Of a DNA stretch of 32,204 nucleotides, positions 1 to 32,204 are shown in pieces. Under the pieces are notes generated by a model. It had not been told where the DNA came from. It ran no database searches and saw only the letters and a list, made by a program, of their open reading frames with translations. Source of the DNA: a virus; the IMG/VR virus record IMGVR_UViG_3300025736_000106, positions 1 through 32,204 of that record. One strand, 5' to 3'. Both the position numbers and the translations under genes were made by a program. Position 1 is the first letter of the stretch. Every line of letters starts with the position of its first letter.

Positions 1-651
1 ATAAAGAAACCTCAAGGTCAGCACAATGTCGCTATCCTGCTGAGCAGTAAATGTGCTCGGGATCACCTGCTTAAGATTAAAGTAGAGATTCTTTGCGGCC
101 TCCAAAGCTGCCGTATCAAGCTCGATGCTGCTGTCGGTACCTGACAGCGGCGTCCCAGCCCAGGTGGCGGAGGCCGGAGCCTCGCCCGTGGTGGTAATGG
201 CATTCAGGGTTGAATCGGCGGGTGTTCCACCTCCTAGGAAGTCGCCGTTTGCGGCCGCGTGCGTATTATCGTTCCATGCCTCAAGCGTGGGTTTTCCGGC
301 AGTCACCCCGTCAAAATAGATCGCGAACACATACCGGGTAGCCCCGCCGCTTTGCCCTCCCGCGGTAGTGCCTGCGAGCGGCACCTGATCGAATATGCTC
401 TCCGAGTAGTCATCAATAAACGTCTTGGGCGCCTCAAGATCTCCCGAATCAGGGATCAGCACCGGGTACTTGGTGCCTGTCCGTGAATCTCCGTCCGTCT
501 GCTGGTCATCCAGAAACAGGATGGAGTCATTAGTCAGGTCTATCACCACCCAGTTTGAGCTGCTCCCCCCAGCCCCTCCAGAGGCATTCCCTGTGTTCGC
601 GCCATCGTTTTCCGTGTTGTTATAAAGCCAGTAAGTATTGGGTAAAGCCAT
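1..651 (-). CDS. Putative tail-tip or fibre-region protein, partial (3' end outside window)
   Basis: The frame starts at an ATG at 651 and stays open for 217 codons to the window edge, so the C-terminus is missing. The start overlaps the stop of the upstream gene as TGATG, a sign of translational coupling. The protein begins MALPNTYWLYNNTE and is rich in Gly, Ser, Thr, Asn and Asp, with a glycine-serine run near residues 26-33. That composition suits a beta-rich tail appendage. It follows the tail hub and a small zinc-type protein, where distal tail proteins are usually encoded. I recognise no family. The role is inferred from position and composition only. Confidence 0.6.
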   Translation of the reverse strand, partial: MALPNTYWLYNNTENDGANTGNASGGAGGSSSNWVVIDLTNDSILFLDDQQTDGDSRTGTKYPVLIPDSGDLEAPKTFIDDYSESIFDQVPLAGTTAGGQSGGATRYVFAIYFDGVTAGKPTLEAWNDNTHAAANGDFLGGGTPADSTLNAITTTGEAPASATWAGTPLSGTDSSIELDTAALEAAKNLYFNLKQVIPSTFTAQQDSDIVLTLRFLY

Positions 652-1040
652 CACGCACCTCCCTTGTAAAGCCCGTATCTTTTTAATTGTTCTACCGCGC
701 TCATGGTGCTGTACCGCTCATAAACGCAATCAGCGGCCAGGCAGAACCACTGAGACAGGTACCCCTTTTCATTTCCCCTTCCAGCAGGGATGTCTATCCT
801 TCTAAGCGCCAGAGGAGCACCGCATTCCGGGCACTTTGGAGCAAGCCGCTCCCAGGCGTGCCTTGTGCTCAGCCGCTTTTTTCTGGCCGATTCGGCCTCC
901 TCTTTTTTCTTCCGCAAAAACTCCCGAAGCTCAACATCTGTCACACTGCTTTGATTCATGAAATCTTTGATGGTTAAAAAATCCTGTGCCTTCCCGATTC
1001 CAAACACTTCAATAACTTTTTCAACTGAGCCTTTTCTCAT
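651..1040 (-). CDS. Small tail-region protein with a CxxC...C motif
   Basis: This 129-residue protein has a CPECG motif in its middle and a second Cys pair (CLAADC) near the C-terminus, so one metal site is likely. The N-terminal half is charged and helical and contains the run LRKKKEEAESARKK. A longer reading from 1088 would overlap the hub gene by 34 bp. The ATG at 1040 is preferred because GAGGG lies 7 nt upstream and the start follows the hub stop by 14 bp. The gene lies between the hub and the next tail gene. It could be an assembly factor or minor tail component; no function can be assigned. Confidence 0.7.
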   Translation of the reverse strand: MRKGSVEKVIEVFGIGKAQDFLTIKDFMNQSSVTDVELREFLRKKKEEAESARKKRLSTRHAWERLAPKCPECGAPLALRRIDIPAGRGNEKGYLSQWFCLAADCVYERYSTMSAVEQLKRYGLYKGGA

Positions 1041-1054
1041 ATCCAATCCCTCAT

Positions 1055-3796
1055 TTAGGCTGTCCACACCTGGCAGGAGTAATGGCACACCAGTGGATAA
1101 CCAAGGGCCTCGGCCCGTTCGCTTTTATCGCAAATGCTGCTAGGCATTTCATAGGGAGGAGTGCACCAGCAGGAACAAAGTGGGTCTGTGCCGTTATCGT
1201 AAGCTATCTCCCAGCGCTTATGATTATCCTGGTACTCATGCTCTATTGTTACGGCAGCCCCCTTACATCTTGCCGCGCCGCACGTCGTAGCTCCTCTGGT
1301 ATCCCACAGGCCGGCGGTTGAACGCACCCACCCGTCGCAGGCGTTTCCGCACCGGTCTGTCACAAGGATATTCACTGAGCCTGCCGCATCTGCATCGGCC
1401 TGAAGCACGTTCGCTCCGGCCTCGGTCTCAATCGATACCAGGTGAAAGCTGTCGGGCGTGTCCGCCTCTGCTATGCTCCAGGTGTAGGGCCCTATCCCTC
1501 CCGTAACGTATAACGTAACCTCATCATCCGGGTTGATGGTCTCAGGGTTGTTTGCCTCATCCCAGAGAAGGATTTCCGCGTCTTCACAGACATCGCAGTA
1601 GTTCACACACGCCGCGATCGCCTCGGCCTTCAGGGCGTCAACTTTTTCCCAGTACTCAGGGGTGCCCTCCTCAAACCCGTGATCCTGTTTCACCATATCT
1701 GAGACGGTCCGGTAGCTCCCCCCGTCGTAGCTCTGGGTGGTCCCGAATATCTCAAACTCGGTTGCGCACATCTCCTCACAGCTGCACCCATGAGCAAGCC
1801 CGTCTGTAAAGCGGCCGTTAAGCCCGGCCTCGGTCGGATCGGAAGAGACATTTTCAGGCACGCACCAGTTAAACTCCCCTGAAGTGCACTGCGACTCGGG
1901 AAAACAGCCGAACACCGTCCCTGTCCAGCAGCATCGCTCACCTTCCGCACACTCCTTGATCGTGCCGTCGCTTTGCCTGCAAAGGGCGTCCCCCAGGCTG
2001 TCATACTCACCGGTTCCCACGCCGCCATATATAAGATCCGAGGCGTCCCAGTCCTCGGGCCAGTCATCGATTGCGCTTGTCTCATCCACCACGCTTATGC
2101 TTGCCGAGGCCTCGGTCGGTTCCTCCCGGGTTGTGCGGATATAAGCATCAATCCTTGCCGTTCCAATCGTCTCTCCGGTAAAATGATTCAGGGCCGCCCC
2201 CTGGGCCGTGTAATTAACCAGCAGGTCAGCACCTGTTGAAACTATCGTTGAAAGATCAATCACCTTGCCGCTGTGTGTGCCGTAAAGGTCCCCGCCTGTT
2301 GGGTTTCCCTCTTCATCAGCCAGATAAACACTTGTAACGGAAGCTGGATACATTGAGATCTCGCACTGAGTAACCCCTGTTATCTCGTTTATGGCGGTTG
2401 CCTTTTCATTTGTTATCGTGACCGTGCCAAGCCTTGCCGCGTTCCAGCTCAAATCTCCCCGCTTTGCTGCCGAGCCTTCGCTCATGTAAACTGTTCGCCC
2501 GGTTGTAACAGGGCCGCTTTCCTCAACGTACACAAGCAGGCTTGCCACCTCCCCCACATGCACACTCGTGGGATTTGCCGTAAGGCTCAGCCTTGGTGGG
2601 CACTGGCACGGGTTGTCTATAAAGACCGTGTTTTCCGCTGTTTCTCCTTCAACATCCACACTTACGGTTACGTCCTCAGCCACACTTCCGGCCTGGATAT
2701 AATTCACGGCAATTCCGGCTGAACGGTAGGTAATCACCAGGGACTGGTCACAGAAGGAAAGCTTGTCATGAAGGGTTATGGTGTTTGCCGAAAGGCTGTA
2801 TCCGCCTGCCGCCAGGTTGGTTCTCCTTGCGTGATCTGAATATGCCCACACTCCGTCAACCCAGCTGGGCGGAAAATCCACGCTGATCGTGTAAAAATTA
2901 GTCGCCCTCTGTCTCTCTACGCTTATAAGAATCTCCTGGGTGTTGGAGGTGGCAGAGGAAATTGCGGCATTACTGCTCGCAATCGACCAGTCCACCACCT
3001 GGCCGTCCACCGGTTCTCCCTGCTCATCAATCACCTGCGCAAATAGCTTTGTGCGTGAAGCGCCGTCTGCCTGCAAACAGGGATCAGGAATCAGAAGGCT
3101 TATGGCGTAGCCAGCAAGCGCACCTGTTGGGGTTATCCGCACGCGATTTGCAAACTCCGGCCACTCCGGGCTCTCCGAGATCTCTGCTATATCATCATCC
3201 GTAATGGTGACATCCGCCTCCGAAGGCACATAATCAAAAGACTTAATGCACAGATGCCCCAGGCGGTCGGTTGCGGCCACAGCCCCTGCAAGGCTTGCGA
3301 TCTTGGCAATCACGTCAATCGGGTACGCGCTTTCAGTTTCGTAGGTGCCGGCATATATCACGAAATCATCGATATCGCTGAAGGCCTCATCCCAGGTAAT
3401 CCCTGCAAGCGTGCACATCTCGGATGCGATATTAAAAAATGTCGTCTTTTCTTCCCATCGCTTGCTTACCTTTGGCGCGAAAGGCTCTCCCAGTTTTGCG
3501 GTAATGCTCCTCCCCCACACCCCCTGGAGTAGATCAGATCCGGTTGATGATTCAATCGCCGGCCGTTCGATAAAAAAGCTCCCCTGGCTTATCCACGTGC
3601 TTTCCGTCTTTGTGAAGATCTCAATCTCCGCTGTTTCAGGAATCTGAGTAAAATCAAGCCCTGAGTACAGGTCCGCATCCGCTATATCAAGCGTCATCTC
3701 CCGGCAGTAGCTTTCAAGGTCGGCTGTTATGGAAAACCGGGAGACTTTTTCGCTTATATCAACGCCGTTAAATTCGATTTTCCATCCGTAAGGCAT
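1055..3796 (-). CDS. Tail hub/tip protein with Ig-like region and Cys-rich C-terminus
   Basis: The 913-residue protein sits directly after the distal tail gene (stop 3798) with GGGAG upstream of its ATG. Residues 1 to about 230 read like a phage hub: a beta-sandwich start, then a section with DVIAKIASLAGAVAATDRLGHL typical of baseplate hub domains. The middle (about 230-590) is beta-rich and holds segments like bacterial Ig (Big) domains, for example LSLTANPTSVHVGEVASLLV. Residues about 600-913 contain 23 cysteines, many as CxC or CxxC, which is unusual for phage tail proteins. The likely role is in the tail tip, with Ig-like and Cys-rich parts exposed for host contact. Hub assignment is by inference from position and N-terminal pattern; the Cys content is seen directly. 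Confidence 0.7.
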   Translation of the reverse strand: MPYGWKIEFNGVDISEKVSRFSITADLESYCREMTLDIADADLYSGLDFTQIPETAEIEIFTKTESTWISQGSFFIERPAIESSTGSDLLQGVWGRSITAKLGEPFAPKVSKRWEEKTTFFNIASEMCTLAGITWDEAFSDIDDFVIYAGTYETESAYPIDVIAKIASLAGAVAATDRLGHLCIKSFDYVPSEADVTITDDDIAEISESPEWPEFANRVRITPTGALAGYAISLLIPDPCLQADGASRTKLFAQVIDEQGEPVDGQVVDWSIASSNAAISSATSNTQEILISVERQRATNFYTISVDFPPSWVDGVWAYSDHARRTNLAAGGYSLSANTITLHDKLSFCDQSLVITYRSAGIAVNYIQAGSVAEDVTVSVDVEGETAENTVFIDNPCQCPPRLSLTANPTSVHVGEVASLLVYVEESGPVTTGRTVYMSEGSAAKRGDLSWNAARLGTVTITNEKATAINEITGVTQCEISMYPASVTSVYLADEEGNPTGGDLYGTHSGKVIDLSTIVSTGADLLVNYTAQGAALNHFTGETIGTARIDAYIRTTREEPTEASASISVVDETSAIDDWPEDWDASDLIYGGVGTGEYDSLGDALCRQSDGTIKECAEGERCCWTGTVFGCFPESQCTSGEFNWCVPENVSSDPTEAGLNGRFTDGLAHGCSCEEMCATEFEIFGTTQSYDGGSYRTVSDMVKQDHGFEEGTPEYWEKVDALKAEAIAACVNYCDVCEDAEILLWDEANNPETINPDDEVTLYVTGGIGPYTWSIAEADTPDSFHLVSIETEAGANVLQADADAAGSVNILVTDRCGNACDGWVRSTAGLWDTRGATTCGAARCKGAAVTIEHEYQDNHKRWEIAYDNGTDPLCSCWCTPPYEMPSSICDKSERAEALGYPLVCHYSCQVWTA

Positions 3797-3797
3797 C

Positions 3798-4289
3798 CTA
3801 ACTCCCGCTTACGACTTCAAGGCACAAAGAGCAATCAGCCCTTTTACTGGTAAGCCTTGCCGTAACAACCAGGTTTATCTCATAGCTGAAAATGTCCGTT
3901 CCGTGGTGTGCCCAGAAAAGGTTACGCCAGTATTTAAAGCCTCCCGGCCTCACGAACTTCACCTGCCAGATGTCAAAGCCATCCGTGAAACAATACTCTC
4001 CATCAACCGTCTCATGAATCGCCTTTAAGGCATCTACCGTATCCGGCGACAGGGCGTCAGCTTCAGAAAACGAGATCCTTTCATCTGCTGAAAACACACC
4101 GAAATCCTGCACCACCGCGCCTCCCATAGTGGCTATAACAGTGCCCCTTCCGACCTCGCCTCCGTGCAGGTTGTAATCGCCAAAGATCGGAGGCTGATCC
4201 AGCACCACAAGAGTTGAAGGGGCCGGGTCCGCACCTGCCGGATCGGTCGTGGGCTCGATGTCTATTGAATAAAACGCAAATTCCGTCAT
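3798..4289 (-). CDS. Distal tail-like protein
   Basis: This 163-residue protein lies between the tape measure and the hub, the usual place of a distal tail (Dit-like) or tape-measure-associated protein in siphoviruses. Its ATG overlaps the tape-measure stop by 4 nt (ATGA), indicating coupling. It is beta-rich, with aromatic segments such as FKYWRNLFWAHHG and a short Cys pair (CSLC) near the C-terminus. I do not recognise a named family. The assignment rests on gene order. Confidence 0.65.
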   Translation of the reverse strand: MTEFAFYSIDIEPTTDPAGADPAPSTLVVLDQPPIFGDYNLHGGEVGRGTVIATMGGAVVQDFGVFSADERISFSEADALSPDTVDALKAIHETVDGEYCFTDGFDIWQVKFVRPGGFKYWRNLFWAHHGTDIFSYEINLVVTARLTSKRADCSLCLEVVSGS

Positions 4290-7261
4290 CTTCTTGCAAG
4301 CCCCAGTTTTATAAGCTCTTTTTCAAATTCCTTTACCATCTGCCTGGTAACCTTATTGTTTCCCACAACGGTGAGAGGCATTTCTGTATTTCCCGCCTGA
4401 AAGCGTATGGTTATAGCTTCAGTCGCAGATCCCGCCTCAACTGCTCCGCCTGTCTGGTAGGCAAGCCTTGGAGCCGAGGGCAGTGGAATATTTGATATCA
4501 GACCACCGATCTTTGCCCGGGCCACACCAGACAAATCAAGCCTCATACTGTTTAGTGCATGAAAAAGAGTTGCCCCGTATTTTCTTACCGCCTCTTTTCG
4601 AATTACAAACTCGCCTGCCTCAAGGAGCGACCTAATCTTGTCGCCCCCACCGTAGCCGGGAAGTCCACCACCGTTTGCGAGGCCCGCAAGGCCGCCAGTC
4701 TGTTTCTCCTCAACGGTCCTTTGATGCACTACAACGTTTATGTGCTTAATCGCAGGCTTTATGAGGTTGTTTATGGCGTTTTGCGCAGCTGACAGTCCCT
4801 TAAGTTCAATTGTGACATTTGCCTGTCTTGCCTTTGAAATCTCATTTAACTGCTGATTGATCCCGCTTGCTGTCGCACTCCATTCATCCCTGGCAGTCTC
4901 GGCCGCTTGCTTCTGGTGGGTATAAAGCTCTTCGATAAATTTTCCCACCTCGGTCACGCCTGCGATGGCGATTTTTTTGGCCGCCTCAAGAGATTTAACA
5001 ATGACCTCTTCGCCTTCACCGGTCCTTTTTACCTCCTGGGCCAGGTTCGCATAGAGAGACTCCGCGTCTTTAGCAAGCCGTTGGGCAAGCTCATAATCCT
5101 TTTCTCTTAAGGCCTTTTTTGCGGCATATAGTTTTTCCTCTGCCTGCTGTTTTTTGTCCGCCCAGACCTCCTCCTCGCTTAAGCCCTTACGGCCAAGCTC
5201 GCGGATTTTATCCTCAGTAGAAAGCCTCGCGTACTTGATTTTCTCTTCCCAGGCTATTACCTCCTGGGCATATTTTTCTGCCTCTTTACGCGCGTTTTCG
5301 TATGCCGCCTTTGCCTGCTTTTCAAACTCTTCAAGCTGCTCATTTGTCGCAAGCACCGCCTGGGCAGGCTTTTCCATATCTTCAGCTGCTGCGCCCGCTT
5401 CCTTGCCGACCTGGTTGTATGCGGAAATAACCTCGTTAAGCCTGACACCAACCTGGGATAACTGCTTTTGAGCCGCAAGGGCCTCTTCAGTCGCCGTGCC
5501 AAAGAGAGTCTTTTTTGCCGCCTTTTCTTCAAGTGCGAATTTAAGCGCTGTGTAATATGCCTTTGCCCCTGAAAGCTCACTTTCAAGCTCTTTCAGGTCC
5601 TCCCTGGCAAGCTTTGTGAGATCATCCGGAATCTTAACGTCCTTAAACTCTTCATATTTGCGGATCACCCTCCCTGTATTTTCAGCGAGCCTGTCCTGGG
5701 CCTCGCGTGCGTCCTTCATCGCCTGCCGGGCACCGTACATCTCCTTTGCCAGGGTTGCCAATTGATACGATGTGTAAAGCACCCCTGCCGCAAGCCCCGC
5801 TTTCATCGCAATACCTGAAGCGGAAAACTGCGCTGTAAGAGTCCCCAGGGAAGCCTGTGCAAAGCGCGCCTGACCGATAAAACCCCCAAGACCTGAAACG
5901 ATATGACTTAGCCCTAATCTCCATATGGTAAACGCACCCACGGCACCCGCAAGGGTGCCTATGATCGACTTGGTAACCGGGTCAGCCTCACGGATTGAAT
6001 CAGACACCACCCTGAAGACTTTGGCCAGGGGCAAAAGCCCTTTGGCCACAAGCGCGCCTGCAGAAAGTAACAGGTTGTCCAGCTCGTTTCTAAAAAGCTT
6101 GATCTTGTTCTCCGGAGTATCCTTCATTTTGTCATATGCTCCACTCATCGCGCCGCCTGAGGCCCTCATTTCTTCCAAGGTCTTTTTGAGCGAATCGAAG
6201 TTCTGGGTCAGAGCCAGAACCCCGGTGCGCGCCTCAACATCAGGTATCAAGAGCCGCATTTGGTCTATGGCCAGGCCCTTTTCGCGGATTGCGTCCAGGG
6301 TCGGAATGAGTCCCTGCCAAGTGATTCCAAGTTCATCAAAATGTTTTTTAGCTTCAGGGGTTGGTGCGGCCAAGGCATTGATGGTGCCTTTGAGAGCGGT
6401 CATGGCCTTTGGAGTCCGGATTCCCGCCTTAGTAAGGGTCGCGACGCTCGCAGACAGTTCGGTTAGCCCTACATCGGCCGCATTGGCCGTGGGCAGGACC
6501 TCGCCGATAGATTGCGCCAGTTCCGGGAAGGTAGTGACGCCCAGCTTGACCGTTTTAAACAGGGTATCGTAGACCTCGTCCAGATCATCAATCGACTTGC
6601 CATATGCGTTTATGACACCAATCCCGACATTTGCCGCAGTCTTGGTGTCCGTAACACCGGCCACAGCCGCTTTGGCGGATTTTTTAAGGACCCCAGCTGA
6701 TTTTTCAAGCCCAACACCAGCTGATAAGATGTCGTATTCCGCAGCCGCCAGTTCCGCCGCGCTCTGAGGGATATCTTTTGTAAGTGCGCGGATTTCTTTT
6801 CCCAAGGCCCCGAACCGCTCCCGGCTCACATCAATCAGGGTGTTTACCTCCGCCATGCGCTGAGAAAATTCGCTGTATCGTTGAAACGTTTTGATCGCGG
6901 CATAGCCTGCGCCCGCAAGAGCTATAAGGCCGGTTTTTGCCTTTTGCAGATCCCCTACCCAATCGCCTGTTTCCTTACGCAGTTCAGCGGTCTTTTGCTT
7001 GAGTCTGGTTTTTGCCTGGTAAAGCTCAGCGGTTGCTAGAGTGCCCGATTTTCTGAGCGTGTCGTAAGCCCCCCTGAGCTTTTTGATCTCCGCCCGGACC
7101 TCTTTATAGGGCCTTACATCGAGTAAGGCCCGGGCCTCCATTACCTTTTTAGCCTTGGCTACAGACGCGCTAGTCTTGTCAAACTCGCTCCTTGTGCGAG
7201 CGAGTTCCTTTTTTGTCCGGTCCTTTGCTTCAACCGTTATGCTGACTTTACGCTCTGTCAC
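4286..7261 (-). CDS. Tail tape measure protein (TP901 type)
   Basis: At 991 residues this is the longest gene in the window, as expected for a tape measure, whose length sets tail length. The N-terminal 100 residues are coiled coil (KDRTKKELARTRSEFDKT). The next ~330 residues match the TP901-type tape-measure core, with the pattern AELAAAEYDILSAGVG and later TLTKAGIRTPKAMTALKG. Hydrophobic segments near 440-500 and long charged helices near 550-780 follow. The C-terminus has the common phage tail motif GGGDKIRSLLEAGEFVIRKE. The start is a GTG that overlaps the stop of the upstream small frame as GTGA. With no sheath gene, a length of 991 residues suggests a long, non-contractile tail. Confidence 0.93.
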   Translation of the reverse strand: MTERKVSITVEAKDRTKKELARTRSEFDKTSASVAKAKKVMEARALLDVRPYKEVRAEIKKLRGAYDTLRKSGTLATAELYQAKTRLKQKTAELRKETGDWVGDLQKAKTGLIALAGAGYAAIKTFQRYSEFSQRMAEVNTLIDVSRERFGALGKEIRALTKDIPQSAAELAAAEYDILSAGVGLEKSAGVLKKSAKAAVAGVTDTKTAANVGIGVINAYGKSIDDLDEVYDTLFKTVKLGVTTFPELAQSIGEVLPTANAADVGLTELSASVATLTKAGIRTPKAMTALKGTINALAAPTPEAKKHFDELGITWQGLIPTLDAIREKGLAIDQMRLLIPDVEARTGVLALTQNFDSLKKTLEEMRASGGAMSGAYDKMKDTPENKIKLFRNELDNLLLSAGALVAKGLLPLAKVFRVVSDSIREADPVTKSIIGTLAGAVGAFTIWRLGLSHIVSGLGGFIGQARFAQASLGTLTAQFSASGIAMKAGLAAGVLYTSYQLATLAKEMYGARQAMKDAREAQDRLAENTGRVIRKYEEFKDVKIPDDLTKLAREDLKELESELSGAKAYYTALKFALEEKAAKKTLFGTATEEALAAQKQLSQVGVRLNEVISAYNQVGKEAGAAAEDMEKPAQAVLATNEQLEEFEKQAKAAYENARKEAEKYAQEVIAWEEKIKYARLSTEDKIRELGRKGLSEEEVWADKKQQAEEKLYAAKKALREKDYELAQRLAKDAESLYANLAQEVKRTGEGEEVIVKSLEAAKKIAIAGVTEVGKFIEELYTHQKQAAETARDEWSATASGINQQLNEISKARQANVTIELKGLSAAQNAINNLIKPAIKHINVVVHQRTVEEKQTGGLAGLANGGGLPGYGGGDKIRSLLEAGEFVIRKEAVRKYGATLFHALNSMRLDLSGVARAKIGGLISNIPLPSAPRLAYQTGGAVEAGSATEAITIRFQAGNTEMPLTVVGNNKVTRQMVKEFEKELIKLGLARR

Positions 7262-7703
7262 TCTTTATCCTCCGGCGGGCTCGAAATTTTCAGGGCCTCA
7301 TCGATCGCCAGGTTGAAAAAACTCCACCCGTAATCCCAGGGTTGACTGTGACCCATCATGATCAACCGGCAGACAGCCCTTCTGATTTCTGTGCCTCGAG
7401 CAATTGTCGTCCAACGTTTGCCAGCCTCTGCATCAGGCTGGCAAAAGAAGGGTTTACCTCTTCAACCGCCGAAAGGAGGACTTCGATTTCAGAGGGCACC
7501 AATTGCTCAAGCTCCTCCCTCGTAATTCCCAGACTCATCTCAAGCGCACCTGAAGGCAGCCTGTCGGGGAACAAAAGATCAATATCGCTCAGCTTCTCAT
7601 CCTGTCCCTCAAAACCATCGGTCAATTCCATTATTTGTTTGACCGTAAGCTCATTTGCGGTCAGTGTTTTATCCCCGATTTCAAATGTTTTTTCCTTGCG
7701 CAT
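7258..7703 (-). CDS. Tail assembly chaperone, predicted -1 frameshift product (G-T like)
   Basis: Tail chaperone genes of many siphoviruses make a short protein and a -1 frameshifted long form. Here the first frame starts at 7703. At A AAC CCT (7455-7449, with AAC and CCT in frame) a slip of -1 enters a frame that is open until a TGA at 7260-7258. The fusion would be 148 residues: 85 from the first frame and 63 new ones ending in WSFFNLAIDEALK and a short tail. The second frame also contains an ATG pair (7359, 7356) that could start a 33-residue protein on its own. The second frame's stop overlaps the tape-measure GTG. The position just before the tape measure and the hairpin downstream of the slip site both fit the known arrangement. 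Confidence 0.6.
7362..7703 (-). CDS. Tail assembly chaperone, short form
   Basis: This 113-residue acidic helical protein lies between the tail tube gene and the tape measure, where siphoviruses encode the chaperone that coats the tape measure during tail assembly. A start at 7739 is possible, but the ATG at 7703 has AGGAGA at the right distance and gives MRKEKTFEIGDKTLTANELT, a common beginning for this group. The rest is helical (ELTVKQIMELTDGF, LEQLVPSEIEVLLSAVEEVN). The frame ends at a TGA at 7364-7362, downstream of the putative slip site. Confidence 0.75.
   Translation of the reverse strand: MRKEKTFEIGDKTLTANELTVKQIMELTDGFEGQDEKLSDIDLLFPDRLPSGALEMSLGITREELEQLVPSEIEVLLSAVEEVNPSFASLMQRLANVGRQLLEAQKSEGLSAG
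7417..7455 (-). promoter_or_regulatory. Putative programmed -1 frameshift signal (slippery heptamer plus stem-loop)
   Basis: On the minus strand the heptamer AAACCCT (7455-7449) has the X XXY YYZ form with AAC and CCT as zero-frame codons. Three nucleotides later a perfect 10-bp stem begins, TTTGCCAGCC pairing with GGCTGGCAAA around a 9-nt loop (7445-7436, loop 7435-7427, 7426-7417). If the A-T end of the stem is open, the spacer is 5-6 nt, the usual distance. The -1 frame is open from just upstream of the heptamer to 7258. A C-containing YYY triplet is less common than A or T, which lowers certainty. Confidence 0.6.
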
Positions 7704-7761
7704 TTTTTCTCCTGAAGCCTCATGTAAGATGAGCGGCATATAAAATCATGCAGCTATTTTT

Positions 7762-8727
7762 TTATGCCAATGTCTCTACTTTGTAATATTCCTGGCCGCT
7801 TGGCTGGCTGGTATCCTTCAAAACCGTGCCGGTCACCGCAAGCACCGACGCTCCCTCGCCGATCAGCGGGAATTCTCCGTTAAGCAAAATGTTTACCTTG
7901 TGGAAGGTCCAGCGTTGCCTGACGCCGTTATCATCCTTATCGGAGACAAATATCAGGTTGCGCTCCACCGAGCCTGCAGACATTCCCCAGATATACGAGA
8001 CATTCACGGCCTCGTAATCCGCAGAGACTATATCTGCCGCTTCGATCGCGCCTGCGCTTAGCTTCCGCAAATACCCGTAGTCAGGGTCGAGGTTATAGTC
8101 CGTCCCCTGGACCCTTCGGGTGGCGCCCGTTGAATCGGTCACCACCACGTCCTCCAGGGTTTCAATGCCCGAGATGGAGATGTAATTCGTATCTGCCGTT
8201 TCTTCCGCGTCTTCTCCCACTGTAAAGGTGCCTGAGAGATTTATGATTTCGATATAGTTTGCCCCCACAAATGCAATCTTGCCTGTGGCGCTGGAGGAAT
8301 CACCTGTAGCCGTATCCCCCACTTCGAGGGTTCCGGTGATCGTGCCGGTCAGCTTTGTGATAAAGACATTGAGCTTGTCTAGGGCTATGTAGCGGTCATC
8401 CTCGAAACTCGGATTATCATGGTCAATGTAACCAGCGCTTTGATTGTCAGTGTTAATGGCCGAACCTAAGAGCGTCATATTCAGGTTCTCGTTTGTCATC
8501 TCCCGGAGCCCGAAGGTAAGAGTTGCGTCCCGCTCGGTTTCCTTTTCGATTAGAGTAGCCCTTGCAGCATTCCGGGTGCTGTAGAGTTTCTCAGTGGTGA
8601 CTGTGAGGGCGAAATTGATATTTTCAAGCTCGCCCAAGTCGTCAAAATGATTCTCATTCACCTCTCCCGCGTAGGCCCTGCCTGTGCCGTAATATCTTAT
8701 GTTGTCAGCGTCTGATGCTAATCCCAT
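7762..8727 (-). CDS. Major tail tube protein (siphovirus-like)
   Basis: The 321-residue protein follows the gp37-like connector gene and precedes the chaperone, the standard place for a tail tube subunit. An excellent AAGGAGG lies upstream of its ATG. The sequence is beta-rich: a start MGLASDADNIRYYGTGRAYAG, a middle insertion (about 125-190) of Gly/Thr/Asp-rich beta strands (GTITGTLEVGDTATGDSSSATG), and an end with WTFHKVNILLNGEFPLIGEG, a phrase typical of tube proteins. Mu itself has a sheath and tube pair (gpL, gpM) here. Only one gene is present, so a non-contractile tail is inferred. The insertion may be a surface domain displayed along the tail. Confidence 0.75.
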   Translation of the reverse strand: MGLASDADNIRYYGTGRAYAGEVNENHFDDLGELENINFALTVTTEKLYSTRNAARATLIEKETERDATLTFGLREMTNENLNMTLLGSAINTDNQSAGYIDHDNPSFEDDRYIALDKLNVFITKLTGTITGTLEVGDTATGDSSSATGKIAFVGANYIEIINLSGTFTVGEDAEETADTNYISISGIETLEDVVVTDSTGATRRVQGTDYNLDPDYGYLRKLSAGAIEAADIVSADYEAVNVSYIWGMSAGSVERNLIFVSDKDDNGVRQRWTFHKVNILLNGEFPLIGEGASVLAVTGTVLKDTSQPSGQEYYKVETLA

Positions 8728-8739
8728 TTCCTTACCTCC

Positions 8740-9192
8740 TTATGACTTGATTGTTTTAAACTCGTATCTTGCCGCGTAAAAGCAAAGGCCCTTGTCAGGC
8801 GCCAGATAAAGCGGTGCAGCCGATCTCAGGAGCATAATGCCCGCGCTGTGGATCTTCTGCCTGTGGAGCAGGCCTTCAGTTTTCTCCAGGATCTCATAGA
8901 CTCCCATGCTGGTTGTATCCCCCAGCTTGGCGGCCTCGGACCCTCTCAGGTTGCGGTCGCCGATAATCACCATGATGCCGATCTTTTCCTCGTCATATCG
9001 GTCCTTGTTCACGAGCGCCAAGCCCGTTGCCACCACATAGGTACACGGGAAAAGGAGCGTCATCCTTGCCAGCTCTTCGATATCTTCCGCCTCCGCCTGG
9101 CCCGCGTAAAGTTCAAGGGTCTTAAGCCCCTGGTCTTTTAGGGGTGCGAGTGCGTTTAGGACAACCTGCTCCAGCTCTTCAAATTCGTGCAT
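8740..9192 (-). CDS. Mu gp37-like neck/tail connector protein (DUF1834)
   Basis: The 150-residue protein resembles the gp37 family of Mu-like phages, which lies just after gp36 and is thought to be a tail completion or terminator-type protein at the head-tail joint. It contains a conserved-looking core VATGLALVNKDRYDEEKIGIMVIIGDRNLRG and a YEILEKTEGLL helix. It starts 4 bp after the gp36-like stop, and the tail tube gene follows after 12 bp with its own strong ribosome-binding site. Confidence 0.75.
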   Translation of the reverse strand: MHEFEELEQVVLNALAPLKDQGLKTLELYAGQAEAEDIEELARMTLLFPCTYVVATGLALVNKDRYDEEKIGIMVIIGDRNLRGSEAAKLGDTTSMGVYEILEKTEGLLHRQKIHSAGIMLLRSAAPLYLAPDKGLCFYAARYEFKTIKS

Positions 9193-9195
9193 GAT

Positions 9196-9621
9196 TTAAA
9201 GCCCGCCCATCTTATCCCGGGTGAAGACCCGGCCGTTTGACTCGATCTCGACCGTGTCTCTCGTGTTTGTCCGGGCCGGGGTTACGGCGCCGAGTGTGAT
9301 CTTGCCGTCGTTTACCCGTTCCAGGAACCTGATTGCCGCCTGGTGCCTCTCCTTGCGGGTCTCAGGCGCCGAGTCCCCTCGCCTGGAGTAGAGATTGTAT
9401 ATCGCGATATCAACGCTCACCTGCCGGATCTTATCCGGCACCGGTGACAGGGGCATCGTGTACCTGCCCTGGCAGTACGCATTAATCGTGGCATCGGCAT
9501 CCGCGATCGCGCGTGTTACCTTGTCCGGGTCAATCGCGCCGGAGTTAGCGTCGTCTGTGAGCCGGATAAGGAGATTTTCCTCTACCTGCTCCAGGATGTC
9601 TGCCTGTGTCGAATACGCCAT
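9196..9621 (-). CDS. Mu gp36-like head-tail connector (DUF1320)
   Basis: The sequence MAYSTQADILEQVEENLLIRLTDD...AIADADATINAYCQGRYTMPL is characteristic of the DUF1320/gp36 family, helical connector-type proteins at the neck of Mu-like virions. The usual PDKIRQVSVDIAIYNLYSRR helix and the RHQAAIRFLERVNDGKITLG segment are present. The length of 141 residues matches the family. It sits between the gp35-like and gp37-like genes as in Mu. Confidence 0.88.
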   Translation of the reverse strand: MAYSTQADILEQVEENLLIRLTDDANSGAIDPDKVTRAIADADATINAYCQGRYTMPLSPVPDKIRQVSVDIAIYNLYSRRGDSAPETRKERHQAAIRFLERVNDGKITLGAVTPARTNTRDTVEIESNGRVFTRDKMGGL

Positions 9622-9624
9622 CGC

Positions 9625-10254
9625 CTATTCTCCGTCCGTGTCAGTCACGTCGTTCCCGGCGTCCGGTGGTTCTGCCCCGTCGCCACTTTTGTCGGTTTTC
9701 TCCGTCTCCGGAGGCCCGCCTTCGCCGTCCTCATCGGTTTTTTCTGCGTCCGGAGGCTGGGTCCCCTCACCGTCCGGGTCTTTATCTTCTTCGGTTTTGG
9801 CGTCGGCCAGGATCTCGTCCCTTTCGGCGCCGCCCACCCGCCGGCCGCACAGGACGCTCAGATAATCCAGGGTTGGTTTTCCGTCCTTAGTCACCTGCCC
9901 GGCATCAATCGCCCTTTTGACAGCCGCTGCCACCGTGACCCTGTCTTCATTTGCCTTTGCCTCGCGATGTGCCTCCACCATCGCCACGAGTTCTCCCTGG
10001 CTTTCCACAGGCACAAAACCCTGGTGTTCGCTCAGTTCCGCTATCAGTTCGTCCTCCATTATATCTTCCGGCTTAAAGTTCTTTGTGTCCCTGGGTTCCT
10101 CCTCCTCGACCACCAACACTGTGAGCATCGACTCCGCCTTCAGCACTTCGATCTCAGCCGCCGAGAAAGCACCCTCCGGATATTCCCTGGGCTCTTTCGT
10201 GTGCGCAATGCCGCACCTGCGGAACCCGTTTCTTTTTGACTTTATCTTGATCAT
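9625..10254 (-). CDS. Mu gp35-like (HI1506-related) protein with acidic repeat tail
   Basis: The N-terminus (KRNGFRRCGIAHTKEPREYP...LKAESMLTVLVVEEEE) resembles the gp35/HI1506 family encoded between the major head protein and gp36 in Mu-like phages; its role is not established. Residues about 60-150 contain a segment with ALVEAHREAKANEDRV-type helices. The C-terminal ~55 residues are a disordered acidic tail made of three imperfect 15-residue units of the form DGEGxxPPDAEKTDE. At 209 residues it is longer than a typical family member because of this tail. It follows the capsid gene after a hairpin. Confidence 0.7.
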   Translation of the reverse strand: MIKIKSKRNGFRRCGIAHTKEPREYPEGAFSAAEIEVLKAESMLTVLVVEEEEPRDTKNFKPEDIMEDELIAELSEHQGFVPVESQGELVAMVEAHREAKANEDRVTVAAAVKRAIDAGQVTKDGKPTLDYLSVLCGRRVGGAERDEILADAKTEEDKDPDGEGTQPPDAEKTDEDGEGGPPETEKTDKSGDGAEPPDAGNDVTDTDGE

Positions 10255-10284
10255 GTCCCTGTCTCCCGTAATGAGTTAGTTTAA

Positions 10285-10320
10285 AAGTGCCGCCCGGCCG
10301 CCCGGCAAGGGGCGGCACTT
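10285..10320 (-). terminator. Hairpin after the major head gene
   Basis: An 11-bp perfect GC-rich stem (AAGTGCCGCCC / GGGCGGCACTT) with a 14-nt loop lies between the major head gene and the gp35-like gene. On the minus strand it is followed only by TTAAAC, so termination would be partial at best. It may instead stabilise the 3' end of the abundant capsid mRNA, or reduce expression of the tail genes relative to the capsid. Confidence 0.5.
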
Positions 10321-10348
10321 GCCGTCAAAAAGATACCTGGCTCAGCTA

Positions 10349-11254
10349 TCAGCCCCCACCGGTTGAGCCGTAACTCATCTGCCACAGGCCGTATCCGCCC
10401 GCAGCCCTTGCCTCGGCCCCGAACCTGAACTTCTTGCGCATGAACACGCTTTCGCTGTCAGGTGTTGTCTGCTGCACGAACACCGGGGCCTTTCTCTCCT
10501 GATAAACGAAAGGCTTTAGCGGCCGGCTAGTCACGTGCAGGAACCACGCGGTTGTGCTTGTAAGCCTGGGATTAACAAGCAGGGTGGCAGTACCCTTGTA
10601 GGGGTTGGGGGACTGGTCGGTGAGCTTGGCGTTTTCCACGAGCAGCCGGCCTGTCGCCTCAAGTGCGGGCGGCACTTCGAGCAGGTCCGGGATAAGCCCC
10701 AGGGGCCTTCCCTCATCATCGGTAAACGACATGACGGCCGTCCTGGCGGCTCCGTAGCTCGCAGTGGCCAGGACTGTTGAAGCAGCCGAAAGCACTGTGG
10801 TTCCCTTGTTGCTCACGCTTTCGTCCGCCACCGAATGATCCGTGTCGTAGAAGTACTGGCCGTCGAAGCATTCGTTTATGAACGCGTTGTTTTTGAGATC
10901 CGCGTCAATTTCATCCGGCAGCTGCTTTGAGCTGAACCCGGCCTCCTGGGCCTGTGGAGCGTAAATTCCGATATTGTCGTCTTCGATATCGTTTCTATCC
11001 ACTTCGACCGTTGCCTCAAAATCATCGTTCACGATCGTGTATTTAAACGCCTCCAGGGTTTTTAATGCCTTGTCTCCCAACCACTTGCGCATCTTGGGAA
11101 AGCGGCTCAACCAGACGTAATTATTCTGGCCCGATCCGCTCGGCACCTTCATGGTTGTCTTCTCCCACAGGGAGGGAGCAACCTCAAACGCCTTGTTGAA
11201 TGTGGTCTTCAAATTAATGAAAACCGCCGTAAGATTTGCTTGATTAACCAGCAT
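10349..11254 (-). CDS. T: Major head subunit (Mu gpT-like)
   Basis: The start MLVNQANLTAVFINLKTTFNKAF and the segment PKMRKWLGDKALKTLEAFKYTI are typical of the gpT family, the capsid shell protein of Mu-like phages. Also seen are DFEATVEVDRNDIEDDNIGIYAP in the N-terminal arm region and NPRLTSTTAWFLHVTSRPLKPFVYQER in the C-terminal half. At 301 residues it matches Mu gpT (about 305). An AAGGAGG sits upstream of the ATG, which suits high expression. It lies downstream of protease and cement genes, as expected in a head operon. Confidence 0.95.
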   Translation of the reverse strand: MLVNQANLTAVFINLKTTFNKAFEVAPSLWEKTTMKVPSGSGQNNYVWLSRFPKMRKWLGDKALKTLEAFKYTIVNDDFEATVEVDRNDIEDDNIGIYAPQAQEAGFSSKQLPDEIDADLKNNAFINECFDGQYFYDTDHSVADESVSNKGTTVLSAASTVLATASYGAARTAVMSFTDDEGRPLGLIPDLLEVPPALEATGRLLVENAKLTDQSPNPYKGTATLLVNPRLTSTTAWFLHVTSRPLKPFVYQERKAPVFVQQTTPDSESVFMRKKFRFGAEARAAGGYGLWQMSYGSTGGG

Positions 11255-11320
11255 GACAATTCCTCCTTATTAGTGTTTCCGTAGCAGTTAAATTCGCATC
11301 TCTTCGCGCCTGGCAGCCTC

Positions 11321-12400
11321 TTACGAGGTGCGCAGTTTGCGCGTGTATTCGAGCCATGTTCCAAGCACGATCACATCGTCCGTCCCCAGGGTCCCGTCTT
11401 TCGGCTGCATGGTTAACGCCAGCACGCACGGAGATCCGGCCACGTTTGCCGCAGCCAGCGTGAGAGTTTCTTCCTGGCAGGTCTTTGCGTTTGCAGTCCC
11501 TGTCATTGCGGAAGAGTCGCCTCCGAAATCCGCGTCCGCGTCATACTCGGCCGCGTCCACGTTGTTAAACGCCTCGATGGTCCACACCACCGCGTCCGCC
11601 TCAGTGGCCCCGGTCTTGGCTCCCATCACATGCATAACCACATCCTTCGTGTCATCCAGGTCAGGCGGGATCACCACGCTCGTCGAGATCGGGTCGGGGT
11701 TCGCGTGGTTGTTCCACCTGATTCCAAAACCCTCATCTCCTGCGCTCCATCCAGGAGTGGTTGATGCCCCGTCCCCGAAGTCAGCCAGGGCCGTTCCGTC
11801 CGCCTCGGTCCACGCGCCCAGCGGAAGCTGGATGATCGCCTGCGCGCTTTTAAGGTCCTGATAGATTTCCTGCATCCCGCCTTCCACGTCTGTCTGATCC
11901 GTGTGAGTGCCTGCGTCCCCCATGCTGATCGCGCTTGCCGCATGAGCCTCCGAGTCGTCCGCGATATGGGTGGCCACATCCGCCTGGCGGATGGCGGGCT
12001 CAATATCTATCCACGCGTGTGTCGTGTCGATAAAGCCCGCGATCACCCCGCATAAAATGTTGTGCGTAACGTTTGCGACCAGGTCGACACTCTGGTCGTC
12101 CACCAGAAATACGTTATCTCCCACGTTCGTCTGGGTGATGGCCGTGTCAAGCAGTGCCTTTACAAGGCCCCTCCTTCTAAGCACGACCTGTTTGTCCCCG
12201 TCCGCCCCACCTGAGTTATCCACCTGGCCGGTGGCGATGCCTTCAAAAATAAGACCTGCGGTATCAGCCCCCGGCTCGGCGTATCCGTTTGCGTTCACGC
12301 ACGCGAAACTGCCGCCGTAAATGGTTTTTGCCTCTTCCACCGGAAACGGAAGTTCCACGCCCTCGGTGTATTGCAGCTCTTTATCAGCTGTTAGTGCCAT
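11321..12400 (-). CDS. Capsid cement-like protein fused to a second beta-rich domain
   Basis: Residues 1-139 resemble capsid cement proteins (DUF2190 type): a small beta fold with GLIFEGIATGQVDN and VGDNVFLVDDQSVDLV segments, encoded between protease and capsid genes. Residues 140-192 form a helical linker with HIADDSEAHAASAISM. Residues 193-359 are a second beta-rich domain ending DDVIVLGTWLEYTRKLRTS, which looks like a decoration or jelly-roll module. Family members are usually 110-150 residues, so this is more than twice the normal length. It probably binds the capsid surface and displays the extra domain. The start has GGGAGG 8 nt upstream. Confidence 0.7.
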   Translation of the reverse strand: MALTADKELQYTEGVELPFPVEEAKTIYGGSFACVNANGYAEPGADTAGLIFEGIATGQVDNSGGADGDKQVVLRRRGLVKALLDTAITQTNVGDNVFLVDDQSVDLVANVTHNILCGVIAGFIDTTHAWIDIEPAIRQADVATHIADDSEAHAASAISMGDAGTHTDQTDVEGGMQEIYQDLKSAQAIIQLPLGAWTEADGTALADFGDGASTTPGWSAGDEGFGIRWNNHANPDPISTSVVIPPDLDDTKDVVMHVMGAKTGATEADAVVWTIEAFNNVDAAEYDADADFGGDSSAMTGTANAKTCQEETLTLAAANVAGSPCVLALTMQPKDGTLGTDDVIVLGTWLEYTRKLRTS

Positions 12401-12457
12401 AATTTCATCCTCCCTGTTTTTTTTGTGTTGTTGGTGATTTACCGCCCTTAAAGGAAG

Positions 12458-13465
12458 CTATGCCGAGTATTTCTTGATGTCCGCTTCCGTGTTTCCCATC
12501 AGCTTTGCGACCGTAAGAGTCACCTCTTCTATCGCCTCTCCCTTTTTGGGCGCACCCTTCGGAAGACCGTTCACCGGCATCACGCTTCCTTCCGGCCGGG
12601 AGAGCACGACCTGTTCGAACATGGCTGGGTTTTTAGCCGCCAGATCCAGGCCCCACTTTTTCACCTCATCAGGCGAGGTCTTGCCCTCCTTAAGGGCCAG
12701 CTCCACCAGGTCATCCCGCTTTATGTCGTTTATCTGTATGGTCAGTTGCGCGACCTGCTTACTCAGCTCAATCGCCGATCCGGCAGGGGCGCTTAGCTCG
12801 TCGATCTTGGCGATAACGGCCTCCGCGTCCACCCCTTCCTTGAGCTTAAGTGCCTCAAGGACTTCCTTGCAGGCCGAGACCTCGGTTTTTGTTTCAAGCT
12901 CCTTGTCCTTGGCGACGAGAGACTCCACCATCTCGACTGCCTTGTCCTCGCCTGCGTCATCCGCCAGGCCTAATGCCTTTAGAATTTTCTTTAACATCTC
13001 TTCTCCCTCCTTTTGGGTTGATTGTTCGTTGAGCTTTGAAATAATCGGTTTAAGGTTGTTGATTTTCGGGTCATTGGTGAGCGCCACATTCTTCAGCCCG
13101 GCGACCCTGCGAGATCCTTTTTCAAGCCACATGACAGGCGAAAAATACCTGTATTCACGGTTGTTGATATATTTCCTGGCCTGCGCGGTCCATTCGACAG
13201 CGACCCAAAGTCCCTCTTTGCCCTTGTCCACGAGTTTTTTGATCCACCCGGCAGCCGGGGCCTGCACATCCATGAGCGTCTGATGTTCGTAATCGATCAC
13301 CATGTCGTTTCCGCGCCGCTCAAAATCAGCCAGAATCGCCCGCGCCGTGTCTTCATCCACATACGCGTCGGGCTCGCCCTCTAGCTCCACCCTGCCGAAG
13401 GGAAGAACCTGAAACTCGGTGGGCGCGTCTTTATCAATCTCCTTTAAAAGGTGCACTACCTGCAT
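12458..13465 (-). CDS. I: Prohead protease with scaffold region (Mu gpI-like)
   Basis: The first ~150 residues match the Mu I-protein protease family: FGRVELEGEPDAYVDEDTAR, then NDMVIDYEHQTL, AAGWIKKL and YFSPVMWL. The rest is charged and helical and serves as the scaffold; in Mu an internal start gives the separate scaffold gpZ. A candidate internal start is the ATG of MLKKILKALGLADD, which follows a good GGAGG (KEGEEMLKK). The upstream GTG at 13483 would add six residues, but the ATG at 13465 has AGGGGG at ideal spacing and is preferred. The gene lies between gpG-like and cement genes. Confidence 0.9.
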   Translation of the reverse strand: MQVVHLLKEIDKDAPTEFQVLPFGRVELEGEPDAYVDEDTARAILADFERRGNDMVIDYEHQTLMDVQAPAAGWIKKLVDKGKEGLWVAVEWTAQARKYINNREYRYFSPVMWLEKGSRRVAGLKNVALTNDPKINNLKPIISKLNEQSTQKEGEEMLKKILKALGLADDAGEDKAVEMVESLVAKDKELETKTEVSACKEVLEALKLKEGVDAEAVIAKIDELSAPAGSAIELSKQVAQLTIQINDIKRDDLVELALKEGKTSPDEVKKWGLDLAAKNPAMFEQVVLSRPEGSVMPVNGLPKGAPKKGEAIEEVTLTVAKLMGNTEADIKKYSA

Positions 13466-13479
13466 GTCTTTCCCCCTTT

Positions 13480-13935
13480 TCACGCCGGTCCGAATATGTA
13501 CCCGGCAAGCGCTTCTTTTATCTCGTCCCAGTCCTCATCCTGCACCATGAGAAAGGGTCTGGCCGGGATGGTAACCTTGTGCCCCCGCCCTGCCTTTCCG
13601 CCGAACTGATGGATCGCGCCGTATACCTTGTTGGTCCCCACAACGGCCCGGTCCTTGTAGGCCTTGCTGTTGATCGAGCCCAGCAGCCCGCCCGCGAACC
13701 CCCGGCGCCGCAGAATGCCGGCACCTCTTTTTTCCCCTTTCAAAGTGGCCGGAGCAAGGGGCTGCCAGGCATCAGGGCGGCCTCCCTTCTCGAAGTTTCT
13801 GACGACCGACGTACGAACCGTTTCCCCGATAATCTTCATGACGGGCGTCAGATCCTCAACGCGCTCCCTGAGCCGTGAAAGCAGCTCTTCAACCTCTCTG
13901 TCGTCGATATCTACCTTTATGCTCACTCCCGCCAC
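13480..13935 (-). CDS. G: Virion morphogenesis protein (Mu gpG-like)
   Basis: The 151-residue protein carries the hallmark pattern of the gpG / phage virion morphogenesis family: LRERVEDLTPVMKIIGETVRTSVVRNFEKGGRPDAWQPLA, followed by YGAIHQFGGKAGRGHKVTIPARPFL. It acts in head-tail joining or tail completion in related phages. The start is a GTG with GGAGAGG upstream. The stop lies just ahead of the protease gene. It is preceded by a 108-bp non-coding gap containing an inverted repeat. Confidence 0.9.
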   Translation of the reverse strand: MAGVSIKVDIDDREVEELLSRLRERVEDLTPVMKIIGETVRTSVVRNFEKGGRPDAWQPLAPATLKGEKRGAGILRRRGFAGGLLGSINSKAYKDRAVVGTNKVYGAIHQFGGKAGRGHKVTIPARPFLMVQDEDWDEIKEALAGYIFGPA

Positions 13936-13976
13936 TTGACAGCCTCTCCTGTTTTGTCTATAATTTTTCTTCCGAT

Positions 13977-14012
13977 GGAACCGGTACGGGCCGCGGTCCT
14001 TATGCCGGTTCC
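13977..14012. repeat. Inverted repeat between gpF-like and gpG-like genes
   Basis: GGAACCGG and CCGGTTCC form an 8-bp perfect dyad with a 20-nt spacer in a 108-bp gap in an otherwise dense operon. No U-tract follows on the minus strand, so it is not a standard terminator. On the minus strand the AT-rich AAAAATTATAGAC lies just downstream, and in Mu a late promoter precedes gene I in this part of the map. A regulatory role is possible but unproven. Confidence 0.45.
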
Positions 14013-14043
14013 GGGCGGCCAGGCAACCGCGGCGCCTGAGACC

Positions 14044-15294
14044 CTATCTTGCCCATATCAGCTTCCCCTGCCTCTGATTGTTGACATATTTCAAATCACT
14101 TGTAGGTATCATGGTCCATGCCTCCATGCGGCCCGCGTTTGCTTGAGCCACCATCAGGACCGCCCGGTCGCGGTCAAGTTCGACGGCCTTGATTATCCTC
14201 TGCCGCAGCTCATATTTGCCCGTGCCTTTGTGCCTTTCAAAACTCATCCACACCTCAAAAGGGTCTTCAAGCGCCTCCGGGATAAAGGGTATAAAAGGTG
14301 TGCGGCCCTCCGGCAGATGCTCGGCGATCGCGTTTGCGTTCGCGACGATGTCATAGCGAAAAGACCCTTTTTTGAACGAAAATATCTTCTCATCCCCGCC
14401 CAGGGTCTTTTTGAGCGCGGCCGCAGTCCGGGCCGTCCCGGAAAAAGCCTTGCCTACCTTTGCAACCGGTCTATCAACCGTGATCAGCTCCGGCCTGCCC
14501 GCCGTGTCCCATGCCCCAGGCGTGAGCCTTTCATAGGCCTTGGCCCCCTGGGCGCGCCAGGCGTTCATGGCGTCTTGCGAGATCCGCTCGCCCCACGCGG
14601 CCTTACCCGGGTTGTAGTCCCATCCCGGATCTATGCCCTTTGGAACCCTGAGGATCTCTCCCGTTTTTTTGTCCGTCCACTCGTAGTATTCCTTCTTAGG
14701 GGCCTTCGTCCTTACAGGGTAGGGGCCGCTTGCCTCTTCTTTTTTGAGACGCTCGACCTCGCGTGCCGAATGGCTCACGACCCCGCATTTGCAGCCCCAG
14801 CCGTTGGGGGGCGTGTGATCATTCCAGAACGGGTCGTCCGCCGGCAGTACCAGATTGTACCACTGAATGTGCTCCACCCTGGGCTCGGCTGAGCCTGATG
14901 CCACATAGCGCCAAAGGGGCCGCATTGCCAGGACCGCCGGGTCCGTCATCTGCTTGTAGTGCCCCGCGGAATAAGCCGTGCTCAGGTTCGTGTTGAATAT
15001 GGTCGCGGCCCGCCACGCCTTGCCTCCTTTATATTTCCAGCCGTGCCGGGTGACGATGTCCCCGAACTCCTTTTTGAAATCGGCAAGGGTCGAGCCCGTG
15101 TCAAGCCCCTTTTGAACCGCGCCGTGAAGGTCGGCTAAAAGCTCGTTTTTCATGGCCCCAGCCGACACAAAGCCGCGTGAGTGCATGCCCTGCCACAGGT
15201 CTTTCCATGTCCGGGTGGGCAGATCCACCTTTTGCCTGAAAAAATCGATCGCCTCGTCAAAGGGCAGATTCATATATTCAGCGCTCTTCGGCAT
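14044..15294 (-). CDS. F: Head morphogenesis protein (Mu gpF/SPP1 gp7 family) with nuclease-like C-terminus
   Basis: Residues 1-200 match the MuF/SPP1 gp7 family of minor head proteins that bind the portal: NTNLSTAYSAGHYKQM, LWRYVASGSAEPRVEHIQW and the cysteine motif NGWGCKC (164-170). Residues about 266-416 resemble the phage-Barnase-EndoU-ColicinE5/D-RelE-like (PBECR) toxin fold often attached to MuF proteins, with PEALEDPFEVWMSFERHKGT and a YVNNQRQGKLIWAR ending. MuF proteins with such tails are known as possible ejected or interbacterial effectors. The ATG at 15294 is chosen over 15318 because GGGAGG lies just upstream. It overlaps the portal gene by 17 bp. Confidence 0.88.
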   Translation of the reverse strand: MPKSAEYMNLPFDEAIDFFRQKVDLPTRTWKDLWQGMHSRGFVSAGAMKNELLADLHGAVQKGLDTGSTLADFKKEFGDIVTRHGWKYKGGKAWRAATIFNTNLSTAYSAGHYKQMTDPAVLAMRPLWRYVASGSAEPRVEHIQWYNLVLPADDPFWNDHTPPNGWGCKCGVVSHSAREVERLKKEEASGPYPVRTKAPKKEYYEWTDKKTGEILRVPKGIDPGWDYNPGKAAWGERISQDAMNAWRAQGAKAYERLTPGAWDTAGRPELITVDRPVAKVGKAFSGTARTAAALKKTLGGDEKIFSFKKGSFRYDIVANANAIAEHLPEGRTPFIPFIPEALEDPFEVWMSFERHKGTGKYELRQRIIKAVELDRDRAVLMVAQANAGRMEAWTMIPTSDLKYVNNQRQGKLIWAR

Positions 15295-16906
15295 CGAACC
15301 TCCCGGATAATTCGGCAAGAGTTAAGCCCCTGGCCATCAGCTCACCGAGGGCCGCTTCATCCATCTCCGTGTAAAGATCAAGAAGCCGGTCCCTGAATTC
15401 CTCAAGCGTTGCCGCATCGTTAAGCGCTTTCTCGATCACGCCTGTGAGCCCATCAAAATCAGCCGCATCAAGCACCTTCGCGCCCAGGGCGTTCAGCGTA
15501 TCGGCGGGGGAGTCAGGGTCTTCCGGAGCTTTCAGCCGGGCGTTGAATTCTGCCCCTGTAGCGACTTTTCCGGCAACAGGCATGTAAGGCCCCGCATCGG
15601 GGCCTAATAGCCCGGCTACGTTTAAATCAGAGTCTTTCATGGCTATTCCCGGCGACTGAGGCTGAAGGATTGTCTGCCCTTTTTCAGGCAACGGGATCCC
15701 AAACCGTTCGCTCACATGCTCGGCCGCGATAGGCTGGCCGAGCGCGGCCACGTTCTTGTAAGTCTCGCTCAGGCTTTGAAGGTCCTCCCTCTCGTTCCAG
15801 ATCGCCTTGTAGCCTGGGCAGGGCGTGTCCCAACCGAAATTAAAACCTACCATCGGTCGTATGATCTGGTATCTGACGGAGGCGCCGACCGCCCTGGTGT
15901 CCGCCTTGGCCAGGTCAAGCCTCACCTCGTTATGCGTCTTGCTCGCAGCGTAAGAGCCTGAGTCCCCCACCTCGGCTGAGAGTGTCTGGCCCAGCAGGGC
16001 CTTGCTTATTTCCTTGGCGCAAAACCCGGCCAGCGCCAGATACGGGTTATCGCTTTTTCCACTGCCTTTTATCGCCTCTATGAATTCTATCTCAGTGCCT
16101 TTGGAGATAATTCCCGCCGCGTCCGAGCCCAGGTTCTGTATGGCCGTGATCAACGCGTCCTTATCCTCCTGGCTCGCCCCTGAGTCGTATTTCCCCAGCC
16201 TGAGCGGCATGCCGAACACCTCGATAAAACCCATCCAGTCCTTGAGCGAGTAGTTGCGAAACAGGTACATCCAGGTGCACACCCTGTATATGCCGGATCT
16301 TGCCGCGTGCCCCGCCTTTCCGCCGTACCGGTGAAAAAGGATCTTCCACGCCGGGATCTCGGTACCCATCGAGTCATCGTCCGAGATCAGGCGCGGGTAT
16401 TTGCGCAGATAACCAGCCTGGTCGGTAAAGAGAAAACGTTTTTGCTCGATAAAATCCAGATCGTTCGGCATGGCCTGCCCGGTCGATACGTCCCACTGGA
16501 TCTCAAGGGCTGAAAACCCCTTTCCCACGCTGTCCTGGAGGGCTACCAGGGTATCGTCCCAGTCCGTCATATTATCGAAATATTCCTGAACAAACTTTGC
16601 GACCTTGACATCCCTGCCGTCCTCCGTGGCCGGGGAAACCTTAAACTCGATGTCCAGGATGGCATTGCGCCTTTTTGCCGCCTCCCCCAGCAGGTGGGCG
16701 TCTTTTTCCTCCATCTGGTCGAAAAGCTCGGCCTGGCGCCGGACATCCCCGGCATCCGCTTCTCTCAGCAGGGCGGTGAGCCGCTGCGGGGTAAGCCCGG
16801 CACAGACATATTCACGCCACGAGTCGAGCACCGGCGCCGCTGCCAGGGGTCTTTTTTCGGGCGCCTTGGTAATCTTTATCTCTCTTCCGAACTGGTCGAG
16901 TATCAT
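15278..16906 (-). CDS. Portal protein (Mu gp29-like, DUF935)
   Basis: The start MILDQFGREIKITK and the segment LLGEAAKRRNAILDIEFKVSPA are typical of the DUF935 portal family of Mu-like phages. Later blocks such as GKGFSALEIQWDV, GFIEVFGMPLRLGKYD and GKSDNPYLALAGFCAKEISKALLGQTLSAE also match. The portal forms the dodecameric ring at one head vertex through which DNA is packed. Length 542 fits (Mu gp29 is about 510). Its ATG overlaps the terminase stop as TGATG, and the gpF-like gene begins inside its 3' end. Confidence 0.94.
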   Translation of the reverse strand: MILDQFGREIKITKAPEKRPLAAAPVLDSWREYVCAGLTPQRLTALLREADAGDVRRQAELFDQMEEKDAHLLGEAAKRRNAILDIEFKVSPATEDGRDVKVAKFVQEYFDNMTDWDDTLVALQDSVGKGFSALEIQWDVSTGQAMPNDLDFIEQKRFLFTDQAGYLRKYPRLISDDDSMGTEIPAWKILFHRYGGKAGHAARSGIYRVCTWMYLFRNYSLKDWMGFIEVFGMPLRLGKYDSGASQEDKDALITAIQNLGSDAAGIISKGTEIEFIEAIKGSGKSDNPYLALAGFCAKEISKALLGQTLSAEVGDSGSYAASKTHNEVRLDLAKADTRAVGASVRYQIIRPMVGFNFGWDTPCPGYKAIWNEREDLQSLSETYKNVAALGQPIAAEHVSERFGIPLPEKGQTILQPQSPGIAMKDSDLNVAGLLGPDAGPYMPVAGKVATGAEFNARLKAPEDPDSPADTLNALGAKVLDAADFDGLTGVIEKALNDAATLEEFRDRLLDLYTEMDEAALGELMARGLTLAELSGRFDAEER

Positions 16907-18507
16907 CAGTAGGTACCCCGCGTGCCTGCAAATCGTCTTTTTGATATTCCCATGTATTCCACCGGTCCGCCACTCAGGTGCCTTGACTTATAGTGCCCCA
17001 GTGCGAGCGCGATCGCCGAATCCCCGTGCCGTTTAAAGTCCTGATTTTTAGTATCCCTTACAGTCAGTCCGGGCAGTTTGATTATGCCGTTGATCAGCTC
17101 CAGGGTCCGCAGGTCGTTTTTGATGTCCGCATCCCTTGGAAGATTGATCGTCTGGTCCTCGAAGGCATCCTGAAAAGGCACCATGTGCTCGCGGTACCAT
17201 GCGTCGTTCAGCGTGATTTCCTCGATCAGGGGCCTGCCGTACTTATCCGCCGTATATTCGGCAAGCGTAAGGCCCGGCCCTGTCGCATCCATCGCCCCGC
17301 CGCGGAACCTGGGCAGATGCTCGATCACATACCACAGCACCTGCTCCTGCTGCCGACTCGGCACGTTGTGTATCTCGACGATAAAAGGGCTTTTACGCGT
17401 CAGGTTCTGCTGAATCTCAAGTGGCGCCACGATCGAAAAGTTGCCGTACCGTGCGAAGTCCTGGCCGAACACGTGCTCGCGTTTTTCGTCAAGCGCCTCC
17501 ATCACCGGCGCAAGGTGCCTGCGGATCCACTCCTCGCACCATGATCTCTTGTAGCCCTCGCCCTTGAGAGCGAACTCCCTCTCAAGCGCAAGGCGCAGGA
17601 TCGGCCGCTCCTCGGGCATGCATGCCTCGATCAGGATGCTCGGGATGGCAACGCCTGAGCCCTCACGCGGCACCGCGTCAAGCTCTTCCCGCATGGCCGC
17701 CTTATTCACGCCGTATGCCCCGCGCACCAGCTCGTACCACTCACGCTTCCCTTCCGGCGTGGGTGTCCACCCCTTGACCATGCACACCCGCTCGTACAGG
17801 CCGTTTGCCACAGCATCGTCGAACGTAATGCGAAAGATCTTAAATGCGTACAGACCCGACCTGGTGTCGTGGATGAGCTGGTTGAACGGGTTTTTAGCGC
17901 CGTTGTGCGTGCTGATAATCCTGATCTGCCCGCCCCAGATGATGAGTGCCAGGGTGGCATCGATCACCGCCTGGACGTTTCGGTGAAAGGCGGCCTCATC
18001 GATATTGACGATCCCCTGTAGGCCGCGGATGCTGGCAGGATTTGACGACAGTGCCACATTCTGGAACCTGCTTGCATACCGGATGCGGTACGCCTGGATC
18101 TGCTTCGTGCTCCCGTCCGGCTGTTGATCCTCGAACATGAACACCTCTATGCCGCGCCACCCCTCTGCCATTGCCGAGGCCATTACCTTGGCCATGTGCG
18201 CGCAGTAGCCGATATATTCGAGGCCCTTTTCCCGTGTGTCGCCTATGTAAAACGTGTTATCACCGCCCGCGGCCTTGCTGGTCGAGGCGGTGATGGTATC
18301 GTCAAGTGCAGTGGCAAAGGTAATGCCTGTCCGCCGACCTTTTTCTGCGATGTTGAGCGCGCTCTTGTGGAGCCGCTTGAGCCACACGGCTTGATGGCTC
18401 ATGAGCACACCCTCGGCCATCGGGTCAAGCCCGTCCGGGATCTCGCGCACGCTGGCCGGCAGTTCATCCCAGCCGAGAAGCCGTTCTATGTCTCCAGATC
18501 TCGCCAT
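16906..18507 (-). CDS. Terminase large subunit (Mu gp28-like)
   Basis: This 533-residue protein is the packaging motor and headful nuclease. The ATPase half has a deviant Walker A-like loop AEKGRRTGITFA (54-65), Walker B GIVNIDEAAFH with D170-E171, and a coupling motif IISTHNGAKNPF near 198-208. The RNase H-like nuclease half shows D350 (GQDFARYGNFS), D407 (GAMDATGPG) and D496 (HGDSAIALAL). Position between the small terminase and the portal matches Mu. Transposable phages package from integrated copies, so this enzyme would also cut flanking host DNA. Confidence 0.95.
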   Translation of the reverse strand: MARSGDIERLLGWDELPASVREIPDGLDPMAEGVLMSHQAVWLKRLHKSALNIAEKGRRTGITFATALDDTITASTSKAAGGDNTFYIGDTREKGLEYIGYCAHMAKVMASAMAEGWRGIEVFMFEDQQPDGSTKQIQAYRIRYASRFQNVALSSNPASIRGLQGIVNIDEAAFHRNVQAVIDATLALIIWGGQIRIISTHNGAKNPFNQLIHDTRSGLYAFKIFRITFDDAVANGLYERVCMVKGWTPTPEGKREWYELVRGAYGVNKAAMREELDAVPREGSGVAIPSILIEACMPEERPILRLALEREFALKGEGYKRSWCEEWIRRHLAPVMEALDEKREHVFGQDFARYGNFSIVAPLEIQQNLTRKSPFIVEIHNVPSRQQEQVLWYVIEHLPRFRGGAMDATGPGLTLAEYTADKYGRPLIEEITLNDAWYREHMVPFQDAFEDQTINLPRDADIKNDLRTLELINGIIKLPGLTVRDTKNQDFKRHGDSAIALALGHYKSRHLSGGPVEYMGISKRRFAGTRGTY

Positions 18508-19056
18508 CTATCTCACCCCCAGGACTTTCTCGCGCCAGAACCTGGCCTGCTCCTCGTTTAAGCCCTGCTGTTTGGCCGCCTCGTCCACGGCGTCCGCCGC
18601 ATCCTCAAGCGCATGCTTGCGGATTTCCTCATCACGCTTTTCGTTCTCGCTCGCCGCCCGCTCCAGGCGCTCAACCGCAATACCCAGATCCTTGAGCATC
18701 TTGGGCGAGACAGGCTCAGACCCCTCGGCCATGTCCACCACAGCCTCAAATGCCAGGGTCCGCACCATTTCGTTTAAGAGCTTTCCGACCTCTCCCTGGG
18801 GCTCGTTGCCCAGCTTTCCGATCCACATCCGCGCTACTTCCCGGCTCTGCCTCAGCTTCCGCCCGACCTCCTCCATCTTCACGGCGTAGCGGTTTACCGA
18901 GCTTTTTGAAAGCCGGTCATCGTGTCCTTCGGCTTCCAGAATTTCATTAATTTTTCTGGTCGCCTCAAGCTGCGTCACCCTCGGGTCCCTGAGCAGTTCC
19001 TGGAGTTTTACCCGGATATCTTCCGGCAGCAGGACGATGGTGGACTGCTGGCTCAT
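18508..19056 (-). CDS. Terminase small subunit-like (Mu gp27, DUF3486)
   Basis: The 182-residue protein begins with LPEDIRVKLQELLRDPRVTQLEATRKINEILEAEG, a helix-turn-helix-like N-terminal region characteristic of DUF3486, followed by a coiled coil (VNRYAVKMEEVGRKLRQSREVA) and an acidic helical C-terminus. In Mu this protein is thought to recognise the phage end for packaging. Its stop abuts the large-subunit start (18507), and its start overlaps the gp26-like gene by 4 nt. Confidence 0.88.
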   Translation of the reverse strand: MSQQSTIVLLPEDIRVKLQELLRDPRVTQLEATRKINEILEAEGHDDRLSKSSVNRYAVKMEEVGRKLRQSREVARMWIGKLGNEPQGEVGKLLNEMVRTLAFEAVVDMAEGSEPVSPKMLKDLGIAVERLERAASENEKRDEEIRKHALEDAADAVDEAAKQQGLNEEQARFWREKVLGVR

Positions 19057-19358
19057 TGCCTGCCTCCTGACGGACGAGGTCGTTTAATACCCGGAACGCC
19101 GGCCCGGCCCTCGGCCACGTCACATCCCCGGTCAGTCAAATGGGCGACCTGAACGTTTACGATCGTCTCAAGGGTGACAAGGCCCTGCTCTTTGAGCCAG
19201 GCGAGGTCCGTCCTGATCTTGTCCCTGGAGACTGCGTGCCCCAGCATGTCCAGCACGGTCTGGAGAATCGACTCGTTGAGAGATCCGTCGCCGTCCATGA
19301 GCGATTTGAGTATCGCCAGGCGCCTGTCCGAATCCAAAAGCTCACTGAAATTGTTCAT
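19053..19358 (-). CDS. Mu gp26-like winged-helix protein (VpaChn25_0724 type)
   Basis: The 101-residue protein reads as a winged helix: RRLAILKSLMDGDGSLNESILQTVLDMLGHAVSRDKIRTDLAWLKEQGLVTLE, matching the small family found between gp25 and gp27 in Mu-like phages. Its function is not known. It overlaps neighbours on both sides by 4 nt (19053-19056 and 19355-19358), so it is translated as part of the late packaging operon. Confidence 0.85.
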   Translation of the reverse strand: MNNFSELLDSDRRLAILKSLMDGDGSLNESILQTVLDMLGHAVSRDKIRTDLAWLKEQGLVTLETIVNVQVAHLTDRGCDVAEGRAGVPGIKRPRPSGGRQ

Positions 19359-19696
19359 CTCTTCCCACCTTGATTGATTAAAAATTCGTTCATCAGATCG
19401 GCCACCCGGTTGAGGCCCTCCAGCCGGCCCTTTGTCTCTCCCAGCTCACTTGTTAGAGACCGGATGTTCTCACCCAGGGTCTCGAGCTGCCGCTGGTTCG
19501 GCAGCCCGGAAAGCTCTCCATTTATGCGGATAATGCTTTTTTCCGTCTGCTCTATCCGCGCGTAGGCCCCGGACACTGCTTTATTGGTTGCCGTCTGCTT
19601 GCGTGCGAACCAAAGATAAGCCGCCACCAGCGCGTTGAATATCCACTGCCCTATACCCGCCCAGAGCTTCACCTCCTGATAGATAGCCGGGTCCAT
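19355..19696 (-). CDS. Mu gp25-like membrane-anchored coiled coil (DUF2730)
   Basis: Residues 12-29 (AGIGQWIFNALVAAYLWF) form one membrane-spanning helix. The rest is a coiled coil (ARIEQTEKSIIRINGELSG...SLTSELGETKGRLEGLNRVADLMNEFL). This is the DUF2730 pattern seen at this position in Mu-like phages, where it is sometimes proposed to act in lysis. The gene lies between a small hydrophobic protein and the gp26-like gene. Confidence 0.85.
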   Translation of the reverse strand: MDPAIYQEVKLWAGIGQWIFNALVAAYLWFARKQTATNKAVSGAYARIEQTEKSIIRINGELSGLPNQRQLETLGENIRSLTSELGETKGRLEGLNRVADLMNEFLINQGGKR

Positions 19697-19705
19697 CGCG
19701 TCTCC

Positions 19706-19870
19706 CTAGCTCCCGATCCTGTTTACTGCCTGGCGCCCGAAAATCCCGATCAACCCGATCACGACCATCTGGCTCCCGCCGGCATAGTCACCCGCGATCA
19801 TCTGCCCAATCCCCGTGACCACAGCCCCGATTCCTGCCAGAGTCGTCTTTTGTTTGTACCAGGGTTTCAT
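19706..19870 (-). CDS. Small hydrophobic protein, possible membrane/lysis protein
   Basis: This 54-residue frame starts at an ATG with GGAGG 5 nt upstream. A short Lys-rich start MKPWYKQKTT is followed by two glycine-rich hydrophobic stretches, LAGIGAVVTGIGQMIAG and MVVIGLIGIFG. Such proteins in lysis clusters are often holin-like, but the segments are short and Gly-rich and no family is recognised. It stops 9 bp before the DUF2730 gene. Confidence 0.7.
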   Translation of the reverse strand: MKPWYKQKTTLAGIGAVVTGIGQMIAGDYAGGSQMVVIGLIGIFGRQAVNRIGS

Positions 19871-19935
19871 TGTGCCTCCAGTTGTTTGTGTGTCAATTTG
19901 TATTTAAAGTTACTAACAAAGTGTGTTAAATGCTT

Positions 19936-20403
19936 TCAGGAAAGGCTTTTCACGCCTTCCTGTGCTCCTTCAAGGAAACTCTTTGTGTACATGAATGCAA
20001 GTGTGTATTTCTCCGGTATGTCCAAGTCGAGTTCGATAAAGCTTTTTAATATACGAACTGCGGAAATGGCTACCGGCTTCCACTGTTCGACTTTTGCCTC
20101 ATCCCCGACGTCGTATGTCTCGACAAAATCCGCGATGCCGCTGATCACTTTGCCCAGATCCTTCTCCTCCTCAAGCATGGCCAGCGCCGCGCCGATCGCA
20201 AACTCCGCCCGCTCGATCCTCCGCTCAGGCTGATCCGCAAGCGCGATCGCGGCCAGGTCGTAGCCTGCTTCATATAAAATTATCCCGGTCACCTCCGGAT
20301 CAGGCGCCGTTACCGTCACCCCGCTGCACCCTGAAAACATGAGCGCCGCCGCCATAAAAAACAGAATCATTATGCCTGTAAAACTAATCGGTCTACGTCT
20401 CAT
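19936..20403 (-). CDS. Small phage lipoprotein
   Basis: The start at 20403 has AAGGAGGG 7 nt upstream and gives a signal peptide MRRRPISFTGIMILFFMAAALMFSGC, with an Arg-rich n-region and a lipobox ending at Cys26. A longer reading from 20577 would place 58 non-signal residues in front and overlap the peptidase gene, so it is rejected. The mature part is helical and acidic (LEEEKDLGKVISGIADFVETYDVG). Being next to the M15 peptidase and small membrane proteins, it may be an outer-membrane spanin-like component or a cell-envelope protein that blocks superinfection. Neither role is proven. Confidence 0.8.
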   Translation of the reverse strand: MRRRPISFTGIMILFFMAAALMFSGCSGVTVTAPDPEVTGIILYEAGYDLAAIALADQPERRIERAEFAIGAALAMLEEEKDLGKVISGIADFVETYDVGDEAKVEQWKPVAISAVRILKSFIELDLDIPEKYTLAFMYTKSFLEGAQEGVKSLS

Positions 20404-20426
20404 TGCCCGTCCCTCCTTTTTGCTAT

Positions 20427-20876
20427 TTACTGTTGCAGCAGGTAAAAGTATCTGCCGTTTACCCGCGTCCAGATCTGAGTCCTGTCCTTGGGCCGCAGGT
20501 CTACGTGAAAACCTACCGGCAGCAAGCGGTCCGCCCAGTGCCAGTCGTAATAAACCCCGATACCTGTAAAGCCGCACTTCATTACGTTGTAAAATTGAAG
20601 CCTGCTCGTAGCCTTCATGGCAAAATGAAAATCAACCGCCTTGCAGCCCATGCGCTTTAAGTGATAACTGTCGTCTGCATGACCGTGGCTTCCTTCCACG
20701 TCCACGCACCCGCCGACTGCCGCGTGTGTGATTACCGGCCACCCCAGCTCGTGCCTCATGTCATCGAGCATCATGAGCAGTTGCCCGTCTACCAGATCCC
20801 CGCTGCCTGGATAAAGGGGGTCGTCGAACTCATGCCGCTTAAAGTGCCTCACGTTTTTCCAGCATATCGAGCTCAT
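20427..20876 (-). CDS. Endolysin-type peptidase (M15_3 family)
   Basis: The protein carries the zinc peptidase pattern of the M15_3 group: [10 protein letters not shown] at the start, [15 protein letters not shown] with H72 and D82, and VGFHVDLR with H124 and D126. These enzymes cut peptide cross-links in peptidoglycan and act as endolysins in many phages. The ATG at 20876 (149 residues) has GGGAGG upstream. The family usually begins right at the HFxxxEF block, so a GTG at 20852 is an alternative. A start at 20933 lacks support. The gene overlaps a short frame upstream by 38 bp. Confidence 0.85.
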
Positions 20877-20967
20877 CCCATGCCTCCCGCTGCAACTGCC
20901 GGCATTCCCCCAGAAGGAGCGCCGCCTCATCAAGCAGTCTTGAAATCCTTTTTGCCGTCTTGCTCAT
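20839..20967 (-). CDS. Possible 42-residue charged helical protein
   Basis: A short frame [20 protein letters not shown] followed by [22 protein letters not shown] starts at 20967 with GGAG 8 nt upstream and ends inside the peptidase gene. It would form one amphipathic helix. The ribosome-binding site lies only 2 nt past the U-tract of a strong terminator, so it would be expressed only by read-through. Codon content looks natural, but its overlap with the peptidase and its small size keep confidence low. Confidence 0.45.
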
Positions 20968-20981
20968 TTTCTCTGCTCCAC

Positions 20982-21030
20982 AAAAAAAAGACCGGTCCAT
21001 CACCCCTTTTTTCCAGGTGATGAACCGGTC
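20982..21030 (-). terminator. Strong rho-independent terminator upstream of the lysis genes
   Basis: Arms at 21030-21016 and 21004-20990 form a 15-bp stem with a single G-U pair and an 11-nt loop. A run of eight U follows on the minus strand (20989-20982). It would end leftward transcription of the early/middle operon. It also lies downstream of the candidate late promoter at 21112-21153, so late transcripts into the lysis genes would have to pass through it. Confidence 0.85.
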
Positions 21031-21107
21031 CGGTGTCTGCCGCTTCCGATCCCGGCCTTTCGGCCGTTCCCAGGCAACCCCTCTGCCTGAGCGTGTATAT
21101 TGTCAAG
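20982..21107 (-). ncRNA. Candidate structured leader or small RNA
   Basis: Between the candidate promoter and the terminator, about 125 nt contain no gene but three hairpins: CAGGCA/TGCCTG with a 7-nt loop (21089-21071), CGGCC-GAAA-GGCCG with a GNRA tetraloop (21066-21053), and the terminator stem itself. The region is GC-rich and unlike the AT-rich promoter sequence beside it. It may be an attenuator leader of the lysis operon or a free-standing RNA. I could not match it to a riboswitch class that I know. Confidence 0.35.
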
Positions 21108-21111
21108 CAAC

Positions 21112-21153
21112 TGTATAATAATAAACAACAATAAATGACTTATCACTAAATAA
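21112..21153 (-). promoter_or_regulatory. Candidate activator-dependent late promoter
   Basis: Minus-strand TTATTTAGTGATAA (21153-21140) has the TTAT-N6-ATAA dyad form that the Mu C activator recognises at late promoters. About 19-22 nt downstream are -10-like hexamers TATTAT (21120-21115) or TATACA (21117-21112). There is no -35 box, as expected for an activated promoter. It lies in a non-coding gap ahead of the lysis genes, where Mu has Plys. The local AT richness makes a chance match possible. Confidence 0.4.
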
Positions 21154-21160
21154 ATACAGA

Positions 21161-21382
21161 TTATTTAACTTTTGCCTGCGATCGGCTCCTTGCCGTTTTG
21201 TTCGGCAGAGCAACCCCGCCCTGTACTCTTTCGCCTTCGACTTCTATTTTATGATGTGCCACAATTTTTCCGTTGCGGTAAATTAGCCCGAAGCGCCCGG
21301 AAAACCGGCGCTTTCTCAGGTTCCTTGCTACATCGCGTATCCAGTGCGCATCCGATCCCGTTTTATCAGCTTCTCTGCTCAA
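21161..21382 (-). CDS. Small basic hypothetical protein, TTG start
   Basis: A 73-residue frame begins at a TTG that overlaps the stop of the upstream gene (TTGA) with GGAGACGGAGA directly before it. It reads SREADKTGSDAHWIRDVARN followed by LRKRRFSGRFGLIYRNGKIVAHHKIEVEGE and a basic tail. A longer frame from 21478 would overlap the 69-residue gene almost fully and starts with low-quality sequence, so the coupled TTG is preferred. The protein may bind nucleic acid given its charge. It is the last gene before the leader and terminator. Confidence 0.6.
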   Translation of the reverse strand: MSREADKTGSDAHWIRDVARNLRKRRFSGRFGLIYRNGKIVAHHKIEVEGERVQGGVALPNKTARSRSQAKVK

Positions 21383-21588
21383 TCTCCGTCTCCGTTGCAA
21401 ATCTTGAGCGGCGTGCCCTTTCCGATCCTCTTGAGTGCTATATATTCCCTTGCCTCCGCGAGCACTTCCCTCTTGCATTCCTTACATATCCCGTGAGAAT
21501 GCGACACAGAAGCCCATCCAACCCGCGTGACACGCCCTTTTTCCTCACACCAAGCGCAATACACAGGGTAGATCTTCTTAAGTGTCAC
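21379..21588 (-). CDS. Small zinc-ribbon-like protein
   Basis: The 69-residue protein has CAWC near its start and CKEC in the middle (YCAWCEEKGRVTRVGWASVSH and GICKECKREVL), giving a likely single zinc site; HSHGIC adds possible ligands. It starts with a GTG overlapping the upstream stop (GTGA). This pattern is like small phage zinc-finger proteins of unknown role. Confidence 0.7.
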   Translation of the reverse strand: MTLKKIYPVYCAWCEEKGRVTRVGWASVSHSHGICKECKREVLAEAREYIALKRIGKGTPLKICNGDGD

Positions 21589-21752
21589 AGGGCACCCCCT
21601 TTCACGAAGTGCAGAGATTTGTCATTAAATCCGAGCATATCGTTTAAAAGCTGCCTCATCTCTTTAGCCCGTTTGTTGGCCCTGACCGCCGGGAAGACGA
21701 TCCCCGCGTTCTTTAATGCCTGCTCAACATCCCGCCGTTTTCCTTTTCCCAT
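21585..21752 (-). CDS. Small basic helical hypothetical protein
   Basis: The 55-residue protein MGKGKRRDVEQALKNAGIVF continues with AVRANKRAKEMRQLLNDMLGF. The ATG at 21752 has GAGGTG upstream and sits 4 bp after the stop of the previous gene. The longer frame from 21890 runs through that gene and is rejected. The sequence suggests a small helical DNA-associated protein; no family is recognised. Confidence 0.65.
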   Translation of the reverse strand: MGKGKRRDVEQALKNAGIVFPAVRANKRAKEMRQLLNDMLGFNDKSLHFVKGGAL

Positions 21753-21756
21753 GATT

Positions 21757-22305
21757 TCACCTCGTGTTTGGGTTGGTAATTTCCCTGGCCCTTCGGGTGA
21801 TCTCGTCCCGCGATAATATCTCGTCCTCTTCGCTCGATAAGGCGGCGCTCGAGCTTGTCGCCCGGCTTTTCGCGAGCCGTGCGGCCTCAATGGCCTGCTC
21901 CTGTTTCGCGGTAAGGCCCTGGGCGCTTACCCGCTCGGCCCCGTGCGACACCAAGGCCCGCTTAAGGTAGTTGTGGTTCTTGAGCCCAAACTTCTGGGCG
22001 TCGCACACGGCCGTGAGCGCAGAGGTAATCATCTTCCTGTCCACTCTATACCGGTGCCCCTCGAGCGCAAACTCGGCTATCTCAACCAGCGCGGCCAGGC
22101 CCTCGATGATCCGCGCCCGGCGCTTGATCGAGATCCGGCCGGAAGGGGAGGCCCGGAACGCATCGACATACTCGTTCGCCAGCCGCCAGAACCGCTGTCC
22201 CAGCTTCGCCGCCACCTCAGCCCTTTGCCTCATCAGCTCGGCGAGCTCCGCCTGATCGACGTCGAAACTACGTTCGCAATATGGGCATGTGATCTTATCG
22301 GTCAT
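21757..22305 (-). CDS. Hypothetical early/middle protein with an N-terminal CxxC
   Basis: The 182-residue protein begins MTDKITCPYCERSFDVDQ, a lone CxxC with no clear second pair. It continues as an all-helical protein with blocks such as QRFWRLANEYVDAFRASPSGRI and RARIIEGLAALVEIAEFALE. The C-terminus is a charged, Ser-rich helix. The start overlaps the preceding stop as TGATG. I do not recognise the family. Position in the Mu-like map suggests a middle or replication-period protein. Confidence 0.7.
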   Translation of the reverse strand: MTDKITCPYCERSFDVDQAELAELMRQRAEVAAKLGQRFWRLANEYVDAFRASPSGRISIKRRARIIEGLAALVEIAEFALEGHRYRVDRKMITSALTAVCDAQKFGLKNHNYLKRALVSHGAERVSAQGLTAKQEQAIEAARLAKSRATSSSAALSSEEDEILSRDEITRRAREITNPNTR

Positions 22306-22613
22306 CAGTCAACCCTCTCAGATGTAAGTGCGTTTAGGCTGTATCGGTCATTCAGTATGACACCCTCGTCATAGAGTTTCTTTGCGCGATAGATGAGCTT
22401 TGCATATTTTTGTCTCTTAGCACTTGATTTGAGCGTAAGGCCTTTGAGCTTATCGGCTTTTTTCATGACCCTATTGGCCTGTCGAAACTTGTCTTTCAGA
22501 AGTAGTTTCGCGAGATCAGCCTCTTTGATCAGATTTGATCTCGCAATCGCCGTTAACAGCTTAACCAACACGGGTTTCGGCAGATCATTCAAAGTCAGTT
22601 TCTTGTCGCTCAT
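22305..22613 (-). CDS. Hypothetical basic helical protein
   Basis: The 102-residue Lys-rich protein (LPKPVLVKLLTAIARSNLIK, FRQANRVMKKADKLKGL, KYAKLIYRAKKLYDEGVIL) is almost entirely helical. It overlaps the PLA2-like gene by 4 nt (ATGA) and the next gene as TGATG. It sits where Mu carries its middle activator region, but lacks the Mor/C pattern I would expect. Function unknown. Confidence 0.7.
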   Translation of the reverse strand: MSDKKLTLNDLPKPVLVKLLTAIARSNLIKEADLAKLLLKDKFRQANRVMKKADKLKGLTLKSSAKRQKYAKLIYRAKKLYDEGVILNDRYSLNALTSERVD

Positions 22614-23026
22614 TTTGTAAAACTCGCAAATGCCCAGGAAAAAGACAGCCCGAAATCCTCGGTTCCCCCTACCCTTACAGCCGCATAAAACGCATCAGCG
22701 GCCCAACGTCTCATCCCGGCATCCACTATTAACCGCCCCCGGAACATTCTATCTGTCAGTTTTCTTTCAGTCTCGTTTCCCGGCTCACCGTATGCGTAGC
22801 AAAGATCGTGCGGCAGACAGCACTTGTACGTGATATCCTTCCAGTCGCACCCGGTGAAAAGCCCCATCAGCTCATCAGGCAGGCCGGAGCAGCCGTCGAA
22901 TTTCCATTCCTTGAACGCACCCGGATTATCTTTAATCCGAGTGACAAGGTCGTAAAGTCCGAAGTGCCGGCAAAGCTCAATCCCGCGCTCCGTCGTGATC
23001 ATGTCTCCTATCTCAGGCAGGTTCAT
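22610..23026 (-). CDS. Phospholipase A2-like protein
   Basis: The 138-residue protein contains FDGCSGLPDE (43-52) and KCCLPHDLCYAYG (68-80). The second fits the PLA2 histidine active-site signature C-C-x-x-H-D-x-C, with C69, C70, H73, D74 and C76. The first resembles the calcium-loop region. A later helix RRWAADAFYAAVRVGG could supply the catalytic Asp (D111). Known enzymes of this fold cut the sn-2 ester of phospholipids with Ca2+. No signal peptide is visible, so access to membrane would be from the cytoplasm or after lysis. The gene is embedded in an operon of small proteins with 4-nt overlaps at both ends. PLA2-like small phage proteins are known, but activity here is inferred. Confidence 0.7.
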   Translation of the reverse strand: MNLPEIGDMITTERGIELCRHFGLYDLVTRIKDNPGAFKEWKFDGCSGLPDELMGLFTGCDWKDITYKCCLPHDLCYAYGEPGNETERKLTDRMFRGRLIVDAGMRRWAADAFYAAVRVGGTEDFGLSFSWAFASFTK

Positions 23027-23241
23027 CGCTCACCCCCAGCAGTTCGTCGGTCTTGGTCAATCTCAAGCCGGTCCTCTGCATCCGCGCAGTCGCGACACAA
23101 AAGCTCGGTCTCGACAATCTCCTTCTGTCCGGCACCCGGACATCCCACCAGCCACGGCCGCCGAATCTTTGTCTCAAGCACCCGGCCCAGGTCATCAGCC
23201 ACGCGTATCTCGCACCCACACTGCTCGCAGAATCCGATCAT
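23023..23241 (-). CDS. Small zinc-ribbon protein
   Basis: The 72-residue protein starts MIGFCEQCGCEIRVADDLGR and has a second pair LLCRDCADAED, the spacing of a two-knuckle zinc ribbon. The middle contains basic and Trp/Pro residues (IRRPWLVGCPGAGQ). It overlaps both neighbours by 4 nt. It may bind DNA or partner proteins; function unknown. Confidence 0.75.
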   Translation of the reverse strand: MIGFCEQCGCEIRVADDLGRVLETKIRRPWLVGCPGAGQKEIVETELLCRDCADAEDRLEIDQDRRTAGGER

Positions 23242-23516
23242 GCCGACCTCCTTGGCACCACGTTCCTGGTCATAACCGACACGGCCACGCGGTTGATCGT
23301 GTCCACTTTCACGACCACATCGTCCCGGATCCAGAAAAGGGCAAGCACCCGGCGCTTTCTGCCCCGGTTGCCGTTGCTTCCGCCTTCGTAAAGGTCGAGG
23401 CAGCGCTGGAGATACGGCGAATGTTTAATCATCCAGTCAAGCTTACCGGCGGCGGGCAGGGGTTCTCCGACCCTCTCTGCCCATTTCTCTTTGAAATATT
23501 GCGATATCTCCAGCAT
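23238..23516 (-). CDS. Hypothetical early protein
   Basis: The 92-residue protein begins MLEISQYFKEKWAERVGEPL and contains an amphipathic helix with YLQRCLDLYEGG and then a beta segment RRVLALFWIRDDVVVKVDTI. AAGAGG lies upstream of the ATG. The order of helices followed by beta strands does not match a family that I recognise. It is the first gene after a short 22-bp gap in this operon. Confidence 0.65.
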   Translation of the reverse strand: MLEISQYFKEKWAERVGEPLPAAGKLDWMIKHSPYLQRCLDLYEGGSNGNRGRKRRVLALFWIRDDVVVKVDTINRVAVSVMTRNVVPRRSA

Positions 23517-23538
23517 CGATACAGCCTCTTTTTTGTAA

Positions 23539-24249
23539 TCACGCGGTCAGTCTCGTCACCATTTCCTGAAGCTCGGCCGCCTTCTGCTGCATAGCGGTTA
23601 TCTGCTCTTTCGGCAGCAGCACGCCCCCGTATTTGCGCCCGATTTTTCTCAAACCATCTGCAAATTTTTCAGGCTCGCGCGTCATGCGCTCAAGAAATGC
23701 GTCCACCACTTCCACAGGAGCCGGCGCCTCGATCACTGCCGGCCGCACAGGACCTGCCGACAGGGTCTTATCCACAAGCTCCTCGAACTCAAAGGACAAC
23801 TGCGCCACCAGGTCCACCAGGGCAGCCTGCTTTCCGCGGCTGGCTTTTACGAGACCCGTCAGGCCCCGCTGCCGGAACTGTGAATAAAAGGCATCCACCT
23901 CCGCTTCCGTCTCGGCCATGTAATAACCGCCGCCCGTGCCCGCCTTTGACAGCACCGCGATCTGGTCGTGATCCTTAAGTATATGATTTTGAAGATGCCG
24001 CAATTCCCTCTTTGCCGCAGCCAGGTCATAGCGGCCCATCAGCGTGACAGTCTGTCGGCGCAGGAATTCCTTGACCCTCTGCCTTTCCACGTTGAACTGA
24101 TACATGGCCGCGAAATGGTCTGCCGGAAGGGCGTTTTTAGCCCCCACATGGCTCACCCACAGTATCCCCAGGAACCTGCTCTCAGTGGCTGTGAGCTGTT
24201 TGCTGTGATAACCGGTCTTTGTGTTAAACCCCAGGTCTGCTAGATGCAT
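23539..24249 (-). CDS. Early protein, winged-helix-like N-terminal half
   Basis: The 236-residue protein starts with SKQLTATESRFLGILWVSHVG and later has RELRHLQNHILKDHDQIAVL followed by GGGYYMAETEAEVDAF, a pattern common in phage winged-helix proteins where a GYY strand closes the wing. The C-terminal half is helical (SFEFEELVDKTL, AFLERMTREPEKFADGLRKI). The start at 24249 has AGGGGGG upstream and overlaps the GemA-like gene by 26 bp. Codons for EKFADGLRKI contain a 19-nt string that also occurs twice in an inverted repeat at 31990-32063. Function unknown, probably regulatory. Confidence 0.7.
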   Translation of the reverse strand: MHLADLGFNTKTGYHSKQLTATESRFLGILWVSHVGAKNALPADHFAAMYQFNVERQRVKEFLRRQTVTLMGRYDLAAAKRELRHLQNHILKDHDQIAVLSKAGTGGGYYMAETEAEVDAFYSQFRQRGLTGLVKASRGKQAALVDLVAQLSFEFEELVDKTLSAGPVRPAVIEAPAPVEVVDAFLERMTREPEKFADGLRKIGRKYGGVLLPKEQITAMQQKAAELQEMVTRLTA

Positions 24250-24673
24250 CGTAGGCCCCCCTGGTCTCGATTGACTTTATCGCCTCGATCACGTTGTGCG
24301 CCTTTTTAAAGGACAGAAAATTCTCATGATCCACCCGGAAACGCTTCTTTAAAAAGCCCCTCAAGGCCTTCCTCTCCTGGCCTTTCTTGTAGTAGGCAGC
24401 GCCCAGGCTCCACCACAGCGCGTATATCTTTTTTATCTGCTTATCGGTTGCCATGCCCGGCCTGTGTGCCTTGCCCGGCTCAGGCCCCAGGTTGCACTCA
24501 AAACCGCAGCCCTCGTAGTAGCGCATCACGGCGAGAAAGCCCTGATAGTCCAGGTGCTTTGACGAGCGGGCGCCGCCGATATCGGCCTGGATGTCCAGGC
24601 GCGTGTCGGCGTCTATGCCCAGCCGTTGGGGCGCGATATGCAAAAGCGCTTTCTGTTTACTTGTGAGCGCCAT
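24224..24673 (-). CDS. gemA: GemA-like regulatory protein (Mu gp16 family)
   Basis: The segment MATDKQIKKIYALWWSLGAAYYKKG and the start KQKALLHIAPQRLGIDADTR match the GemA/gp16 family (DUF1018). Mu GemA affects host gene expression and DNA supercoiling, and the gene lies in the early region after B, as here. The family's C-terminal helical block is seen as FLSFKKAHNVIEAIKSI. The 149-residue length is normal. Its start overlaps the small zinc-ribbon gene by 17 bp. Confidence 0.88.
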   Translation of the reverse strand: MALTSKQKALLHIAPQRLGIDADTRLDIQADIGGARSSKHLDYQGFLAVMRYYEGCGFECNLGPEPGKAHRPGMATDKQIKKIYALWWSLGAAYYKKGQERKALRGFLKKRFRVDHENFLSFKKAHNVIEAIKSIETRGAYDASSRPGV

Positions 24674-24833
24674 CTCCTGCTCCCAGGTTGGTTATAATCT
24701 GCCTGCCCGCGGGCGGCCCCAGCCACCTGTTTATCCATGCCCACGCGGGGCTTGCGCACTTCGGGCACTGAGTCAACTCACCGTCAAAGATCTCGTCACA
24801 ATCAAGACACACCTTGCTGGTTTTAAGTTTCAT
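24657..24833 (-). CDS. Small zinc-ribbon protein
   Basis: The ATG at 24833 follows AAGGAGG and gives a 58-residue protein MKLKTSKVCLDCDEIFDGEL, then CPKCASPAWAWINRWLG. The two CxxC pairs are 13 residues apart, forming a rubredoxin-like knuckle pair. A longer frame from 24896 has no such site. It overlaps the upstream winged-helix gene by 4 nt. Confidence 0.75.
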   Translation of the reverse strand: MKLKTSKVCLDCDEIFDGELTQCPKCASPAWAWINRWLGPPAGRQIITNLGAGDGAHK

Positions 24834-25312
24834 GACAGTCCTCCTTGAGTTCGCGTCACTCCTGCCGTCTTCCGTATCTCTTTCAATCTCTTGCACTTGG
24901 CAGTGTTTACGGGCGCGTCCGGCCCAGGGTCCTTGACCAGGCGCCAGTGGTATTTGTCAATTTTCCGCAAATACCCGAACCCCTTAAGACAATTGAGGTA
25001 TTCAAGTACGGTCGGCCTTGCGGCGCCTGATAGGCGCTCGATCTCAGCCGCCGTAAACGTCCGGTGGCTCCTTACCAGGTGCCACACCACCTCAAGCTTT
25101 GTGCGCTTCACCGTCAGGCCCCTGTATTTGTAAAGGCCGGTCGCGATCCGCTCGATCTCGCCGCGCTTTACAAAATCCCGAAGCATATTCTTGACTTGTT
25201 TCCTCTGGGAGTAGCGCTCAAGAGCTACGGCATTGGCAATCGCGGAAGGCGTAAACACGCCCATCGTCTTTGCCTCCTTGCGTATCTGAGCCGCCATATC
25301 ACCCCATGCCAT
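24830..25312 (-). CDS. Two-domain winged-helix protein
   Basis: Two DNA-binding-like units are visible: residues 20-65 (FTPSAIANAVALERYSQRKQ...LRDFVKRGEIERIATGLYKY) and 75-128 (VVWHLVRSHRTFTAAEIERLSG...CLKGFGYLRKI). Each has a winged-helix order with a recognition helix and a beta hairpin. The C-terminus is Lys/Arg-rich. It begins as TGATG on the MuB stop, so it is translated with the transposition genes and may regulate early transcription or aid replication. I do not recognise the exact family. Confidence 0.7.
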   Translation of the reverse strand: MAWGDMAAQIRKEAKTMGVFTPSAIANAVALERYSQRKQVKNMLRDFVKRGEIERIATGLYKYRGLTVKRTKLEVVWHLVRSHRTFTAAEIERLSGAARPTVLEYLNCLKGFGYLRKIDKYHWRLVKDPGPDAPVNTAKCKRLKEIRKTAGVTRTQGGLS

Positions 25313-26028
25313 CAGTTACCCCTTAAGCCCTGCGCCAGGGCGCGCTTTATTACATCATCGTTTGGATCATTATGGCCGCTTGCGATCATGATCTCTTTTA
25401 TCCGCCGGATATCGCGCACAACCAGCCGGAAATCGCCTTCCGCCGCCTCCTCGATCCTCTTTCCCTGGGCAGCTGAAAGCTTTAAACCTGCCGCTTCTTT
25501 GGCAAAATAGAGCACATCCACAGCAGATATCGGCCCGAAGCCGACAGCCTTTAGTGTCCGGCTCCAGATCCTGCGCTCGCGCTTCATCTTGTGCATGATG
25601 AGCTTTTCGCCCACGAGCGCCCACGGCACGCATGTAATGTCCGCAAGATCCCTTATCACCTCAAGCGCGCTCGCGCTCACCTTGTCCGCCTCATCGAGCA
25701 CGATCACCGTGTCCGGGTCATCCTCAAGCCGTGCCACAATCGCCTCAAAGCAGGGCTTCTTCCTTTTAGGTACAGGGTCAACCTTAAGCTCAAAGCACAA
25801 GTCCTGGAGCATCCACAGCTCGCTCCACAGTGTCTTTGCTCGGCAGTAGGTCCAGCCCTCCTGGGCTGAGAAAAACCGCGCGGCAGTCGTCTTACCCCTG
25901 CCTGCCTGGCCCCAGAACACAAGCAGCCTCGGCTCGCCTGCGGCCCTTTCAGCCTCTTTCATTGCGGTGATAAAGCTTTTTGCGTTCTGAGTTTGTACAA
26001 AGATATTTTTAAGCAGATTCCCGTTCAT
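25312..26028 (-). CDS. B: MuB-like transposition ATPase
   Basis: The 238-residue AAA ATPase has Walker A WGQAGRGKTT (GQAGRGKTT at 40-48) and Walker B VIVLDEAD (108-115). It has the compact AAA core of the MuB family (Mu B is 312 residues) but lacks a distinct N-terminal HTH. MuB proteins coat target DNA, pick the insertion site and stimulate the transposase. The ATG at 26028 has AGGAGG at ideal distance and overlaps the transposase stop (ATGA). The GTG at 26034 is too close to the Shine-Dalgarno sequence. Confidence 0.93.
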   Translation of the reverse strand: MNGNLLKNIFVQTQNAKSFITAMKEAERAAGEPRLLVFWGQAGRGKTTAARFFSAQEGWTYCRAKTLWSELWMLQDLCFELKVDPVPKRKKPCFEAIVARLEDDPDTVIVLDEADKVSASALEVIRDLADITCVPWALVGEKLIMHKMKRERRIWSRTLKAVGFGPISAVDVLYFAKEAAGLKLSAAQGKRIEEAAEGDFRLVVRDIRRIKEIMIASGHNDPNDDVIKRALAQGLRGN

Positions 26029-28109
26029 AGACACACCTCCTGCTCATCTGTTAGCCAGAGCTCGCGCAGAAACTCAAACCGGTCCGCAAGCTCCTTATAA
26101 AGTTCGGTAGATTCAAAATACCGCATGAATTTTTTCTGATCAGGCCCAAGCACCCCATCCTTTGACTCCCGCTCAAGATACGCCTCGTACCTGTCAGGCT
26201 CACTGTCAAAGCTCTCCACCGTCCTGGGCTTAAGCTCAAGCACCTTCATCTTCTCGGCCTGCCGCTCGATATGCTCTGCCTCACCCTGGGTGGTTGTCTG
26301 TTTTTCAGGCTCGGCCGGCCTGGCGGGTGCTTCCACCGCCCCGTATTTTTCATCTATCAGCCGCGGAGCGTTTTCCACCCACTCGCGCGCGGTCGACTCG
26401 GTTGACTTTTTAAGGGAGTTCTTCTGCACGATCCCCGCCTTAACAGCCGCAATGTCATCCTTGGTCCCGGTGATCCGGGCGATCGGATGCACGCCTTGAA
26501 CAGGCTGCGCCTGGCAGATCTGGCGGGTGCCGTCCTCTGTGTAGACAAAGACCTGGCTTAAGTCTTCGAGATCGTATTTCACGATCACCCGCTGCCTGAG
26601 TCCGTAAAGGGCCGAATCATAGTAGTGGCGGCCGAACATACTCACGCCGTTTCTGCCCACCACCTTGGCAGTGCTTGCCATCATAAGGTAGTTAAGCTCG
26701 GCCGCATCAACACCCGGCCCCTTGCCGGCTTCAAACACGTCAACAGGTGCCAGTCCCTTAAGGCCTCTGTGCGACCGGCCGGCATAAGCCTCGTACCACT
26801 CCTCTATTATCCGGCCCGCCTCTTCAATGGTAGGGGTCCAGTCGCCGTATCTTTTCTTATGTATGCGCTTGTGAAGCCTCTCCGACCTATGAAGGTGCGC
26901 GGGCTTGTTCGCAATCGATGTACCGCAATATGTAGGCATCAGCCGTTCAAGCTCGGAAAACGTCCCGAAAAACCGCTCGACCGGCTTGCTCTGCCCGTGA
27001 TACGGCCACGCAAAGATCGTCTCCATCCCGAGCCTGGCATAAAGGCCGTAAAAGCCCATCTCCTCAAAATCAATATCTTTACTGGTGAAAAATTTCGACT
27101 TGAACGCCCGTCCGTTATCCAGATACGCCACGCGCGGGACCTTCCCCAGGCGCAGGATAGCGGATCTTAGAGCGGCCGATATGCACTGGGTGTCCTCCGT
27201 GGCCATGATCTGCCGCGCAAGCGGCATGCGGCTTGCCCAGTCGTACCAGCAAAGGAGCGTCGGCCGGATCGGTTTGCCTGTGAAAGGGTGCAGCACGTTG
27301 AAATTTAAGATATGGCCGTCTGCGACCAGCACGTCACCCACTTCAAGGAGCGTTGAATCGCGCTCAAGATAGGGCAGCACCTTGTCGTTTAATGCTTTTT
27401 CTCCCTCGCGGGCAAACACCCACTGGTCGAAATTACTGTTCCCCCAGTCATCTAAGGCGCGCAAAAGCGTCGCCTCGCTGCTCGGAGAGGCCACCCCGTT
27501 TTTCTCTAGCTTGAGTTTCGCAAGACGCACCGCCTCGCTTTTCCTCAGCCTGTTCGGATGGAGCGCAAACTGGAGCACCGCCTGAACCTCTGCATCCGAT
27601 GTCTTGCGGCACCCCTTGCGGTTCCCGTATCTGGGGGCAAGCGCCGTATACTCAAAGCTCGCGTCTTTAAGCTGCTTTACCCAGCGCTCCACTGTCTTAA
27701 GAGAGGTAGCACCCAGCACTTCATACACGCGCGGAAACAAATTGCCCGTGTTATATCCTTTTATAAAGGTGCGGGCGGCCTTGCCTTTTTTGCCGTTTGC
27801 CTTTTCCTTGTGCCCGCTGAACTTCCTTACAAGCTCGGAGCGGGCAAGGGCGATGCTGTTCTGCTCCGCTGTTAGATCCGGGCACACGACCGTCACCCTA
27901 TCCTTATTATATAAGGATAGAGCGTCCCTCCCTTTTGAGAGAGATAAAGCCGCTTTCACATCTTCCGGCAGTGAATCCACGTCATAAAGCCTCGCCCGGT
28001 TAAATCCCACACTGTATCGCCACCCGGCGCTGTTTGCCCGGCTGACGACCGCCTGCTTTGACACACCCTGAGCAGACGCGATATCCTTTGCGCTCACCCG
28101 CTCAGACAT
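26025..28109 (-). CDS. A: MuA-like DDE transposase
   Basis: This 694-residue protein carries an N-terminal Mu-type HTH (residues 1-60, MSERVSAKDIASAQGVSKQA) and the core RNase H-like domain. The catalytic triad is readable: D264 in VLVADGHI, D331 in VAYLDNGRAF and E378 in SKPVERFFGTF. The following beta-barrel region (about 480-545) and a C-terminal helical part that contacts MuB complete the family plan (Mu A is 663 residues). It catalyses donor cutting and strand transfer for integration and replication. It is in operon with the ATPase gene. N-terminal residues 1-60 could bind internal enhancer/operator sites. Confidence 0.97.
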   Translation of the reverse strand: MSERVSAKDIASAQGVSKQAVVSRANSAGWRYSVGFNRARLYDVDSLPEDVKAALSLSKGRDALSLYNKDRVTVVCPDLTAEQNSIALARSELVRKFSGHKEKANGKKGKAARTFIKGYNTGNLFPRVYEVLGATSLKTVERWVKQLKDASFEYTALAPRYGNRKGCRKTSDAEVQAVLQFALHPNRLRKSEAVRLAKLKLEKNGVASPSSEATLLRALDDWGNSNFDQWVFAREGEKALNDKVLPYLERDSTLLEVGDVLVADGHILNFNVLHPFTGKPIRPTLLCWYDWASRMPLARQIMATEDTQCISAALRSAILRLGKVPRVAYLDNGRAFKSKFFTSKDIDFEEMGFYGLYARLGMETIFAWPYHGQSKPVERFFGTFSELERLMPTYCGTSIANKPAHLHRSERLHKRIHKKRYGDWTPTIEEAGRIIEEWYEAYAGRSHRGLKGLAPVDVFEAGKGPGVDAAELNYLMMASTAKVVGRNGVSMFGRHYYDSALYGLRQRVIVKYDLEDLSQVFVYTEDGTRQICQAQPVQGVHPIARITGTKDDIAAVKAGIVQKNSLKKSTESTAREWVENAPRLIDEKYGAVEAPARPAEPEKQTTTQGEAEHIERQAEKMKVLELKPRTVESFDSEPDRYEAYLERESKDGVLGPDQKKFMRYFESTELYKELADRFEFLRELWLTDEQEVCL

Positions 28110-28150
28110 CCTGATTCCCGCTTATTGATATCTCCTGAAACATCTATAGT

Positions 28151-28636
28151 TCACCCGTTTTTAAGCTCTTTTTTAAGCCTCTGCATCTCGCCGACCATCT
28201 CGTCGATCTTGCCCAGGGCCATCTGGCGTTTCTCATCCCCGCTTATCACCTGGCCGTCTTCCGCCTCGGCAAACACACTTGCCGGCTCAAGACTGCCGGT
28301 CACACGCTGGATAGCAAAAATCATATAAGCTGGAAGATAATACTCGGTAGGTTTACTCAAATAGTGGTTAAGCATGTGGATTGATAAACGCTCACTCCAC
28401 CCGAAATACTCATTTATGCCGTCGCACACCTGCTCGCGGCTCAACCCCTTTTTTCGGATCGCGTGCTTACATGCCACAGCAACCTTAACACAGGCATCCT
28501 CAAAGCCCTGGGTCGGCAGAGGCACTGTCTCGGTTTTCCGTATAATGGTCTCTTTCAGGCGGCCGTAGTCGTCAATCGCGCGGTCAAAATCAAAAGCGAT
28601 CTGCCTGTCGTTTATTTTTTTACGAGCCTTAGACAT
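28151..28636 (-). CDS. Early protein of unknown function
   Basis: The 161-residue protein lies between the Ner-like and transposase genes. It is helical with a possible HTH in the segment KGLSREQVCDGINEYFGWSE and ends with a coiled coil (LGKIDEMVGEMQRLKKELKNG). An AGGG precedes the ATG. Genes in this position in Mu-like phages of many genomes are early and may act with the transposase or in regulation. I cannot name it. Confidence 0.7.
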   Translation of the reverse strand: MSKARKKINDRQIAFDFDRAIDDYGRLKETIIRKTETVPLPTQGFEDACVKVAVACKHAIRKKGLSREQVCDGINEYFGWSERLSIHMLNHYLSKPTEYYLPAYMIFAIQRVTGSLEPASVFAEAEDGQVISGDEKRQMALGKIDEMVGEMQRLKKELKNG

Positions 28637-28656
28637 TGCAAAACCCTGTTTGATGG

Positions 28657-28668
28657 GTTATTAATAAC
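28657..28668. promoter_or_regulatory. Perfect palindrome GTTATTAATAAC downstream of the Ner-like gene
   Basis: A 12-bp perfect palindrome in the 42-bp gap between the Ner-like gene and the next early gene, followed by a related GGTAATAA. It may be an operator for the Ner-like protein or another regulator acting on the transposase operon. No clear promoter hexamers were fixed. Confidence 0.4.
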
Positions 28669-28678
28669 GGTAATAAAA

Positions 28679-28906
28679 TCACTGTTGTTTGCGGTCACGG
28701 CGATTCGTCCTTAATATGTATTGAGGGAAAACCTCATAGGGTTCCCGGCTGAGCTTTTTCGCAATAAAGACCATGAGGGGCTCGGAGCCCCAGCACGTGT
28801 TAATAAGACGTGACACGTGGTACTCAGAGCACCCGTATTCGAGCGCGATCGCCTTTTGTGTGATCCCGGCTTTTTTAAGCTCTGCCTGTATGTCTGCGGG
28901 ATGCAT
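28679..28906 (-). CDS. ner: Ner-like HTH regulator
   Basis: The 75-residue protein begins MHPADIQAELKKAGITQKAI and contains an HTH of the Ner/Nlp group (ALEYGCSEYHVSRLINTCWG). Mu Ner (75 residues) turns down early and repressor transcription after infection. The lengths match and it is ahead of the transposase gene as in Mu. Its Shine-Dalgarno AGGAGG lies in a small palindrome shared with the divergent plus-strand frame. Confidence 0.8.
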   Translation of the reverse strand: MHPADIQAELKKAGITQKAIALEYGCSEYHVSRLINTCWGSEPLMVFIAKKLSREPYEVFPQYILRTNRRDRKQQ

Positions 28907-28935
28907 CTTAAATTTACCTCCTGAAAGGAGCGGTT

Positions 28936-29100
28936 ATAGATAAATCAAAAGCTGTTGAATTGGCTGCGGGCATTGTTGAACACTTAATTGATATAAAAGC
29001 TGTGAGTCTTGACCCTGATATAGCCAAAAGCCCTTCAACTGTTTTAGCGGTCATCGAGTCTGTCGCTAAGGGCTTGGTTGATATCGAACAGAAGATCTAA
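28936..29100 (+). pseudogene. Plus-strand 54-codon frame with ATA in the start position
   Basis: After AAAGGAG and 5 nt, the frame ATA GAT AAA TCA AAA runs for 54 codons to TAA at 29098. It reads DKSKAVELAAGIVEHLIDIK and ends ESVAKGLVDIEQKI, an amphipathic helical protein that looks natural. There is no ATG, GTG or TTG at the start, so either AUA is used (rare) or an ATG has mutated to ATA. Its 5' side faces the Ner-like gene 29 bp away. Family unknown. Confidence 0.5.
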
Positions 29101-29172
29101 GCTCCTTCAATCGGCGTCATCATAAATCTACCGAAGGTGACAGCCAGGATAAATATTTGCAGGATTTGACAG

Positions 29173-29424
29173 TCACACTTTTGATCGTCGAGCCCTATAA
29201 TATGACTGAGCCAGCTTTGTGGTTTTTTTGAGTTTTTCTTCGGCTATCGTAGAAACCTTTTTTTGAGGGCTTCCGTCGGGAATTGGAGCGGTTGCGGTAA
29301 CCCGCTGCGTCTCAATTAAGTGCGCCCAGGTAAAAGTCAAAGTATCCTGAGCCTCTGAAACCGTAAGGCCTTCAAGGGTGTTTATAAGCTTATTTGCGAA
29401 AGTTTCTCTTTTGTCTTGGTCCAT
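29173..29424 (-). CDS. Small early protein of unknown function
   Basis: The 83-residue protein MDQDKRETFANKLINTLEGL continues to a basic C-terminus (AEEKLKKTTKLAQSYYRARRSKV). AAGGAG lies 7 nt upstream of the ATG. It is divergent from the plus-strand zinc-ribbon gene, with only 27 bp between the start codons, and the two Shine-Dalgarno sequences form a palindrome. A 72-bp gap without a gene follows it at 29101-29172. No family is recognised. Confidence 0.65.
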   Translation of the reverse strand: MDQDKRETFANKLINTLEGLTVSEAQDTLTFTWAHLIETQRVTATAPIPDGSPQKKVSTIAEEKLKKTTKLAQSYYRARRSKV

Positions 29425-29451
29425 TTTTTAACTCCTTATAAAGGAAACGCT

Positions 29452-29658
29452 ATGTATCTCGAATACGTTATATGCTCTAATCCTTCGTGTAAATTCAGCG
29501 TCCAAGGTAATGAAAACACGCTGAAAGGGTGCCCTTATTGTGGAAGTAAATTGATCTACAGTTGCCCGGCTTGTGGCGAGAGCATTCAACATAAGAATGC
29601 CCTCTTTTGCCACAAATGCCTAAAGCCCCTTAAGCCGGAGCCTGGGCCGCAGGAGTAA
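29452..29658 (+). CDS. Plus-strand zinc-ribbon protein with four Cys pairs
   Basis: The 68-residue protein starts at 29452 after AAAGGA and reads CSNPSCKF (CxxxxC), GCPYCGSKLIYSCPACGESI and FCHKCLKPLKP. This gives four Cys pairs, enough for two zinc ribbons in tandem. It is transcribed in the same direction as the repressor and opposite to the early operon. Its 3' end overlaps the 3' end of a minus-strand zinc-ribbon gene by 29 bp. Function unknown. Confidence 0.75.
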   Translation: MYLEYVICSNPSCKFSVQGNENTLKGCPYCGSKLIYSCPACGESIQHKNALFCHKCLKPLKPEPGPQE

Positions 29659-29829
29659 GCGAAGCGCTCCCGCAAGCTGGACAGCCGTTAAACTTGGGAG
29701 CGTTCTCTCCCCAGAGATGATAGCCCTGGCCGCATGCGGCACAGTGGTCTGGAAAGGCCGTAGATCCGCCCGGCACATTGAGCAGAACGCATGATCAATC
29801 TCAATACTTGCTCCACATCTAGGACACAT
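29630..29829 (-). pseudogene. Zinc-ribbon gene split by a -1 frameshift
   Basis: From the ATG at 29829 (AAGGAGG upstream) the frame gives MCPRCGASIEIDHAFCSMCR then ADLRPF and runs on with non-Cys sequence to 29620. In the -1 frame, beginning around codon 25, it reads FPDHCAACGQGYHLWG and FNGCPACGSASLTPAAQAPA, stopping at 29632-29630. Joined, the two parts make a double zinc ribbon with four CxxC motifs, like its plus-strand neighbour. So the gene seems broken by a one-base change, or uses a frameshift. No strong slippery heptamer is present. It would be the first gene of the leftward early operon. Confidence 0.6.
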
Positions 29830-29863
29830 CACAATACCTCCTTGTCTATTTTGGGGGTTGAAA

Positions 29864-29894
29864 TTTATAACAGTTATATACCGATAAGCGACAA
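29864..29894 (-). promoter_or_regulatory. Candidate early promoter with operator dyad TATAAC-A-GTTATA
   Basis: In the gap between the repressor and the first leftward gene a perfect dyad TATAAC-A-GTTATA lies at 29866-29878. On the minus strand TTGTCG (29894-29889) and TTATAA (29870-29865) with an 18-bp spacer make a modest promoter. The dyad overlaps its -10 side, as expected for a repressor or Ner operator. Assignment is by pattern only. Confidence 0.4.
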
Positions 29895-29895
29895 C

Positions 29896-30378
29896 ATGTC
29901 AAGAAAAAAATCGTGTACAGACAATAATATTTGCCAGCGAATAAAGGAGTTGCGATTAAAATTAAGACTCTCCGGCGTAGTGTTTTCTAATAATATAGGT
30001 ATATCGCAGGGTTATTTATCTGATATTGAAAATTTTAGAGCTGTTCCAAATAAAACACTCCTCTTAGCAACGTCATATGCCTATAATGTGAATTTTGATT
30101 ATCTCTTAAAAGGCGAGGGTGATCCTTATATAAAGGATAGGGTAGGGGGTGACATCCCGGAAGACGATCCTCACAGGGAACTGCTTTCCATGACCAGGGA
30201 GATATTAACATCCGATACGGATTACTCGGTATCCCTGAGCGCGAATATCAAATCTTTTCATAAAGCCCTGGTCACAGAGAAGAGCCTGGAGCAGCGGGTC
30301 ACAGCTCTGGAAGAACAGCACGAGAAAATAATCAAACAAAAGTTAAAGTCAACATCAGAGGCCGTTAATTATAAATAG
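29896..30378 (+). CDS. XRE-family phage repressor
   Basis: The 160-residue protein has an XRE HTH (residues about 12-70: RIKELRLKLRLSGVVFSNNI, GISQGYLSDIENFRAVPNKT, FDYLLKGEG) and a C-terminal coiled coil (LEQRVTALEEQHEKIIKQK). It is on the strand opposite to the early operon with a short divergent gap, the classic place for the lysogenic repressor. A longer frame from 29791 would overlap the zinc-ribbon gene and lacks a ribosome-binding site. No strong site is seen before 29896 either, so translation may be weak or leaderless. No protease-type C-terminal domain is present, so induction is not by RecA cleavage. Confidence 0.85.
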   Translation: MSRKKSCTDNNICQRIKELRLKLRLSGVVFSNNIGISQGYLSDIENFRAVPNKTLLLATSYAYNVNFDYLLKGEGDPYIKDRVGGDIPEDDPHRELLSMTREILTSDTDYSVSLSANIKSFHKALVTEKSLEQRVTALEEQHEKIIKQKLKSTSEAVNYK

Positions 30379-30403
30379 CTTCGCCCGGGTGGATTTCGAA
30401 ATC

Positions 30404-30757
30404 ATGCAGCCGCCTGCCAGGGCGGATAGATCGACCTGGCTGCCGCATTGGATTGTAAATAATAACCGGACTGTAATTGAGGCGACCGTATCAAGCTTTG
30501 GTTATATTTGTGATGCCTGGGTTAATGAATTATTCCAGGGGCCGCTTTCACCGAGTGAGATAGTAGGCCGCCATGTAAGGGATTTCATTTCTCTCAACAA
30601 CGCGGAAAGGGTTTTAAAGTGGATCGCCTCCGCCGTCACGGAAAAGAAGATCTCTCGCGGATATATTTTTTTAAGGTTATCGGTGGAACACCGACGGAGG
30701 GAGATACGGGTCTTCCCGCAGGACAATAATCATGCGCTGATGTATATTATAAAATAA
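30404..30757 (+). CDS. PAS-like protein downstream of the repressor
   Basis: The 117-residue protein has a PAS-like order: WIVNNNRTVIEATVSSFGYI, then PSEIVGRHVRDFISLNNAER, a helix and beta strands FLRLSVEHRRREIRVF. A GTG at 30389 would add five residues; the ATG at 30404 has GGTGG upstream. It begins 25 bp after the repressor stop, so it is cotranscribed and may sense a signal and act on the repressor. PAS assignment is by eye. Other small sensor folds are possible. Confidence 0.6.
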   Translation: MQPPARADRSTWLPHWIVNNNRTVIEATVSSFGYICDAWVNELFQGPLSPSEIVGRHVRDFISLNNAERVLKWIASAVTEKKISRGYIFLRLSVEHRRREIRVFPQDNNHALMYIIK

Positions 30758-30804
30758 CGACCAATATTAAACGCAAGGTCGGGGAGAGCCCATAGTTAAA
30801 TCTA

Positions 30805-31557
30805 TTATGCTATTAAAGCCGCCTTAAAAACTTCGGTTACACTTTTATTTTCCTGCTCTGCTATTAACTTTATTCCTTCCACTAAGCCGGCATTTAAGCG
30901 GGATGTGGATGTTCTATTTCCACCATCATCTTGTAACTTAATTTTTGGCAGATGATCGCATGATGTAATAATTTCATCCCCTGCAATAATCCAGTGGATA
31001 GGCGATGGTATGATCAAATGATCGATATTATATTCTTTTTGTAGATATTGCCAAAACTTTCCAGGCTTGAATATTTTTTTTACAATATGCTTTATTAATT
31101 TTCTTTTTAAGAATTCGGTATGTTGTTTTTTCGTTAATTTTAATAATGGCCGTAAAATGCCTTCCGGTAACCTAAAGGAGGTTTTCTTTGTTTCATCTTC
31201 ACCCCATCCAGTACAAATATTTAATATTTTAGCCATTCTCTTTAAATGCTTATGAGAGAGGTTTAATACCTTTTCTTTAGGAGAATAGTAAAGAAAATAA
31301 TATGCGGTATAGAGGATTGATTCAGAAACATTGGAAGGAATATTGTTTTCAGTGAAGCTGTTTATCTGATTGTCTTCAGCTTCAATAACCATAATAGGGT
31401 CCCAGACACCAAGTATATATCCGGGCGTAATCTCGGCACCGGCAATATAATCCTCGATCATTTTGGCAATAGCCCAATGCTCGTCGTTCGGGTTGCATAT
31501 TACAGGTTTATTATTATAATAGTTTTCGTGTGTACCCCAGAATATGGCTGTCTTCAT
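30805..31557 (-). CDS. Orphan protein with a ribbon-helix-helix-like C-terminus
   Basis: The 250-residue protein starts at 31557 (GGGAG upstream) with MKTAIFWGTHENYYNNKPVI. A 274-residue reading from 31629 is rejected because it runs through a promoter-like repeat. The N-terminal two thirds are not recognised; they contain a Tyr-rich helix (YTAYYFLYYS) and a very basic stretch (KRKLIKHIVKKIFKPGKFW). Residues 214-250 (NRTSTSRLNAGLVEGIKLIA then EQENKSVTEVFKAALIA) fit a ribbon-helix-helix fold. RHH domains bind DNA as dimers and often repress their own promoter. Five TGTATGGCAT-like repeats lie upstream. The gene is AT-rich, unlike the phage body, and is likely a recent acquisition. Confidence 0.7.
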   Translation of the reverse strand: MKTAIFWGTHENYYNNKPVICNPNDEHWAIAKMIEDYIAGAEITPGYILGVWDPIMVIEAEDNQINSFTENNIPSNVSESILYTAYYFLYYSPKEKVLNLSHKHLKRMAKILNICTGWGEDETKKTSFRLPEGILRPLLKLTKKQHTEFLKRKLIKHIVKKIFKPGKFWQYLQKEYNIDHLIIPSPIHWIIAGDEIITSCDHLPKIKLQDDGGNRTSTSRLNAGLVEGIKLIAEQENKSVTEVFKAALIA

Positions 31558-31582
31558 ATTTAGATCTCCCTTATTGCATATG

Positions 31583-31829
31583 TCATAATGCCATACACAA
31601 TAGTAAAGGTCAAAATATTTTAACCTCATACATTATTCATAACCGTGATAATGCGTTTTTTCCAGAAAGATACGCGCAGTTTTCTTAATATTATGCCATA
31701 CACTTTTTTGATGATATTATACTTTTGAAACGTTTTATCTTATTGATATTATTTACTATTCGGCTATGCCATACACTTTTTTTGAATATTTCCCTTTTTG
31801 TATGGCATAATGTTAAAAATTGTCATACA
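31583..31829. repeat. Five copies of a TGTATGGCAT-type motif
   Basis: On the minus strand TGTATGRCA begins at 31829 (TGTATGACA), 31775 (TGTATGGCA), 31702 (TGTATGGCA) and 31597 (TGTATGGCA). One inverted copy starts at 31799 on the plus strand. Three direct copies are preceded by AAAAAAG. The copy at 31597 is about 40 bp before the start of the RHH gene, and that copy is partly palindromic. The set could be operator sites for the RHH protein, transposase-binding sites at the prophage left end, or partition iterons. Mu ends also begin TGTA. Confidence 0.7.
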
Positions 31830-31989
31830 CTTTTTTCCAAAAAACTGACCGATCACCGGACAGGATAGTAGTTTCCTAACCTGCACCTGATTAGAGCGTA
31901 ACTATTTTAAATAACAGGCAAACAACGGCTTTAAAAGTCACTTTTTTTTACCTCCCAAACGCTCATAATATGCGGTTTATTTTATGATA
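31830..31989. other. AT-rich non-coding stretch
   Basis: Together with the repeats beside it, 31558-32204 is a 647-bp region without a gene. In this part I see no open frame, RNA gene or clear terminator. It separates the motif array from the inverted repeat and may include the prophage boundary. From 32064 to the window end I also see no gene. Confidence 0.5.
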
Positions 31990-32063
31990 AAAATTTCTCA
32001 AACCATCTGCAATTTTTACCCAAAAATAGCCTTTTTCCAATTGCAGATGGTTTGAGAAATTTT
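31990..32063. repeat. Perfect 25-bp inverted repeat with a 24-nt spacer
   Basis: Arms at 31990-32014 and 32039-32063 are exact reverse complements. Each holds the 19-nt string TTTCTCAAACCATCTGCAA (or its complement), which also occurs at 23645-23663 inside a phage early gene. Short similar sequences (TTTTTACCCAAAA and TTTTAACCCAAAA) follow each arm. As RNA it would be a long hairpin. No T-tract follows, so it is not a simple terminator. Confidence 0.8.
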
Positions 32064-32100
32064 AACCCAAAATATATTTATAAGTCCCTTACTTTATTAT

Positions 32101-32140
32101 AATATCCCGCATATTCCCATTAATTCCCGCCTTATCCCGC
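32101..32140. repeat. Four 10-bp-phased TCCCGC-type repeats
   Basis: Four successive 10-mers are AATATCCCGC, ATATTCCCAT, TAATTCCCGC and CTTATCCCGC. They share WTCCCRY at exactly one helical turn spacing. Such phasing is typical of protein-binding arrays or iterons. They lie at the edge of the window with no visible gene. Confidence 0.55.
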
Positions 32141-32204
32141 CCACCTCATACCATTTGTCTGTTGATAATGATAAGGTGGTATCAAGGGTCGGGAATGACT
32201 CTCC

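Follow-up and report, generated by a model that had tools for sequence, protein, structure and literature searches.

Putative MuA-type transposase end sites face each other in a hairpin and recur inside an early gene of a Mu-like phage

The transposase end sites of Mu-type phages are textbook knowledge and comprise, in Mu, L1-L3 of attL and R1-R3 of attR. A Mu matrix scan detected left sites at nt 6 and nt 151, and at the right end it picked up a single inverted site; L2 lies near nt 111. The same scan found no internal site in the Mu interior, where the best score was 12.5, compared with at least 20.5 at the five end sites detected. In MuA ChIP, signal is present only at the Mu ends (PMC2837660). 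Pseudomonas Mu-like phages of the PaMx73 group have three sites per end, one of them inverted (R1), and their left sites lie at 10, 93, and 124 bp (PMC4378225). In our matrix scan for internal sites, the end motifs of MP22 and PaMx73 were weak. Transposable prophages of Leptospira have TA-TA ends and 6-bp duplications (PMC8705779).

Two further features of Mu are relevant here. One is the enhancer (O1-O2), an internal cis site for the transposase that is nearer the left end and is bound by the MuA N-terminal domain (PMC3562280). It lies about 1 kb from L, overlaps repressor operators, and is unlike the end sites in sequence. The other is target (cis-) immunity, in which end-bound transposase of Mu, Tn7, or Tn3 protects nearby DNA, the ends themselves being what confers it. 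Early in transposition of Mu, cis-immunity is strongest within about 5 kb and has disappeared at about 7 kb (PMC7350765). Its mechanism, removal of MuB by end-bound transposase, leaves protection of the interior unexplained (PMC2837660, PMC7350765).

We analyzed a 32,204-nt virus record (the window, meaning the whole stretch of DNA) that carries a Mu-like phage. The transposase, ATPase, and gemA genes all read from the minus strand, which places the left (transposase) end on the high-coordinate side. The features are as follows.

26025-28109, minus strand: MuA-type transposase, the presumed site-binder (PF09299, phrog_310; 25% identity to MuA)
25312-26034, minus strand: MuB-type AAA+ ATPase (phrog_296, PF13401)
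24224-24673, minus strand: gemA
23539-24249, minus strand: early gene hosting the internal site (236 aa, phrog_2113)
23638-23667, core 23645-23661, minus strand: internal copy of the putative transposase site, in the early gene (AAATTTGCAGATGGTTTGAGAAAAATCGGG)
31994-32010, minus strand: left arm of the hairpin, putative end-binding site L3 of the transposase (nt 158-174 counted from the predicted terminus; 32.3 bits)
32043-32059, plus strand: right arm of the hairpin, putative L2-like transposase site in inverted orientation (nt 109-125 counted from the predicted terminus; 32.3 bits)
32142-32158, minus strand: L1, the terminal site, in degenerate form (ACAAATGGTATGAGGTG; nt 10-26 counted from the predicted terminus)
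32167: predicted left phage terminus, reading 5'-TATCAACAG along the minus strand (offset of 9 nt to the L1 motif, the same as in relatives)

Like Mu, this phage has MuA- and MuB-type genes and three putative left-end sites (nt 10, 109, and 158), while its relatives have an R1-R2 tandem with 22-bp spacing and, in G015, a 5-bp duplication. Mu tolerates one inverted site (R3), whereas the phage studied here has its inverted site among the left-end sites; three left-end sites with one site inverted also recall the PaMx73 group. Unlike Mu, the site sequence is unrelated, most of this group has TAT...ATA termini, and there is an extra internal end-type site. The TA rather than TG termini form a second class that is shared with the Leptospira prophages, which differ in their 6-bp duplications and for which the accessible text describes no internal sites. 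As a putative internal cis site nearer the left end, the extra copy resembles the Mu enhancer; unlike the enhancer, it has end-type sequence and lies 6.5-12 kb from the end in this group, and it does not qualify as an enhancer of that kind.

Our starting point was an earlier note on the hairpin and its match to the early gene. The hairpin arms (31990-32014 and 32039-32063) form a perfect inverted repeat, with the 25 of 25 pairs that the note reported and a 24-nt loop. The predicted RNA fold of the region is -35 kcal/mol (z = -7.4 relative to shuffles). As the note also observed, both arms contain TTTCTCAAACCATCTGCAA, which is identical to early-gene positions 23645-23663; when the loop is included, the match extends to 23 of 24 nt (31994-32017 against 23645-23668). 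With a scoring matrix built from end sites of other phages only, the early-gene copy scored 36.0 bits, as high as the best end sites, and each hairpin copy scored 32.3 bits, while the maximum in 60 shuffled windows was 16.9. The match of the early gene to the window's own end sites was equalled in 0 of 300 Markov-random regions. The match between hairpin and early gene is not due to chance.

The exact 19-mer is rare, occurring in nine stretches among 2.9 million viral contigs and three times in 257 Gb of prokaryote genomes. Each of the three genome matches belongs to a Mu-like element, either within a prophage gene or at a phage end, which is not the distribution of the generic host repeat that the note had named as grounds for discarding its reading. 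Five viral and two genome matches are in the same early gene of Mu-like phages, and the rest are in non-homologous places; one matching contig, L011, nearly duplicates the phage in the window. The word common to the hairpin, the early gene, and the ends of relatives is GCAGATGGTTTRAGAAA.

Searching whole records with up to three mismatches revealed copies at both ends of related phage contigs, pointing inward; this inverted arrangement is present in L005/G001 and L006/G002/G015. At left ends, the terminal site L1 lies nine bases inside the terminus, with further sites about 100-150 bp inward, while right ends carry R1-R2 as a tandem 22 nt apart, and L129 and L132 supply further right ends. In the G015 prophage, the left edge reads TTCAT/TGTTGACTG-GCAGG and the right edge CCATCTGC-AAAATTACA/TTCAT (slashes, phage-host junctions). 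Read from the sequence, this prophage has Mu-like TG...CA termini, a 5-bp duplication (TTCAT), and a motif that starts 9 nt inside. Elsewhere, TAT occupies the same offset: it supplies the very first bases of the L005 and L010 contigs (TATAGGGGG and TATAGTTGC), and L008, L013, L129, L132, and the window agree with a TAT terminus, while L020 shows no clear agreement. Transposases of groups 1 and 2, as seen for L005 and L010 against the window, are only about 24% identical, yet apparently use the same end motif. With the motif and the 9-nt offset in hand, sequence suffices to call the ends of such uncultured phages. Two other placements were seen. In L009, a 4.8-kb contig, a full-strength site (82-98, plus strand) lies directly upstream of the start codon of a gene that looks late structural, and the left-end region of L155 (83-470) contains TTTAGGGGGGCAGGTAAGTTGAGAAATTTGATATTGG three times, in both orientations.

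The window lacks a right phage end, and its left terminus is predicted from relatives: we set it at 32167 because the 9-nt L1 offset is seen in G015, L005, L010, L008, and L013. L1 of the window is degenerate (6 of 17 positions mismatched), and with the trailing GCGGGATnAGGCGGGA it aligns with L1 of G002, L143, L148, and G004. L3 is the counterpart of sites found 138-150 nt inside L1 in L005, L008, L013, and G015, and the order of L1, inverted site, and direct site recurs at similar distances in L008/G004 and L148. The hairpin would thus sit inside a Mu-like phage, within its left end (attL), and 32168-32204 would be flanking host DNA. We propose that the hairpin consists of two facing end-binding sites, L3 and the inverted L2-like site, for the phage's own MuA-type transposase. 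Its perfect pairing is then best explained as a side effect of placing two strong sites face to face.

The internal copy is found at a restricted place. It lies directly after gam in G002/G015, G006, and L143, 20 nt before gemA in L222, and after gemA in L147 and L148; except in weak or unclear cases, it always falls in the stretch that begins where gam ends and closes a short way past gemA. These positions are about 6.5-12 kb from the left end, that of the window being about 8.5 kb from L. For nine of the 14 phages with a defined left end, the internal match was reached in 0-3 of 300 Markov-random regions, and the match in L147 was weak (28 of 300). All confident internal sites in this comparison have the same direction as L1 and L3. 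The internal site of L192, whose transposase is 36% identical, is reversed, and in L151, L155, L156, and L180, whose transposases are more divergent, the 10 kb searched contained no internal site. A second, weaker internal site is present in L010 (position 12013, plus strand; 24.6 bits; GCAAATGGATTGAGATT), about 15 kb into the contig.

Where end motifs differ, the internal copy follows them. In L148 (transposase 43% identical), GCAGATAGTTGGAGAAA occurs twice at the left end and the identical word is internal; in L143, GCATTTA..TTTGAGA is common to the end and the internal site. In L144, the end carries GCATCTAATTTGAGAAA, and the early gene carries GCATCTACTTTGAGAAT at the same codons, altering its protein at the site from KFADGLRKIG to KFASTLRILR and matching the phage's own end. 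Since the motif is at both ends, covaries with the internal copy, and is arranged as known Mu biology leads one to expect, we infer that these sites are bound by transposase. From these comparisons, the shared word most likely serves the phage's MuA-type transposase as its end-binding site, which would make the shared protein-binding site, one of several options in the note, the right one. We hold it highly probable that the hairpin and the early-gene copy are both such putative sites, a judgement that concerns their identity and not any role in immunity.

Early-gene homologues with about 55% protein identity have the block AAATTTGCAGATGGTTTRAGAAAAATHGGG in common, and its silent positions are nearly frozen. 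Across seven genes, of which five are either the window's own or had come to light through the exact 19-mer, the ten site codons were identical in 184 of 210 pairwise comparisons, compared with 1050 of 2362 elsewhere. The site window has the highest same-codon identity in the early gene (0.88; median 0.45), and, among residues that are invariant in all seven genes, one codon is shared throughout in 7 of 10 site columns but in 5 of 57 others (Fisher p = 9e-5). A protein-level search, in which one of the two peptide patterns included KFADG, found eight contigs, and seven carry the site. Since silent positions are frozen at about 55% protein identity and the copy covaries with the ends, selection is required; on this comparative evidence, the internal copy is maintained as DNA in many related phages. 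Clearly, then, a DNA site can take precedence over the protein sequence that the surrounding gene encodes, here a gene of the early region that overlaps the 3' end of gemA. A conserved, covarying internal site of end type is a new part, for which we found no description in the open-access literature; the same literature yielded no description of an internal copy evolved for immunity in Mu, Tn7, or Tn3.

One phage carries the site alongside a different transposase. C63/G003 (L115:14814-15503, G014 C63) is Mu-like and has a group-1 site in its early gene; its transposase is very different, being phrog_310 by profile and only a distant relation of the others, among which its single BLAST match is to G147. 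The region that must contain its left end has no motif-like site, so the early-gene copy cannot serve its own ends. We searched for the left-end motif of C63/G147 itself without identifying one, and a search for further phages with the C63 transposase returned the same phage only. The G012 homologue of the C63 early gene, 82% identical in protein, is without the site, and therefore a short patch was gained or lost locally. The metagenome-assembled genome (MAG) with C63 also holds a prophage fragment, L016, that matches L008/G004, in which the motif is used at the left end.

What might the internal copy do? We tentatively propose that it is a putative docking site at which transposase would strip the MuB-like ATPase off nearby phage DNA, shielding the phage interior from self-insertion. 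Target immunity would then reach the interior 6.5-12 kb from the left end; as end-based immunity in Mu fades by about 7 kb, a docking site at this distance would extend it. We give this proposal somewhat less than even chances. Protection against rival phages would account for C63, while a single internal site leaves much of the interior far from any site, and restriction to the gam-gemA interval suits a regulatory or structural role equally. It is conceivable, if improbable, that the copy acts as an internal "self" tag conferring interior immunity and that C63/G003 gained protection by taking up the tag of rivals in the same MAG.

A structural role is also a candidate, though we regard it as rather unlikely. 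The internal site could be an accessory synapsis or looping site that pairs the phage ends or folds the domain, like a distant Mu enhancer or central gyrase site. Consistent with this, the confident internal sites share the L1/L3 direction in several unrelated gene contexts, self-insertions of phage Ab30 show domains interpreted as loops (PMC5977238), and Mu synapsis needs a third site (PMC3562280). However, the L192 site is reversed, C63 carries its copy alongside an unrelated end system, and Mu works without such an internal site. Being conserved and in step with the end motif, the internal site gives experiments a natural way into synapsis and the folding of the phage domain. Transposase bound at the internal site might instead regulate transcription at the early/middle boundary. 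Confinement of the site to the interval from the gam end to just beyond gemA, weak or unclear cases aside, fits such a role, but we think it doubtful: the site is within coding sequence in many phages, up- or downstream of gemA in others, and at no constant distance from a start codon.

The early-gene copy could also be a recombination fossil with no present function, a short tract swapped between co-resident Mu-like phages. The early genes of C63 and G012 differ sharply at the site patch despite their 82% protein identity, hosts are shared, and two site-bearing prophages occupy one MAG. Silent-site freezing across genes about 55% identical and covariation with the phage's own end motif in L144, L143, and L148 make this very unlikely.

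The note had also raised two other readings, in which the hairpin encodes a trans-acting antisense or superinfection-control RNA or is a host defence element directed at the early gene. Promoter-like sites around the hairpin were at the shuffled mean, with none particularly directed across it (sigma-70 consensus only); no intrinsic terminator flanks it, no Rfam family matches it, and BLAST of the element against phage records gave no match. Although each arm repeats part of the gene exactly and an RNA from it would be complementary to the gene's mRNA, these readings are extremely improbable: promoters and terminators are not above chance, the same word at many phage genome ends and at unrelated positions makes antisense aimed at the early gene an insufficient explanation, and the predicted terminus at 32167 lies outside the hairpin at the relatives' offset, which would make the hairpin phage rather than host DNA. 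A solitary CRISPR repeat, a site-specific recombination site, and a DNA-uptake-type repeat had also been considered and were dropped once the both-ends pattern appeared.

Three other features of the window were observed. Between 31580 and 31836, (AT)TATGCCATACACTTTTTT repeats occur at 31692 and 31765, in degenerate form at 31819, inverted at 31799, and partially near 31590; they are operator-like and lie directly upstream of an ORF at 30805-31629. On the minus strand, 24830-25312 encodes an early-operon protein with an AbiEi_4 antitoxin-type domain (PF13338), a homologue of which adjoins the MuB homologue in relatives. Also on the minus strand, in the phage middle region, 22610-23026 encodes a small protein in which a phospholipase A2-like CCxxHDxCY motif was recognized by eye.
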